Source: Candidatus Rokuibacteriota bacterium
Lineage (GTDB): Bacteria > Methylomirabilota > Methylomirabilia > Rokubacteriales > CSP1-6
Direction: 5' to 3'
NCBI GenBank assembly: GCA_003220685.1
Contig: QHTE01000050.1
Coordinates: 37,119 to 101,118 of the forward strand
Length of the DNA stretch: 64,000 nt
Part shown: one piece after another, positions 1-64,000 of the stretch
How the letters are laid out: each line of letters opens with the position of its first letter
Numbering within the stretch: position 1 is the stretch's first letter
Notes under the pieces: model-generated
What the model was told of the DNA's origin: nothing
Seen by the model: the letters and a program-made list of their open reading frames with translations, nothing else
Database searches by the model: none
Program-made: the position numbers and the translations under genes

Positions 1-239
1 CCCGCCCGCGGAGCCTGGATGTCCTGGCCGGCGCGCGGAGCCTGGATGTCTTGACCCGCCCGCGGGGCCTGAATGTCCTGACCAGCGCGCGGAGCCTGAA
101 TGTCCTGCCGTGAGCCAGCGAGCGAGCGGGGGGCCTGGATGTCCTGGCCACTGCGCGGAGCCTGAATATCCTGACCCGCGCGCGGGGCCTGGATGTCCTG
201 GCGGGAGCCGGCGAGTGAGCGCGGCGCCTGGATATCCTG
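1..239 (-). repeat. Tandem 27/39-bp coding repeats (QDIQAPR units)
   Basis: Eight copies of a 21-bp core encoding QDIQAPR. They are spaced by 6 bp (AG or SG, period 27 bp) or 18 bp (SLAGSR, period 39 bp). Order from the N-terminal side: SLAGSR, AG, SG, SLAGSR, AG, AG, AG, AG. The array is still running at the left edge, so total copy number is unknown. Confidence 0.95.
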
Positions 240-374
240 GGCCTTCGCGGTGACCTTCTTTAGCATCGCCTGAGCCTGGCTCACCTCGGCCGGGCACTGG
301 GTCTGCGCGTCGACGACAGGCGCCACGGTCGCGACGACTGCCACGCTCATGATTGCCGCCAAAAATCTCTTCAT
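1..374 (-). CDS. Secreted QDIQAPR-repeat protein, partial (C-terminus beyond window)
   Basis: I do not recognise this protein family. The frame reads leftward from an ATG at 374-372 and is still open at base 1, giving 124 codons. Residues 1-23 look like a signal peptide: MKR, then a hydrophobic run, ending VVDA before QTQ. A short segment with one Cys (CPAEVSQAQAMLKKVTAKA) follows. The rest is eight perfect copies of QDIQAPR joined by AG, SG or SLAGSR linkers. The copies differ at the DNA level almost only at synonymous positions (GAC/GAT, ATC/ATT, GCG/GCC/GCT, CCG/CCC, CGC/CGG, CAG/CAA), so the peptide itself appears to be selected. An in-frame ATG four codons upstream (386-384) is an alternative start, and a GGAAAG purine run lies 5' of the chosen ATG. 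It is transcribed divergently from the M16 genes. Function unknown; probably periplasmic or exported. Confidence 0.82.
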   Translation of the reverse strand, partial: MKRFLAAIMSVAVVATVAPVVDAQTQCPAEVSQAQAMLKKVTAKAQDIQAPRSLAGSRQDIQAPRAGQDIQAPRSGQDIQAPRSLAGSRQDIQAPRAGQDIQAPRAGQDIQAPRAGQDIQAPRA

Positions 375-541
375 CTGTCTTTCCATTTCCTCTCGATTGG
401 TTTGGGTTGGTTCGATCCGTTCGCGTCGACCCGCGTGATCCGATGTCACCCCCTCGGCATTGAGGTCAGTCGGTGTCGACCACTCTTGGGACGCACTGTG
501 AGCAACGGAGATGCCAGCCGCAGACTGTGGAGGGAGGACGA
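375..541. other. Divergent intergenic region
   Basis: Gap between the leftward repeat-protein gene and the rightward small ORF/M16 unit. It should hold promoters for both directions. No convincing -35/-10 pair stands out on either strand; TTGAGG at 460-465 has no good -10 partner. A strong Shine-Dalgarno tract (529-537) lies at its right edge. Confidence 0.4.
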
Positions 542-649
542 ATGAAACAAGCTACTTATTCGGAATCCTCAGGAGCGGTCGCCGGCGTTGTGCCCTGTCC
601 CGCGACGACAAGGGGTGCGGCATTCTGCCCGTTGCGGCGCTTGTGGTAG
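542..649 (+). CDS. Possible 35-residue small ORF or leader peptide
   Basis: An ATG at 542 opens a 35-codon frame ending TAG at 649. It is preceded by the best Shine-Dalgarno tract in this part of the window (GGAGGGAGG, 529-537, with suitable spacing). The peptide begins MKQATYSESS and ends CPLRRLW. It has no signal peptide or domain I recognise. It ends 11 bases before the M16 lipoprotein gene, which has no comparable ribosome site, so a translated leader coupled to that gene is possible. Short length and lack of any family make this tentative; the tract could be chance. Confidence 0.3.
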   Translation: MKQATYSESSGAVAGVVPCPATTRGAAFCPLRRLW

Positions 650-660
650 CCTGACACGGC

Positions 661-1992
661 ATGCATCGGATGATGCGTATTGTGCTGCTTTTCGGGCTCG
701 GCGGGCTCGTCGTCGCCGCCTGTTCGAGCGCGGGCAAGGCCGGATCTCCGATCACGGTCGAGGGCCCGACTCGGCACGTGCTGCACAACGGAGTTCGCGT
801 CCTCATTCAGGAGTACCCCTCCAGCCAAGTCGTCGCGGTCCAGCTGTGGGTGCGCGCGGGGAGCCGTGACGAGGCCGCCGCCGAGCTCGGGCTGGCGCAC
901 TATCTCGAGCACATGCTCTTCAAGGGGACAACGACCCGCTCGAAGGGCTTCGTCGACCGCGACGTCGAAGGGGTCGGAGGATTCGTGAACGCGGGGACCT
1001 CGCTCGACTTCACCTACTACTACGTGGTGATGCCGGCGGCTCGCGCGGTCGCGACCATCGAGATGCTCGCCGACATCAGCGTCAACTCGAGCCTCGACGC
1101 GACCGAACTGGAGCTCGAGAAGAAGGTCGTCATTGAGGAAATGCGGCTGAGCGAAGACACCCCGCGGCGGCACCTGGCTCGCCAGCTCTACGGGATGGTG
1201 TTCGACGGCCACCCCTACGGCCGCTCCATGCTCGGCACACCGGAGATCATCCAGAAGCTCACGCGAGAGACCTTGCTCGGGTTCTATCGCCGTCACTACG
1301 TCCCAGAGTCCTTCACCCTGGTCGTCGTCGGGCCGGTCGACAAGGCGGCGATAATCCAGGAGGCGGAGCGCACGCTCGGTCGGCTGCCGAGGAGCGGCTT
1401 CCAGCGGTTGCCCCAGTCGCTGCCCGCCACGCTCACGCCGAAGAAGAACGAGGTGCAACGGCCCGGCGCGCTGGCCTATCTGGGGATGGCATGGCTCGGC
1501 CCGAAGCTCGATCACGCGGACACTCCGGCCGTGGAGCTCCTCGTCTCGATCCTCGGTCAATCGCGCTCGTCACGCCTGCCCCAATCGCTCCGTGAGCGGC
1601 AGGCACTCGTCAACTCCGTGAGCGCCGACTACACCCCGCTCGAGGCGGGCGGCATGATCATGGTGACGGCGCAGCTCGAGTCCGAGAATCTCGCGCGCGC
1701 CGAGAGCGAGACCCTGAGGGAGATCCGACGCATCCGGGATCAGGGCGTGACCGACGAGGAGCTTCGCCGCGCCATCACGGGCGCCGAGGCCGACCACGCC
1801 TTCCAGAGCGAGACCGCCGAAGGGCGGGCTCGATCGTTCGGCCGCGCGGAGACTATATGGCGCCTCTCCGAGGAGCTCGCCTTCATCGATCGGCTGCGAT
1901 CCGTCACACCGGATCAGATCCGGCTCGCGGCTCGACGCTACCTGGATCTCGAGCGCTATGGACGGCTCGCGTTCGTGCCTCCGGCTCGATGA
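661..1992 (+). CDS. M16 family zinc metallopeptidase, lipoprotein (active subunit)
   Basis: Insulinase/pitrilysin-type (M16) peptidase of 443 residues, the usual size of a two-domain M16B subunit. The zinc-binding inverted motif is intact: HYLEH at residues 80-84 (His80, Glu83 general base, His84), with the downstream Glu ligand in IEEM near residue 160. The N-terminus is a hydrophobic stretch ending VVAAC, a lipobox with Cys21. The protein is therefore predicted to be a lipid-anchored periplasmic protease. Its stop overlaps the start of the next gene, a second M16 subunit lacking the motif, suggesting a catalytic/non-catalytic heterodimer as in mitochondrial processing peptidase. The substrate cannot be told from sequence. 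Confidence 0.9.
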   Translation: MHRMMRIVLLFGLGGLVVAACSSAGKAGSPITVEGPTRHVLHNGVRVLIQEYPSSQVVAVQLWVRAGSRDEAAAELGLAHYLEHMLFKGTTTRSKGFVDRDVEGVGGFVNAGTSLDFTYYYVVMPAARAVATIEMLADISVNSSLDATELELEKKVVIEEMRLSEDTPRRHLARQLYGMVFDGHPYGRSMLGTPEIIQKLTRETLLGFYRRHYVPESFTLVVVGPVDKAAIIQEAERTLGRLPRSGFQRLPQSLPATLTPKKNEVQRPGALAYLGMAWLGPKLDHADTPAVELLVSILGQSRSSRLPQSLRERQALVNSVSADYTPLEAGGMIMVTAQLESENLARAESETLREIRRIRDQGVTDEELRRAITGAEADHAFQSETAEGRARSFGRAETIWRLSEELAFIDRLRSVTPDQIRLAARRYLDLERYGRLAFVPPAR

Positions 1993-3293
1993 TCCGCCTC
2001 GGATTGCCGCTCGCATCGGCGCTCCTCGCCCTTGCTCTCACGGCGGGCGGCTCTCCGGCGCAGGAGCCGCCGGTCGCGCGCCACGTTCTTTCCAACGGAT
2101 TGACGGTGCTGGTGCGCGAGAACGACGCGGCCGGCGTGGTCGCGATCTCGCTGCAGGTGCGCGCGGGCTCTCGCTTCGAGACCGAATCGACCGCCGGCAT
2201 CACCAACTTTCTCCACCGCGCGATGCTCCGCGGCACCGCTCGGCGAACGGCGGTGCAGCTGGCCACGAGCTCCGAAGACATCGGCGGCAGCCTCGACGCC
2301 AGCGGCGAGGTCGAGTCGGCGGAAGTGCGCGGGCAGGCGCTTTCCGTCCACTGGGAAACGCTATTGGCGCTCGTCGCCGAGGTCGCGCTGCAGCCGACGC
2401 TGCCACCGGACGAGATCGAGAAGGAGCGCCGGCTGCTCCTCGGTCAGATCAAGGCGCGCGCCGACGCGCCGTTGTCGTTCAGCTTCGACGCCATGCTGCG
2501 GGAGCTCTACGGGAGCAGCCCCTACGGACGGAGTCACCTCGGCTCCAAGGAGAGCATCGAGCGGCTGACGCGCGACGATCTGCTCGCGCACTATCGCGCG
2601 ATCTATCAGCCGGGACGCATGGTGCTCGCCGTCAGCGGCCAGGTCGAGCGCCCGCGTGTCATCAAGACGGCCGAGCGCCTCTTCGGCCGCATGGCGCGCT
2701 CCGGGTCGGACACGCAGGTCGCGCCGCCCGTCACCGAGCCGTCCGGGGAACGGCGGGTCATCCTGCGGCCGGCCCAGCAGGCACAGATCCTGGTCGGCTA
2801 TCTCGGCCCGAGTCTCTCGGATCCTCTCTACCCGGCCGTTCGCGTGCTCGCGGCCGCGCTCGGTGGCGGCATGGCCGGCCGCCTGTTCGTCGAGCTCAGG
2901 GATCAGCGAGGGCTGGCGTACTCGACGGGTGTTTTCACGCCGTATCGCACCGGCCCCGTCTCCTTCGTCGCATATCTCGGAACCGCACCGGCTACCGCCA
3001 CGGCGGCCGAGGCGGGCATTCTGCGCGAGCTCGAGCGCGTGCGCGAGGCGCCGGTGAGCGGCGACGAGCTGGCGCGCGCGAAGGCGTACGTTCGCGGCCT
3101 GCTGGTGATGGATCGCCGCACCAACGCGCGCGTCGTGTGGTACCTGGCCTTCTTCGAGACGATCGGAGCCGGCTGGGACTTTCCAGATCGCTACGCTCGC
3201 GCGCTCGAGGCGGTGACGGCCGCGGATGTCGCGCGCGCCGCGGAGCGCTATCTGAAGCGGCCGAGCATCGTCGTGCTGCAGCCGACGCGCTGA
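1989..3293 (+). CDS. M16-like protein, catalytically degenerate partner subunit
   Basis: This 434-residue secreted M16-family protein starts at the ATG overlapping the previous stop (ATGA). Residues 1-24 form a signal peptide without a lipobox. The fold is kept (N-terminal VLSNGLTVLVREN, then VRAGSRFE), but the place of HxxEH reads NFLHR at residues 73-77. His, Glu and His are all replaced, so it cannot bind zinc in the usual way. It retains the glycine-rich and RGLAYS segments typical of the second domain. By analogy with paired M16B proteins, it probably forms a chamber with the upstream active subunit and helps bind substrate. Translational coupling supports a 1:1 complex. Confidence 0.85.
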   Translation: MIRLGLPLASALLALALTAGGSPAQEPPVARHVLSNGLTVLVRENDAAGVVAISLQVRAGSRFETESTAGITNFLHRAMLRGTARRTAVQLATSSEDIGGSLDASGEVESAEVRGQALSVHWETLLALVAEVALQPTLPPDEIEKERRLLLGQIKARADAPLSFSFDAMLRELYGSSPYGRSHLGSKESIERLTRDDLLAHYRAIYQPGRMVLAVSGQVERPRVIKTAERLFGRMARSGSDTQVAPPVTEPSGERRVILRPAQQAQILVGYLGPSLSDPLYPAVRVLAAALGGGMAGRLFVELRDQRGLAYSTGVFTPYRTGPVSFVAYLGTAPATATAAEAGILRELERVREAPVSGDELARAKAYVRGLLVMDRRTNARVVWYLAFFETIGAGWDFPDRYARALEAVTAADVARAAERYLKRPSIVVLQPTR

Positions 3294-4000
3294 TGATCCC
3301 CTTCAAGGACGACGTCCCGAGCGGCACCTTCCCGTTCGTCACCGTGGGCCTGATCGGACTGAACGTGTTCGTCTTTCTCTATCAGGCCTCGATCGGTATG
3401 GGCGGTGACCAGCGGGCCGCGGAGGCGGTCGTGTTCGAGTTCGGCGCGACGCCGTGCCGCATCACCGGCGCATGCCCGGTGCCCGGAGATTTCCCGAGCC
3501 CCGCCGTGACGATCTTGACCTCGATGTTCTTGCACGGCGGGCTGCTCCACGTCGGCGGCAACATGCTCTATCTGTGGATCTTCGGCGACAGCGTCGAAGA
3601 CGCGCTCGGACACCGGCGCTATCTCGCGCTCTATCTTCTGGCGGGCGTGGCGGCGGCGGCGACGCAGGTGGCGGTGCATCCTCGATCCTCCGCTCCGATG
3701 ATCGGCGCGAGCGGCGCCGTCTCCGGCGTCCTCGGGGCGTATCTCCTGTTGTTTCCGTTCGCGGGCGTCCACATGCTGCTCCTGTTCGGGTTCTTCGTCA
3801 GGGTCGTCCGCTGGCCAGCGCTCGTCGTGCTCGGATTCTGGATCGTCATCCAGGCGCTGAGCGGGATTCTCACGTTCAGTGAGGCCGCTTGGGGCGGAGG
3901 GCAGGCCGGCGGCACCGCGTGGTTTGCACATATCGGCGGATTCCTGGCTGGCATGGCCCAGCTGTTTCTGATGCGGGCCGGGCGAGTCGCTCGCCTATAA
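3293..4000 (+). CDS. Rhomboid family intramembrane serine protease
   Basis: A 235-residue polytopic membrane protein starting at the ATG in the TGATG overlap with the M16-like gene. The rhomboid signature is complete: HGGLLHVGGN with the oxyanion Asn90, GASG with catalytic Ser140, and AHIGG with catalytic His213. About six hydrophobic segments are seen (near residues 15-31, 74-98, 107-127, 136-156, 158-190 and 209-229). It begins with MIPFKDDVPS, common in bacterial rhomboids of the GlpG/YdcA type. It would cleave transmembrane substrates in the inner membrane. Grouping with two M16 proteins suggests a small proteolysis operon, but substrates are unknown. Confidence 0.93.
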   Translation: MIPFKDDVPSGTFPFVTVGLIGLNVFVFLYQASIGMGGDQRAAEAVVFEFGATPCRITGACPVPGDFPSPAVTILTSMFLHGGLLHVGGNMLYLWIFGDSVEDALGHRRYLALYLLAGVAAAATQVAVHPRSSAPMIGASGAVSGVLGAYLLLFPFAGVHMLLLFGFFVRVVRWPALVVLGFWIVIQALSGILTFSEAAWGGGQAGGTAWFAHIGGFLAGMAQLFLMRAGRVARL

Positions 4001-4001
4001 T
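3996..4001 (+). promoter_or_regulatory. Candidate -10 box for tlyA
   Basis: Perfect TATAAT overlapping the rhomboid stop codon, with exactly 9 bases to the tlyA ATG. No good -35 is seen 16-18 bases upstream. If used, the transcript would start 2-3 bases before the start codon (leaderless). Confidence 0.4.
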
Positions 4002-4010
4002 GACCGCGTT

Positions 4011-4808
4011 ATGAAACGTCCAGCGCGGGTTCGGATCGACAAACTCCTGGTCGACAAGGGCCTGATCGAGAGCCGCGAAAAGGCCGCCCGGCAGATCCTC
4101 GCCGGCGAGGTGTTCGTCGACGGCCAACTAGTGGATAAAGCGAGCGTCCTGGTCGCTCCGGCGGCCGTCGTCGAGGTGCGGGCGCGGAGCCCTTACGTGA
4201 GCCGGGGAGGCGAGAAGCTCGCCCACGCGCTCAACCACTTCCAGATCAAGGTGGCCGGACGCGTGTGCCTGGACGTCGGCGCCTCCACGGGCGGCTTCAC
4301 CGATTGTCTGCTCCAGAAGGGCGCCGCGCGTGTGTATGCGGTCGACGTCGGCACCGGCCAGCTCGATCCGCGCCTGCGGAAGGACCAGCGGGTCGTCGTC
4401 ATGGAGCACACCAACGCTCGCGCGCTCGATCCGCGAGTCTTCGGCGACCAGCCCACCTTCGCGGTCATCGACGTGTCGTTCATCTCGCTGGAGAAGATCC
4501 TGCCCCCAACGTTCGGCGTTCTCGCCTCGCGCGGCGAGGTCATCGCGCTCGTGAAGCCGCAGTTCGAGGTCGGGCGCGAGCACGTCGGCAAGGGAGGCGT
4601 CGTTCGGGAGCCCGCTCAGCACCGGGCGGCGGTCCAGCGGCTTGCGCGGTATGCTGTGCTTCGAGGTTGGCATGTCCTCGGTGTCACCGCGTCTCCGTTG
4701 CGAGGTCCGAAAGGCAATCACGAGTTCTTTCTGCACTTCTCGACACACGGCCGGACCGCCAGCGATCTGGAGTCGATGATCAGCCAGAGCGTCGAGGCGC
4801 TTGCGTGA
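4011..4808 (+). CDS. tlyA: TlyA family rRNA 2'-O-methyltransferase
   Basis: A 265-residue protein of the TlyA/hemolysin A family. An S4 RNA-binding domain occupies roughly residues 7-65 (RIDKLLVDKGLIESREKAAR). An FtsJ-like SAM-dependent methyltransferase domain follows, with motif I CLDVGASTGGFTDCL at 86-100 and VSFISLEKILP in the middle. Family members 2'-O-methylate cytidines of 16S/23S rRNA; the target here is inferred from the family. The ATG at 4011 lacks a Shine-Dalgarno but sits 9 bases after a TATAAT box. The last 4 bases overlap the GTG start of nadK, a common tlyA-nadK-recN arrangement. Confidence 0.94.
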   Translation: MKRPARVRIDKLLVDKGLIESREKAARQILAGEVFVDGQLVDKASVLVAPAAVVEVRARSPYVSRGGEKLAHALNHFQIKVAGRVCLDVGASTGGFTDCLLQKGAARVYAVDVGTGQLDPRLRKDQRVVVMEHTNARALDPRVFGDQPTFAVIDVSFISLEKILPPTFGVLASRGEVIALVKPQFEVGREHVGKGGVVREPAQHRAAVQRLARYAVLRGWHVLGVTASPLRGPKGNHEFFLHFSTHGRTASDLESMISQSVEALA

Positions 4809-5662
4809 CCCGAGTCGGGATCGTCGCCAAGCCGGACGCGCCCCGGGCCAGGGGAGTCATCGCTCAGCTCCTGTCCTGGCTCGCCGCCCAGGGGCTCGGG
4901 GCGGTGCTCGAGAAGGAGACTGCCGACCTCGCGTCGACTGACGTCCCCGCGGCGGCCGGCAAGGCCGAGCTGCCGTCGCAGGTCGACCTGCTGATCGTCC
5001 TCGGCGGCGACGGCACCCTCCTCTCGATGGCCAGAGCGGTCGGCGACCTCGGCGTGCCCCTCCTCGGGGTGAACCTCGGCGGCCTCGGCTTCCTCACCGC
5101 AACGACGCTCGAGGAGATGTTCCCCGCGCTCGAGGCGTACCTGGCGGGTCGGATGACCATCGAGGAGCGGATGCTCCTGGCCGCGCGGGTCATCCGCAAC
5201 GGGCAGCTGCTCTGCGAGTACGCGGCCCTCAACGACGTCGTCATCACGAAGTCGGCGATGAGCCGCATCATCGACCTCTCGGTGTCGGTCGACGGCCGCT
5301 ACGCGACGGCCTACCGCGCGGACGGCCTCATCATCTCGACACCGACCGGATCGACCGCGTACTCGCTCTCCGCAGGAGGGCCGATCCTCTTCCCCACGAT
5401 GGACGCGGTGGTCCTGACCCCGATCTGCTCCCACACGCTGACCGATCGCCCGATCGTGTTGCCGGGCGCCGATCGCATCGAAGTCACCCTGCTGGCCGAC
5501 CAGGAGGTCATGGCGACGGTTGACGGGCAGGTGGGCGTCGGACTCCGGGAGCGGGACACCGTCGAGGTGCGGAAGGCGGCCTCGCGCATCCGCCTCGTCA
5601 GGTTCCCGCAGAAGGACTTCTTCTCCGTTCTTCGCACGAAACTCAAGTGGGGTGAGCGTTAA
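4805..5662 (+). CDS. nadK: NAD kinase
   Basis: ATP-dependent NAD kinase of 285 residues, making NADP. The hallmark GGDGT lies at residues 67-71 within LIVLGGDGTLLSMAR. The second conserved block TPTGSTAYSLSAGG, near residue 180, forms the NAD site. NDVVITK is also present. The start is the GTG overlapping the tlyA stop (GTGA), which puts VTRVGIVAKP at the N-terminus as expected for the family. The stop codon lies inside a perfect 12-base palindrome upstream of recN. Confidence 0.95.
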   Translation: MTRVGIVAKPDAPRARGVIAQLLSWLAAQGLGAVLEKETADLASTDVPAAAGKAELPSQVDLLIVLGGDGTLLSMARAVGDLGVPLLGVNLGGLGFLTATTLEEMFPALEAYLAGRMTIEERMLLAARVIRNGQLLCEYAALNDVVITKSAMSRIIDLSVSVDGRYATAYRADGLIISTPTGSTAYSLSAGGPILFPTMDAVVLTPICSHTLTDRPIVLPGADRIEVTLLADQEVMATVDGQVGVGLRERDTVEVRKAASRIRLVRFPQKDFFSVLRTKLKWGER

Positions 5663-5666
5663 CGCT
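5655..5666. promoter_or_regulatory. Perfect 12-bp palindrome between nadK and recN
   Basis: AGCGTTAACGCT is fully self-complementary, contains the nadK stop codon, and lies about 20 bases upstream of the recN -35 box. It could be an operator, since recN is commonly under SOS control, but it is not a known LexA consensus I can name. Chance is a real alternative. Confidence 0.25.
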
Positions 5667-5685
5667 GTCTTCGCTCGGATACCGC

Positions 5686-5714
5686 TTGAGGCGGCCGGCG
5701 CGCTGACCTAGCAT
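5686..5714 (+). promoter_or_regulatory. Candidate sigma-70 promoter of recN
   Basis: TTGAGG (5686-5691), a 17-base spacer, and TAGCAT (5709-5714). The recN ATG follows 8 bases after the -10, so the transcript would be leaderless or nearly so. There is no Shine-Dalgarno before recN, which is consistent. Confidence 0.5.
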
Positions 5715-5722
5715 CGGCCTAG

Positions 5723-7411
5723 ATGCTCCTGGAGATTCGAGTTCGCAACTTCGCCGTGATTGACGCCGTCACCGTCACCTTCCAGTCCGGCCTCAACGTC
5801 TTGACCGGAGAGACCGGCGCCGGTAAATCGATGCTCCTCGACGCGATCCTCCTGGTCCGCGGCGCCCGCGCCCAGACCGACGTCATCCGCACCGACGCCG
5901 AGACGGCGACCGTGGAGGCGGTGTTCGACGTGGCGCCACGCGGCCCGGCCTCAGCCGTGCTCGACGAGGCCGGGCTCGGTCTCGACCAGGGGCAGCTGGT
6001 GGTGCGCCGTGAGCTCGCTCGCTCGGGCCGCCATCGCGCGTTTGTGAACGACTCGCCGGTCACGGTCGGGCTGCTCGAGCGCCTCGGCGACCACCTGGTC
6101 GAGATCCACGGCCAGCACGAGCACCAGCGCCTGCTCGAGCCGGCGCGGCAGCTCGACCTCCTCGACCGATTCGCGGATACCGACGAGCTCCGCGATCGCG
6201 TGGGCGACCTGTTCGCGAAGCACCGTGCCGCGGGGGCCGAGCTCGAGCGGGCGCGGGTGGCCGAGCGCGACCGGGCGCAGCGCGAGGATCTGCTTCGGCT
6301 TCAGGTGTCGGAGCTCGATGCCGCGCGACTGCGGCCGGGGGAGGAGGACGAGCTGCGAGCCGAGCGCCGCCGGCTTCAGCACGCCGAACGGTTGTCGGCC
6401 GGCCTCGCCGAGGCGGCAGGGCTCCTCAACGACGACGACGGCTCGGCGATGAGCCGGCTCCATCGCGCCGCGCGCCTGCTGCGGGACCTGGCACGGCTCG
6501 ATCCGGCGTTCGCCGTTCCGGCCGAATCGGTCGACGGCGCCGGGGCGCTGGTCGAGGACGCGCTCGCCGCGGTCCGCTCGCTGCGGGACAGCATCGCGAT
6601 GACGCCGGGGCGGCTCGAGGCGATCGACGAGCGGCTCGACGCCCTCACGCGCCTCAAGCGCAAGTACGGCGACACCGAAGCGGCGATGCTCGCGTTCCGC
6701 GCCGAGGCGGCGAGCGAGCTCGAGCGCCTGGGCCGACACGAAGAAATTCTGGCCGAGCAGGAGCGCGTGCTCGGCGAGCTCGACGCGGAGCTTTCGGGCG
6801 CCGCGCACGAGCTCGCGAAGCGCCGCCACGACGCGGCCGAGCGATTCGCCGGCGTGGCGGCGCGCGAGCTCCGCCAGCTCGGCATGGAGCGCGCGCGCTT
6901 CGAGATCTCGGTGACGCGGGCGCCGTTCGCGGAGATCGGGCCGCGGGGGCTCGATCGCGTCGAGTTCCGCCTGTCGACGAACCCCGGCGAAGAGGTGCGT
7001 CCGCTCGCGCGGATCGCCTCGGGCGGCGAGCTCTCGCGCACGATGCTCGCCCTCAAGGCGATCCTGGCGCGCGCCGAGCGCGTACCCACCATGATCTTCG
7101 ACGAGGTCGACTCGGGCATCGGCGGCCGCGTGGCCGCCGTGGTCGCGCAGAAGCTCGCCGCCGCCGCGGAGGGCCGCCAGGTCCTCTGCGTCACGCACCT
7201 GGCGCCGATCGCCGCGCGCGCCGCCCACCACGTGCGGGTCTCCAAGAGCGTGCGCGGCGGCCGGACGCGGGTCAGCGCCGAGCCCGTGACCGGAGAGGCA
7301 CGCGTGGACGAGGTCGCCCGGATGGTCGCGGGCGATCGGGTCACCGAGACGGCGCGCGGCCACGCCCGCGAGCTTCTGGGCCGGCCGATCTCGCGAACGC
7401 GCCCTGTATAA
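5723..7411 (+). CDS. recN: DNA repair protein RecN
   Basis: SMC-like ATPase of 562 residues, the normal RecN length, acting in double-strand break repair. The N-terminus [14 protein letters not shown] and Walker A GETGAGKS (29-36) are typical. A central coiled coil rich in Glu/Arg/Leu runs from about 160 to 400, and the PIHGQHEHQ-type segment is seen as [10 protein letters not shown]. The C-terminal half carries the signature [14 protein letters not shown] (about 431) and Walker [12 protein letters not shown] (about 457), then [10 protein letters not shown]. It has its own promoter candidate. The order tlyA-nadK-recN is widely conserved. Confidence 0.96.
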
Positions 7412-7412
7412 T
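7407..7412 (+). promoter_or_regulatory. Candidate -10 box for secA
   Basis: Perfect TATAAT overlapping the 3' end of recN, with exactly 9 bases to the secA ATG, the same geometry as at tlyA. No recognisable -35. Implies a leaderless secA transcript in addition to read-through. Confidence 0.4.
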
Positions 7413-7421
7413 GAGGTCGAG

Positions 7422-10208
<2,787 letters not shown>

Positions 10209-10237
10209 AGGTCGATATCTAGGGTTTCGGCGGGTCC

Positions 10238-10263
10238 AGCACCCCCACTGCTGGTGCTTTTTT
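10238..10263 (+). terminator. Rho-independent terminator after secA
   Basis: Stem AGCACC (10238-10243) pairs with GGTGCT (10253-10258) across a 9-base loop, followed by a run of six T. An overlapping alternative stem CCAGCA/TGCTGG is also possible. It is the clearest terminator in the window and separates secA from smc. Confidence 0.75.
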
Positions 10264-10300
10264 CTTTGGTTGGATTGGGTCCCCCGTGCTAAGAAGCTCC

Positions 10301-13300
10301 ATGCGCCTCGAATCCGTCTCGCTGCACGGCTTCAAGTCCTTCGCGGAAAAGTCGGTCCTCAAGGTCATGCCCGGCATCACCGCGATCGTCGGCCCGAACG
10401 GATGCGGCAAGAGCAACATCTCGGAATCGGTCCGCTGGGCGCTCGGCGAGCAGAGCGCGAAGTCGCTCCGCGGTCAGCGCATGGAAGATCTGATCTTCCA
10501 CGGCTCCGCGTCGCGCAAGCCCGTCGGCTTTGCCGAGGTCGAGCTGATCTTCAGCAACGACGGCGTGCTGTCCGTGCCGTGGACCGAGGTGGCGGTCAGC
10601 CGCCGTCTCTACCGCACGGGCGAGAGCGAATACCTCCTGAACAAGAATCCGTCGCGCCTGCGCGACATCCTCGACCTCTTCGCCGGGACCGGCGCCAACC
10701 CGCGCGCCTACTCGGTGATGGACCAGGACAAGCTCAACCACGTCCTGACCGCCAAGCCGCACGAACGGCGCGTGTTCATCGAGGAAGCCGCCGGGATCGC
10801 GCGCTACAAGCAGCAGCGCAACGAGACGGAGAGCAAGCTCGACGCGGCCCGCCTGAACCTCACGCGCGTGCGCGACGTCATGGACGAGGTGCGTCGGCAG
10901 CTGAACTCGCTCGAGCGCCAGGCGAAGAAGGCGCGGCAGTACAAGACGCTCCAGGCCGAGAAGCGGGACCTGGGGCTGGCGCTCGTCGCCGCGGACTTCG
11001 CCGGGCTCACCGGCGAGGGCGAGCGCCTCGCGAGTGAGCTCGTGCGGCTTCGCGACGGCGAGGAAGGGCTCCGCACGCGCCTGGCGGCGCTGGCGGCGCG
11101 CGAGGCTCAGGCGCGGGAATCCCTCCAGGAGAGCGAGCACCGCCTGTCGGATCTGCGCCAGGCGGTGTCGAAGGTGCAGGGCGAGCTCGAGCGGCTTCTC
11201 GAGCGCCGCGAGCAGATGGGCGTGCAGATCCGCGAGCTCGGTGAGGAGAGCCTGCGGCTCGACGAGGAGGTCCGGAGCACCGCCGAGCGCCAGGCGTCCA
11301 TCGTCGGCGAGCGCGAGAGCGTGCGGCAGGCGCTCAGTGACACCGAGCAGGTCGCGGCCGAGCGCTCGCGTGCGGCGACCGAGTTCGAGGCCGCGCTCGA
11401 GCGTCATCGCGCCGCGCTCGCGCTCGAGCGCGACCACGCGGAGGCGCTGCGCCTGGAGCAGGCGCGGCTGGCCGCCGAGCGCGTCGACCTGATGCGGAGC
11501 ACCGGCGAGCTGCGCGAGCGCGAGATCCAGCTGGGCCGCCGCGCCGAGCGGCTCGCCACCGAGCTCGCCCAGGCGCAGGCGGAGGCCGAGCGCCTCGCGG
11601 GAGAGCGCGGCTCCCTGGCGGCCGCACGCGATCGGGCGGCGGCCGAGCTGGTGACCCTCGAGGAGCAGCGCAAGCGGCTCCAGGAGCAGGAAGCCACCGC
11701 GGAGCGCCGTCTGACCGAGGCCGAGACGCAGCTCGCCGACGCGCGCGTCGAGCTGGCGGCTCGGCGCTCGAGCTTCGAGGCGCTGTCCGAGCTCGAGCAC
11801 GCGCGTGAGGGCTACGGCGCGGGCGTGCGCGCGGTGTTCGCGGAAGGCCGGCGCGACGAGCTCTCCGGCATCGTCGGGACCGTCGCCGACCTGCTCGAGG
11901 TGCCGCCGGGGATGGAGCGCGCCATCGAGGCGGTGCTGGGCGAGCGGCTGCAATGGGTCGTGGTGGAGCAGTTCGCGCACGCGCGCGCGGCGGTGGCCTA
12001 TCTGCACGATCACGCGCTCGGCTCGGCGACGTTTCTGCCGCTCGAGCACCTGCCGGCGCCGTCCGAGCCGGGCCCGGCCGAGGACGGGGTGCGCTGGGTT
12101 GCCCGCCACGTCGGCGCGGCCGTCCCGAGCCTCGTCCATCATCTGCTGGGGCAGGTCGCCGTCGTCGAGCATCTGGACGAGGCGGAGCGGCTCTGGCGCC
12201 GTAACGGCGTGGTCGCGACGTACGTCACGCCGGGCGGCGAGGTTCTCGGCCCGACCGGCCGGCTCCACGGCGGCGGGTCGCGGGCGGCGAGCGAGACGGA
12301 GCACTCGCTCCTGGCCCGCAAGCGGCAGCTGCGCGAGCTGGAGGCGGAGGTCGAGCGGCTCGCCGCGGTCGTCGAGACGGGCCAGAGCGAGATCGCGACG
12401 CTCGGAGCCGAGTTCGCGACGCTTCGGGAGCAGATCGGCGAGCTCTCGCGCGCCGTGCAGGCGCGCCAGGCCGAGCGTCTCGCGGGCGACAAGGACGTCG
12501 AGCGGGCGGGGCAGGAGCACGCGCGCGTGCAGCGACACGTCGAGACGGTCGAGGCGGAGTCGCGCCAGGTCGCGCGCGAGGCGGACGAGACAACCGCGAC
12601 CCTGGCGCGGCTCAGCCAGCGCATCGCGGTCGCGCGAGACGCCGAGGGCGCGCTCGAGGCCGCGGTCGCCCGGGTGCGGGACGCGATCGAGAGCGCCCAG
12701 TCGGACGAGACCGCGCTCGGCGCCGAGCTGACGGCGTGTCGGGTCGATCTCGCCTCGGTGACCGAGCGGGTCGATGCCCTCGGGCGCGAGCTGTCGCGCC
12801 TCGACGAGATCGAGCGCGATCTGACGGAGCGTCTGGCCCAGGCGGGCCAGCGACGGACGCAGCTGGTCGAGCGCCGCGCGTGGCTCGCCGAGGAGCGCGA
12901 CCGGACCGACGCCGCCGCCCGCGAGGTCGCCGTCGAGCGCGATCGCACCGATGCCGAGGCGCGGCGCGCGGCCGAGCACCACGAGGCGCTCGCCACCGAG
13001 CTGCGCGCCGTCGAGCACGAGTCGCGCGGCGCCGAGAGCGAGCTCGGGCGCTTGGTGGCCTCCGCGCACGAGATCGACATTCGCGCCACCGAGTGCCGCG
13101 TGCGGCGCGAGGAGCTCGGGCAGGAAGCGTGGCGCGTCTACGGCGTGGACGCCCAGACGCTGCTCGCGCACCACGATCCCGCGCGCGAGCTGGCGACGGT
13201 TCGCGAGCGCGTGGCCGAGCTCGAGGAGCGGCTCGTCGCGATCGGCCCCGTGAACCTGGTCGCCGACGACGAATACCGCGAGCTCGACGAGCGGCTGACC

Positions 13301-13849
13301 TTCTTGAGAACCCAGCACGACGATCTGACCGCGTCGATCAAGGATCTCGAGAAGGCCCTGCGGGGAATGACGCGCACGGCGCAGGAACGCTTCGTCCAGG
13401 CGTTCGAGGAGATCAACGGTCACTTCAGCCGGATCTTCGAGCGCCTCTTCGAGGGCGGCCGCGCCGAGCTCAGGCTCGTGGAAGCCGAGGAAGGGGCCGA
13501 TCCGCTCGAGACGGGGGTGGAGCTGATGGCGCAGCCCCGCGGCAAGCGCCTGCAGGCCGTCACCTTGCTGTCCGGCGGCGAGCGGGCGCTCACGGGCCTG
13601 GCCCTCCTCTTCGCCATCTTCTATTTCCGCCCGAGCCCCTTCTGCGTCCTCGACGAGGTCGACGCGCCGCTCGACGACGCGAACATTCATCGTTTCCTCC
13701 GTGTTCTCAGGGAATTGACCGGCCAGACCCAATTCCTGGTCATCACCCACAACCGCAAGACCATGGAGGCGGCTGACGTCCTGTACGGCGTCACCATGGA
13801 GGAGCCCGGTCTCTCCACGCTGGTCTCGGTCAACCTGAACGCTCAGTAA
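10301..13849 (+). CDS. smc: Chromosome segregation ATPase SMC
   Basis: Full-length SMC of 1182 residues. The head is split: Walker A GPNGCGKS at 31-38 and, at the C-terminus, signature LSGGERALTGLALL (about 1090) and Walker B CVLDEVDAPLDD (about 1115). Long Glu/Arg/Leu coiled coils flank a hinge at roughly 505-650 (EGYGAGVRAVFAEG onward). I chose the ATG at 10301 because family members begin MxLxxxxLxGFKSF; a GTG at 10286 would add five residues. Its partners ScpA and ScpB are encoded at 50.6-52.0 kb. It condenses and segregates chromosomes. Confidence 0.96.
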   Translation: MRLESVSLHGFKSFAEKSVLKVMPGITAIVGPNGCGKSNISESVRWALGEQSAKSLRGQRMEDLIFHGSASRKPVGFAEVELIFSNDGVLSVPWTEVAVSRRLYRTGESEYLLNKNPSRLRDILDLFAGTGANPRAYSVMDQDKLNHVLTAKPHERRVFIEEAAGIARYKQQRNETESKLDAARLNLTRVRDVMDEVRRQLNSLERQAKKARQYKTLQAEKRDLGLALVAADFAGLTGEGERLASELVRLRDGEEGLRTRLAALAAREAQARESLQESEHRLSDLRQAVSKVQGELERLLERREQMGVQIRELGEESLRLDEEVRSTAERQASIVGERESVRQALSDTEQVAAERSRAATEFEAALERHRAALALERDHAEALRLEQARLAAERVDLMRSTGELREREIQLGRRAERLATELAQAQAEAERLAGERGSLAAARDRAAAELVTLEEQRKRLQEQEATAERRLTEAETQLADARVELAARRSSFEALSELEHAREGYGAGVRAVFAEGRRDELSGIVGTVADLLEVPPGMERAIEAVLGERLQWVVVEQFAHARAAVAYLHDHALGSATFLPLEHLPAPSEPGPAEDGVRWVARHVGAAVPSLVHHLLGQVAVVEHLDEAERLWRRNGVVATYVTPGGEVLGPTGRLHGGGSRAASETEHSLLARKRQLRELEAEVERLAAVVETGQSEIATLGAEFATLREQIGELSRAVQARQAERLAGDKDVERAGQEHARVQRHVETVEAESRQVAREADETTATLARLSQRIAVARDAEGALEAAVARVRDAIESAQSDETALGAELTACRVDLASVTERVDALGRELSRLDEIERDLTERLAQAGQRRTQLVERRAWLAEERDRTDAAAREVAVERDRTDAEARRAAEHHEALATELRAVEHESRGAESELGRLVASAHEIDIRATECRVRREELGQEAWRVYGVDAQTLLAHHDPARELATVRERVAELEERLVAIGPVNLVADDEYRELDERLTFLRTQHDDLTASIKDLEKALRGMTRTAQERFVQAFEEINGHFSRIFERLFEGGRAELRLVEAEEGADPLETGVELMAQPRGKRLQAVTLLSGGERALTGLALLFAIFYFRPSPFCVLDEVDAPLDDANIHRFLRVLRELTGQTQFLVITHNRKTMEAADVLYGVTMEEPGLSTLVSVNLNAQ

Positions 13850-13891
13850 CAAGGTGGTGAAGAAGCCGGCCGGATACGCTACGCTCGAAGT

Positions 13892-15070
13892 ATGTCGAGC
13901 GTCGGCGCGTACTTGCGCGGGCTGCGCCAGAAGCAGGGGATGTCGATCGACGAGCTCTCGCGGGCGACTCGCGTGCTCCACCACTACCTGGAGGCGCTCG
14001 AGACGGACAACATCGGCTCGCTTCCGGCGCCCGTCTTCACGAAAGGGTTCATCCGCGCGTACTGTCAGGCCATCGGCGTCGCCGCCGAGGAGGCGCTGAG
14101 GCTCTACGATCGAATCGGCGTGCCCGCTCCGAACGTGGCGAAGGTCCCGGTCGGTGCGGTTCGCGCCGCTGTTTCGGAGATCCAGCGCCGCCAGATCGTT
14201 CACGAGCCCGACTACCTGCCCACGACCCCACCGGGGCCCTCGCCGCAGGGCGAGCCGCGCGACAAGCGCGCGCGGGGCACTCTGTTGGTCAGCTTCATAC
14301 TGCTTCTGGTTCTCGGCGTGGCCTTCTTCGCCGTCACCCTGGTGCTCCAATCGGGACGACAAGGGGACGACGAGCCGAGCGCGCGGGTTGCGCTTCCGCC
14401 GTTCCCGGGCGCGGCCGATGCTCCGGCCGAGTCGCCGGTGCCAGCTTCGGCGCCCGCCGCTGCGCCTGCCGAGAGTCCGGTGCCGCAACCTGCGGGGGTG
14501 AACCAGCTCGCGAAGCAGTCGTCGGGCGCGGCCCCGAGCGCCTCGGTCACGCCGAGCGCGCCGGCGCCGGGCGCCTCGCCGACACCCGGTGCCCGGGCCA
14601 CGGCCAGCGCCCCGGCGATGCCCATCGCGCCTGCCGCGCCGAGAGTTGCTGCCGCGCCGAGATCCTCGGCGCCACCGGCGGCCGCCCCCACGCCGAACGC
14701 GGCGACCGCGCCGACGACCGCCACCGCCCCGAACCCGGCAACTGCGGTGCCGGCTGCGCCGGCGCTTCCGGCCGCGTCGTCCGCGCCCGTCACCGCGCCC
14801 CCGAGCGCGCGCGGGCTGGGCTTGCCGTATCGGCTCATCGCACGAACGACCGAGACGACGTGGATGCGTGTCCGGACCGAGGACGGCCGGACCAGCGAGG
14901 AAACGATCCCCGCGAATGAGATCCGCGAGTGGATCTCGAACGGCCCGTTCGTCATCACGATCGGCAACGCGGGTGGAGTGAGCCTCGAGCTCAACGGCCG
15001 GCCCATCCCCCGGCTCGGCGCCAGCGGCTCGGTCATCACGCGATTGGTCCTGCCCTCGGACAACCCGTGA
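13892..15070 (+). CDS. RodZ-like helix-turn-helix membrane protein
   Basis: A 392-residue protein with the RodZ layout. An N-terminal HTH domain (about 1-75) reads GAYLRGLRQKQGMSIDELSR and VFTKGFIRAYCQAIG. A cytoplasmic linker follows, then one transmembrane helix near 129-155, then an unusually long Ala/Pro-rich linker (about 165-305) and a C-terminal periplasmic DUF4115-type domain (about 310-390). RodZ proteins bind MreB and link it to cell-wall elongation, but no mreB is near. Such HTH proteins often precede ftsY or rimO in related genomes. The low-complexity linker probably spans the periplasm and is likely disordered. Confidence 0.83.
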   Translation: MSSVGAYLRGLRQKQGMSIDELSRATRVLHHYLEALETDNIGSLPAPVFTKGFIRAYCQAIGVAAEEALRLYDRIGVPAPNVAKVPVGAVRAAVSEIQRRQIVHEPDYLPTTPPGPSPQGEPRDKRARGTLLVSFILLLVLGVAFFAVTLVLQSGRQGDDEPSARVALPPFPGAADAPAESPVPASAPAAAPAESPVPQPAGVNQLAKQSSGAAPSASVTPSAPAPGASPTPGARATASAPAMPIAPAAPRVAAAPRSSAPPAAAPTPNAATAPTTATAPNPATAVPAAPALPAASSAPVTAPPSARGLGLPYRLIARTTETTWMRVRTEDGRTSEETIPANEIREWISNGPFVITIGNAGGVSLELNGRPIPRLGASGSVITRLVLPSDNP

Positions 15071-15993
15071 AGTTTCTCTCCGCAGTGGGTGAGCGTCTCC
15101 GCGATGGGCTCCGCCGGTCGCAGGAGTACCTCGCCGGTAGTCTCGGCACCGTTCTGGACACCGATCGGCCCGTCGACGACGCGCTGCTCGAGGAGCTGGA
15201 GGAGCTGCTGATCGCGGCGGATCTCGGCGCCCCGCTCGCCGCCGATTTCGTCAACCGCGCGCGGGAAGAAGTCATGTTCGGTACCGTGACCCGCGCGAGC
15301 CAGCTCCGCCCCCTGTTCCGTCGCTTCCTCCTCGAGACCCTGGCGCCGGCGACGCAGTCGCTCAACCTCGAGCAGCATCCGGCGGTCGTCCTGCTCCTGG
15401 GCGTCAACGGCTCGGGCAAGACCACGACCGCGGCCAAGCTGGCGGCCTCGCTCAAGGCCTCCGGGAAGCGCGTGATCCTCGCGGCGGCGGATACGTTCCG
15501 CGCCGCGGCGATCGAGCAGCTCGAGCGCTGGGGCGAGCGCATCGAGGTCGAGGTGATCCGGCAAGCCGCGGGCTCCGATCCCGGCGCCGTCGTGTTCGAC
15601 GCGGTCAAGGCCGCCACCGCCCGCGACCTGGACGTGCTGATCGTCGATACCGCGGGGCGACTGCACACCAAGACGAACCTCATGGACGAGCTGGCGAAGC
15701 TGCGTCGCGTGATCGAGCGGCAGCTGCCCGGCGCTCCGCACGAGACGCTCATGGTCCTCGACGCGCCGACGGGTCAGAACGGATTCGCGCAGGCCCGGAT
15801 CTTTCACGAGGCGATCGGCCTCACCGGTGTCTGCCTGACCAAGCTCGACGGCACGGCCAAGGGCGGGATCGTCGTGCGCATCGTTCGCGAGCTCAAAGTG
15901 CCCGTCAAGCTGATCGGCCTGGGCGAGCGTCTCGAAGACCTCCAGCCGTTCGAGCCGCAGGCGTTCGTGGACGCGCTCGTGGCCGAAGCGTGA
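15067..15993 (+). CDS. ftsY: Signal recognition particle receptor FtsY
   Basis: SRP GTPase receptor, 308 residues, close to the minimal NG form with almost no acidic A domain. The GTG start overlaps the previous stop. A helical N domain (about 1-100) is followed by the G domain: Walker A GVNGSGKTTTAAKL (112 on), DTAGRLHTKTNLMDEL (about 194) and TKLDGTAKGG (about 258). DAPTGQNGFAQA identifies FtsY rather than Ffh, and the M domain is absent. It docks ribosome-SRP complexes at the inner membrane. It is translationally coupled to ribD. Confidence 0.96.
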   Translation: MKFLSAVGERLRDGLRRSQEYLAGSLGTVLDTDRPVDDALLEELEELLIAADLGAPLAADFVNRAREEVMFGTVTRASQLRPLFRRFLLETLAPATQSLNLEQHPAVVLLLGVNGSGKTTTAAKLAASLKASGKRVILAAADTFRAAAIEQLERWGERIEVEVIRQAAGSDPGAVVFDAVKAATARDLDVLIVDTAGRLHTKTNLMDELAKLRRVIERQLPGAPHETLMVLDAPTGQNGFAQARIFHEAIGLTGVCLTKLDGTAKGGIVVRIVRELKVPVKLIGLGERLEDLQPFEPQAFVDALVAEA

Positions 15994-17111
15994 CCGAAGG
16001 GGACACAGCCGAGCGCTTCATGCGGCGGGCGCTCGAGCTGGCCGAGCGCGGCCGCGGGCTCACCTCGCCGAACCCGATGGTTGGCGCAGTGGTCGTATCA
16101 CAAGGCGACGTCGTCGGGGAAGGATTCCACGCCAGAGCCGGCGGCCCCCACGCCGAAATCGAAGCCCTGCGGGCGGCCGGCGCGCGCGCGCGGGCCGCGA
16201 CCCTCTACGTGACGCTCGAGCCGTGCGCGCATCACGGACGGACTCCGCCCTGCGCGTCGGCGCTGATCGAGGCCGGCGTGGCGCGCGTCGTCGCAGCGGT
16301 CGCCGATCCCAACCCGCTCGTCTCGGGAGGTGGCTTCGCCCAGCTCCGCGCCGCGGGGATCGAGGTCGTCGTCGGTCCAGGGGCCGTGGAGGCCGAGCGC
16401 CAGAACCGGGTGTTCCTCACCGCGATGCGGGAGCGGCGACCGCACGTCACGCTGAAGGCCGCGATGACTCTCGACGGCAAGATCGCCGACCTGCACGGCG
16501 CCTCGCGCTGGATCACCGGAGAGCTGGCCCGCCAGCGCGCGCACCGGCTTCGGAGCGAATCGGACGCGATCGTGGTGGGTATCGGGACGGTGCTGCGCGA
16601 CGACCCCGAGCTCACGGTGCGCCTGGGGCCGCCCTGGCCTCGGGAGCCGCTTCGCGTCGTGCTCGACACCGGCGCTCGAACTCCCGTCGGGGCTCGCCTC
16701 ATCCGCGCGGGTCGGCCGAGCTGCGCCGTGATCGCCGTCGGCGCCGACGCTCCGCAGAAGCGCCGCGAAGCGCTCGCCCTGACGGGCGCCACGATCGTGA
16801 CCTGCCGGACGCGGGACGGCCGCGTCGATCTGGGCGCGCTCCTGACGGAGCTGTTCGCTCGGGAGGTGCGCGCGGTGCTCGTCGAGGGCGGCGGCGACGT
16901 CCACGGCGCCTTCCTCGACGCCGGCCTGGTCGATCGCGTGGCGATGTTCGCGGCTCCGCTGCTGATCGGCGGACGGGGCGCGACCCCGGTCGTCGGGGGC
17001 GCGGGCCGCGAGCTCAAGAGCGCGATCCGGCTCGGCGGTCTCACGACGACGCCGCTCGGCGACGACCTCCTCGTCGAGGCCGACGTCGTCCGCGGCCCGC
17101 GGAGCGTCTGA
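15990..17111 (+). CDS. ribD: Bifunctional riboflavin deaminase/reductase RibD
   Basis: 373 residues, standard RibD size. The N-terminal cytidine-deaminase-like domain has the zinc site HAEIEAL (His55, Glu57) and PCAHHGRTPPC (about 78-88). The C-terminal reductase domain starts near 148 with VTLKAAMTLDGKIA and contains VLVEGGGDVHG. It performs the second and third steps of riboflavin synthesis. The GTG start overlaps ftsY by 4 bases, so no space exists for an FMN riboswitch. Confidence 0.96.
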   Translation: MTEGDTAERFMRRALELAERGRGLTSPNPMVGAVVVSQGDVVGEGFHARAGGPHAEIEALRAAGARARAATLYVTLEPCAHHGRTPPCASALIEAGVARVVAAVADPNPLVSGGGFAQLRAAGIEVVVGPGAVEAERQNRVFLTAMRERRPHVTLKAAMTLDGKIADLHGASRWITGELARQRAHRLRSESDAIVVGIGTVLRDDPELTVRLGPPWPREPLRVVLDTGARTPVGARLIRAGRPSCAVIAVGADAPQKRREALALTGATIVTCRTRDGRVDLGALLTELFAREVRAVLVEGGGDVHGAFLDAGLVDRVAMFAAPLLIGGRGATPVVGGAGRELKSAIRLGGLTTTPLGDDLLVEADVVRGPRSV

Positions 17112-17713
17112 TGTTCACGGGGATCGTCGAGGAAGTCGGCTCGATCCGCGCGATCGAGCAGAGCCCGAAGCTCGCGCGCCTCGAGATCGAGGCCCGGGTG
17201 ACTGTCGACGGGGTCGACGTCGGTGGCAGCGTCGCGGTGAACGGCGTGTGCCTGACGGTGATCGAGCGCCGGTCCACCGGCTTCGTCTTCGAGCTCGGTC
17301 CGGAAACGCTCTCCCGCACGGCGCTCCGCTACCTGGCCCCCGGCGACTCCGTCAACCTCGAACGGCCCCTTCGTTTCGGCGGCGCCCTGGGCGGCCACCT
17401 GGTCCTGGGGCACGTCGACGGTGTGGGAACCGTGGACACCGTAACCCGTGTAGAATCGACGGCGCGGGTGCGGGTCACGCTGCCGAGCCGCGACCTCGAG
17501 CCGCTCCTGATACCCCAGGGGTCGGTCGCCGTGGACGGCGTCAGCCTCACGTTGGCCGTGCTGGGCGATCGGAGCTTCGAGGTCATGTTGATCCCGCACA
17601 CGCTGGCGGTGACGACACTTGGACGGCTGCGGCCGGGCCAGGTGACGAACATCGAAGCGGATGTGATCGGTAAGTATGTGGTGCGCGCGCTGGCGCTGAG
17701 GGGGACGACATGA
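17111..17713 (+). CDS. ribE: Riboflavin synthase alpha chain
   Basis: 200-residue riboflavin synthase. It begins with the invariant [11 protein letters not shown] and has two homologous lumazine-binding barrels (about 1-97 and 98-190). Each carries a VxVxGVxLT motif: [10 protein letters not shown] in the first and [10 protein letters not shown] in the second. It dismutates two lumazines to riboflavin, the last step. The start is the ATG in the TGATG overlap with ribD, and the end overlaps ribBA by 4 bases. Confidence 0.96.
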
Positions 17714-18921
17714 CCGGGTTTTCGACCATCGAGGAGGGCATCGAGGAGATCCGTCAGGGGCGCATCCTTCTCGTCGTGGACGACGAGGACCGCGAGAACG
17801 AAGGCGACCTGGTGATGGCGGCCGACCGCGTGACGCCGGAGGCCGTGAACTTCATGGCCAAGTACGGCCGCGGCCTGATCTGCGTGCCGCTGCTCGGCGA
17901 GCGCCTGGACGACCTGAAGATCTCGATGATGGTCTCCGACAACACGGCCCCCATGGGGACCGCGTTCACCGTCACCGTGGACGCCCGCCGGGGTGTCACC
18001 ACCGGCACCTCCGCCTACGACCGCGCCGTCACCATCCGCACGCTCGTCGACCCGCTCATGCGCGCCGACGACCTGACGCGTCCGGGTCACATTCTGCCCC
18101 TGCGGGCGATGGGAGGCGGCGTCCTGCGGCGTGCCGGCCACACGGAGGCCGCGATCGACCTCGCGCGCCTGGCCGGCTGCTACCCCGCCGGGGTCATCTG
18201 CGAAGTCCTGGACGAGGAGGGCGGGATGGCGCGCGTGCCGCAGCTGACCGCGCTCGCCGCCGCGCACGGCCTCAAGATGATCACGATCCGCGACCTCATC
18301 GAGTACCGTATTCACAAGGAAAAGCTGGTCCGGCGGATCGCCACCACCAAGCTTCCGACCGACTTCGGCGAGTTCACCGCGATCGCGTACGACACCACGG
18401 TCGACAGCCGCGTGCCGCTGGCGCTGGTGATGGGCTCGGTGTCGGGGGACTCGCCCGTGCTCGTGCGCGTCCACTCCGAGTGCCTCACGGGCGACGTCTT
18501 CCACTCGCGCCGGTGCGACTGCGGGCTCCAGCTCGACAAGGCGCTGCAGCGGATCCAGGCGGAGGGCCGCGGCGTGTTCGTCTACATGCGGCAGGAGGGG
18601 CGGGGGATCGGACTCCTCAACAAGATGCGCGCGTACGAGCTGCAAGATCAGGGGAAGGACACGGTCGAGGCCAACGTCGCCCTGGGCTTCCACGCCGACC
18701 TCCGCGATTACGGCATCGGCGCGCAGATCCTGGTGGACCTCGGGGTCAAGAACCTGAAGCTCCTGACCAATAACCCGAAGAAGATCGTCGGCCTCGAAGG
18801 GTATGGCCTGCACATCGCCGAGCGCGTCCCGATCGAGATCCCGGCGACCGAGACGAACCGGAAGTACCTCAGCACGAAGCGCGACAAGCTCGGGCACCTC
18901 CTCTCGTCGCTGCCAGACTGA
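17710..18921 (+). CDS. ribBA: Bifunctional DHBP synthase / GTP cyclohydrolase II
   Basis: 403 residues in two domains. RibB (about 1-205) shows [15 protein letters not shown] at 24-38. RibA (about 210-403) shows the zinc ligands Cys258, Cys269 and Cys271 in [15 protein letters not shown], then RQEGRGIGL. It supplies both entry substrates of the pathway, from ribulose 5-phosphate and GTP. All key residues are present, so both activities are expected. Confidence 0.96.
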
Positions 18922-18922
18922 T

Positions 18923-19453
18923 ATGGCTGGTCGCGCCCCGAAGTATCGCCGGTCGACCGGGAGTACCGGTGCGTTCAGGTTCGCGATCGTCGCGGCCCGC
19001 TTCAACGAGCGCATCACCCAGCGGCTCGTCGCCGGCGCGCTGCAAGCCTTGCGGGCCGCCCGTCTCGGCGCCGACGCGATCGAGGTCCACTGGGTACCCG
19101 GCTCCTTCGAGCTCGCGCAAGCGGCGAGCCACCTGGCGACGAGCGGACGCTACTCGGGCATCGTGTGCGTCGGGGTCGTGATCCGGGGCCAGACTCCGCA
19201 CTTCGAGCACATCGCGCGCGAGGCCGCCGCGGGAATCCGCCACGTCGCGCTCACCACGGGCGTGCCGACGACGTTCGGCGTCATCACGGCGCTGACGGAG
19301 GAGCAGGCGTGGGCGCGCGCGGGCGGGGACGTGGGCAACCGGGGCGAAGAGGCGGCCGAGGCGGCCCTGCAGATGGCCGAGTGGATCCGCCAGTTGGGCG
19401 ATCATCGGGCGGGGCGGACCCCCGCGCGTTCGGGACATGTCCGACGCCGATAA
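18923..19453 (+). CDS. ribH: 6,7-dimethyl-8-ribityllumazine synthase
   Basis: 176 residues; the core matches lumazine synthase. FNERIT near the N-terminus, WVPGSFELA (57-65), VIRGQTPHFEH with the catalytic-type His93, GVPTTFGVIT, and GGDVGNRGEEAAEAAL. A basic C-terminal tail of about 18 residues overlaps the nusB start by 17 bases and is probably a by-product of that overlap. It condenses the RibD and RibB products. Start ATG 18923, one base after the ribBA stop. Confidence 0.95.
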   Translation: MAGRAPKYRRSTGSTGAFRFAIVAARFNERITQRLVAGALQALRAARLGADAIEVHWVPGSFELAQAASHLATSGRYSGIVCVGVVIRGQTPHFEHIAREAAAGIRHVALTTGVPTTFGVITALTEEQAWARAGGDVGNRGEEAAEAALQMAEWIRQLGDHRAGRTPARSGHVRRR

Positions 19454-19889
19454 GCCGGTGGGCCGTCGCTCCGTGGGCAAGCGCCGGAAGGCCCGCGAAG
19501 TTGCGCTCCAGTTCCTGTACCAGCTCGACCTCAACGGCGACGACGACCCGAGCCCTCACGACGAGGAGTTCTGGGCGCGCCACCCGGTCGACGACGACAC
19601 GCGCGCGTTCGCCGACGCGCTCGTCCACGGCGCGAAGACGAACCAGGCGAAGATCGACCACGCCATCACGCAGTTCGCGGAACATTGGGATCTCGAGCGG
19701 ATGGCCGTCGTGGACCGCAACATCCTCCGGCTCGCGGTCTACGAACTCCTGTACACGGCGGACGTGCCCCCGAAGGTCGCGATCAACGAGGCCATCGAGA
19801 TCGCCAAGAAGTTCGGCACCAAGGAGTCAAGCCGGTTCATCAACGGCCTGCTCGATCGTATCCACAAAGAACTCCGCCCGACGTTCTGA
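19437..19889 (+). CDS. nusB: Transcription antitermination factor NusB
   Basis: 150-residue all-helical NusB. Diagnostic pieces are RRKAREVALQFLYQLDL at the start and DRNILRLAVYELLY, then VAINEAIEIAKKFG and SSRFINGLLDRI at the end. It acts with NusE (S10) at boxA in rRNA operons. The ribH-nusB pair is a classic neighbourhood. The N-terminus overlaps ribH. Confidence 0.96.
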   Translation: MSDADKPVGRRSVGKRRKAREVALQFLYQLDLNGDDDPSPHDEEFWARHPVDDDTRAFADALVHGAKTNQAKIDHAITQFAEHWDLERMAVVDRNILRLAVYELLYTADVPPKVAINEAIEIAKKFGTKESSRFINGLLDRIHKELRPTF

Positions 19890-19898
19890 GCCTGCCCC

Positions 19899-20624
19899 GT
19901 GCGGTACGCGGTCCTTTCCGACATCCACGCCAATCTCGAAGCGCTCGAGGCCGTCCTGGCCGACGCGGCCCCGCGGACGGACGCGCTGCTGTGCCTGGGG
20001 GACCTGGTCGGCTATGGCGCCGATCCCGTCGCCTGCATCGAGACCGTGGCCGCGCGGGCGCAAACACTCGTCTGCGGCAACCACGAGCAAGCGGTCGCCG
20101 GCCTGATCGACCTCGAGTGGTTCAACGCGCACGCCCGCGCCGCCGCGGAGTGGACGCGCGAGCGGCTCGACGACGACCACCGAGCGTATCTGGCCTCGCT
20201 GCCCCTGGTCGCCGAGGTGGGTGACGCAACGCTCGTGCACGCCTCGCCGGACCGCCCCGACGAGTGGGACTACCTGCTCACCGCGCAGGACGGCTTCGAC
20301 GCGTTCTCCGCCTTTACCACGCGGCTCTGCTTCGTGGGCCACTCGCACCTGGCCGGCACCTGGTCGCTCGGCTCCTCGGGGCCGGAGCACCAGGCGGGCG
20401 CCGTCGACCTCGAGCTCGAGCGCGGCCGGCGCTACCTCGTGAACGTCGGCAGCGTCGGTCAGCCCCGCGATCGCGATCCGCGCGCGTCGTACGCGATCTG
20501 GGACGTCGAGCGCGGGACGATCTCGACCCGCCGCGTCGTCTACGACATCGCGGGGGCGCGAGACAAGATCCTCCGCGGGGGATTGCCGCGGTTCCTGGCC
20601 GACCGCCTCGCGTGGGGCTCCTGA
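19899..20624 (+). CDS. Calcineurin-like metallophosphoesterase
   Basis: 241 residues with all five metallophosphoesterase motifs: SDIHANLEAL (Asp8, His10), GDLVGYG, CGNHEQA, VHASP and FVGHSHLAG. The ending VNVGSVGQPRDRDPRASYAIWD is typical of the YfcE/DevT-like subgroup. The substrate cannot be told. GTG start 9 bases after nusB; 3' end overlaps lnt by 13 bases. Confidence 0.88.
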   Translation: MRYAVLSDIHANLEALEAVLADAAPRTDALLCLGDLVGYGADPVACIETVAARAQTLVCGNHEQAVAGLIDLEWFNAHARAAAEWTRERLDDDHRAYLASLPLVAEVGDATLVHASPDRPDEWDYLLTAQDGFDAFSAFTTRLCFVGHSHLAGTWSLGSSGPEHQAGAVDLELERGRRYLVNVGSVGQPRDRDPRASYAIWDVERGTISTRRVVYDIAGARDKILRGGLPRFLADRLAWGS

Positions 20625-22129
20625 GCCTGCGTCCCTCGCTTCGGCGCGCGCTCGTCCTCACGGCGACCGCCTGCGCCCTGGGTCTGGCGTTTCCGCGAAC
20701 GAACTGGGAGGGGATAGTCTGGGTCGCCCTCACGCCGCCGATCGTCGATGCGCTGCTCCAGCCCATCCGCCAGGCCTTCGGCTGGGGCTGGGTCTTCGGG
20801 ACCGTGTTCTACCTGGTCCTCCTCCGGTGGCTCGATTTCACCTTCAGGACCTACAGCACGATTCCCTGGCCGCTCACCTGGGCGGTGACGTTCGCGCTCG
20901 CGGGGTATTGCGCCCTCTACGTGGCCGCCTTCGCCGCGGCGGTCTCATGGCTCGCGCGACGCTCGATCATCTCGGCGCTTTGCGCGGCGCCGTTCTTCTG
21001 GGTCGCCGGCGAGTGGCTTCGTGGCCATCTCTTCGGAGGCTTTCCCTGGGGTCTGATCGGCTACTCGCAGTACCTGCGTCTGCCCGTCATCCAGATCGCC
21101 GAGCTCGCGGGCGTCTACGGCGTTTCGCTGGTGATCGTCGCGGTCAACGCCGCGATCGCCGGTTGCTTCGTGCTCCCGTGGCGCTCGGCGCTCGGTGGGG
21201 TCGGCCTGGCGGGGGGGCTGCTCGGGGCGACGCTCGCCTTCGGGTTCTGGCGGCTGACGGCCCCGGCGCCTCCGGGCGAGGTGAACGTGGCGATCATGCA
21301 GCCGTCCATCGAGCAGCCGTTGAAGTTCGACCCCGCGTTCGCCTCGACGACCCTCGCGATCTATCTCACCCTGACCTCGCGTGCGGGCGCCCAGCGTCCC
21401 GACCTGATCGTATGGCCCGAGACCGCGGCACCCTCTCCGCTCCGCCGCGATCCCGAGGTTTTGAGGACCCTCGGCGCGCTCGCGGGCTCGCTTCGCGTGC
21501 CGCTCCTCGTGGGCTCGATCGACGTTGATGGATCGACTCCGCCAAAGGTTCACAACACCGCGTTTCTCCTCACCGACCGAGGCATCGTCGGGAGGTATGA
21601 TAAGATTCAGCTCGTCCCCTTCGGTGAGTACGTGCCGCTATCGGGACTGATCGGATTCGTTCGGGGCTGGGCCGAGTTCATCGCCGAGCTCGAGCCGGGC
21701 TCCAGCGCGAGCGTCTTCCCGGGCCCGCCAGCCCCGTTCGGGGTCGTGATCTGTTACGAGGGAATCTTTCCTGAGCTCGTCCGTGAATTCGTAAAAGGTG
21801 GCGCGCGCTTCATCGTGAACATGACGAACGACGCATGGTTTGGCCGTACGAGCGGCCCGTGGCAACATCTCGCCATGTATCCGTTCCGAGCCGTCGAGCA
21901 CCGCATCGCGGTGGTACGCGCGGCGAACACCGGGGTCTCCGCGTTCATCGCGCCCACCGGCAAGATCGTTCGCCGCGTCCCCCTGTACGAGCGGACCACG
22001 GTGGCCGAGCGGGTACCCCTCCGGACCCGGGTGACCCTGTACTCGCGCCTCGGCGACTGGCTCGCGTACCTGGCGCTCGCCGTCTCGGGCGCGTCGCTCG
22101 CGTATCGCGCGTGGAAGCGAGCCGGCTAA
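20612..22129 (+). CDS. lnt: Apolipoprotein N-acyltransferase
   Basis: 505-residue polytopic membrane enzyme with a nitrilase-like periplasmic domain. The catalytic triad is intact: Glu270 in WPETAAP, Lys331 in YDKIQLVPFGEYVP, Cys381 in VICYEGIFPE, almost the same numbering as E. coli. The N-terminal third has about six hydrophobic segments, and one more follows the domain. It N-acylates the lipoprotein cysteine, which must precede Lol sorting (lolC/lolD are nearby). The GTG at 20612 gives the first membrane segment directly. The stop overlaps the prfB start by one base. Confidence 0.95.
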   Translation: MGLLSLRPSLRRALVLTATACALGLAFPRTNWEGIVWVALTPPIVDALLQPIRQAFGWGWVFGTVFYLVLLRWLDFTFRTYSTIPWPLTWAVTFALAGYCALYVAAFAAAVSWLARRSIISALCAAPFFWVAGEWLRGHLFGGFPWGLIGYSQYLRLPVIQIAELAGVYGVSLVIVAVNAAIAGCFVLPWRSALGGVGLAGGLLGATLAFGFWRLTAPAPPGEVNVAIMQPSIEQPLKFDPAFASTTLAIYLTLTSRAGAQRPDLIVWPETAAPSPLRRDPEVLRTLGALAGSLRVPLLVGSIDVDGSTPPKVHNTAFLLTDRGIVGRYDKIQLVPFGEYVPLSGLIGFVRGWAEFIAELEPGSSASVFPGPPAPFGVVICYEGIFPELVREFVKGGARFIVNMTNDAWFGRTSGPWQHLAMYPFRAVEHRIAVVRAANTGVSAFIAPTGKIVRRVPLYERTTVAERVPLRTRVTLYSRLGDWLAYLALAVSGASLAYRAWKRAG

Positions 22130-23233
22130 TGCTCGGCGATTTCAAGCGCGACGTCACGCTCTTGGCGAGCCGGTTGACCGAGCTCCGAGGTCATCTTTGA
22201 CGTCCCTGCCAAGGAACAGCGCCTCGGCGCCCTCGACGCCGAGATGGCCAAGCCTTCCTTCTGGGAGGACAACCGCCGCGCTCAGGAGGTCATCCGCGAG
22301 CGGACCGAGCTCTCGCGCCTCGTCGCGCGCCTGAAAGAGCTCGCCGGGAACGCCGACGACCTCACGGTGCTTCTGGAGCTGGCCGAGGAGGCCACCGACG
22401 GTAGCCTCGACGCCGAGATCGCCGACGGCGTCGCCGGACTGACGAAGGACCTCGACGAGTTCGAGTTGAAGATCATGCTCTCGGGTCCCCACGACACGAA
22501 GGCGGCGATCGTGTCCATCCATCCCGGGGCGGGCGGCACCGAGTCGCAGGACTGGGCCCAGATGCTGCTGCGCATGTACCTCCGCTGGTGCGAGCGCGTC
22601 GGTCTGAAGGCGGAAGTGGTCGATCTGCTGCCGGGGGACGAGGCCGGCATCAAGTCGGCCACCGTCGAAGTGTCCGGCGAGTACGCCTTTGGCTACCTGC
22701 GCGGCGAGACGGGTGTCCATCGCCTGGTGCGCATCTCTCCGTTCGACGCCTCGCGCCGCCGGCAGACGAGCTTCGCCTCGGTCGCGGTCGTGCCCGAGGT
22801 CGACGACGTCGAGGTCAACGTGCGCGAGGACGAGATCCGCGTCGACGTCTTTCGAGCGTCGGGACCGGGCGGGCAGGGCGTCAACACCGCCGACTCGGCC
22901 GTGCGCATCACGCACCTGCCGACGGGCATCGTCGTCTCGTGCCAGAACGAGCGCTCCCAGCTCCGCAACCGCGACACCGCGATGCGGATCCTCAAGGCGA
23001 GGCTCTACGAGATCGCCGAGAAGAAGCAGCGCGAGGAGCTGGCGGAGCTGACCGGCCACAAGAAGGAGATCGCCTTCGGCAGCCAGATCCGGTCCTACAC
23101 GTTCCATCCCTACCAGCTGATCAAGGACCATCGAACCGGGCTCGAGGTCGGCAACGTGGACGCCGTCATGGACGGCGACCTCGACGCCTTCATCAAGGCG
23201 TACCTGCTCTGGGCGCGGGGCCGCGAGGCATGA
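22129..23233 (+). CDS. prfB: Peptide chain release factor 2 with programmed +1 frameshift
   Basis: RF2 encoded in two frames. ATG 22129 opens 23 codons ending at an in-frame TGA (22198-22200). Translation resumes in +1 at GAC (22199-22201) and runs to 23233, giving 367 residues. The RF2 stop-codon reader SPF is at residues 203-205 and the catalytic GGQ at 247-249, matching E. coli positions within three residues. Low RF2 would favour the shift, giving autoregulation. An ATG at 22244 opens the second frame but would remove the N-terminal helices, so the joined reading is preferred. Confidence 0.94.
22186..22201 (+). promoter_or_regulatory. RF2 autoregulatory frameshift site
   Basis: The site reads CGA GGT CAT CTT TGA C. 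It has the slippery CTT (22195-22197), the poor TGA-C stop context, and an internal Shine-Dalgarno-like GAGG (22187-22190) at the same distance as in E. coli prfB. All three classical elements are present. Confidence 0.92.
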
Positions 23234-24708
23234 GCGACGACAACGAGCTGATCCGCCTGCGTCGCGAGAAGCTCGACGCGCTGCGCGGCCGGGGCCTCGA
23301 TCCGTTCGGCGGCCGCTACCCGGTGACGCAGTGGGCTCGCGACCTCGCCGAGCGGCTCGGTAACGCGAACGACGAAGAGCTGAAGGGCTTCGGGCCGGTG
23401 AGCCTCGCCGGCCGCATCGTGGCGATTCGCCACCACGGCAAGACGTGCTTCGCGCATCTCATGGACCAGACCGGCCGGATCCAGCTCTACGCGCGCGCCG
23501 ACGGCCTCGGCGACGAGTACGCGCGGTTCGTCGAGCTCGACACCGGCGACTTCGTCGGAGTGAACGGCGAGATGTTCCGCACGCGGACGGGAGAGCTGAC
23601 GGTCGCCGTGAAGAGCTTTGCGTTCCTGGCCAAGTCGCTCCGGCCACTTCCCGAGAAGTGGCACGGCCTGAAGGACGTGGAGACGCGCTATCGGCAGCGC
23701 TACGTGGACCTCGTCGTCAACGCCGAGGCGCGCGAGGTCTTCTCGATGCGCGCGCGGCTCGTTCGTGCGATCCGCGCCTTCCTCGACGCGCGCGGCTTCC
23801 TCGAGGTCGAGACGCCGATGATGCAGCCGATCCCCGGCGGCGCGATCGCCCGGCCGTTCAAGACACATCACAACGCCCTCGACCTCGACCTCTACCTGCG
23901 CATCGCCCCCGAGCTCTACCTCAAGCGCCTGCTCGTGGGCGGCTTCGAGCGCGTCTACGAGATCAACCGGAACTTCCGGAACGAGGGAACCTCGACGATG
24001 CACAACCCCGAGTTCACGACGCTCGAGTTCTATCAGGCGTACGCCGACTACGCCGACCTGATGGAGCTGACGGAGGCCCTCTTCGTCGAGCTGGCCCACG
24101 CGCTGCGCGGCTCCTTGTCGCTCGTGTGGGGCGAGCACGCGCTCGACCTCAAGCCGCCGTGGCGGCGCCTGCCCTTCTTCGAGGGCATCTCGCAGGCGCT
24201 CGGGCTTTCCGTGACGCCCACGACCGACGTCGAGAGCGTGGCGCGAGCGGCGGCGGCGCGCGGCGTCGGCCGCGACGGCGGACCGGCCTCGAAGCTCTGG
24301 AAGGCCGTGTTCGAGACCCTGGTGGAGCCGACGCTCGTTCAGCCGACGTTCGTCATCGACTTTCCGACCGAGCTCTCCCCGCTGGCCAAGCGCAAGCGCG
24401 ACAATCCGCAGCTGGTCGACCGGTTCGAGCTGTTCGTCGCGCGGCACGAGATGGCCAACGCCTACAGCGAGCTCAACGACCCGATCGACCAGCTCGCGCG
24501 CTTCCGGGAGCAGGCGGCCCTGCAGGCACGCGGCGACGACGAGGCGCACTGGCTCGACGAGGACTACGTCCGGGCGCTGGAGTACGGCATGCCGCCGGCC
24601 GCGGGGGAGGGGATCGGCATCGACCGGCTGCTCATGATGTTCGCGAATCAGTCCTCGATCCGCGAGACGATCCTGTTCCCGCTGCTCCGGCCCGAGGGCG
24701 GCCGATGA
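23230..24708 (+). CDS. lysS: Lysyl-tRNA synthetase, class II
   Basis: 492 residues. An N-terminal OB-fold tRNA anticodon-binding domain (about 55-160, [19 protein letters not shown]) is followed by the class II catalytic core. This has motif 1 around [12 protein letters not shown], motif 2 [15 protein letters not shown] and motif 3 [12 protein letters not shown]. The prfB-lysS pair overlaps by 4 bases (ATGA). Charges tRNA-Lys. Confidence 0.96.
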
Positions 24709-25937
24709 AGGGCGGGCTGCCCTTCGAGCTTCTCCTCGGCTTGCGCTATCTGCGGTCGCGCGGCCAGCGGACGAACCTCTCGCTGTTCGTCTGGATCGGG
24801 CTGGGCGGCGTCTTCCTGGGGGTCGCCGCGCTCATCGTGGTGCTCGCGGTGATGACCGGCTTCCAGGACGGCATCCGCGATCGGATCATCGCCGGGAGCC
24901 CGCACCTGCTCATCTTCCAGGCCGGCGCGCAGGGGCTCGCGGACGCCGACACGATCGCCGGCCGCGTGAAAACGATCCGCGGCGTCCACTCGGCGACGCC
25001 CTTCGTCCACCAGCAGGCGCTCTTCACGACGTCGAGCGGCGGGGCGCGCGGCGGCCTGATCCGCGGGGTCGACCTGGCCACGCCGGCGGTCCGCGAGGAC
25101 GTCCGGTCCCAGCTCCGTCAGGGCTCGATCGATCCGCTCGCCGACGGCGCGCCGGCGATCTTGCTCGGCCGCGAGCTGGCGCGCAGCCTCGGCGTGTTCC
25201 CCGGCGACTCGGTCACGTTGATCTCCCCCGAGGGCGCCGTGACCGCCGTGGGGATGGTCCCCAAGATGCGGCGCTACCTCGTGGCCGGCACGATCGAGAT
25301 CGGCATGCACGAGTACGACTCCTCGATCGCCTATCTGAGCCTGCCCCAGGCCAAGGAGTTCGCCGGACTCGTCGGGGTCACCGGCATCGAGGTCAAGCTG
25401 AACGACCCGTTCGAGGCCAAGAACGTCGGCCGCCTCGTCGCCGCCCAGCTCGGCTTCCGGTTCTGGGTTCGCGACTGGATGGAGATGAACCGGAGCCTCT
25501 TCGCGGCGCTCCAGCTCGAGAAGCTGGCGCTCTTCGTCGTGGTGACGATCATCGTGCTCGTCGCGGCGTTCGCGATCATCGGCCACCTCGTGCTGCTCGT
25601 CGCCGAGAAGCGCAAGGAGATCGGGATCCTCAAGGCGGTCGGTGCCTCCTCGCGGTCGATCACCCTGGTGTTCTTCGCCGTCGGCATGACGATTGGCGGC
25701 GCCGGCACCGCGGCCGGCGCGGCGGCGGGCCTCAGTCTGATCTGGGCCCAGAACACCTACAAGGTGATCCGGCTGGCCGGCGACGTGTACCAGATCGATC
25801 ACCTGCCGATGAAGCTGACGATGAGCGACGGGCTCCTGATCATCGGCGCCACGCTCCTGCTCTCCTTCCTGGCCACGATCATCCCGGCCAAGCGCGCGGG
25901 CTCGCTGGCGCCGGTCGACGTGCTCCGGTATGAGTGA
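24705..25937 (+). CDS. lolC: Lipoprotein-releasing ABC transporter permease LolC/E
   Basis: 410-residue permease of the LolCDE type. One transmembrane helix lies near 22-46, then a large periplasmic MacB-like domain (about 47-270), then three helices near 272-298, 318-345 and 375-397. [13 protein letters not shown] at the start and [14 protein letters not shown] before the third helix are family hallmarks. It extracts lipoproteins from the inner membrane with LolD, encoded next with an 8-base overlap. Only one permease is present, so a homodimeric LolC/LolE-type (LolF-like) transporter is likely. Confidence 0.92.
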
Positions 25938-26646
25938 CGACACGAGCCCCGCGCTGCTCGTCGGCGAGGAGCTGGAAAAGGAGTACCGGTCCGGACCGGA
26001 GGTCGTGCGTGTGCTGCGCGGCGCCAGCGTGAGGATCGCGTCCGGTGAGTTCGTCGCCCTCCTGGGCGCCTCCGGAGTCGGGAAATCGACGTTGCTCCAC
26101 CTGCTCGGCGGGCTCGACCGGCCGACGGCCGGGCGCGTCCGCTTCCAGGGCGAGGATCTCGCGGCCTGGCCCGAGACCGCGCTTGCGCGCTATCGTCGCC
26201 GCGACGTCGGGTTCGTCTTCCAGTTCTACAACCTCCTCGGCGACATGAGCGCGCTCGAGAACGCGATGATCCCCGCGCTGATCGAGCGCAAGCCGGCTCG
26301 CGAGGTCCGAGAGCTCGCGGCGGCCGCCCTCGCCGAAGTCGGGCTCGCCGATCGGCTCAAGCACCTGCCCGGAGAGCTCTCGGGCGGCGAGCAGCAGCGG
26401 GTCGCGATCGCGCGAGCGCTCATCAACAACCCCAAGGTCATCCTCGCCGACGAGCCGACGGGCAACCTGGACCCCAAGACGAGCGAGGTCATCTACGATC
26501 TCTTCCTCCGGCTGCAGGCCGAGCGGGGCCTGGCCTTTCTCGTGGCCACCCACAACCCGGACCTGGCCCAGAAGGCCGAGCGGGGGTATCGCCTGGTGGA
26601 GGGCCGCGCGCGCGAGATCAAGGGTGATTCGACGCCGATCAGATAA
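25930..26646 (+). CDS. lolD: Lipoprotein-releasing ABC transporter ATPase LolD
   Basis: 238-residue ABC ATPase: Walker A GASGVGKS (46-53), Q-loop in FVFQFYNL, signature [14 protein letters not shown] (about 150), Walker [13 protein letters not shown], and the H-loop in [10 protein letters not shown]. It belongs to the LolD/MacB branch and powers the permease directly upstream. It ends the lnt-prfB-lysS-lolC-lolD run. Confidence 0.94.
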
Positions 26647-26706
26647 CGGTTTCGCGCAGTTAGTCGAAGACGGGGAAAAAGGCTAGCGGGCTGGGAAGCG
26701 GTGGGC

Positions 26707-26712
26707 TATACT
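26707..26712 (+). promoter_or_regulatory. Weak candidate -10 box upstream of clpC
   Basis: TATACT in the 144-base gap before clpC, with 78 bases to the start codon. No good -35 partner and no recognisable heat-shock or CIRCE element was found in the gap. Confidence 0.25.
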
Positions 26713-26790
26713 GAAGTCGCAGTCTGGTAACTAGCCGTCAGCGCAAGTAAATTCGCATCTCCGCGAGTTGCGGGAGGGTGGGGCACACCA

Positions 26791-29238
26791 GTGTTTGAAC
26801 GGTTCACCGAACGGGCGCGACGGGTCATTATCTTAGCGCGTGAGGAAGCCGGCCGTTTCCGCCACGACTTCGTCGGCACCGAGCACGTCCTGCTCGGGCT
26901 GATCCGCGACGGCGAGGGGATCGCGACCGCGGTTCTCCAGCGGCTCGGGCTCCGGCTCGAGACCGTGAAGGCGGAGGTCGAGCGCGCGCTCGCGGGATTC
27001 CCCAAGACGCTCACGTTCGGCGAAGTGCCGTTCACGCCGCAGGCCAAGCGCGTGCTGGAGCTCTCCATCGAGGAAGCGCGGCAGCTCGGCCACAACTACA
27101 TCGGCACCGAGCATCTGCTGCTCGGCCTCATGAAAGAGGGGCAGTCGATCGCCGCGAAGATCCTCGAATCGCTCGGCGCCCGGCTCGACGAGGTCCGGCA
27201 GGAGACTCTGGCGCTGCTCGGCGACCAGTACTACCCGAGGCCCAAGAAGCGCTCGCAGACTCCCGTCCTCGACGAGTTCGCACGCGACCTGACCCAGCTG
27301 GCCCGCGAGACCAAGCTCGATCCGGTCATCGGCCGTGAGCAGGAGATCGAGCGCGTCATCCAGATCCTCGCGCGTCGCACGAAGAACAACCCCGTTCTGA
27401 TCGGCGAGCCCGGCGTCGGCAAAACCGCGATCGTCGAGGGGCTCGCGCAGAAGATCGTCAGTCACGACGTGCCCGACGTTCTCGTGAACAAGCGGCTGCT
27501 CCAGCTCGATCTGGGCGCCCTCGTCGCCGGGACGAAGTATCGCGGCCAGTTCGAGGAGCGGCTGAAGGCGGTGATGAAGGAGATCCGCCAGTCGGAGAAC
27601 GTCGTGCTCTTCCTCGACGAGCTCCACACGCTCATCGGCGCCGGCGCCGCCGAAGGGGCGATCGACGCCTCGAACATGCTCAAGCCGGCCCTCTCGCGCG
27701 GCGAGATCCAGACGATCGGCGCGACGACCCTCGACGAGTACCGCAAGTACATCGAGAAGGACGGCGCCCTCGAGCGTCGCTTCCAGCCGGTCATCGTCAA
27801 GGCGCCCTCGGTGCCGCAGGCGATCGAGATCATCCGCGGGCTCCGGCACAAGTACGAGGCCCATCACCGGGTGAAGATCACTGAGCGCGCGATCTCCGCA
27901 GCGGTGCAGCTGGCCGATCGCTACATCACCGACCGCCAGCTGCCCGACAAGGCGATCGACGTGATCGACGAGGCCTCCTCGCGCACCCGCCTCATGGCGC
28001 TGACCCCGCCGCCCGAGCTCAAGGAGATCGAGAAGGAGCTCGAGCGCGTGATCCGCGAGAAGGACATGTACCTCGAGGCGCAGGAGTTCGAGAAGGCCGC
28101 CTCGCTGCGCGAGAAGGAGAAGGTCCTTCGCCACCGCGACGAGGAGCTCAAGCGCGAGTGGGAGAAGAACAAGGGCAAGGGGACGCAGTCAGTCGAGGAA
28201 GAGGACATCGAGTTCATCGTCTCCCGCTGGACCGGCATCCCGCTGGCCAAGCTCGAAGAGAAAGAATCCGAGAAGCTCGCCCGCATGGAAGAGGCGCTCC
28301 ACGGGCGGATCATCGGTCAGAACGACGCGGTCGCGGCCGTCGCGCGTGCGATCCGTCGCTCCCGCGCCGGCCTGAAGGACGCCAAGCGGCCCGTCGGCTC
28401 GTTCGTCTTCCTCGGCCCCACGGGCGTCGGCAAGACCGAGCTGGCCCGGGCCCTCGCCGAGTACCTGTTCGGCGACGAGAACGCCCTCATCCGCGTGGAC
28501 ATGTCCGAGTACATGGAGAAGTTCTCGGTCTCGCGCCTGCTCGGCGCACCGCCCGGCTACGTGGGCTACGAAGAGGGCGGGTTCCTGACCGAGAAGGTTC
28601 GGCGGCGCCCGTACTCCGTCGTGCTCTTCGACGAGATCGAGAAGGCCCACCCGGACGTCTTCAACATGATGCTCCAGGTGCTGGACGACGGTCGCCTGAC
28701 CGACTCGCTCGGCCACGTGGTCGATTTCAAGAACACGATCCTCATCATGACCTCGAACCTCGGGACCAGCCTCATCGGCAAGCGCGTGTCCCCCGGCTTC
28801 CTCCAGGAGACCGACGAGTCGAGCTACGAGAAGATGAAGGAGCGCGTGCTCGAGGAGATGAAGCGGGCGTTCCGGCCCGAGTTCCTGAACCGGATCGACG
28901 ACATCATCGTCTTCCACGCACTCTCGGTCGAGCACATCAACGAGATCATCCGGCTGATGATCGGCCGGATCAACAAGCAGCTCACCGAGAAGGGCATCGA
29001 GCTCGTGCTGACGCCGGCGGCCCAAGCGGCGCTGGTGGAGAAGGGATACGATCAGACGTACGGCGCGCGGCAACTACGGCGGACGATCCAGAAGCACATC
29101 GAGGATCCCCTGGCCGAGGCGATCGTTCGGGGCCAGGTCGTGGAGAGCGCCCGCATCGAGGTCGATGTCGACGGGGCGAACTTCACGTTCCGCGAAGCGC
29201 AGGCCGCCGACGCGCCGCTCGAGCTTGCTGAGCACTAG
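26791..29238 (+). CDS. clpC: ATP-dependent Clp protease ATPase subunit ClpC
   Basis: 815-residue Hsp100 unfoldase. The double Clp-N domain (about 1-145) contains [19 protein letters not shown] and its repeat [19 protein letters not shown]. The first AAA+ module has Walker A GEPGVGKT (about 205). A UVR/middle segment follows ([18 protein letters not shown], about 430-447). The second AAA+ module has GPTGVGKT (about 542). The UVR motif and short middle domain mark ClpC rather than ClpB. It would feed ClpP. The GTG start has a purine-rich GGGAGG upstream. Confidence 0.95.
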
Positions 29239-29267
29239 CGCACCGACCCTGCACGCCTGAGCGCCTG

Positions 29268-31535
29268 GTGTCGACAGCGGGCCCGGTGCGTCTCACGGTC
29301 GTCATTGTTCTCACGGCGGGCCTCTTCATCGCATCGACGGCACGGGCGCAGCAATCCCAACCGCAACCGGCGCCCATCATCATCCGGGACATCCACGTCG
29401 AGGGTAATCGGCGGGTCCAGGACGCCGTGATCCTCGGCCGCATCAAGAGCACCGTCGGCTCGGCCTTCAACCCCTCGCTCCTCTCCGAGGACATCCGCGC
29501 CATCTTCGGCCTCGGCTTCTTCGACGACGTCCAGGTCCGGGTCGAGGACTTCGAGGGCGGCGTGCGGATCGTCTTCGTGGTGTCGGAGCGGCCCTTCATC
29601 CGCGACGTCGACTTCGTCGGCAACAAGAAAGAGGACCGCGACACGCTGCAGGACAAGATCGACCTCAAGCTCGGGAGCGTCTACAACCCGGTCGACGTGC
29701 AGCGCGCGGTGGAGACGCTGCGGGATTTCTACGAGGACGAGGGCTACTTCGAGGTCCAGATCACGCCCACCGTCGAGAAATTCGCCGACTCGGACGTGAA
29801 GCTGATCTTCAACATCGTCGAGGGGCGGCAGATCACGATCGAGTCGATCGTGTTCAAGGGCAACCAGGGGATGCGGGACGACCAGCTCAAGGACGCGATG
29901 GAGACGAAGGAGCGGCAGTACTTCATCCTGCGCGGCAAGGTGCAGCGCCAGCGCCTCGAGACCGATATCGACCGCATCATCCAGCTCTACAACGACCACG
30001 GCTACATCCAGGCTCGCGTGGAATCGCACGACGTCGCCGTCGATCGCGAGAAGGCGCGGGTGACCATCACGATCGTCGTCGTCGAGGGCCCCCAGTTCCG
30101 GGTCGGCGAGGTGAAGATTACCGGGGTCACCCTCTTGCCGGAGAAAGAGGTCGAGCGGCAGGTCCGGCTCAAGACCGGCGACGTGTTCTCGGTGAGCCGG
30201 GTCCGGGACAGCGTCACCGGGATCCTGAACCTCTACAGCACGATCGGCCGCGCGTCGGCCGACGTGAACCCCAAGCGCGATCAGCTCCCGACCGTCAACC
30301 AGATCAACCTCACGTTCGAGATCACCGAGGGGCCCGAGGTCTACGTCGAGCGCATCAACATCAGCGGCAACGTCCGGAGCGAGGACAAGATCCTGAGACG
30401 GGAGCTGCCGCTGCACGAGGGCGATCTCTACACCTTGCAGAACAAGGAAAAGGCCCGGCAGCGGCTCGTCAATCTGGGCTACTTCGAGACCGTCAACGTC
30501 GACACGCAGCCCGGCTCGGACAAGACGAAGATCATCGTGAACATCGTGGTGGTCGAGCGCGCCACCGGGATCTTCAGCATCGGCGGCGGCTACTCGTCAG
30601 TCGACTCCCTGGTGGGGACGATCGACCTCGCCCAGCGCAACTTCCTGGGCCGGGGCTGGGAGGTCGCGATCCGGATCCGGGCCGGCGCGGTCACCCAGCA
30701 GGGGACGATCAGCTTCACCGATCCCTGGCTGTTCGATCGCCCCCTCTCGGGCGGCTTCGACATCTACAAGAGCATCCGCGATTATCAGGACTACACCTAT
30801 GACACCACCGGCTTGAACCTCCGGCTGAGCCACCCCTTCGCCGAGTACTGGCGCTGGCACACGGGGTATCGCATATCGCAGGACATCGTCAGGAACCTGA
30901 GCGATACCGCGCCGCCCGACCTCGTCGAACAGAAGGGCACGACGATCACCTCCTCGATCGGGGCGTCGCTGACCCGCGACAGCCGCGACCTGATCGCGGC
31001 GCCCTCCAAGGGCGGGCAGACCGTGATCGCCTTCGACTTCGCCGGGCTGGGCGGGGACTCGCAGTTCTACAAGGGGACAATTCTGCAGACGTACTTCAAG
31101 CCGATCTGGTTCGGTCACGTCCTGGGGACCCGGTTCGAGGCCGGGTACGCCGACGGGTGGGGGGGCAAGGATCTCCCGATCTTCGAGCGCTTCTACCTGG
31201 GCGGCCCCAACACGATCCGCGCCTTCAAGTACCGGAGCGTCTCGCCGGTCGACGACGCCGGGTTCAAGACGGGTGGCACGACCGAGGTCCTCGCCAATGT
31301 CGAGTACGTTATCCCCCTGCCGTTCGGCCTGCGAATCGCCTTCTTCTTCGACGTCGGGAACGTCTATGGGTTCGGGACCCCGTTCGATCTCGCGGATGTG
31401 CGGTATGGGCCGGGTGCGGGTATACGATGGCAGTCGCCTTTCGGGCCCATCCGGGTGGACTATGGCGTGAATATCGACCGGCGGGCGGGCGAGGGGCCCG
31501 GGGCGTTCCACTTCTCCGTAGGCTCGCCGTTCTAG
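29268..31535 (+). CDS. bamA: Outer membrane protein assembly factor BamA
   Basis: 755 residues. A signal peptide ends near ARAQ (residue 28). Five POTRA repeats span roughly 30-365, each with the IxxIxVxGN-type pattern ([15 protein letters not shown] first). An Omp85 beta-barrel runs to the C-terminal Phe (FHFSVGSPF), the usual outer-membrane insertion signal. [10 protein letters not shown] near 650 corresponds to the conserved RGF-type loop motif. It inserts outer-membrane proteins. GTG 29268 was used; GTG 29286 also leaves a full signal peptide. It leads the envelope operon. Confidence 0.95.
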
Positions 31536-31544
31536 GAGGGTCGG

Positions 31545-32120
31545 ATGAGGTATTGGAGTGGTGTACTCGCACTGATGGGTGGGCTCCTGGCTGTCGGACC
31601 GGGTCCGGTCGCGGGCCAACCAGCCGCGCCGGCCGCGGCGGCGCCGGCGCCGTCGTCGATCCGGATCGCCTACATCGACGTCCAGCGCGTCCTCGCGCGA
31701 TCATCGGCCGGCGTGGCGGCGCGCGAGCAGCTCGAGCGCGAGAAGTCGGTGATGCAGAAGGAGATGGACGGCAAACGCCAGGAGCTCGAGAAGCTCCGCG
31801 ACGAGCTGGAGAAGAAGGGCCCCCTGATGACGCCCGACGCCCGGCGCGACAAGCAGGAGGCGTTCGAGCGCAAGCGCCGCGACGCCGCGCGCATGATGGA
31901 CGACTTCCAGAAAGAGCTAGAGAAGAAGGAGCAGGCCTTGCTCCAGCGCGTGCTCCAGGAGCTCTCGGGCGTCATCGAGAAGGTCGGCAAGGACAAGGGC
32001 TATTACATGATCGTGGAAAAGCGCGGTGCCTCGGTTCTGTACGCGTCCCCGGACGCCGATCTGACCGACGATATCATTCGCGCGTACGACCAGCAGGCTC
32101 CGGCGAAGAAGACGCCCTGA
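31545..32120 (+). CDS. skp: Periplasmic chaperone Skp/OmpH
   Basis: 191 residues: signal peptide to about 24, an Ala/Pro patch, then [18 protein letters not shown], the OmpH family start. A long charged coiled-coil hairpin follows (about 65-135), then a return strand segment [17 protein letters not shown]. Skp trimers hold unfolded outer-membrane proteins for BamA, encoded just upstream. AGGAGGG lies at a good distance from the ATG. The stop overlaps the lpxD start by one base. Confidence 0.93.
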
Positions 32121-33205
32121 TGGGAACGCCCGCCGGGTTCACGCTCGGGGAGCTTGCCAAGACCCTCGGCGCGACGCTCGAGGGCGACCCGGGCCGTCGC
32201 GTCACCGGCGTGGCGCCGCTCGACGCGGCCGGACCAGAGCAGATCTCCTTCCTGATCGATGCCCGATATCGCCCGGCCGCCGAGACGTCGCGTGCCGGCG
32301 CCTTGCTCGTCTCCGAGCAGATGTCGGGCCTGGCGGGTCCGCTCCTGCGCTCGAGCGCCCCGCAGCAGGCCCTGATCGCGCTGCTCACGCTGTTCCATCC
32401 CCCCGCGCCGACACCGGCCGGCATCGACCCCTTGGCCATCGTGGCGCGCGATGCGCGCGTGGACCCGAGCGCCTCGATCGGTGCCCTGGCGGTGATCGCC
32501 TCGGGCGCGGTCATAGGGCCGAGGGTCCGGGTGCATCCGCTCGTCTATATCGGGCCGTTCGTCGAGGTGGGCGAGGAGTCGGTGCTCCATCCGCGCGTCG
32601 TTCTGTGCGAAGGGGTGAGGCTCGGGCGCCGTGTGGTCGTCCAGCCCGGCGCCGTCATCGGCGGCGACGGATTCGGCTACGTCTTCGACGGCGGCGGCCA
32701 TCGCAAGATCCCGCAGGTCGGTACCGTCGTGATCGAGGACGACGTGGACATCGGCGCCAACACGACGATCGATCGCGCCATGCTCGGCCGGACGATCGTC
32801 CGCCGCGGGACCAAGATCGACAACCTCGTCCAGGTCGGTCACAACGTCGAGATCGGCGAGCACTCGATCATCGTGGCTCAGGTCGGGATCTCGGGCTCGT
32901 GCCACCTCGGCCGCGGCGTCATCGCGGCGGGCCAGGTCGGGTTCGCGGACCACCTGACGATCGGCGACGGAGCGGTCCTCGGCGCCCAGGCCGGCGTCCA
33001 CGAGGACGTGCCCGCCGGCGAGCGGCGGCTGGGCACGCCGGCGCTGCCGATGCTCCAGGCCAAGCGGCTCTTCGCCTCCCAGAAGCACCTGCCCGACATG
33101 TCTCGCCGTTTGCGCGCCGCCGAGCGCCGTCTCGAGCAGCTCGAGAGCCGCCTCGGGATCGCGCGATCGAAGACCGGCGAGTCGGGAACGGCTGATGAGC
33201 GCTGA
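32120..33205 (+). CDS. lpxD: UDP-3-O-acylglucosamine N-acyltransferase
   Basis: 361 residues. The N-terminal uridine-binding domain (about 1-100, [16 protein letters not shown]) is followed by a left-handed beta-helix of hexapeptide repeats. The catalytic His is His241 in [30 protein letters not shown] is a strong LpxD marker. It transfers the second acyl chain in lipid A synthesis. The C-terminus is a helical coil. ATG at the TGATG junction with skp; 11-base overlap with lpxA. Confidence 0.96.
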
Positions 33206-34037
33206 CGGTATCCACCCGACTGCCGTCGTCGACCCGAAGGCGATCGTCGCCCCGAGCGCCAAGGTCGGCGCGTTCTCGGTCATCGGCCCCGAGGTGACGA
33301 TCGCCGCCGACGCCGAGATCGGTCACCATTGTGTGCTGGAGGGCCGCGTCGAGATCGGCGAGCGCGCCAGGATCGGCCACGGAACGGTCCTGGGCGGAAG
33401 GCCGCAGGATCTCAAGTTCAAGGACGGCACCCCGTCCGGCGTTCGGGTTGGCGCCGACACCGCCATCCGCGAGTACGTGACGGTGCACCGCGCGACCCGC
33501 GCCGAAGAATGGACCGAGATCGGCTCGGGCTGCCTCATCATGGCAATGAGCCACGTGGCCCACGATTGTCGGCTCGGCGACGGGGTCATCGTCATCAACT
33601 ACGCGGGCATCACGGGACACTGCCAGATCGGCGAGCGCGCCACCATCGGCGGCCTCGTCGGCATGGTGCCGTTCACCCGGATCGGTGTCTATGCCTACGT
33701 CGGCGGGTGCTCGAAGGTGGTCCACGATGTCCCGCCGTTCGTGCTCGTCGACGGCAACCCGGCCGGCGCCCACGCCATCAATGTGGTGGGCCTCAGACGC
33801 GCGGGCATGAAGCCGGCGGATCGCCGTCTCCTGCAGGACGCGTTCCGGCTGCTCTACCGGAGCGGGCTCGCGACGCCGCGGGCGGTGGAGCGGATCCGTG
33901 AGGAGCTGCCGGTCTCGGGCCCCGTCGCGGAGCTGCTCGAATTCATCGCGGGGTCGCGGCGGGGTATCTGCGGCCCGGCGCAACCGGGGACGTCGGCGGT
34001 GGACGCGCTGCCGAGCCCTGAAAGCGAGCCGGTCTGA
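33195..34037 (+). CDS. lpxA: UDP-N-acetylglucosamine acyltransferase LpxA
   Basis: 280 residues with a left-handed beta-helix (about 5-190) and a C-terminal helical domain. Catalytic His123 lies in MSHVAHDC, aligned to E. coli His125. GGRPQDLKF and VGGCSKV are family motifs. The pair that is His160-Gln161 in E. coli, next to the nucleotide site, reads Val158-Pro159 here, an unusual change. The tail after about 262 is longer than typical. First step of lipid A synthesis. fabZ, often between lpxD and lpxA, is absent. Confidence 0.95.
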
Positions 34038-35074
34038 TGGCGGTACGAGCGGGGGACGAGCGTAGGCTGCGTGCCGGCGTCGTGGGCGCGGGCCACATGG
34101 GGCAGTACCACATGCTCGCGTACGCCGAGCTGTGGGACATCGACCTGATCGGTGTCGTCGACGTCGACCGCGAGCGCGCCAAGCAGGTCGCCGCCTATTA
34201 CGACACGCAGGCGCTGTCCGACCATCGCGAGCTGATCGGGAAGGTCGATCTGGCGAGCGTGGCCGTGCCGACCGAGCAGCATTTCCAGGTCACCGCCGAT
34301 CTCCTGGAAGCCGGCATCGGTGTCCTCGTCGAGAAGCCGATCACGCCCACGCTCGAGGAGGCGCGCGAGCTGTTCGCGATCGCCCGCCGGACCGGCACCG
34401 TGCTCCACGTCGGCCACGTCGAGCGCTTCAACGGCGCGGTGCAGGAGCTGGCGAAGATCGTGGAGCGTCCGATCCTCATCGAGTCGCGGCGTCTGGGGCC
34501 CTTCGTCCCGCGAGTCCAGAAGGACAGCGTGGTGATGGACCTGATGATCCACGACCTCGACATCGTGCTGGGGTTGGTCGACTCGCCGCCGCGGCGCCTG
34601 GTCGCGATGGGCTCGTCGGTCCACTCGGCCGCGACCGACATCGCCAACGTGCAGATCGGCTTCGAGTCCGGCACGATCGCGCTCATCACCGCCAGCCGCG
34701 CGACCGAGGAGAAGATTCGCGTGCTCTCGATCACGCAGCCGGACGCCTACGTCGTCCTGGACTACTCCGAGCAAGACATCCGGATCCACCGCCGCGCCGC
34801 GCAGGAATACACGCTCAACCGGGAGTCGATCCGCTATCGGCGCGCTTCTTTCGTCGAGCACGTGCAGGTTCACAAGGACAATCCGCTCAAGCTCGAGGTC
34901 CTCCACCTGGCCCGGGCCGTCCGGCGTGCGCGCGCGGGCGAGCAGGTCGTCCTGGCCGAGACCGAGGACGTACGCTCGCTCGCCATGGCGCTCGAGATCG
35001 AGCGAATGATCCGGGATGGCCGCTGCGAGACGGCCTACTCGACCAACCCGCCGTGGAGCGCTCCCTCGGCTTGA
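34037..35074 (+). CDS. Gfo/Idh/MocA family NAD-dependent oxidoreductase
   Basis: 345 residues: Rossmann motif GVVGAGHMGQYH near the start, the EKP signature at 99-101 (VLVEKPITPTLEEA), and GHVERFNGAV further on. It sits between lpxA and lpxI. GnnA, which oxidises UDP-GlcNAc at C3 for 3-amino lipid A in Acidithiobacillus and Leptospira, is a Gfo/Idh protein encoded beside lpxA. Its aminotransferase partner GnnB is not found here, so that role is only possible. Many other genomes carry an uncharacterised Gfo/Idh gene at this place. Start ATG overlaps the lpxA stop. Confidence 0.85.
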   Translation: MAVRAGDERRLRAGVVGAGHMGQYHMLAYAELWDIDLIGVVDVDRERAKQVAAYYDTQALSDHRELIGKVDLASVAVPTEQHFQVTADLLEAGIGVLVEKPITPTLEEARELFAIARRTGTVLHVGHVERFNGAVQELAKIVERPILIESRRLGPFVPRVQKDSVVMDLMIHDLDIVLGLVDSPPRRLVAMGSSVHSAATDIANVQIGFESGTIALITASRATEEKIRVLSITQPDAYVVLDYSEQDIRIHRRAAQEYTLNRESIRYRRASFVEHVQVHKDNPLKLEVLHLARAVRRARAGEQVVLAETEDVRSLAMALEIERMIRDGRCETAYSTNPPWSAPSA

Positions 35075-35853
35075 TATGCGGCGCCGGCGTGCTGCCGGCG
35101 CGCATGGCCGGCGAGGCGCGGCGCCACGGGTGGCGCGTGGTCGCGTTCACCTTCGGGGACGCGCCCGGCGTGAGCGATCAGGCCGACCGCACGTTCCCGA
35201 GCCGCATCGACCAGGCAGGCGCCGTGCTGGCGGCCCTCCAGGCCGAGGGCGTCGCCTCCGTCCTCTTCTCCGGCAAGTTCTGGAAGACGGATCTGCTCGA
35301 CGAGCGTCATCTGGACGCCAAGCTCACCGCGATGAAGGCTGAAGCCGGCGCGATGACCGACACCAACATCGTGCAGATCGTGGTGACGACGCTCGGCCAG
35401 ATGGGCATCGAGCTCCTCGACCAGCGGCCCTTCCTCGGCGACTGGATCGGACGGAGCGGCTGCTGGTCGCGCCGCGCTCCGACCGACGCCGAGTGGGCGG
35501 ACGTGCGGCGGGGTCTCAGCGTCGCGCGCCTGGTGGCCGACGCCGGTATCGGCCAGGCGGTCGTGATCAAGCACGGCGCCGTCACCGCGGTCGAGGCGAC
35601 CGAAGGGACGACCGAGACGATTCGCCGAGGCCTCGCCCAGGCGGGGGCCGGCGCCGTGGTCGTGAAGGCGGCGGCGCGCGAGCACGACTATCGCTTCGAC
35701 ACGCCCGGCGTCGGCCCGGAGACGATCGAGGCGGCGGCGGCCGGCGGGGCGACGGTCCTGGCGGTCGAAGCCGGACGCGTGCTCGTGCTGGACCGCGACG
35801 AGTGCTTGTGCATCGCGAACGGCGCCGGCATGGCGCTGGTCGGTGTCGAGTGA
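35053..35853 (+). CDS. lpxI: UDP-2,3-diacylglucosamine diphosphatase LpxI
   Basis: 266 residues of the LpxI type, the LpxH replacement found in many non-gamma-proteobacteria. GLICGAGVLPARMAGEARRHGW at the N-terminus, then TDTNIVQIV, and VVKAAAREHDYRFDTPGVGPET near the end. It cleaves UDP-2,3-diacylglucosamine to lipid X. The GTG at 35053 preserves the conserved N-terminal strand and overlaps the oxidoreductase by 22 bases. No lpxH is seen. Confidence 0.93.
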   Translation: MERSLGLICGAGVLPARMAGEARRHGWRVVAFTFGDAPGVSDQADRTFPSRIDQAGAVLAALQAEGVASVLFSGKFWKTDLLDERHLDAKLTAMKAEAGAMTDTNIVQIVVTTLGQMGIELLDQRPFLGDWIGRSGCWSRRAPTDAEWADVRRGLSVARLVADAGIGQAVVIKHGAVTAVEATEGTTETIRRGLAQAGAGAVVVKAAAREHDYRFDTPGVGPETIEAAAAGGATVLAVEAGRVLVLDRDECLCIANGAGMALVGVE

Positions 35854-37001
35854 CGGGGGCGAGCTCGCGGGCCGTGATGCTCGTCGCCGGAGAGGCCTCC
35901 GGCGACCTCCACGGCGCCGCGCTGTGCCGTGCGCTGCGCGAGCTGGACCCGCGCTGCCGGCTCTTCGGAATGGGCGGAGCGCGGATGGCCGCGGAGGGGA
36001 TGGACGTCCTGATCGACGTGACCGCGAAGGCCGTCACCGGTGGCAGCGAAGCCTTCGGCCATGTGCCGCGCCTCTACCGCGCCTACCGCGAGCTCCGTGC
36101 GGTGCTCGAGAGCGCCGACCGGCCCTCGGTCCTCGTGCTGATCGACTTCCCGGAGTTCAACCTGCGTCTGGCGCGCGCGGCGCGGCGGGTCGGCGTCCCG
36201 GTCGTGTACTTCATTCCGCCCCAGGTGTGGGCGTGGCGCGGCTGGCGCGTGAAGACGATCCGGCAGGTCGTCTCGCTCGTGCTCGCGGTGTTTCCGTTCG
36301 AGGCGCCCCTCTATCGACGGGCCGGCGTGCCGGTGGAGTTCGTCGGGCATCCGCTGCTCGATCAGCTGCACGCGGTGCCGACGCGCGAGGTGGCACGCCG
36401 CCGGCTCGGGATCGCCGACCGCACGGCCGTGGTCGCGCTGCTGCCGGGCAGTCGGCGTCAGGAGATCGTGCGCATGCTGCCGGCGATGCGCGACGCCGCC
36501 GCGGAGATCGCGAGCGCGGCGCCCGGCACACGCTTCGTGCTCGGCCTGGCGCCGACGATCGAGCGAGCGCTGGTCGCTCGGCACCTCGCGGGCGGGCCCG
36601 CCGTGGACATCGTCGAGAACCAGACCCACGACGTCATCCGCGCCGCCGATCTGGCGCTGGTGACGTCCGGCACGGTCACGCTCGAGGCGGCGCTGCTGGG
36701 CACGCCGATGGTCGTCTGCTACCGGCTCTCGCTCGCGAGCGAGCTGATGGTGCGTTTGCTGATCCGGGTGCCGTGGGTGAGCCTCGCCAACCTCACGCTC
36801 GGACGCGCCGTCGTGCCGGAGCTCTATCGGCACACGATGATGAAAGCTCGACTGGCCCGCGAGGCGCTGCGGCTCCTGACCGATGCCGGCGCCCGCGAGA
36901 CGCAGCGCGCGGCGTTCGGCGAGCTCGCCGGGCAGCTCGGCGAGCCGGGCGTGGCGATGCGCGCGGCGCGGCTCGTCCTCGCCCAGGCGGGTGCCGCGTG
37001 A
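35850..37001 (+). CDS. lpxB: Lipid A disaccharide synthase LpxB
   Basis: 383-residue GT19 glycosyltransferase. GEASGDLHGAAL at the start, YFIPPQVWAWRGWRVKTI in the middle, LLPGSRRQEI and TSGTVTLEAALLGTPMVVCYR in the C-terminal half are all diagnostic. It joins lipid X to UDP-diacylglucosamine, peripheral to the inner membrane. GTGA overlap with lpxI. Confidence 0.96.
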   Translation: MTGASSRAVMLVAGEASGDLHGAALCRALRELDPRCRLFGMGGARMAAEGMDVLIDVTAKAVTGGSEAFGHVPRLYRAYRELRAVLESADRPSVLVLIDFPEFNLRLARAARRVGVPVVYFIPPQVWAWRGWRVKTIRQVVSLVLAVFPFEAPLYRRAGVPVEFVGHPLLDQLHAVPTREVARRRLGIADRTAVVALLPGSRRQEIVRMLPAMRDAAAEIASAAPGTRFVLGLAPTIERALVARHLAGGPAVDIVENQTHDVIRAADLALVTSGTVTLEAALLGTPMVVCYRLSLASELMVRLLIRVPWVSLANLTLGRAVVPELYRHTMMKARLAREALRLLTDAGARETQRAAFGELAGQLGEPGVAMRAARLVLAQAGAA

Positions 37002-37663
37002 TCGCGCCGCGGCCCCTGCTGGCCCTCACGCCGCCGCTCGCCGCGGGGCTCGTTCGGCTCCTCGGTCCGACCTTGCGACTCCGCGCGGAGGGCGTCGAGG
37101 CGCTGACGCCGAGCTGGACGGCCGCACGCCCGCTGATCTACTGCGTCTGGCACGGCCGGATCCTCATGGTGCCCTGGCTCAACGCGCGCCTGCGCCGGAG
37201 CCACGGCGCCCGTACGGTCAGCGTGCTGGCGAGCCGCTCGCGCGACGGCGGTCTGATCGCGGACTACGCGCGCCGCTTCGGCCTCGACGTGGTGCGGGGC
37301 TCGTCGTCGCGCGGTGGTGCCGGAGCGCTGCGGGCACTCGTCGCGGTGGTCCGGGCCGGACGCGACGTCGCGCTGGCGCCCGACGGGCCGCGCGGGCCGC
37401 GCGGTCAGCTCGGATCCGGCGTCGTCGCCCTCGCCGCGCTCACGGGCGCGCCGGTGGTCCCGCTCGGATTCGCCGCGCGTCCGGCGTGGCGCCTGGCGAC
37501 CTGGGACGAATTCCAGATTCCGTCGCCGTTCGCGCGCGCGGCGCTGGTGTTCGGCGCCGTGACGTCGATTGCCCGCGACGCCGACCGCGAGCGCGCCCGC
37601 AAGGAGATCGAGCGGAGCCTCGAGGAGGCCACGGCCGCCGCCGACCGGCTCGTGAGCGCCTGA
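36998..37663 (+). CDS. DUF374 lysophospholipid acyltransferase-like protein (LpxJ-type)
   Basis: 221 residues of the DUF374 family. The acyltransferase elements are VWHGRILMVP (the HX4D-equivalent region), SRSRDGGLIA, VRGSSSRGG and PDGPRGPRG. In Helicobacter and relatives a DUF374 enzyme, LpxJ, is a secondary lipid A acyltransferase. Here the gene lies between lpxB and waaA, and no LpxL/LpxM homologue is in the cluster, so an LpxJ-like role is a reasonable inference. It overlaps both neighbours. Confidence 0.85.
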   Translation: MIAPRPLLALTPPLAAGLVRLLGPTLRLRAEGVEALTPSWTAARPLIYCVWHGRILMVPWLNARLRRSHGARTVSVLASRSRDGGLIADYARRFGLDVVRGSSSRGGAGALRALVAVVRAGRDVALAPDGPRGPRGQLGSGVVALAALTGAPVVPLGFAARPAWRLATWDEFQIPSPFARAALVFGAVTSIARDADRERARKEIERSLEEATAAADRLVSA

Positions 37664-38961
37664 TGTACGCCCTCTACACTGCCCTCGCCACGATCGGGCT
37701 GGTCGCGCTCTGGCTGCCGGTCGCGCTGCTGAGGCGACTCACGCGCGGCGTGCCGATCAACGCGCGGGCGCGCCTGGCGCGAGAGAAGACGAACCCCGCG
37801 GGCAGCACGTCGGGCTGGGTGCACGCGGTGTCCGTGGGCGAAGCGATCGCCGCCGCGCCCCTCGTCGAGGGACTGCGCCGCCTGCACCCGGAGCTGCCGC
37901 TCGTCATGACGACGGTGACGAGCACCGGCGCCCAGATCGTGCGCGAGCGATTCGCCGCGCTCGCGACGCATCGATTCTTCCCGCTCGATCTGCCCTCGGT
38001 CACGCGCCGAGCCGTCGCGGCGATCAACCCGGCGTTCCTGATCTGCATGGAGACCGAGCTCTGGCCGAACACCTTGCGGACGCTGGCGGCGCGCGGCGTG
38101 CCGGTGATGATCGCCAACGGGCGGATCTCCGACCGCTCGTATCGCCGGTACCGTCTGGTGCGGCGCTTCATGACGTCGATCCTCGCCGACGTCCGCGTCT
38201 TCGCCATGCAATCGGACGAGGATGCGCGGCGGATCATCACGCTCGGCGCCCAGCCGGAGCGGGTCGTCGTCACCGGCAACATCAAGGTCGACGCGACCGC
38301 CGCCGACCCTCCGGGCTCGGGCGATCTCTGGCGCCGCCTGCTGGCCCTCGCTCCGGGCCGGCGCGTGTGGGTCGCCGGGAGCACCCACGCGGGCGAGGAG
38401 GCGCTCGTGCTGGACGCCCACCGCGCCGCGCTCGCCGAATGTCCCGAGCTGGTCCTCGTGATCGCGCCGCGACATCCGGAGCGAACGCGCGAGGTGCGCG
38501 CACTCGTGGACCGGCGCGGCTGGCCCTCGGTGCGCCGCAGCGAGCTCCCGGCCGCGGCCACCGCCGCCAGCGCGCAGGTTGCGCCGATCGTCGTCCTCGA
38601 TACCGTCGGTGAGCTCGCGATGCTCTACGCGGTCGCCGACGTGGTGTTCGTGGGCGGAAGCCTGGTGCCCGTGGGGGGGCACAACGTGCTCGAGGCCGCC
38701 CAGCGCCGCAAGCCGGTGCTGATCGGGCCGTACACCGGGAACTTCCGCGAGTCGGTCGGGCTGCTCGAGTCGGCCGGCGCCGCGCTCGTCGTCCGCGACG
38801 CGTCCGAGCTGTCGCGCGGGCTCCGGCGGCTCCTCGCCGACGGGGACCTTCGCCTGAAGCTGGGCGACGCCGGCTACGAGGCGGTCGCCTCGCGCCACGG
38901 CGCGGTGCGCGAGACGCTCGATCTGGTCGGGCGCTATCTCTATCCGGGAGCCCACGCGTGA
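37663..38961 (+). CDS. waaA: 3-deoxy-D-manno-octulosonic acid transferase
   Basis: 432-residue GT30 enzyme. One N-terminal membrane anchor (about 2-24), then VSVGEAIAA with the catalytic-type Glu60, TTVTSTGAQ, CMETELWPNTL, FVGGSLVPVGGHNVLE and GPYTGNFRESV. It adds one or more Kdo residues to lipid IVA at the inner membrane; the number cannot be told. ATG in the TGATG overlap. Confidence 0.95.
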   Translation: MYALYTALATIGLVALWLPVALLRRLTRGVPINARARLAREKTNPAGSTSGWVHAVSVGEAIAAAPLVEGLRRLHPELPLVMTTVTSTGAQIVRERFAALATHRFFPLDLPSVTRRAVAAINPAFLICMETELWPNTLRTLAARGVPVMIANGRISDRSYRRYRLVRRFMTSILADVRVFAMQSDEDARRIITLGAQPERVVVTGNIKVDATAADPPGSGDLWRRLLALAPGRRVWVAGSTHAGEEALVLDAHRAALAECPELVLVIAPRHPERTREVRALVDRRGWPSVRRSELPAAATAASAQVAPIVVLDTVGELAMLYAVADVVFVGGSLVPVGGHNVLEAAQRRKPVLIGPYTGNFRESVGLLESAGAALVVRDASELSRGLRRLLADGDLRLKLGDAGYEAVASRHGAVRETLDLVGRYLYPGAHA

Positions 38962-40040
38962 AGTCGCGCGAGCGCTTCGTCCGCGGCTGGGAGGAAGGCT
39001 TCGCCACGGGACCGGCGCGCATGCTCGCGGTCGCCGGCGGCGGCTACCGCGGCCTCCTCGGCGCTCGCGAATGGCTCTACGGGCGCGGCGTGCTGAAGTC
39101 CCGCGCGCTGCCGTGTCGCGTGGTCTCCATCGGTAACCTGACCGTCGGCGGCACGGGCAAGACACCGGCCGTCGAGGTGGCCGTCCAGTCGCTGACGACG
39201 CTCGGTCATCGGCCGGCGGTCGTGAGCCGTGGCTACGGGCGCAGCACGCGCGGCGTCCAGATCGTCGCCGACGCGGCGTCGATCCGGCTCGACCCCGAGG
39301 AGTCGGGCGACGAGCCCTTTTTGCTCGCGCGCCGGCTGCCGGGCATCCCCGTCGTGGTGGGCTCGAACCGCCACGACGCCGCGCGTGTTGCGATCGAGCG
39401 ATTCGGCGTGACCGCGATCGTCCTCGACGACGGATTCCAGCATCGGACCCTGAAGAAGGATCTGGAGATCGTGATGGCGCGTGCGCGCCGGCCGTGGGGC
39501 AACGGGCACCTGCTTCCGGCCGGCCCGCTCCGCGAGCCGCTCGCTGCGCTCTCGAGGGCGGACCTCGTCGTCGCCACGGGCGCCCTCGACCTCGGCGACG
39601 CGCGCGAGGTGGTGGACGCCGTGGACGAGCACGCACCGAGAGTGCCGGTCGTCACGGCCACCCTGGCGCCCGCCGAGTGCTGGGAGTCCGGCCGCATGCG
39701 CTCGGTGCGGATCACCGACCTCGCCGGAAAGCGCGTGGCGGCGTTCGCGGGGATCGCGGCGCCCGCGGCCTTCGCGGAGACCCTCCGGGGCAGCGGCGTG
39801 GTGGTGGAGGAGATGTCGGCGTTCGCCGACCACCACTGGTACTCGTCCGACGACCTCGCCCGCCTCGACGCGCGCGCCGCCGAGCTGGGGGTCGAGGCGC
39901 TCATCACGACCGAGAAGGACTGGGTCCGCCTCCGGCGGCTGCGGCTTCCGGGCCGCCCGCTCTACGTGCTGAGCATCCGGCTCGTCGTCCAGACCGGAGA
40001 GCCCGCGTGGCGTCAGGCCTTCCGGCGTGCGTGCCCGTGA
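38958..40040 (+). CDS. lpxK: Tetraacyldisaccharide 4'-kinase
   Basis: 360 residues. P-loop SIGNLTVGGTGKTP at 57-70, then VVSRGYGRST, VVGSNRHDAA, VLDDGFQHRTL and LITTEKDWVRL. It phosphorylates the lipid A disaccharide at the 4' position, associated with the inner membrane. GTG start with GTGA overlap to waaA. Placing lpxK after waaA is common. Confidence 0.95.
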   Translation: MKSRERFVRGWEEGFATGPARMLAVAGGGYRGLLGAREWLYGRGVLKSRALPCRVVSIGNLTVGGTGKTPAVEVAVQSLTTLGHRPAVVSRGYGRSTRGVQIVADAASIRLDPEESGDEPFLLARRLPGIPVVVGSNRHDAARVAIERFGVTAIVLDDGFQHRTLKKDLEIVMARARRPWGNGHLLPAGPLREPLAALSRADLVVATGALDLGDAREVVDAVDEHAPRVPVVTATLAPAECWESGRMRSVRITDLAGKRVAAFAGIAAPAAFAETLRGSGVVVEEMSAFADHHWYSSDDLARLDARAAELGVEALITTEKDWVRLRRLRLPGRPLYVLSIRLVVQTGEPAWRQAFRRACP

Positions 40041-41029
40041 AGATCGCCGTCCGCCTGCCGAACTGGCTCGGCGACACGGTGATGGCCGTGCCGGCGCTCA
40101 GCGCGCTGCGCCAGACGTTTCCCGACGCGCAGGTGCTGCTCGCCGGCCCCTGGGTCGCCCTCCTCGCGGGGCAGGGGCTCGGCGATGTGCTCGTGGCGTA
40201 TCCGCGCGCGTGGAGCGCGAGGCTCCGCGCCGCCGACACGGTCCGGAGCTTCGCGGGTGACACCGTGGTGCTGTTCCCGAACTCGTTCGAGGCGGCGGCG
40301 ACTGCGATGTACTGGCGCGGCCGGCGTCGCATCGGCTTCGCCGGCGACGGTCGGCGCTGGCTCCTCACCGATGCGCCGCCGCTGCCGGAGCCTCGACTGC
40401 ATCAAGTGGACGAATACCTGCGCCTCGTCGGCGTCCTCGGAGCGCTCGCGACCGTGCGCGAGCCGCGCCTGACGCCGCCCGAGCCGTACGGCGATGGTCG
40501 GCAGCGCGCCCGCGATCTCCTGCTCCAGAACGGCGCGCCGGAAGGAAAGCCGATGGTCGGCGTGCATCTCGGCGCGGCCCACGGGCCCGCGAAGGTCTGG
40601 GTCCGTGAACGGATCGTCGAGTTCTGCCGGCTCGGGCCCTCGCTCGGCGTGATCCCCGTGCTGCTCGGGGCGCCGTCGGACGAGCCGGCGGCCGCGGCGG
40701 TGGTACAGGAGGCTCCGACGGTGAGTCTCGTCGGGCGAGACAGTCCCGATCTCCTCCCGTCGGTGCTCGCGGAGATGGCCGTGCTGGTGTGCGGCGACAC
40801 GGGCGTCGCGCACCTGGCCGCCGCGCTCGGCACCCCGGTCGTCACGCTGTTCGGGCCGACCGATCCAGCGCTGAGCGCGCCGCGCGGCCGGGTGGCCGTC
40901 GTGCGCCACGCCGTACCGTGCGCGCCGTGCTTCTATCGCGCGTGTCCAATCGATCACCCGTGCATGCGGGGGATCTCGGCCGCCGAGGTGGGCGAGCGCG
41001 TCGCGGCGCTCCTGGCAGGCGACTCGTGA
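40037..41029 (+). CDS. waaF: LPS heptosyltransferase II-type (GT9)
   Basis: 330-residue GT9 enzyme beginning VKIAVRLPNWLGDTVMAVPAL, the WaaF hallmark. GVHLGAAHGPAKVW marks the nucleotide-binding half, then [19 protein letters not shown] and GPTDP. The C-terminal cysteine cluster (VPCAPCFYRACPIDHPC) is typical of heptosyltransferases of this type. It would add the second L,D- or D,D-heptose from ADP-heptose. GTGA overlaps at both ends. Confidence 0.92.
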   Translation: MKIAVRLPNWLGDTVMAVPALSALRQTFPDAQVLLAGPWVALLAGQGLGDVLVAYPRAWSARLRAADTVRSFAGDTVVLFPNSFEAAATAMYWRGRRRIGFAGDGRRWLLTDAPPLPEPRLHQVDEYLRLVGVLGALATVREPRLTPPEPYGDGRQRARDLLLQNGAPEGKPMVGVHLGAAHGPAKVWVRERIVEFCRLGPSLGVIPVLLGAPSDEPAAAAVVQEAPTVSLVGRDSPDLLPSVLAEMAVLVCGDTGVAHLAAALGTPVVTLFGPTDPALSAPRGRVAVVRHAVPCAPCFYRACPIDHPCMRGISAAEVGERVAALLAGDS

Positions 41030-42147
41030 CCGCGGCGCTGACCGTCCTTCACCTGGCCGCTAATCGCTGGTGGACCGGCAGCGCCGATCCGATCATCCAC
41101 CTGGTCGCCGGTCTTCGCGCGCGCGGCCACCGCGTCTTGCTGGGGGTCATCCCGGGCGACCGGTTCGAGGCCAAGGCGAAGCAGGCGGGGCTCGAGCTGG
41201 TCGAGGGGCTCCACATGGACGCGCGCCGAGGACCGCGCGCGCTCGCGAGCGACGTGCTGCGGCTGCGGGCGCTGATTCGCGACGAGAGCGTCGACGTCGT
41301 GCACACGCATCACTCGCACGATCACTGGCTCGCCGTGCTCACCCGACCCAAGCGGGCGCAGGGGGGCCGGCCGCCGGTCGTGCGGACCTTCCACAATCTG
41401 CGATCGGTCCGGCGCGACCGGCTCGGCTCCACCCTCTATCGCCGCACCGCCGCGGTGTTCGCGGTGTCCCGGGTGATCGAGTCGCGATGCCGCGAGATCG
41501 GCATTCCGCCCGAGCGGATCTTCTGGATTCCGGGCGCGGTCGACCTGACGCGGTTCACCGCGAACGCCGACGGCACGCCGATCCGCGAGGAGTTCAAGCT
41601 CGGCGATGCGCCGGTCGTCGCGTCGGTCGCGCGGCTGGCGACCAATCGCGGCCACGAGCTCCTGCTCTCCGGCTTCCGGCTGCTGGTCAGCACGATGCCG
41701 CGCGCGCGCCTGCTGCTCATCGGAAAAGGGGAGACGCGGACGCGGCTCGAGCAGCTCGTGGGCGAGCTCGGGCTCGGCGGGCACGTGATCTTCACGGGCT
41801 ATCGCGACGCCGACCTCCCCGCGGTCCTCGCCGCCGCCGACTGCTTCGCGCTGATGGCCGCGGGCTCGGACGAATCGTGCCGCGCGGCGCTCGAGGCGAT
41901 GGCGGCCGCGCGGCCCGTCATCGCCCGGCATGTCGGCGCGCTGCCGGAGACGGTGGTCCACGGCGAGACCGGACTTCTGATCGACGACGATCGGCCGGAG
42001 AGCATCGCGCGCGCGCTGGAGACCATCCTGGGCGATCCGGGGCGCGGCCGCGCGATGGGCAGCGCGGGCCGGGCCAGCGCCGAGGAGCGGTTCAGCGCGG
42101 AGCGCTCGGTGGAGACGGTCGAGCGCGTCTATCAGGGCATCTGGTGA
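41026..42147 (+). CDS. Glycosyltransferase family 4 (first of three)
   Basis: 373-residue GT-B enzyme. N-terminal acceptor half with VLHLAANRWWTGSADP, HTHHSHDHWLAVL and RTFHNLRSVRRD. C-terminal donor half with SVARLATNRGHELLL, LLLIGKGETRTRL and the EX7E-type SDESCRAALEAMAAARPVIA. Probably adds a core sugar to LPS; donor and acceptor unknown. It is clearly related to the next gene (same layout, including LYRRTAAVFAVS against LYRRGTAFVVTV), suggesting tandem duplication. Confidence 0.88.
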   Translation: MTAALTVLHLAANRWWTGSADPIIHLVAGLRARGHRVLLGVIPGDRFEAKAKQAGLELVEGLHMDARRGPRALASDVLRLRALIRDESVDVVHTHHSHDHWLAVLTRPKRAQGGRPPVVRTFHNLRSVRRDRLGSTLYRRTAAVFAVSRVIESRCREIGIPPERIFWIPGAVDLTRFTANADGTPIREEFKLGDAPVVASVARLATNRGHELLLSGFRLLVSTMPRARLLLIGKGETRTRLEQLVGELGLGGHVIFTGYRDADLPAVLAAADCFALMAAGSDESCRAALEAMAAARPVIARHVGALPETVVHGETGLLIDDDRPESIARALETILGDPGRGRAMGSAGRASAEERFSAERSVETVERVYQGIW

Positions 42148-43268
42148 AGATCCTCCAGCTGATGTCCTGTCGCGGATGGTCGTCCGACGCCTACTGGGCG
42201 GCCCGGATGACGCGCGAGCTCGCGCGCCGCGGCCACGTGGTGACCCTCGGCTGCCGCGCGGGGACCGAGGTGCCGGTGATCGATCGCGCCCGGCGCGAGG
42301 GTGTCGAGCGGTTGACCACCTTGTCGCTGGCCGGGGGAGCGCGCCCCGTCGCCGACGGGCGCGATCTTCGCCGGCTGCGGGCGCTGATGGTCGGCGTCGA
42401 CGTGGTGCACGTCCATCGCGGCAAGGAGCACTGGCTGGCCGCCGTCGCGAACCGTCTGATCGCCACGCCGCGGCCCATCGTGCGGACGCGCCACATCGCG
42501 CAGGCGGTGAGGCCACACGCCGCGAACCGCTGGCTCTACCGGCGCGGCACGGCGTTCGTCGTGACGGTGACCGACGCTATCCGTCGCCAGTACGTCGCCG
42601 CGGGCCTCGTCGATCCGGAGCGCGTCGCCGCGCTGCCGGGCGGCGCCGACACCGAGCGCTACCGCCCACGGCCGCGCGATCCCGAGACGCACCGGCACCT
42701 GGGCGGCCACCCGGATCGTCCGCTCATCGGGATGATCGCGGGCCTGCGCGTCATGAAGGGCCACGAGATCGTCGTCGAAGCCGCCGCGCGGCTGGCCGCC
42801 CGCGGCGCGCGGCCGCACTTCGTCTTCATCGGGCGCGGGCCCATGGAGCGCGCCGTGCGCGACGCGATCGAGCGCGCCGGCCTCGGTGCCCACTTCACGC
42901 TCGCCGGATTCGTGGACGACCTGCCGGCGGCGCTCGCCGCGCTCGACGTCGTCCTCTACACGCCGCTCGAGTCCGACGGGATGTCGCGGGTGATCTTCGA
43001 GTACCTCGCGGCCGGACGGCCGCTGATCGCGGCGCGGGTCGGCGTCGTGCCCGAGGTGCTCACCGACGGCGAGCACGCGGCGCTGGTACCGGCCGGCGAC
43101 GCCCAGGCCCTCGCCCAGGCGCTGGAGCGGCTCGTGGGCGATCCGGCGGCGGCGTCCCGGCTGGGCGAGGGCGGACGCCGGCTCGTCGACGCGCGGTACT
43201 CCGGAGCCCGCGTCGCGGCCGCGCTCGAAGCGCGCTACGCGAGCCTCGTGACCGCCGGGGCCGCGTGA
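42144..43268 (+). CDS. Glycosyltransferase family 4 (second of three)
   Basis: 374-residue GT4 protein with GTGA overlaps on both sides. It has ILQLMSCRGWSSDAYWAARM, HVHRGKEHWLAAV, RTRHIAQAVRP, AGLRVMKGHEIVVEAAARL, FIGRGPMERAV, and MSRVIFEYLAAGRPLIAARVG at the donor site, where the first Glu of EX7E appears replaced in the ESDGMSRVIFE context. A likely LPS-core or related envelope glycan transferase. Confidence 0.87.
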   Translation: MKILQLMSCRGWSSDAYWAARMTRELARRGHVVTLGCRAGTEVPVIDRARREGVERLTTLSLAGGARPVADGRDLRRLRALMVGVDVVHVHRGKEHWLAAVANRLIATPRPIVRTRHIAQAVRPHAANRWLYRRGTAFVVTVTDAIRRQYVAAGLVDPERVAALPGGADTERYRPRPRDPETHRHLGGHPDRPLIGMIAGLRVMKGHEIVVEAAARLAARGARPHFVFIGRGPMERAVRDAIERAGLGAHFTLAGFVDDLPAALAALDVVLYTPLESDGMSRVIFEYLAAGRPLIAARVGVVPEVLTDGEHAALVPAGDAQALAQALERLVGDPAAASRLGEGGRRLVDARYSGARVAAALEARYASLVTAGAA

Positions 43269-44428
43269 AGGTCTCGGTCCTCGCTGCCGACCTGTCGGAC
43301 AACGCGACAGGCCGCGCGGACCTGCTCGCCCGTCTCTTGTCCACGCGCTACGAGGTCGAGGTGATCGGGCCCCGCTTCGGCACCGAGGTCTGGATGCCCG
43401 CGCGCGGCGGGGCGATCGCGCAGCGCAGCGTGAGAGCCGGCCGCTATCCCGGGTTCGCGCGCCGCATTCCGGCGCTGCTCGAGCTCGTCGACGGCGACGT
43501 GCTCGTCGCATCCAAGCCGCGCCCGACGAGCTTCGGCCTCGGGCTCCTCGCCCGAGCTCGGCGCCGGCGGCCTCTGGTGCTCGACATCGATGACTGGGAG
43601 GTCGGCTTCTTCGCCCGATCCGGCGTGTGGGGAGGCATCGGGCGCGCGCTCAACTTCGCCAACCCGAACGGGCTTCCGTGGACCTGGCTGGCCGAGAAGC
43701 TCGTCCCCCGCGCGGACGCGGTCACGGTGGCCTCGCGCTTCCTGGAGCGCCGCTTCGGCGGAACGCTCCTGCCGCACGTGCGCGACACCGACGCCTGGGA
43801 TCCCGCCCGGTACGATCGCGCCGCTGCGCGCGCGCGGCTGGGAGCGGGCGACAGCAAGGTCGTCATGTTTCTCGGTACGCCGCGCGGCCACAAGGGAGTC
43901 GACGACCTGGTCGAAGCGGTCGGTGCGCTCGGGCCCGGCGTCGTCCTTACGCTCGTCGGCGTCGACTCGGCCAGGAGCGGTGCGCCGCGGTGGGCGGCGC
44001 GCTCGCACGTGCGGATGATCGGCGAGATCCCGTTCGACGACGTGCCGCACTATCTCGTCGCCGCCGATCTCGTCGCCGTGCCCCAGCGCGCGACCAGCGA
44101 CACGGTCGGGCAGGTGCCAGCAAAGCTCTTCGACGCGATGGCGCTCGGGCGCCCCATCGTCTCGACGTCGGTCTCGATGATTCCCGAGATCCTGGAGGGC
44201 TGCGGCGTCGTGGTCGCGCCCGGCGACGTGTTCGCGCTCGCCGCCGCCATCAGGCGCCTGCTCGACCACCCGGACGAAGCCGCGGCGCTCGGCCGCCGCG
44301 CGCGCGAGCGCTGCGAAGCCCGCTACAGCTTCCGCGTCGCCCGCGCCACCCTGTTCCCGCTGCTCGACAAGCTGACCCGGGCCGACGCAACGAACTCCAG
44401 CCGGGGCTCGTCGGCGACGACGCGATGA
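43265..44428 (+). CDS. Glycosyltransferase family 4 (third of three)
   Basis: 387-residue GT-B protein beginning VKVSVLAADLSDNATGRADLLA. VLDIDDWEVGFFARSG lies in the acceptor half. VMFLGTPRGHKGVDDLVEAV and DTVGQVPAKLFDAMALGRPIVSTSV, with IPEILEGCGVVVAPGD, are in the donor half. The last 15 or so residues (ADATNSSRGSSATTR) are low in complexity and are encoded by DNA resembling the repeat cluster that follows, so the natural stop may have been displaced by repeat insertion. Confidence 0.85.
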   Translation: MKVSVLAADLSDNATGRADLLARLLSTRYEVEVIGPRFGTEVWMPARGGAIAQRSVRAGRYPGFARRIPALLELVDGDVLVASKPRPTSFGLGLLARARRRRPLVLDIDDWEVGFFARSGVWGGIGRALNFANPNGLPWTWLAEKLVPRADAVTVASRFLERRFGGTLLPHVRDTDAWDPARYDRAAARARLGAGDSKVVMFLGTPRGHKGVDDLVEAVGALGPGVVLTLVGVDSARSGAPRWAARSHVRMIGEIPFDDVPHYLVAADLVAVPQRATSDTVGQVPAKLFDAMALGRPIVSTSVSMIPEILEGCGVVVAPGDVFALAAAIRRLLDHPDEAAALGRRARERCEARYSFRVARATLFPLLDKLTRADATNSSRGSSATTR

Positions 44429-44669
44429 CATCACCGTACGGAGCCGGGTCGCGCCTAGCTCAGCCCACGGTGGCATCGGACAAACCAATGAACGCCAACC
44501 GGGGCTCGCGGACCGCGCCGCAATGAACATCACCGTGCGGAGCCGGCTGGCGTCAATCTCAGCCCACCCTCGGTCCAAGCCGGCCTCACGGACCCCGCGA
44601 CAACGGAGCCGGCTGGGGTCAATCTCAGCCCACCCTCGGTCCAAGCCGGCCTCACGGACCCCGCTACAA
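44387..44669. repeat. Cluster of degenerate and tandem repeat units
   Basis: Two near-identical 66-bp direct repeats, 44538-44603 and 44604-44669, differ at only two positions. Each starts CGGAGCCGGCTGG and ends ACGGACCCCGC(G/T)ACAA. Upstream, a 99-bp more degenerate unit (44429-44527) shares CATCACCGT, CGGAGCCGG, CTCAGCCCAC and GCGGACCGCGCCGCAATGA. A further piece overlaps the end of the preceding gene from about 44387. The last unit overlaps the A of the next start codon. No gene is supported in 44429-44668. Confidence 0.88.
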
Positions 44670-45778
44670 TGAAGCTCCTGATCATCGCGCGCCCGTTCGT
44701 CTTCCACGGGGGCGTCGAGCGCGCGACGGCGGGCCTGGTCGGGGCGCTCGTCGAGCACGGGTACGACGTCCACCACTTGAGCCCGCGCGGCCAGGCGCCG
44801 ATGCGCGGCGTGACCCTCCACCCGTTGACCTTGCCGCCGCTGCCGCCGGCGGCGCGCGTGCTGGCGCTCGCCGCCAGCGCGCGGCGGGCGGTCGCGGGCA
44901 CCAGCTGGGACGTGGTGCAGAGCCACGAGCGCACACTCTGTCAGCACGTGTACCGCGCAGGCGAGGGGTGCCATCGGGCCTACCTCGCGAGCGACGCCAG
45001 GCCGCGGGCCCGCGGCCTCTATCACCGGATCGTGCTGGCGCTCGAGCGCCGGGTCTTCGCGCGCACGCCGCGCGTCGTCGCGATCGCCGAGGTCGGGCGG
45101 CGCGAGATCGCGGCGCTCTACGGCGTGGCGCCGAGCCGGCTGTCCGTGGTCTACAACGGCGTCGACCTCGAGCGTTTTCATCCGCGCAATCGCGCGCGAG
45201 CGCGCGGGCCCGCGCGGAGCGAGGCCGGCATTCCGTCGGGCGCGTTCACCGCGCTATTCGTGGGCAGCGGCTTTGCGCGCAAGGGGCTCGCGACTGCCAT
45301 CGAGGGGTTCGCGGCGTTCGCGGATCGGCAGAGCCGGCTGGTCGTGCTCGGCAAGGGCGACCCGAGTGAGTACCGCGCTCTCGCCTCGCGGCTCGCCGTC
45401 GGCGAGCGCGTCGTATGGCTCGGCGCGCGCGACGATCCCGAGCGCTGGTACGCGGCTGCCGACATCGTTGTGCTGCCGAGCCGGTACGAGCCGTTCGGCA
45501 ACGTCCACCTGGAGGCGCTCGCGGCGGGACTGCCCGTCGTGGCGAGCGCCCGCGCCGGCGGCGCCGAGGTGATCGCCGACGGGATCAACGGGTCGATCGT
45601 GAAGCCGACCGACGCGCGTGCGCTGGCCGGGGCACTCGACCGATTTCGCGAGCGGCCGTCGGCCGACGTCACAGAGGCGGCGCGGCGGTCGGCCGAGCCC
45701 TACACGTACGCGGCCCAGGTCGACGGGTTCGCCCAGATCTATAGCGGTGTTACGCACGCAAGATGCGATTTTCCTTGA
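44669..45778 (+). CDS. WaaG-like LPS core glucosyltransferase (GT4)
   Basis: 369 residues. IIARPFVFHGGVERATAGLV at the start, ALERRVFARTPRVVAIAEVGRREI, VVYNGVDLERFHP, FVGSGFARKGLATAIEGFA, and PSRYEPFGNVHLEALAAGLPVV all resemble WaaG, which glucosylates inner-core heptose. The donor is inferred. Its ATG is formed at the junction with the 66-bp repeat, and there is no Shine-Dalgarno. The 3' end is AT-richer and holds the -35 of the gmhB promoter candidate. Confidence 0.87.
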   Translation: MKLLIIARPFVFHGGVERATAGLVGALVEHGYDVHHLSPRGQAPMRGVTLHPLTLPPLPPAARVLALAASARRAVAGTSWDVVQSHERTLCQHVYRAGEGCHRAYLASDARPRARGLYHRIVLALERRVFARTPRVVAIAEVGRREIAALYGVAPSRLSVVYNGVDLERFHPRNRARARGPARSEAGIPSGAFTALFVGSGFARKGLATAIEGFAAFADRQSRLVVLGKGDPSEYRALASRLAVGERVVWLGARDDPERWYAAADIVVLPSRYEPFGNVHLEALAAGLPVVASARAGGAEVIADGINGSIVKPTDARALAGALDRFRERPSADVTEAARRSAEPYTYAAQVDGFAQIYSGVTHARCDFP

Positions 45779-45804
45779 GAAATCCGGCCCAACTAGCTTA
45801 GACT
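45775..45804 (+). promoter_or_regulatory. Candidate sigma-70 promoter of gmhB-hldA-hldC
   Basis: TTGAGA (45775-45780), an 18-base spacer, and TAGACT (45799-45804). The gmhB GTG is 7 bases downstream, so the transcript would be leaderless. Local base composition is noticeably AT-richer than the surroundings. Confidence 0.5.
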
Positions 45805-45811
45805 TTCGAAC

Positions 45812-46393
45812 GTGGCTCCCAGGCCCGCGGTCTTCATGGATCGTGACGGGACGCTCACCGAGGAAGTGGGGTACGTCAACCATCCAGGCCGACTCCGGCT
45901 CCTCCCGCGGTCGGCGGCGGCGGTGCGCCGTCTCAACACCGCCGGCATCGCTGTCGTCGTCGTCACGAATCAGGCGGGGATCGCGCGCGGCTACTTCTCG
46001 CCCGACGTCCTCGCCGCCGTGAACGACGCGATGGTGGCTCAGCTCAAGGACGCGGGCGCGCACCTGGACGGCGTCTACGTGTGCCCGCATCATCCGACCG
46101 AGGGCGAGCCGCCGTATCGCATGGTGTGTGATTGCCGCAAGCCCAAGCCCGGCCTCTTGCTTCGCGCGAGCGCCGATCTGGGACTCGACCTCGGACGCTC
46201 GACGCTCGTCGGCGACAAGGGCTCCGATCTCGTCGCCGCTCGCGCGGTGCGCGCGCGCACGGTCCTCGTGCTGACCGGCTACGGTCTCGGCGAGTGGGAG
46301 TACCGGCGAAGCGCGTTGCCGGTGCAGCCGGACCACGTGGCCGACGATCTGCTCGCCGCGGCCGACTGGGTGATCGAGGGGCTCTCGCGATGA
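45812..46393 (+). CDS. gmhB: D-glycero-D-manno-heptose 1,7-bisphosphate 7-phosphatase
   Basis: 193-residue HAD phosphatase. Nucleophile motif FMDRDGTLTEEVGY (Asp10, Asp12), TNQAGIARG, the GmhB zinc cluster (Cys91, His93, Cys106, Cys108 within CPHHP and CDCRKP), and LVGDKGSDLVAA. It removes the 7-phosphate in ADP-heptose synthesis. The hldA/hldC genes follow directly. GTG start without a Shine-Dalgarno. Confidence 0.94.
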   Translation: MAPRPAVFMDRDGTLTEEVGYVNHPGRLRLLPRSAAAVRRLNTAGIAVVVVTNQAGIARGYFSPDVLAAVNDAMVAQLKDAGAHLDGVYVCPHHPTEGEPPYRMVCDCRKPKPGLLLRASADLGLDLGRSTLVGDKGSDLVAARAVRARTVLVLTGYGLGEWEYRRSALPVQPDHVADDLLAAADWVIEGLSR

Positions 46394-47397
46394 ACACGGC
46401 CGAGAAGGCCATGCGTGCCGCCATCGATGCCTTCCCCCGGCGCGACGTCGTGGTCGTCGGCGACCTGATCCTCGACGAGTATCTCTTCGGCAAGCCGGCC
46501 CGAATCTCGCGAGAAGCTCCCGTGCTCATCCTGCGCTTCGCCGAGCGGCAGGTGTTCCTCGGCGGCGCTGCGAACGCTGCGCACAACGCCCACGCGCTCG
46601 GCGCGCGGGTCACGCCGATCGGCGCGATCGGACCAGACGGCGCGGGCGACGAGCTCGTGGCGCTCTTCCGCGCCGCCGGAATCGCCACCGACGGGATCGT
46701 GACCGAGACCGATCGCGCCACCCCGGTCAAGACGCGGATCATGGCGGGCGGCTACCAGGCGACGCGCCAGCAAGTGGTGCGCCTGGACCGCGAGCCGGCG
46801 GGCGAGCCGCAGCCCACGACCGAGGACGCGCTGCTAGAGCGGCTCAGCGCGCTCGGCGCGCGCGCCCACGCAATCGTGATCTCCGACTACGGGTACGGCA
46901 CCGTCACGCCGCGGATCTTCGAGCAGGTGAAGACGATCGCGCGGCGGGTCGGCGCGGTCGTCAGCGTGGACAGCCGCTACCAGATGCCACGGTTCACCGG
47001 CGTCACGGCCGCCACGCCCAACGAGGCCGAGCTCGAGCAGCTCGCCGGCGTGCCCGCCGACGACGAGCGGACGGTCGAGAAGGCCGGCCGCCAGGTGCTC
47101 GAGCGACTCGACGCGCGCTTGCTCCTCGTCACGCGCGGCAGCCGGGGCATGGCCCTGCTCGAGCGCGACGGGGCGACGACGTTCATCCCGATCCACGGCA
47201 CCGACGAGATCGCCGACGTCACCGGCGCGGGCGACACGGTGATCAGCACGTTCACCCTGGCCCTGGCGAGCGGGGCGACCCCGCTGCAGGCGGCGACCCT
47301 GGCCAACGTCGCGGGCGGCGTCGTCGTCATGAAGCGCGGCACCGCGACCGTCGCGCCGTCGGAGCTCAGGCAGGCGATCTCGCCGCATGACTCTTGA
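46390..47397 (+). CDS. hldA: D-glycero-beta-D-manno-heptose-7-phosphate kinase (RfaE domain I)
   Basis: 335-residue PfkB-family kinase: [17 protein letters not shown] at the start, [26 protein letters not shown], and the C-terminal anion hole [17 protein letters not shown]. This is the kinase half of HldE as a separate protein, with the nucleotidyltransferase half encoded next with an 11-base overlap. Confidence 0.94.
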
Positions 47398-47851
47398 CGA
47401 GGCCGTCGCGCTGGCCGATCGGCTCCGGGCCGAGCGAAAGCGCATCGTGCTGGCGAACGGCTGCTTCGATCTCCTCCACGTGGGCCACGTCCGCTACCTG
47501 CGCGCCGCCCGCGGGCTCGGCGACGTCCTCTTCGTGGGGATCAACTCGGACGCGGCGGTGGCGCGGCTCAAGGGCGAGGGGCGGCCGCTGATGCCGGCAG
47601 CCGAGCGCGCCGAGATTTTGTTGTCGCTCCGGGAGGTCGACCACGTCGTCGTCTTCGAGGAGGACACCGCCGACCGGCTGATCGCGTCCCTGCGGCCCGA
47701 CGTGCACGCGAAGGGCATGGACTACCGGCCCGGCACGGTGCCGGAAGAAGCGACCGTGCGATCGATCGGCGGGCGCGTCGCATTCGTGGGCGACCCCAAG
47801 GACCACTCGACCCGCGACCTGATCGGGCGGATCGTCGAGCGGTTTCGATGA
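47387..47851 (+). CDS. hldC: D-glycero-beta-D-manno-heptose-1-phosphate adenylyltransferase (RfaE domain II)
   Basis: 154-residue nucleotidyltransferase with [17 protein letters not shown] (HxGH at 31-34), [14 protein letters not shown] and [13 protein letters not shown]. It makes ADP-heptose from heptose 1-phosphate. Separate from the kinase, as in the split HldA/HldC system. gmhA and hldD are not in the window. Confidence 0.94.
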
Positions 47852-48891
47852 ACATCGCGCTCGTCAAGCTCTCCTCGATCGGCGACGTCGTGCACGCGCT
47901 GCCGGTCGCCGCGGCGCTGCACGCGGCGTTTCCGCAGGCACGCCTGGCGTGGATCGTCGAGCGCCGGGAGGCCGCGGTGCTGCGCGGCAATCCCGCGCTG
48001 AGCGAGATCGTGCCGGTCGACACCCGCGGCTGGCGACGCGCCCGCGCGCCGCTGGCCGTCGCGGAGACGACCGGCGCGCTGGTGGCGCTCGGCCGCCATC
48101 TGCGCGCGGCGCGCTTGGACGTGGCGATCGACCTGCAGGGATTGGTCAAGAGCGGCGTGATCACGGCCGCGACCGGCGCGCCGCTCCGGATCGGCTTCAC
48201 CGCGGCGCACTGTCGAGAGCGCCTGAACGTCCTGTTCACCAACCGGCGCGTGGCCCCGCCGCCGGCGGCGCGCCACGTCGTCGACCGTTACCTCTCGCTC
48301 GTCGAGCCGCTCGGCGTGCGCGCCCGCGCGGTCGAGTTCGCGCTGCCGACCGGCACGGCGGAGGAGAGGCGCCTCGACGAGTTTCTGATGGGCGCCGGCC
48401 TCAAGCCGCGCGACCGCCTGGTCGTGCTCAACCCCGGCGCGGGCCGGCCCGACAAGCGGTGGCCGATCGAGAGCTTCCGCGCCCTGACGCGGCGGCTCGC
48501 CGACGAGGCGGGGGCCGCGGTCCTCGTCATCTGGGGACCCAACGAGCTCGCCGACGCGCGCGCGATCGTCGATCACGAGCCGCCGGGCCGCGCGATCCTC
48601 GCGCCGCCGACGAACCTCGACGAGCTGCTGGCGGTCCTCCGGCGCGCGAGCGTGATCGTCGCCGCCGACACGGGCCCGCTGCACCTCGCCGCCGCGCTCG
48701 GCACGCGGTGCGTGGGGCTCTACGGCCCGACCGCAGCCGAGCGCAACGGGCCCTACGGGCGCGGGCACCGCGCGCTCCAGAGCCCGGACCGCACGATGGC
48801 GTCGCTCGGCGTCGATGCCGTGCTCCGGGCGGTCAGCGAGCTTCTCGACGGCGCGGCCCCCGACCAGGCGAGCCAGGGGAGCGCCCCGTGA
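47848..48891 (+). CDS. waaC: LPS heptosyltransferase I (GT9)
   Basis: 347-residue GT9 enzyme beginning [21 protein letters not shown], the WaaC signature. It continues with [59 protein letters not shown] and [12 protein letters not shown]. It adds the first heptose to Kdo2-lipid A. Directly after the ADP-heptose genes. Confidence 0.93.
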
Positions 48892-49649
48892 GCCGCCGGA
48901 GACTCTCGGTGGTCGTGGTCACCTCGAACGAGGAGGAGCGGCTTCGCGCGTGCCTGGAGAGCGTGGCCTGGGCCGACGAGGTGGTCGTCGTCGACGCCCT
49001 GTCGCACGACAAGACCGTGCAGATCGCGCGGGAGTTCACGGACCGCGTGATCGTGCGGCCCTGGCCCGGCTTCGCCGCGCAGAAGAACTTCGGCCTCGCC
49101 GAGGCGGGCGGCGACTGGATCCTCTCGCTCGACGCCGACGAGCAGGTGTCGCCCGAGCTGCGTGAAGAGATCCTCTGCGTGCTGGCCGCCGATGGGCCGG
49201 ACGACGGCTATCGCGTGCCGCGGCGCAACCTCTTCGGCGGCCGGTGGGTCCGGCACGGCGGGCTCTGGCCCGACTGGCAGCTCCGACTCTTCCGGCGCGG
49301 CCGCGGGCGGTTCGTCGACCGCGCCGTTCACGAGTCGGTCGAGGTGACGGGCACGGTCGGCCGCTGTCGGGGGGCGCTCGTGCATCGGAGCTATCGCGAC
49401 GTGGCCGACTTCCTCGCGCGCGCCGATCGCTACGCGACCCTGGCGGCCGACGAGTGGGTCAAGAGCGGCCGGCGAGTGCGGGCGAGCGACTTCGTCCTGC
49501 GCCCGGCGGGCCGCTTCCTGTCCATGTATATCCTCAAGCTCGGGTGCCTCGACGGCGTGCGGGGCCTTCTACTGGCGTGTCTCTACGCGTACTATGTGTT
49601 CATCCGCTCCGTGAAGGCGTGGGAGTGCCAGGGAGAATCGAGACGGTGA
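48888..49649 (+). CDS. WaaE-like family 2 glycosyltransferase
   Basis: 253 residues of the WaaE/KdtX type. SVVVVTSNEEERLRACLESV, then ADEVVVVDALSHDKTV, AQKNFGLAEAGGDWILSLDADE (DxD) and RRNLFGGRWVRHGGLWPDWQ. WaaE proteins are beta-glucosyltransferases of the LPS inner core. The C-terminal hydrophobic helix (FLSMYILKLGCLDG onward) may associate with the membrane. Coupled to waaC and trpS by GTGA overlaps. Confidence 0.9.
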   Translation: MSRRRLSVVVVTSNEEERLRACLESVAWADEVVVVDALSHDKTVQIAREFTDRVIVRPWPGFAAQKNFGLAEAGGDWILSLDADEQVSPELREEILCVLAADGPDDGYRVPRRNLFGGRWVRHGGLWPDWQLRLFRRGRGRFVDRAVHESVEVTGTVGRCRGALVHRSYRDVADFLARADRYATLAADEWVKSGRRVRASDFVLRPAGRFLSMYILKLGCLDGVRGLLLACLYAYYVFIRSVKAWECQGESRR

Positions 49650-50632
49650 GGGCGAAAGAGCGCGTGCTGTCGGGAATGCGGCCGAGCGGCCGGGTGCACC
49701 TGGGCAACTATCTCGGCGCCCTGGCCAACTGGGTCGAGCTCCAGGTCACGCTGGACTGCTTTTACTTCGTCGCCGACTGGCATGCGCTGACCGACGACCT
49801 GGACACCACGGACGTCCCCGCGAACACCGTCGAGATGCTGGCGGACTGGCTCGGCGCCGGGCTCGATCCCGAGCGCTCGACGCTCTTCATCCAGTCGCTC
49901 GTGCCCGAGCACGCGGAGCTGCACCTGCTGTTCTCGATGACGACGCCGGTCGCCTGGCTCGAGCGCGTGCCGACCTATCGCGAGCGCATCGAGCAGCAGC
50001 ACCTCGAGTCGCCCTCGTACGGGCTCCTGGGCTACCCGCTGCTGCAGTCGGCCGATATCCTGATGTACAAGCCCAAGTGGGTGCCGGTCGGCATCGATCA
50101 GGCGCCCCACGTCGAGCTCACGCGCGAGGTGGCGCGCCGGTTCAACAACGCGTTCGGCCAGATATTCCCGGAGCCCGAGGTGAAGCTGACGGAGATCCCG
50201 AAGGTGCCGGGGACCGACGGGCGCAAGATGTCGAAGTCGTACGGTAACACGATCGAGCTCGCCGACACGGCCGAGGCCATCACCCGGAAGGTGCGCCCGA
50301 TGGTGACGGACCCGGCGCGCAAGCGGCGCTCGGACCCGGGTAATCCCGACATCTGTCCGGTGTTCGACCTGCACAAGATCTTCACGCCGAGCGCGGACCG
50401 CGAGTTCGTCGCGACCGGGTGCCGCACGGCGGGGATCGGCTGCCTCGACTGCAAGGACGTCCTGCTCAAGCACATGCTGCCGCCGCTGACCGCGATCCGC
50501 GAGCGGAGGCAGCAGTTCGCCGAGAAGCCGTCGACGATCGTGGACATCCTGCACGAGGGCTCGCGGCGCGCGCGCAAGGTCGCTCAGGCGACGATGCAGG
50601 AGGTCAGGGCGGCGGTCCGCCTGACTCCATGA
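49646..50632 (+). CDS. trpS: Tryptophanyl-tRNA synthetase
   Basis: 328 residues. Class I motifs: HLGN (18-21, the HIGH equivalent) in PSGRVHLGNYLGAL and KMSKS at 194-198 followed by YGN. PVGIDQAPHVELTREVARRFN is typical. The start is the GTG overlapping the glycosyltransferase stop. The context (trpS-scpA-scpB) is a widely conserved order. Confidence 0.96.
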   Translation: MRAKERVLSGMRPSGRVHLGNYLGALANWVELQVTLDCFYFVADWHALTDDLDTTDVPANTVEMLADWLGAGLDPERSTLFIQSLVPEHAELHLLFSMTTPVAWLERVPTYRERIEQQHLESPSYGLLGYPLLQSADILMYKPKWVPVGIDQAPHVELTREVARRFNNAFGQIFPEPEVKLTEIPKVPGTDGRKMSKSYGNTIELADTAEAITRKVRPMVTDPARKRRSDPGNPDICPVFDLHKIFTPSADREFVATGCRTAGIGCLDCKDVLLKHMLPPLTAIRERRQQFAEKPSTIVDILHEGSRRARKVAQATMQEVRAAVRLTP

Positions 50633-51435
50633 CCGAAGACGCCAACGTCGCCGACGCGGGGCGCGGTCTCACCCTTCGGGTCGGAACCTTCGAGGGGCCC
50701 TTCGACCTGCTCCTGCACCTCTGCCGCACGAGCGAGATCGACCTGAGCGCGCTGCCGGTGCGCGCGATCACCGACCAGTACCTGACTCACCTCGAGGCGA
50801 TGGAGTTCCGCGACCTCGAGGCCGCGGGCGCCTACCTCGTGATGGCCGCCACCCTGATCTATCTCAAGTCCAAGCTCCTGGTGCCGCCCGACGAGACGCA
50901 GGAGGAGCAGCTCGACGAGGACGGCCTGGCCCTCCGACTCGAGCTCGAGGCGCGGCTTCGCGAGTACGCGCGCGTGAAGGCGCTCGGCGAGTGGCTCGCG
51001 ACCCGCGAGGCCGCGCAGGGATTGATCTGGGGCCGCCCGAGCAGCACGCTTCCGCCGCCCGAGGAAGTGCCGCTCGAGGATCTCAGCGTGCACCTGATCG
51101 AGCGGACCTTGCGGCGCCTGATCGAGGAGCAAGCGCGGCAACGGCCGCGGCAAGTCGAGCCGAACTCGCCGTCGATGGTCGAGCGGATGACGATGATCCT
51201 CTCGGTGCTCCGCGACACATGGTCTCTGCTCTTCTCGTCCTTGACCGCGGGCGATCGCCGGCGCTCCGAGATCGTGGTGTCGCTCCTGGCGGTGCTCGAG
51301 CTGGTCCGCCTGGGTCGCATCAAGACGCAGCAGACCGAGCTCTTCGGGGAGATCGTCATCGAACGCCAGACCACGGTGCCCGCTGGAGAGCCCGCGGTAC
51401 CGAATGGAGAGCCAACCCGTGCCGACTCCAACTGA
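50629..51435 (+). CDS. scpA: Segregation and condensation protein A
   Basis: 268-residue kleisin. The SMC-neck-binding N-terminal part reads FEGPFDLLLHLCRTSEIDLSALPV, then TDQYLTHLEAM and MAATLIYLKSKLLVP. The C-terminal winged helix has VVSLLAVLELVRLGRIKTQQTELFGEI. Partner of SMC (10.3 kb) and ScpB (next). Overlaps trpS by 4 bases and scpB by up to 32. Confidence 0.95.
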   Translation: MTEDANVADAGRGLTLRVGTFEGPFDLLLHLCRTSEIDLSALPVRAITDQYLTHLEAMEFRDLEAAGAYLVMAATLIYLKSKLLVPPDETQEEQLDEDGLALRLELEARLREYARVKALGEWLATREAAQGLIWGRPSSTLPPPEEVPLEDLSVHLIERTLRRLIEEQARQRPRQVEPNSPSMVERMTMILSVLRDTWSLLFSSLTAGDRRRSEIVVSLLAVLELVRLGRIKTQQTELFGEIVIERQTTVPAGEPAVPNGEPTRADSN

Positions 51436-52024
51436 CGTCGTCGAAGCGCTGCTGTTCGCGTCCGATACGCCGCTGGAAGCCGAGCGCATCAGCGAGGTGC
51501 TCGATCTCGGCGACGTCGGCGAGGCGCGCCGGCTGATCGACGAGCTCCGCGCGCGCTACGAGGTCTCGAGCCAGGGGCTGCAGATCGTCGAGGTGGGCGG
51601 CGGCTACCGTATGGTCACCCGTCCGGAGGTCGCGCCCTGGCTCGTGCGGCTCGCCCGCGCCCGGACACGCACCCGTCTCTCGCGGCCCGCGCTCGAAGCT
51701 CTGGCGATCGTCGCGTACAAGCAGCCCGTGTCGCGACCCGAGATCGACGCCGTGCGCGGGGTGAACTCCGAGGGCGTGCTCGACAACCTGCTCGAGCGGC
51801 GCCTCGTGCGGATCGCCGGCCGGAAGGAAGCCCCGGGACGGCCGTACCTCTTCGAGACCACGCGCGAGTTCCTGGTCGCGTTCGGCCTGCGGGACGTGGG
51901 CGACCTGCCGAAGGTCGAAGGCGAGCTGGTCGTCCCGGAGCTGGCGGCCGTCGCCGAGCATGGCGAAGCTGAGACTCAACAAGATCCTGGCCCAGGCGGG
52001 GCTGAGCTCCCGACGGGGAGGTGA
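51404..52024 (+). CDS. scpB: Segregation and condensation protein B
   Basis: 206 residues with two winged-helix domains: VVEALLFASDTPLEAERISEVL, then GGGYRMVTRPEVAPWL, LSRPALEALAIVAYKQPVSRPEID and RGVNSEGVLDNLLERRLV. A GTG at 51419 (VPTPTDVVEALL) with GGAGAG just upstream is an equally good or better start and would give 201 residues. The last 65 bases overlap rluB in another frame, so the tail after about residue 185 is doubly coded. Confidence 0.94.
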   Translation: MESQPVPTPTDVVEALLFASDTPLEAERISEVLDLGDVGEARRLIDELRARYEVSSQGLQIVEVGGGYRMVTRPEVAPWLVRLARARTRTRLSRPALEALAIVAYKQPVSRPEIDAVRGVNSEGVLDNLLERRLVRIAGRKEAPGRPYLFETTREFLVAFGLRDVGDLPKVEGELVVPELAAVAEHGEAETQQDPGPGGAELPTGR

Positions 52025-52703
52025 TCGCCTGATCGTTGACGGCCACGTCGCCGTCAACGGTGTCGTCACGCGTAGTCCCGCCACCGTGGCCGACCCGGAG
52101 CTGGACGCCATCACGGTGGACGGGCGCGCGCTGCCGCCGGCCGAGGCGAAGCGGTACATGCTCCTCAACAAGCCCCGCGGCTACGTCACCACGCTCAGCG
52201 ATCCGCAGGGCCGCCCCGTGGTCGCCGATCTCGTGGAGCGCGCCGTGCGCCTGTACCCGGTCGGACGACTCGACTGGGACGTCGAGGGCGCGCTGCTCCT
52301 CACCAACGACGGCCCGCTCACGCACCGGCTCCTCCATCCCCGCTACGCGCTGCCGCGCGTCTACGAGGCGCAGGTCGAGGGCAAGGTCGCGCAGAGCGAT
52401 CTCGACCGGTGGCGGCGCGGCGTCACCCTGGACGACGGCCCGGCCAAGCCGCTGAACGTGGAGCTCGAGCGCGCCGGCCCGCGCGAAAGCCGCGTGCGGC
52501 TCACGTTCGTCGAGGGGCGCAAGCACGAGGTCAAGCGCTTCTGCGAGGCGCTCGGCCACCGCGTGAGGGCGCTCCGGCGGATTTCGTTCGGGCCGGTCGC
52601 CCTCGGCGCGCTCCGCCCGGGCCAGTCGCGGCCCCTGACGGCCCGCGAGGTCGGCGCGCTGCGCGCCGCGGTCGCGGCCCAGCCGGGTCAACGCCGAACG
52701 TAA
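51960..52703 (+). CDS. rluB: 23S rRNA pseudouridine synthase RluB/RsuA family
   Basis: 247 residues. S4 domain (about 1-60) with MAKLRLNKILAQAGLSSRR, then the RsuA/RluB catalytic motif GRLDWDVEGALLLTNDG with Asp105. KPRGYVTTLSDPQGRP and VEGRKHEVKRF confirm the family. It isomerises a uridine in 23S (RluB) or 16S (RsuA) rRNA; the scpA-scpB neighbourhood favours RluB. The conserved N-terminus fixes this start even though it lies 65 bases inside scpB. Confidence 0.93.
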   Translation: MAKLRLNKILAQAGLSSRRGGDRLIVDGHVAVNGVVTRSPATVADPELDAITVDGRALPPAEAKRYMLLNKPRGYVTTLSDPQGRPVVADLVERAVRLYPVGRLDWDVEGALLLTNDGPLTHRLLHPRYALPRVYEAQVEGKVAQSDLDRWRRGVTLDDGPAKPLNVELERAGPRESRVRLTFVEGRKHEVKRFCEALGHRVRALRRISFGPVALGALRPGQSRPLTAREVGALRAAVAAQPGQRRT

Positions 52704-52704
52704 C

Positions 52705-52733
52705 TTGCTCTTACCGGAGGTGCGGCCTATAAT
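52705..52733 (+). promoter_or_regulatory. Sigma-70 promoter of the pheA operon
   Basis: TTGCTC (52705-52710), a 17-base spacer, and a perfect TATAAT (52728-52733). The best promoter match in the window. Transcription would start near 52740, about 30 bases before the pheA ATG. No terminator-like leader or Phe-rich leader peptide is evident. Confidence 0.65.
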
Positions 52734-52770
52734 TCGCGATATCCCGAGTCAGGCAGCAGTGGGAGTCCCT

Positions 52771-53832
52771 ATGAACCTGGACGATTGGCGTTCCAGGATC
52801 AACGACCTCGACAACCGAATCCTCCAGCTCCTCAACCAACGCGCCGAGGCCGTCCTTCAGATCGGAGACCTCAAACGAAGGCAGGACGCGCCGGTCTATG
52901 CCCCGGACCGTGAGGCCGAGATCATCCGGCGCCTCACCGAATCGAGCGAGGGTCCGCTGGGGCGCGAGGCGGTCGTCGCCATCTGGCGCGAGATCCTCTC
53001 GGCCAGCCGCGCCCTCGAATCCGCGCTGACCGTCTCCTACTTCGGACCGCAGGCCACCTTCACCCATCAGGCCGCCCTGCGGCACTTCGGCGCGTCCGCG
53101 AAATATCACCCGGCCAAGACGATCGTAGACGTGTTCGACGACGTCGAGCGTGGGCGCGCCCACTACGGCGTGGTGCCGGTCGAGAACAACACCGAGGGCG
53201 CGGTCAACGTGACGCTCGATCGGCTGATCGACTCGGACGCGCTCATCTGCGGCGAGGTGCGGCTCGAGATCACGCAGAACTTGCTCTCGCGGGCCACGGG
53301 GCTCGACGGGATCAAGCGCGTCCTGTCCCACCCGCAGGGGCTCGCGCAATGCCGACGCTGGCTGGCTCAGCACCTGCCGGACGTCCCGACCGAGCAGTCG
53401 CTCTCCACCGCGGCCGCCGCCGAGACCGCGGCCTCCGACGTGACCGTCGCCGCGATCGCGTCGGACCTGGCGGGCGAACTCTACCAGGTGCCGATCCTGA
53501 GGGCCGGCATCGAGGACAATCCGCACAACTCGACGCGCTTCCTGGTCGTCGGCCGGCACCCGAGCGGCCCGACGGGCCACGACAAGACCTCGATCCTCTT
53601 CGCCATGCGCAACGAACCCGGCACGCTCTACCGGATCCTCGAGCCGCTGGCGCACCTGGGGATCAACCTCACGAAGATCGAATCGCGGCCGGCCAAACAG
53701 CGGCCCTGGGAGTACGTGATCTTCGTGGACCTCGAGGGCCATCGCGACACACCGACGGTCTCGTCGGTGCTTCGTGAGATCGGCGAGCGGACCCTGTTCC
53801 TGAAAGTACTCGGATCGTACCCGGCCCTCTAA
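52771..53832 (+). CDS. pheA: Bifunctional chorismate mutase / prephenate dehydratase
   Basis: 353 residues: AroQ chorismate mutase (about 1-88, WRSRINDLDNRILQLLNQRA), prephenate dehydratase (about 92-270, SYFGPQATFTHQAALRHFG, then NSTRFLVVG with the catalytic Thr) and a C-terminal ACT domain (about 278-350) with LTKIESRPAKQRPWEY, the Phe-binding signature. Feedback inhibition by Phe is expected. ATG 52771 follows GGGAG; a longer TTG-started frame from 52705 would span the promoter and is rejected. Confidence 0.95.
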   Translation: MNLDDWRSRINDLDNRILQLLNQRAEAVLQIGDLKRRQDAPVYAPDREAEIIRRLTESSEGPLGREAVVAIWREILSASRALESALTVSYFGPQATFTHQAALRHFGASAKYHPAKTIVDVFDDVERGRAHYGVVPVENNTEGAVNVTLDRLIDSDALICGEVRLEITQNLLSRATGLDGIKRVLSHPQGLAQCRRWLAQHLPDVPTEQSLSTAAAAETAASDVTVAAIASDLAGELYQVPILRAGIEDNPHNSTRFLVVGRHPSGPTGHDKTSILFAMRNEPGTLYRILEPLAHLGINLTKIESRPAKQRPWEYVIFVDLEGHRDTPTVSSVLREIGERTLFLKVLGSYPAL

Positions 53833-53842
53833 AGGAGAGCGC

Positions 53843-54955
53843 ATGCCAACCCAGTGGGAGTCGCTAGCGAACGAGCACATCCTCGGCATCGCTCCCTACG
53901 AGCCCGGCAAGCCGATCGAGGAGCTCGAGCGCGAGCTCATGATCCACAATCCGATCAAGCTCGCGTCGAACGAGAACCCGCTGCCCCCGTCCGACCGGGT
54001 GCAGCAGGCGATCATTGCGGCCCTCTCGTCGCTCGATCGCTATCCGGACGGCAGCGGCTACTACCTCCGGCAGGCGCTCGCCAAGAAGCACGGCGTCATG
54101 CCGGACCAGGTGGTGCTCGGCAACGGCTCCAACGAGCTCATCGAGCTCCTGGTGCGCGCCTTCCTGCGCCCCGGCGACGAAGCGGTGGTGCCGCATCCCT
54201 CGTTCGTCGTCTATCCGATGATCGTCCAGGCCGCCGGCGGCGTGCGGGTGATGGTGATGCTGAAGGACTTCCGCCTGGACCTCGAGGCGATGGCCCGGGC
54301 GATCACGCCGCTGACGAAGATCGTCTTCGTGGCCAACCCGAACAACCCGACGGCCACCATCGTCACCAAGGACGAAGTCGAGCACTTCATGGCGCGCGTG
54401 CCGGAGCGCACGATCGTCGTGTTCGACGAGGCGTACATCGAGTTCGCGATGGGCCCGGACTTCCCGGACATGATCGCGGCGGTCAAGCAGGGACGGAAGG
54501 TCGTGGTCCTCCGCACGTTCTCGAAGGCCACCAGCCTCGCCGGGCTCCGCGTCGGCTACGGGGTCGCGGACGCCGACGCGATCGCGCTCATGAACCGGAT
54601 CCGGCAACCGTTCAACGTGAACTCGCTCGCGCAGGTCGCGGCGCTCGCGGCCCTCGACGACGAGGCGCACGTGCTCGAGTGCGTGCGGATGATCGAGGCC
54701 GGGCGCCACTTCCTCTACGACGAGTTCAAGAGCATCGGGCTCCAGTACGTGCCCTCGCGCGCCAACTTCATCCTGGTCGATGTCGGGCGCAGCGCCGCCG
54801 ACATCTACCAGAAGCTCCTCCACAAGGGCGTGATCGTGCGGCCGATGACGCCCTTCGGGCTCGAGACCGCGCTGCGGATCACCGTGGGGACGCCGGAAGA
54901 GAACCGCAAGCTCGTCAAGGCGCTCCGCGCCGTCCTGGGGAAGACGCCCGCGTGA
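53843..54955 (+). CDS. hisC: HisC-type aminotransferase
   Basis: 370-residue fold-type I PLP enzyme. IKLASNENPLPPSDRV at the N-terminus, VVLGNGSNELIELL, NPNNPTATIVT, FDEAYIEF, and the PLP lysine Lys228 in TFSKATSLAGLRVGYG. It is the histidinol-phosphate aminotransferase family. Between pheA and tyrA it more probably transaminates aromatic keto acids or prephenate (HisC2/AraT role); both activities are possible. AGGAGAG precedes the ATG. Confidence 0.93.
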   Translation: MPTQWESLANEHILGIAPYEPGKPIEELERELMIHNPIKLASNENPLPPSDRVQQAIIAALSSLDRYPDGSGYYLRQALAKKHGVMPDQVVLGNGSNELIELLVRAFLRPGDEAVVPHPSFVVYPMIVQAAGGVRVMVMLKDFRLDLEAMARAITPLTKIVFVANPNNPTATIVTKDEVEHFMARVPERTIVVFDEAYIEFAMGPDFPDMIAAVKQGRKVVVLRTFSKATSLAGLRVGYGVADADAIALMNRIRQPFNVNSLAQVAALAALDDEAHVLECVRMIEAGRHFLYDEFKSIGLQYVPSRANFILVDVGRSAADIYQKLLHKGVIVRPMTPFGLETALRITVGTPEENRKLVKALRAVLGKTPA

Positions 54956-55800
54956 TCCAGCAGCTCGCAATCGTCGGCGTCGGCTTGCTCGGGGGCTCCG
55001 TGGCGAAGGCGGCGCGGGCGGGCGGACTCGCCCGCCGTATTATCGGCGTCGGACGCGACGCCGAGCGGCTGCGTCCGGCCGTCGACGACGGTACGCTGGA
55101 CGCGGCGGTCACCGACCTCGCGGCGGGCGTGCGCGAGGCCGACTTCGTCCTGCTGGCCGCACCCGTGCTGGCGATCGAAGGGCTGCTCGAGCGCGTGTGG
55201 CGCGCGGCGCCCGACGGCGCGCTCATCACCGACGTCGGCTCGACCAAGCGCAACATCGTGCGGGCCGCCGAGTGTCTGGCCGCAAGCCGCCCGCTCGCGT
55301 TCGTCGGCAGCCACCCGCTCGCCGGATCGGAGCAAGCGGGCTACCGCGTGGCCCGCCCCGATCTGTTCCGGGGCGCGACGGTGATCGTGACTCCGACCGA
55401 GGGGACCGAGCTCTCCGCCCTCAAGACGACGACGGAGTTCTGGGAGGCCCTGGGCGCGCGCGTGACCACGCTCGATCCCGAGACGCACGACCGGACCGTC
55501 GCGGCGATCAGCCATCTGCCGCACCTGATCGCGTGCGCACTGGTCGACGGCGCCCTCCGGCTCGAGCCCGCGGCGCTCGAGCTGGCGGCGCGCGGGTTCC
55601 GGGACACGACGCGCATCGCCGCGGGCGATCCGGACATGTGGACGGAGATCTTCCTGGCCAACCGCGACGCGCTGACCGCGAGCGTCGAAGCATTTCGCCG
55701 GGCGCTCGACGATCTGCGGCGGGTCATCGACGCCGGCGGGGTCGAGGCCCTGCGCGCGGAGCTGGCCCGGATCAAGGCGGCGCGGGAGCGGCTCTCCTGA
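54952..55800 (+). CDS. tyrA: Prephenate/arogenate dehydrogenase
   Basis: 282 residues: Rossmann motif IVGVGLLGGSVAKA (7-20), TDVGSTKRNIV, and GSHPLAGSEQAGYRVAR with the catalytic-type His. A helical dimerisation domain follows (SHLPHLIACALVDGAL). No ACT or chorismate mutase domain. It completes the tyrosine branch beside pheA and hisC. GTGA overlap with hisC. Confidence 0.94.
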   Translation: MIQQLAIVGVGLLGGSVAKAARAGGLARRIIGVGRDAERLRPAVDDGTLDAAVTDLAAGVREADFVLLAAPVLAIEGLLERVWRAAPDGALITDVGSTKRNIVRAAECLAASRPLAFVGSHPLAGSEQAGYRVARPDLFRGATVIVTPTEGTELSALKTTTEFWEALGARVTTLDPETHDRTVAAISHLPHLIACALVDGALRLEPAALELAARGFRDTTRIAAGDPDMWTEIFLANRDALTASVEAFRRALDDLRRVIDAGGVEALRAELARIKAARERLS

Positions 55801-57158
55801 TGGCGCGCAAGCATCCCGTGATCACGATCGACGGCCCGGCCGGGGCGGGCAAGAGCACGGCGGCTCGCATGCTGGCCGAGCGGCTCAGCTACACGCTGAT
55901 CCCGACCGGCGCGATGTACCGCGCCCTGGCGCTGAGCGTGATGCGGTCCGGCGTGCCCGTGCGCGAGGGCGCCGAGCTCCGCGCGCACCTGGCGCCGCTG
56001 TCGATCACGGTCGCGGCCGGCCGCGTCTACCTCGACGGCGAGGACGTGACCGAGCCGATCCGGAGCCGGGAGGTCGCGCAGGTGACGTCGGACGTGACGA
56101 CCTTGCCGTCGGTACGCGCCAAGGTCACGCCGCTGCAGCGCCGGCCGGCGGCCGAGGGGGGCGTCGTCCTCGAGGGCCGCGACACCGGCACGGTCGTGTG
56201 CCCGGACGCGGAGGTGAAGTTCTTCCTGACGGCCTCGCTCGAGGCTCGCGCGCAGCGGCGCCAGGCGGAGCTGGCCGCGGCGGGTACGCCGGTCGCCCTG
56301 GACGCGATCACGAGCGAGCTCGCCACGCGCGACCGGCAGGACGAGACGCGCGAGCTGGCGCCGCTGCGCCGCCCCGAAGGGGCGATCGAGCTCGACACCT
56401 CCGGGCTCACCGTGGATCAGGTCGTCGAGCGTCTCTTGGCCGCGATCGAGCATCATAAGTCTGCCCCGGCCCCGGCAGCTCGCTGGAGCCGGTTCTACGC
56501 CGCGATGAGGATCCTGGCGGTAGCGGTGATGCGCCTGATGTTCCGGCTCGAGGCGCTCGGGAGCGAGAACGTCCCCGAGCGCGGGCCGGTGCTGATGGTG
56601 GCGAACCATTCGAGCCTGCTCGACCCGCCGCTGATCGGCGGGGCGTCGGACCGCCAGCTCACGTATTTGGCCAAGGCGGAGCTCTTCGAGATCCCGCTCT
56701 TCAGCAGGCTGATCCGCGCGCTCAACGCGCGCCCGGTTCGCCGCGAAGGGGCCGACCCGAGCGCCTTGCGGACGGCGCGGCGGGTGCTCGAGGAGGGCGG
56801 CGCGCTCCTCGTGTTCCCGGAGGGCACGCGCGGCGAGGAGGGCGACATCCGGCCGGCCAAGCCGGGCGCCGGCCTGCTGGCCGTCTCGAGCGGGGCCGCG
56901 GTGGTGCCGGTCTACGTGCGCGGCTCTGGGCGCGCATGGCCGAAAGGGCGTCGATTCCCGCGCTCCGCGAAGGTGACGGTGACGTTCGGAAAACCCCTCC
57001 GGTTCGAGGCCGAGCGGGGCGCCGATCGGAAGGCCCAGTACGAGATCGCGAGCCGCGAGATGATGGACGCCATTTCGCGCCTCCGGGACGGTATGATTGC
57101 CGGCACCGGCCAGGGCCGGCCGGAGTCGGTTCGGGTGGTAGGTCGTTCCGGCAAATAA
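55800..57158 (+). CDS. cmk: Fusion: cytidylate kinase + PlsC-type acyltransferase
   Basis: One 452-residue frame with two complete domains. Residues 1 to about 222 are CMP/dCMP kinase (P-loop GPAGAGKST 12-20, TGAMYRALAL, VVLEGRDTGTVV, ATRDRQDETRE). Residues about 232-440 are a 1-acylglycerol-3-phosphate acyltransferase: NHSSLLDPP with His270 and Asp275, then VFPEGTRGEEGD near 339. No stop, frameshift or start signal is seen at the junction (HHKSAPAPAARWSRFY). Neighbouring cmk, plsC and rpsA genes are common; a single polypeptide is less so. aroA, often between tyrA and cmk, is absent. Confidence 0.92.
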   Translation: MARKHPVITIDGPAGAGKSTAARMLAERLSYTLIPTGAMYRALALSVMRSGVPVREGAELRAHLAPLSITVAAGRVYLDGEDVTEPIRSREVAQVTSDVTTLPSVRAKVTPLQRRPAAEGGVVLEGRDTGTVVCPDAEVKFFLTASLEARAQRRQAELAAAGTPVALDAITSELATRDRQDETRELAPLRRPEGAIELDTSGLTVDQVVERLLAAIEHHKSAPAPAARWSRFYAAMRILAVAVMRLMFRLEALGSENVPERGPVLMVANHSSLLDPPLIGGASDRQLTYLAKAELFEIPLFSRLIRALNARPVRREGADPSALRTARRVLEEGGALLVFPEGTRGEEGDIRPAKPGAGLLAVSSGAAVVPVYVRGSGRAWPKGRRFPRSAKVTVTFGKPLRFEAERGADRKAQYEIASREMMDAISRLRDGMIAGTGQGRPESVRVVGRSGK

Positions 57159-57180
57159 AATGACTGGAGGAACGGGCGGT

Positions 57181-58899
57181 ATGAAGAAGGACGAACCACG
57201 GCAGCATCTCGGCGGGCCGCGTGGGGAGGGCGGTGACCCAGCCGAGGAACGCATGGAGGATTGGTATCAGAGCGGCGTCACCGAATTCGAGGAAGGCGAG
57301 GTGGTCCGCGGCCGCGTGGTCCACATCGGCTCGAGCGAGGTCCTCGTCGACGTCGGCTACAAGAGCGAGGGGGCGATCCCCATCGAGGAGTTCCACCGGC
57401 ACGGCAGCCTGCCGAAGGTGGGCGAGGAGATCGAGGTCTACCTCGAAGCCAAGGAAGACTCAGAAGGGCTCATCGTCCTCTCGAAGGACAAGGCCGACAA
57501 GATCAAGGTCTGGGACGCGATCACCCAGGCCTACGAGAAGGGCGCGCCGGTCGAGGGCCGCGTGGTCGAGGTCGTCAAGGGCGGCCTGGCCGTCGACGTC
57601 GGCGTGAAGGCGTTCCTTCCGGGCTCGCAGGTGGATCTCCGGCCGGTGAAGAACCTCGCCTCCATGGTGGGTCAGACGATCCGCTCCAAGGTGATCAAGC
57701 TCAACCGGCGTCGCGGCAACGTGGTGCTCTCGCGCCGCTCGGTCCTCGAGGAGGAGCGCGAGGAGAAGAAGAAGCACACACTCCAGGTCCTCTCCGAGGG
57801 CATGGTGCTGACGGGCACCGTCAAGAACATCACCGACTACGGCGCCTTCATCGACCTCGGCGGGATCGACGGTCTCCTGCACGTGACCGACATGAGCTGG
57901 GGCCGTGTGGGCCATCCCTCCGAGATCTTCCAGGTCGGCGACCAGGTCGAGGTCGTGGTGCTCCACTTCGACCGCGAGACCGGACGGGTGTCGCTCGGCT
58001 ACAAGCAGAAGTCTTCGGATCCGTGGGAGCGAGTCGAGAAGACGTACGCGGCCGGCACCAAGACCAAGGGCAAGGTCGTCAGCCTGACCAACTACGGCGC
58101 ATTCATCGAGCTCGAGCCAGGTGTCGAGGGGCTCGTGCACGTCTCGGAGATGTCGTGGACCCGCCGGGTGCGCCATCCCTCGAAGCTCGTCAACGTCGCC
58201 GACGAGGTCGACGTGATCGTGCTCGACGTCAATCGCGCCGCCAAGCGCATCTCACTCGGCATGAAGCAGGTCGAGCCCGACCCGTGGGCGACGATCGAGC
58301 AGCGCTACAAGCCCGGCGCCCGGATGATGGGGCGCGTCCGGAACCTTACCGACTTCGGCGCCTTCATCGAGCTCGAGCCCGGGGTCGACGGCCTCCTGCA
58401 CATTTCCGACATGTCGTGGACCCGCAACGTGGGGCATCCGTCAGAGATCTTGAAGAAGGGCCAGGAGATCGAGACGCAGATCCTGAACCTCGACCGGGAC
58501 AACAAGCGGATCTCGCTCGGGCTCAAGCAGATCCAGCCCGACCCGTGGACGACTGTGTCGCAGCGCTATCCCATGGGCTCGCGCGTGACGGGCAAGATCG
58601 TCCGCCTCACCGACTTCGGCGCGTTCGTCGAGCTGGAGCCCGGAGTGGACGGGCTCTTGCACATCTCGCAGATGTCGAACCGTCCGATCGGGCGTCCCGA
58701 CGAGCTCGTCAGCGTCGGCGACGAGCTGACCTTGCTGGTCATCCGCGTGGACGCGAACGAGCGGCGCATCGGCCTCTCCCTGAAGGAGCTGGCCCACGCC
58801 ATCGAGCCGCCGAAGGAAATGGAGGAGCGCGGCGGTGGGCGTCGCGGCCAGGGCCGGCGCGGCAAGCACCGTGACGACTACGAAGACGACGAGGAATAG
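57181..58899 (+). CDS. rpsA: 30S ribosomal protein S1
   Basis: 572 residues with six S1 domains. The first two are divergent (GEVVRGRVVHIGSSEVLVDVG and APVEGRVVEVVKGGLAVDVG). Domains three to six are close copies with the pattern YGAFIDLG or FGAFIELEPGVDGLLHIS. The C-terminus is a basic/Gly tail. The ATG at 57181 has GGAGG 10 bases upstream; an ATG at 57160 would add seven residues without a ribosome site. It unfolds mRNA on the 30S subunit; leaderless mRNAs, as suggested elsewhere here, do not need it. Confidence 0.95.
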   Translation: MKKDEPRQHLGGPRGEGGDPAEERMEDWYQSGVTEFEEGEVVRGRVVHIGSSEVLVDVGYKSEGAIPIEEFHRHGSLPKVGEEIEVYLEAKEDSEGLIVLSKDKADKIKVWDAITQAYEKGAPVEGRVVEVVKGGLAVDVGVKAFLPGSQVDLRPVKNLASMVGQTIRSKVIKLNRRRGNVVLSRRSVLEEEREEKKKHTLQVLSEGMVLTGTVKNITDYGAFIDLGGIDGLLHVTDMSWGRVGHPSEIFQVGDQVEVVVLHFDRETGRVSLGYKQKSSDPWERVEKTYAAGTKTKGKVVSLTNYGAFIELEPGVEGLVHVSEMSWTRRVRHPSKLVNVADEVDVIVLDVNRAAKRISLGMKQVEPDPWATIEQRYKPGARMMGRVRNLTDFGAFIELEPGVDGLLHISDMSWTRNVGHPSEILKKGQEIETQILNLDRDNKRISLGLKQIQPDPWTTVSQRYPMGSRVTGKIVRLTDFGAFVELEPGVDGLLHISQMSNRPIGRPDELVSVGDELTLLVIRVDANERRIGLSLKELAHAIEPPKEMEERGGGRRGQGRRGKHRDDYEDDEE

Positions 58900-59788
58900 G
58901 CCGGTCCGCCGGCGCACCATCGTTCTGGCCGCGCTGGCGATCTACGTCGGAGTCGTCGTCCTCTTCGTCGCCGCCCTGTCGATGGTCGTGGCCCCGACGG
59001 GCGGCGGCGGAGCCGTCTTCGGCGCGCGGGTCGCCATCGTCGAGCTCGAGGGCACCATCGTCGACGTCGACGACCTGCTCCGCGAGCTGAAGGCGCACCG
59101 CGACAACCCTCAGGTCAAAGCCGTGGTGCTCAGGATCAACAGCCCGGGCGGGGTGGTGGGTCCGACCCAGGAGCTGCACGCGGCCATCATGCGGCTGCGT
59201 GAGTCCGGCAAGCCCGTGGTTGCTTCGCTCGGCGCCGTCGCGGCCTCCGGCGGATACTACGTCGCCGTGGCCGCGGACAAGATCTACGCCAACCCGGGCA
59301 CCCTGACCGGATCGATCGGCGTGATCTTCCAGCTTCCCAACCTGGACGGGCTCATGAAGAAGGTGGGCGTCGACTACGTGGTCGTGAAGGCGGGCCGCTA
59401 CAAGGACATCGGCAGCATCGCCCGGCCGATGTCTCCCGAGGAGCGGCGGATCCTCCAGTCCCTCCTCGACGACGTCCACGCGCAGTTCATCTCGGCGGTC
59501 GCCGCCGGCCGAAAGCTCGACCAGGCTCAAGTGGTCGGCTTCGCCGACGGGCGTATCGTCTCGGGGGCCCAGGCGAAAGATCTGCACATGGTCGACGCCC
59601 TCGGCGGCCTCGAGGAGGCGCTCGACGGCGCGGCGACACTCGCCGGGCTTCCGCGGCCTCCCAAGGTTATCGGACCGCGCCGCAAGCTGTCGATCATGGA
59701 TCTGCTGCGCAACCAGCTCGACCTTCGAGGCCTCACGTCCGTCTCGCCGCTGTCGCTCATGAAGACGCCGCTCTACCTGATGGATTGA
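58835..59788 (+). CDS. sppA: Signal peptide peptidase SppA (36K type)
   Basis: 317 residues with one N-terminal transmembrane anchor (about 27-52) and a single ClpP-fold S49 domain. Catalytic Ser138 lies in AVAASGGYYVA and Lys190 in VVKAGRYKDIGS. INSPGGVV is also present. It degrades cleaved signal peptides in the membrane. GTG 58835 has GGAGG nine bases upstream and overlaps rpsA by 65 bases; GTG 58871 is an alternative with a shorter cytoplasmic tail. Confidence 0.93.
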   Translation: MGVAARAGAASTVTTTKTTRNRPVRRRTIVLAALAIYVGVVVLFVAALSMVVAPTGGGGAVFGARVAIVELEGTIVDVDDLLRELKAHRDNPQVKAVVLRINSPGGVVGPTQELHAAIMRLRESGKPVVASLGAVAASGGYYVAVAADKIYANPGTLTGSIGVIFQLPNLDGLMKKVGVDYVVVKAGRYKDIGSIARPMSPEERRILQSLLDDVHAQFISAVAAGRKLDQAQVVGFADGRIVSGAQAKDLHMVDALGGLEEALDGAATLAGLPRPPKVIGPRRKLSIMDLLRNQLDLRGLTSVSPLSLMKTPLYLMD

Positions 59789-60070
59789 GAGTCGCGATTC
59801 CCCACGAACGCTCAAGCGATATCCGAGACACTCGGCTTCAAGAAGCCGTCGAATTGGGCGAAACAGCCGTCACGGGCCTCTCGAGCTCCGGACGCCGACG
59901 CGGCCAACACAGCGTGGCTGTGAAGTTTCTCGTTCCGGCTGGGGATATTCCTGGAGTAACCTGGCAGTGGTCCCTAAATGCTTACGATGGTGGACATTAT
60001 TGTATACGTCGTGCTAACTTGCTACCGAGATCGAGCCCGGGTCACCCCCGAATTGGGACGGGAGTAGACG
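59789..60070 (+). promoter_or_regulatory. AT-richer intergenic region before the HU/IHF gene
   Basis: 282 bases with visibly lower GC, especially 59935-60030 (for example TGGACATTATTGTATACG). It probably holds the promoter of the DNA-binding protein gene. TGGACA at about 59992 could be a -35, but no clear -10 fits. GGGAG lies before the ATG at 60071. An open frame crosses the region from 59785 but has no family signal and is out of frame with the real gene. Confidence 0.35.
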
Positions 60071-60346
60071 ATGACGAAAGCCGACCTGATCGACGAAGTT
60101 TCGAAGATCTCGAGCCTGACCAAGAAGGAGACGGAAACAATCGTCAACACGATCTTCGACAACATCACCGACGCATTGTCGAAGGGCGACAAGGTCGAGC
60201 TTCGGGGCTTCGGGAGCTTCAGGATCCGTCACCGGAATTCGCGAAAGGGCCGCAATCCCAAGACCGGGTCGAGCGTCGACGTCCCGCAGAAGCGGGTGCC
60301 GTTCTTCAAGGTAGGAAAGCGACTGCGCGAGCTCGTCAACGGCTGA
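60071..60346 (+). CDS. HU/IHF family DNA-binding protein
   Basis: 91-residue DNABII protein: MTKADLIDEVSKISSLTKKE, GFGSFRIRHRNSRKGRNPKTG and VPQKRVPFFKVGKRLRELVN. The arm contains RNPKTG, with the intercalating Pro region. Position after rpsA matches ihfB in proteobacteria, and the tail FKVGKRLRELVN resembles IHF-beta, but HU and IHF cannot be firmly separated. Nucleoid structuring or architectural regulation. Confidence 0.93.
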   Translation: MTKADLIDEVSKISSLTKKETETIVNTIFDNITDALSKGDKVELRGFGSFRIRHRNSRKGRNPKTGSSVDVPQKRVPFFKVGKRLRELVNG

Positions 60347-60362
60347 GGCTCCTCCGGGCGGT

Positions 60363-60845
60363 GTGAATCGCCTTTGGGCGCCTTGGCGCATGCCGTACAT
60401 CACCGCCGCCAAGACCTCGGGCGGATGCGTGTTCTGTGAAGCCATCTCCGGATCGGACGACAGAGAGAGTCTCCTGCTCGCCCGCCGATCCCGCGCCTTC
60501 CTGATCCTGAACCGCTATCCCTACGCCGCGGGCCACCTGATGGCGGTGATCAACCGGCACGTGGGGTCACTCCCCGAGGCGACCCCGGATGAAGTGGCGG
60601 GCGCGATGGAGCTGGTCACCCTGGCGGTCTCGCTCCTGACGGTCGAGTACCGGCCGGAGGGCTTCAACGTCGGGCTCAATCAAGGGCGGATTGCGGGCGC
60701 TGGGATCGTGGACCACCTGCACCTGCACGTCGTGCCGCGGTGGAGCGGCGACAACAGCTTCATCTCGGTCGTGGGCAACACGCGCGTCCTTCCCGAGGAC
60801 CTCGAAACCACGTACGATCGCCTCAAGGGCCGGCTTGGTGGCTGA
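60363..60845 (+). CDS. HIT family hydrolase
   Basis: 160-residue histidine-triad protein. LWAPWRMPYI and CVFCEAI at the N-terminus are typical of the bacterial diadenosine-tetraphosphate phosphorylase/HIT group. LNRYPYAAGHLMAV follows, and the catalytic HLHLHVVPRW (HxHxHxx) is present. Probable Ap4A or nucleotidyl hydrolase. GTG start; overlaps mutS by 8 bases. Confidence 0.92.
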   Translation: MNRLWAPWRMPYITAAKTSGGCVFCEAISGSDDRESLLLARRSRAFLILNRYPYAAGHLMAVINRHVGSLPEATPDEVAGAMELVTLAVSLLTVEYRPEGFNVGLNQGRIAGAGIVDHLHLHVVPRWSGDNSFISVVGNTRVLPEDLETTYDRLKGRLGG

Positions 60846-63405
60846 TCGCGACGACCTCACGCCGATGATGCGCCAGTACCGCGACCTCAAGCGGCGCTAT
60901 CCGGACCACGTGCTCCTGTTCCGGCTGGGCGATTTTTACGAGACCTTCTTCGAGGACGCCGAGCTCGCGGCCCGGCTGCTCCAGATCACGCTGACGGCCC
61001 GCCAGGGCGCGCCGATGGCAGGCATCCCCCACCACGCCTCCGACGGCTACATCGCGCGGCTCGTGCACGCGGGCCAGAAGATCGCGGTGTGCGAGCAGCT
61101 CGAGGCGCCCGGCCGCGACAAGAAGCTCCTGCGGCGCGACGTCGTGCGCATCATCACGCCGGGCACCTTGACGGACACCGCCTACCTCGAAGGCGCCGCG
61201 AACAACTTCCTCATGGTGGTGATCGCCGGCCGCGATGCGACCGGTGTGGCGCTCGTCGACGTCTCGACCGGCGAGTTCTGGGCGGGCGAAGACGCGGGGA
61301 AGGGCATGGAGGTTCTGGCGGCGGCGCTCCTGCGTCGGCCGGCCGAGATCGTGGTGCCCGACTCCGCGCGCGAGAACCCGGCCTTTCTCGCGCGTCTTCA
61401 GGCCACCGGCGCCGCGCTGACCTTCTTCGAGCCGCAGACCTTCGCGCCCCGGCGCGCCGCGGCGGACCTCTGCGCCCACTTCCGCGTGGAGTCACTCGCC
61501 GCCTTCGGCGTCGGCGATATGACGACGGGGCTCGGCGCCGCGGCGGCGGCGCTCGCGTACCTGCGCGCGACCCAGGGCGACGCGCTCGGCCACCTCACGC
61601 GCCTGCAGCGTCTGACGGCCGCCGACGCGATGGCGCTGGACGAGACGGCCGTCGTGACGCTCGAGCTCTTGACCTCGAGCGGCGGCAGTGCGCGCGAGTC
61701 GCTCCTGGGCGTGCTCGACGAGACGGTCACGCCGATGGGCGCCCGTCTGCTCCGCCAGTGGCTCCTGCGTCCGCTGCTCGATCCCGCGGCGATCGCCGCC
61801 CGTCAGGACGCGGTGGCCGCTCTGGTCGAGGCGCCGGCCGAGCGGACGCGACTCTTCACCTCGTTGCGTCGCATCGGCGACGTCGAGCGGCTCACGAGCC
61901 GCGCGACGCTCGGCCAGGCGCACGCCCGCGACCTCGTCGGCCTCCGCGGATGTCTGGCGCCGTTGCAGGACATCCGACGGCTCGCCGCCTCGATCGCGGC
62001 GCCCGCGATCGCCGAGGCCGTCGGCGACCTGGCGGAGCTCGACGACCTCTACGCCGTGCTGGCCGCGGCGCTCGAGGACGAGCCGCCCCTCGCGCTGCAC
62101 GACGGCGGGCTGATCCGCGAGAGCTGGCACGCCCAGCTCGCGGCCATCGTGCGCGACGCGCGCGAGGCGCGGGCGTGGATCGCCGGGCTCGAGGAGCGTG
62201 AGCGCGCGCGCACCGGCATCTCGAGTCTGCGGGTGCGCTTCAACCGCGTGTTCGGCTACGGGATCGAGGTGACGCATTCCCAGAGCGCGCGCGTGCCGCC
62301 CGAGTACGTGCGCCGCCAGACCTTGACCGGCGCCGAGCGGTACGTGACCCCCGAGCTCAAGGAATACGAGGCCAAGGCGCTCGGCGCCGACGAGCGACGC
62401 CGGCGGCTTGAGTACGAGCTGTTCGAGGAGGTGCGCCGCCGGGTGGCCGCGCGGGCGGACGATCTCCTGACGACGGCCCGGGCGCTGGCGCGGCTCGATG
62501 TCTTCGCGTCGCTGGCCGAGGTGGCCCACGGCCGCGGTCACGTTCGGCCCACCGTCGACGGCGGCGACGCGCTGGCGATCGTCGAGGGCCGCCACCCCGT
62601 CCTCGAGGCGCGCGCCGGAAGCCCGGTGACGCCCAACGATCTGGCGCTCGACCACGAAGCGCGCATCGTCATCCTCACCGGCCCGAACATGTCCGGGAAG
62701 TCCGTCTACCTCCGGCAGACCGCTCACATCGCGATCATGGCGCAGATCGGCGCCTTCGTTCCCGCGCGCCAGGCGCGTGTGGGCGTGGTCGACCGCGTGT
62801 TCACGCGCGTCGGCGCCCAGGACAACCTGGCGCGCGGCCAGAGCACGTTCCTCGTGGAGATGATCGAGACCGCGACGATCCTGAACAACGTGACGCCGCG
62901 CAGCCTGGTGCTGCTCGACGAGGTCGGCCGCGGGACGTCGACCTTCGACGGCCTGGCGATCGCGTGGGCGGTCGTCGAAGCCCTGCACGACCGCGGCCAC
63001 GGCGCGAAGATCCTGTTCGCGACGCACTTCCACGAGCTGACGCGGCTCGCGGGGCGGCTCGGCGGGGTCCGCAACTTCCACGTGGCCGTCCGCGAGTGGA
63101 ACGACGAGATCGTGTTCCTGCACAAGGTGCAGCCCGGCGGCACCGACCGGAGCTACGGCATCCAGGTCGCGCGGCTCGCGGGGCTGCCGGCGGCGGTGAT
63201 CGCGCGCTCGAAGGCGCTCCTGGCCGAGCTCGAGGAGGCGGGTCAGCTGCGCACCGACGCGAGCGATGCCGTCCAGCTCGGGCTCTTCGCGCCCGCCGGG
63301 CCCGATCCGCTCCTGGCCGAGCTGGCGGGCCTCGACCTGGCCCATCTCACGCCGCTCGAGGCGCTGAACATCCTGGCGAAGTGGCAGGAGGAGCGGCGCC
63401 GATGA
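60838..63405 (+). CDS. mutS: DNA mismatch repair protein MutS
   Basis: 855 residues, normal MutS1 length. The mismatch-reading Phe33-Tyr34-Glu35 lies in [13 protein letters not shown]. Connector, lever and clamp domains follow. Walker [17 protein letters not shown] (GPNMSGKS at 615-622), Walker [16 protein letters not shown], and [10 protein letters not shown] complete the ATPase. The C-terminal helix-turn-helix [18 protein letters not shown] is present. GTG 60838 ([14 protein letters not shown]) gives the usual N-terminus. mutL follows after 103 bases. Confidence 0.96.
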
Positions 63406-63444
63406 GGACGGGTATGTCGGCGTCCCGCATCAGATCGGGCGTGT

Positions 63445-63511
63445 CGGAGCCACACGCTTCTATCGCAGGTCACCTTCGGTTCACGCCGGCCACGAGGCCC
63501 CCGCTACAATG
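63445..63511. repeat. Diverged copy of the 66-bp repeat, ending at the mutL start codon
   Basis: Begins CGGAGCC and ends CCCCCGCTACAATG. Aligned to the 44604-44671 unit, the right-hand 53 bases match at roughly four in five positions, including CACCTTCGGT/CACCCTCGGT, GCCGGCC and CCCCGCTACAATG. Its final ATG is the mutL start, just as the other copy's end forms the WaaG-like gene's start. Confidence 0.65.
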
Positions 63512-63525
63512 GCCCCCGCTACAAT
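63498..63525 (+). repeat. 15-bp tandem duplication at the mutL start
   Basis: CCCCCGCTACAAT at 63498-63510 is repeated exactly at 63513-63525, with GG between. The first copy's last AT and the following G form the mutL ATG; the second is inside the gene and encodes PATI. Confidence 0.85.
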
Positions 63526-64000
63526 AAAAATCCGTCGACTCCCGGACCACCTCGTCAACAAGATCGCCGCCGGCGAGGTCGTGGAGCGTCCGGCTTCCGC
63601 GGTGAAGGAGCTGGTCGAGAACGCGCTGGACGCCGGAGCGCTGACGGTCACGGTCGACCTGCGCGATGGCGGCTCCGCGCTCATCCGCGTCACCGACGAC
63701 GGCATCGGGATGACGGCGGACGAGCTGCCGCTGGCCCTCGAGCGTCACGCGACGTCCAAGCTGGCGCGCGACGAGGACCTCGACGCGATCGCGACCCTGG
63801 GGTTCCGCGGCGAGGCGCTGGCGGCGATCTGCGCCGTCTCGCGCTTCACGCTCACGAGCTGTCCGCGCGGCGCCTCACAGGGGCTGCGTCTGGCCGGCGA
63901 GGGCGGCATGGTCAAGCAGCGGCTCGAGGTGCCCGCCGACTCCGGCACGAGCGTCGAGGTCCGCGACCTCTTCTTCAATACGCCGGCGCGGCTCAAGTTC
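63509..64000 (+). CDS. mutL: DNA mismatch repair protein MutL, partial (3' end beyond window)
   Basis: The first 164 codons are seen, open at the right edge. GHKL ATPase motifs: [16 protein letters not shown], then [12 protein letters not shown] (Glu34 and Asn38, catalytic base and Mg ligand), [24 protein letters not shown] and [12 protein letters not shown]. It couples MutS recognition to downstream nicking. The N-terminal MAPAT comes from the 15-bp duplication; homologues usually start shortly before KIRRLPDHL. No Shine-Dalgarno is seen. Confidence 0.94.

Follow-up and report, generated by a model that had tools for sequence, protein, structure and literature searches.

A 64,000-nucleotide stretch of a Candidatus Rokuibacteriota genome (genome G000, contig C13, positions 37119-101118; referred to here as the window) begins inside a gene for a protein of tandem QDIQAPR units, and this protein belongs to a capped, exported family that, by sequence and among the searches made here, is confined to Rokubacteria. 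The explanation that we favour, to which as a whole we assign a probability of about 0.4, is that these are envelope proteins, made under regulation, whose activity depends on multiple copies of one specific motif. The long form (type A) would be exported, and its two helical caps, each contributing one invariant cysteine to a disulfide, would hold a disordered loop in which the six-residue motif [D/E]-aliphatic-Q-A-P-R is repeated many times. As a multivalent ligand, this loop would bind a single envelope partner by the avidity of its similar copies, so that the number of copies could drift with the motif itself conserved. Expression would be set by sigma-54 together with an enhancer-binding activator, and a short form (type B) would belong to a circuit of a kinase and a sigma-54 regulator, its palindromes being flanked on either side by a sigma-54 site. 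The Rokubacteria, represented among the matches here by metagenome-assembled genomes (MAGs) only, gain a conserved exported family with a readable regulatory logic, and since the motif is nearly fixed while the copy number changes, the reader of the motif can be probed directly with synthetic peptides.

Repeat array, caps and distribution of the family

The coding part within the window (positions 1-374, minus strand; N-terminal 124 residues) was assigned from the frame 3-374, which reaches an assembly gap at the window edge, and from orthologues; its translation starts MKRFLAAIMSVAVVATVAPVVDAQTQCPAEV. A basic start, a hydrophobic core and the sequence VDA-Q mark residues 1-23 (306-374, minus strand) as a putative signal peptide, in agreement with the export proposed in the initial annotation. 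The N-terminal cap (residues 27-45; 240-296, minus strand) begins at the invariant Cys27 (codon 294-296) and is predicted to be helical in two orthologues. The remainder (1-239, minus strand) is the tandem array, of which eight QDIQAPR units lie inside the window and further units past the gap. Seven spacings separate the eight units, five of 9 residues and two of 13, the latter both at SLAGSR insertions (201-218 and 108-125, minus strand). All eight units have the same peptide in eight distinct 18-nt spellings, and the six variable nucleotide columns among them are all third codon positions, which confirms the synonymous variation described earlier. A gap of 183 N abuts the left edge of the window exactly; past it, on the same contig (locus L004), the array continues and closes with a C-terminal helical cap, ending ...SLAGAKSSAGSDAAKLVREAEAACKAGNMDAAKAKAVQAMGLMK-stop, with KLVREAEAACKAGNMDAAKAKAVQAMGLMK as the C-terminal end before the stop codon. 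The N-run as written breaks the reading frame, its length being an estimate. Elsewhere in the window, at 44538-44669, a 66-bp unit is present in two copies with 96% matches.

In type A proteins, the signal peptide is followed by an N-cap with one Cys, the array and a C-cap with one Cys. Exactly two cysteines were present in each of the 29 proteins read, which together hold 483 QxPR units (2-41 per protein), and three alignments of 22-23 proteins show no variation in either Cys column; the first Cys lies in CPxEV after the signal peptide and the second in EAEAACKAG of the C-cap. The two are probably joined by a disulfide. AlphaFold2 models of two orthologues, of low overall confidence (mean pLDDT 60 and 53), have helices at both ends, with pLDDT 85 and 92 for the N-cap helix block and 67-91 and 83-95 for ten-residue blocks of the C-cap; nearly all of the array stays below pLDDT 50 and is accordingly predicted to be disordered. 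In view of this predicted disorder and the variable spacing, a rigid solenoid was rejected.

Relatives that consist of the caps only were found as three proteins of 81 aa in the sister family f9 and as L167 and L169 in family f1. In L162, L163 and L164 (f9) and in L169, the first cysteine stands in CPxLIKQ, and a His aligns by eye with the second; L163 had no acceptable match in Pfam or NCBIfam. The f9 proteins, which the C-cap profile picked up, resemble type A in having a CP...-helix followed by a C-terminal helical hairpin, but differ from it in the absence of an array, in the His at the second Cys position and in having no sigma-54 site at threshold. Because such cap-only relatives exist, it seems that the array was inserted into a small exported helical protein, between its helix 1 and its C-terminal hairpin.

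The constraint on the motif was counted in 37 proteins, for each position given the other five. Gln is kept in 498 of 501 units, Pro in 498 of 524 (the other 26 all Ser, from two proteins) and Arg in 498 of 510 (Lys in 9). At the acidic position, D accounts for 406 and E for 84 of 536, and at the second position 495 of 498 units have V, I, A, T or S. In a separate weighted count, about 95% of the residues next after the Arg are G, S, T or A. Two proteins, L082 (7632-8510) and L154 (773-1498), keep the caps and the signal peptide with mostly SKDDQASR-like units, and the Pro is thus dispensable in some cases. Within an array, units resemble each other more than they do across arrays (similarity 0.898 versus 0.773), which points to concerted evolution and means that unit counts are not independent events. 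In addition, a 54-bp double unit past the gap recurs with identical bases, indicating that recent DNA duplication also enlarges the array. The initial annotation had attributed the uniform peptide to selection and not to recent slippage of the DNA; the peptide is indeed kept while the codons vary, but the exclusion of slippage is not supported as it was put, given the identical double units, the varying unit number and the greater likeness within arrays.

These figures also bear on a hydration or desiccation polymer, that is, a disordered mixed-charge chain that would protect the envelope physically and have no specific partner. The predicted disorder, the alternation of acid and Arg, the variable number and spacing of units, the two proteins that have switched to SKDDQASR-like units, and record titles that give groundwater samples or sampling depths in cm are all in line with such a chain. 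However, a pure charge polymer should take Lys in place of Arg, and the nearly fixed Arg (with Lys in only 9 of 510 units), like the nearly fixed Gln, counts against it, within-array homogenisation inflating such counts. We regard this polymer as unlikely, although with an appreciable share of the probability.

Matches were found in 34 of 59 genomes (the window's own included), all of family f1, one of which (G009, E=2e-5) held no repeat protein on reading; none of 24 genomes outside f1 gave a match. The relatives thus do carry homologues. A C-cap profile matched 50 of 95 genomes of the phylum, comprising 47 of 57 in f1 and three weak matches in f9. In G010, four C-cap matches lie at separate loci (L016, L165, L166 and L167), L167 being without repeats. 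A scan of genome_contigs with two conserved peptide patterns, which misses organisms that do not have these patterns, returned 150 stretches and 40 confirmed loci, all 40 titled Candidatus Rokubacteria or Rokuibacteriota. The genomes are MAGs in which many arrays are cut by contig ends (L064, L066, L068, L069, L071 and L090), and N-runs or breaks lie inside arrays at the left edge of the window and in L013, L022 and L083; because assemblies are broken inside arrays, array lengths and the distribution are probably underestimated, and because the loci are related, the counts are not independent and are inflated.

Promoter-like sites and neighbours of type A genes

A sigma-54-type -24/-12 element, TGGCAT-CTCCG-TTGCT (501-516, minus strand), which starts 142 bp upstream of the ATG of the window gene, was identified by a weighted-consensus scan. 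The scan used what we take to be the sigma-54 -24/-12 consensus, with weights of our own and a threshold of at least 20.5 out of 23.5. Of the 30 upstream regions of type A genes that were scored, 27 reached this threshold, the others being L068 (19.5), L079 (18.5) and L084 (16.0), and against 200 dinucleotide shuffles each, 28 of the 30 gave p<=0.05, L079 and L084 failing. The 30 regions form part of the 36 loci of the neighbourhood survey, from which L064 and L090 (without a start) and L082 were left out; among the remaining survey loci, L091 has a site and L075 and L077 do not. As controls, none of 182 upstream regions from ten neighbouring gene families, for which gene starts were crude, and 1.9% of 4971 random windows reached the threshold, as did none of seven activator genes and two of five kinase genes. 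Of 17 further copies and homologues, seven reached 20.5 (L165, L167, L170, L173, L174, L177 and L091; in L167 only 20 bp from the start used) and ten did not (L162, L163, L164, L166, L168, L169, L171, L175, L075 and L077). Among genomes of the window's genus, the -24 and -12 elements can be aligned, and the intervening bases vary. RpoN is encoded in 54 of 56 genomes of the family; the MAG of the window itself, which is 87.6% complete, gave no RpoN match. Type A genes are apparently expressed via sigma-54, judging from these promoter-like sites.

Further upstream, a sequence scan identified two palindromes as candidate activator sites, GGCAGAATGCC (619-629, minus strand) and, 35 bp from it, GGCACAACGCC (584-594, minus strand). 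These or close forms recur 33-35 bp apart upstream of the promoter, both being present in 22 of 30 type A regions, one in five and none in three. The exact paired pattern occurs in four of nine genomes of the genus, always at type A only, so no wider regulon was found; the reversed pattern used as a control gave one match, in G003.

The genes on either side of type A raise the question of processing. Two M16 peptidase genes lie divergently upstream in the window (661-1992 and 1989-3293, plus strand; the start of the second was chosen from sequence), and the initial annotation had suggested that the repeat protein is a substrate of this pair and a rhomboid. The linkage across genomes is real, 27 of 33 assessable loci having a divergent M16 gene upstream, but it is incomplete: M16 is absent from six, three of them being second copies whose genomes hold a standard copy as well. 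Two loci without it, L079 and L059, keep both palindromes, which therefore belong to the repeat gene; moreover, none of 36 M16 upstream regions has a sigma-54 site at threshold, and M16 is part of a larger conserved gene order with TlyA, NadK, RecN and SecA. A substrate relationship is consequently very improbable, and the first M16 peptidase is, on this evidence, a neighbour and not a part of the system. On the 3′ side, type A is followed in the same orientation by a gene for an HtrA-like Trypsin_2 protease, in 23 of the 32 loci that could be assessed. The protease at L004:5182-6528 carries a signal peptide and, by eye, a later hydrophobic segment; its C-terminal part gave a weak rhodanese-like match that stays below cut-off. 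Since both M16 and Trypsin_2 stand in a long conserved gene order, adjacency alone implies no functional link.

A short form beside a kinase and a sigma-54 regulator

Type B proteins are uncapped and 53-91 aa long; a gene pair for a membrane histidine kinase and a sigma-54 activator is divergent from theirs. Apart from the window gene, one DNA pattern found a single tandem-QAPR locus in the window's genome, on contig C63, where a 75-residue exported protein neighbours a kinase (HisKA, HATPase_c) and a response regulator (Sigma54_activat, HTH_8). A search with this kinase at E<=1e-60 matched 16 of 56 family genomes, the sensor half being matched in 12; with G005 cut by a contig end, 11 of these loci were assessable, and 10 of the 11 carry a divergent short QAPR gene. 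G007, outside this draw, also has such a gene beside a kinase, and in G076 (L203) a divergent sigma-54 site is present at the kinase with no recognisable QAPR ORF behind it. All 11 short genes have a sigma-54 site directed toward the short gene (20.5-21.5) and another toward the kinase (20.5-22.5), and all have 1-4 palindromes of the form GTTYC-N4-7-GAAC within 420 bp upstream, which lie between the two sites in the 10 with recorded positions. In base shuffles of six upstream regions, a slightly narrower palindrome pattern occurred 0.002-0.012 times per region. Sigma-54 sites at threshold and palindromes are both absent from two further short repeat ORFs, L039 and L046. The palindromes of type A and type B differ, so one activator need not serve both types. 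With kinase and regulator, the module spans about 3 kb in L005 and is compact enough for transfer as one piece to a laboratory host.

The make-up of type B also bears on another account, in which the arrays would be multi-copy peptide precursors cut at each Arg outside the cytoplasm to release short peptides, the type B peptide being sensed by the adjacent kinase and the regulator driving both genes (autoinduction). Type B has little beyond a signal peptide and a few units, it adjoins a membrane kinase with 4-5 hydrophobic segments (by a simple scan, in four loci), and the sigma-54 sites face both genes; the constancy of the Arg and of the residue class after it, and the Trypsin_2 gene after type A, also agree with cleavage. 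Multi-copy cores of this kind are known, the thiovarsolin precursor VarA having a repeating core that contains APR (PMC6511847). However, the neighbouring protease is HtrA-like and no clear Arg-cutter, and in 18 of the 26 loci where the sequence could be inspected, the window's included, type A is followed by a strong hairpin (<= -25 kcal/mol) and a T-run, so the protease gene is often transcribed separately; the conserved C-cap with its Cys would be needless in a precursor. The thiovarsolins need YcaO and TfuA, whereas the QAPR proteins carry a signal peptide, and the NCBIfam model NF033878 gave a weak match only, to L034 (E=0.027, 14.7 bits versus a cut-off of 35). YcaO was found in 6 of 57 family genomes and in none of the nine of the window's genus, too rarely for a thiovarsolin-like RiPP, which was rejected. 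We consider the precursor account improbable, although its chance is a real one, given a short form that is nearly all motif and stands beside its own membrane sensor. The chance is slim for its fuller version, in which QAPR arrays would be multi-copy peptide-signal precursors in a diderm lineage, type B being cut at each Arg and sensed by its own kinase, with the sigma-54 regulator amplifying peptide and sensor, and type A being a larger, capped, family-wide version.

Comparison with known systems

As the initial annotation had surmised, no family was found for the repeat: Pfam, NCBIfam and PDB gave no accepted match, and a fold search gave none among 82 matches at E<=0.001. The calcium-binding repeat family SMc04171 (NF046115) scored 26 of 625 bits with L007, below cut-off, and Pfam PF04159 (NB glycoprotein) reached a summed 30.4 bits (cut-off 27) with the same protein, with no single stretch passing; the sum was taken to arise from repeats and signal peptide, and the family was rejected. 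Also set aside were PDB 9e5c (E=1.7e-21), whose alignment consists of low-complexity TVEA-type repeats, and PDB 5kc1 (Atg38; C-cap profile, E=2.1e-5), which suggests a common helical hairpin and nothing more. The type A protein matched 29 plasmid records, all below 60% identity and taken as composition matches, 12 of the 20 listed being annotated as calcium-binding; an f9 cap-only protein had no plasmid match, and viral_contigs gave no match to one exact DNA pattern. In the open-licence library searched, no paper contained any of five peptide strings, and Rokubacteria were not found together with tandem repeats or sigma-54.

Among described proteins, Erp of mycobacteria has a signal sequence, conserved ends and short central repeats that vary in number between species (PMC2639381). 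The likeness is one of analogy only, Erp having PGLTS repeats and belonging to another phylum.

The layout of type B is like that of ZraP-ZraSR, from the envelope response of Salmonella and E. coli, in which a small exported protein is encoded divergently from a kinase and a sigma-54 regulator; there the divergent sigma-54 promoters are the targets of ZraR, and ZraP serves as a chaperone in the periplasm (PMC4987338). In NCBIfam, the type B regulator scores 397 bits against a ZraR cut-off of 760 and the kinase 207 against a ZraS cut-off of 479, type B is a QAPR repeat, and type A differs from ZraSR further in that no kinase adjoins it in the standard place. The divergent sigma-54 arrangement is nevertheless present, as sites predicted from sequence, at all 11 short genes beside a kinase. 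By analogy, type B is probably a main target of an envelope-sensing circuit and possibly its feedback partner. It is because of this zraP-zraSR layout, together with the general link of sigma-54 to the bacterial exterior made in PMC3162934, that we read the QAPR proteins as envelope proteins.
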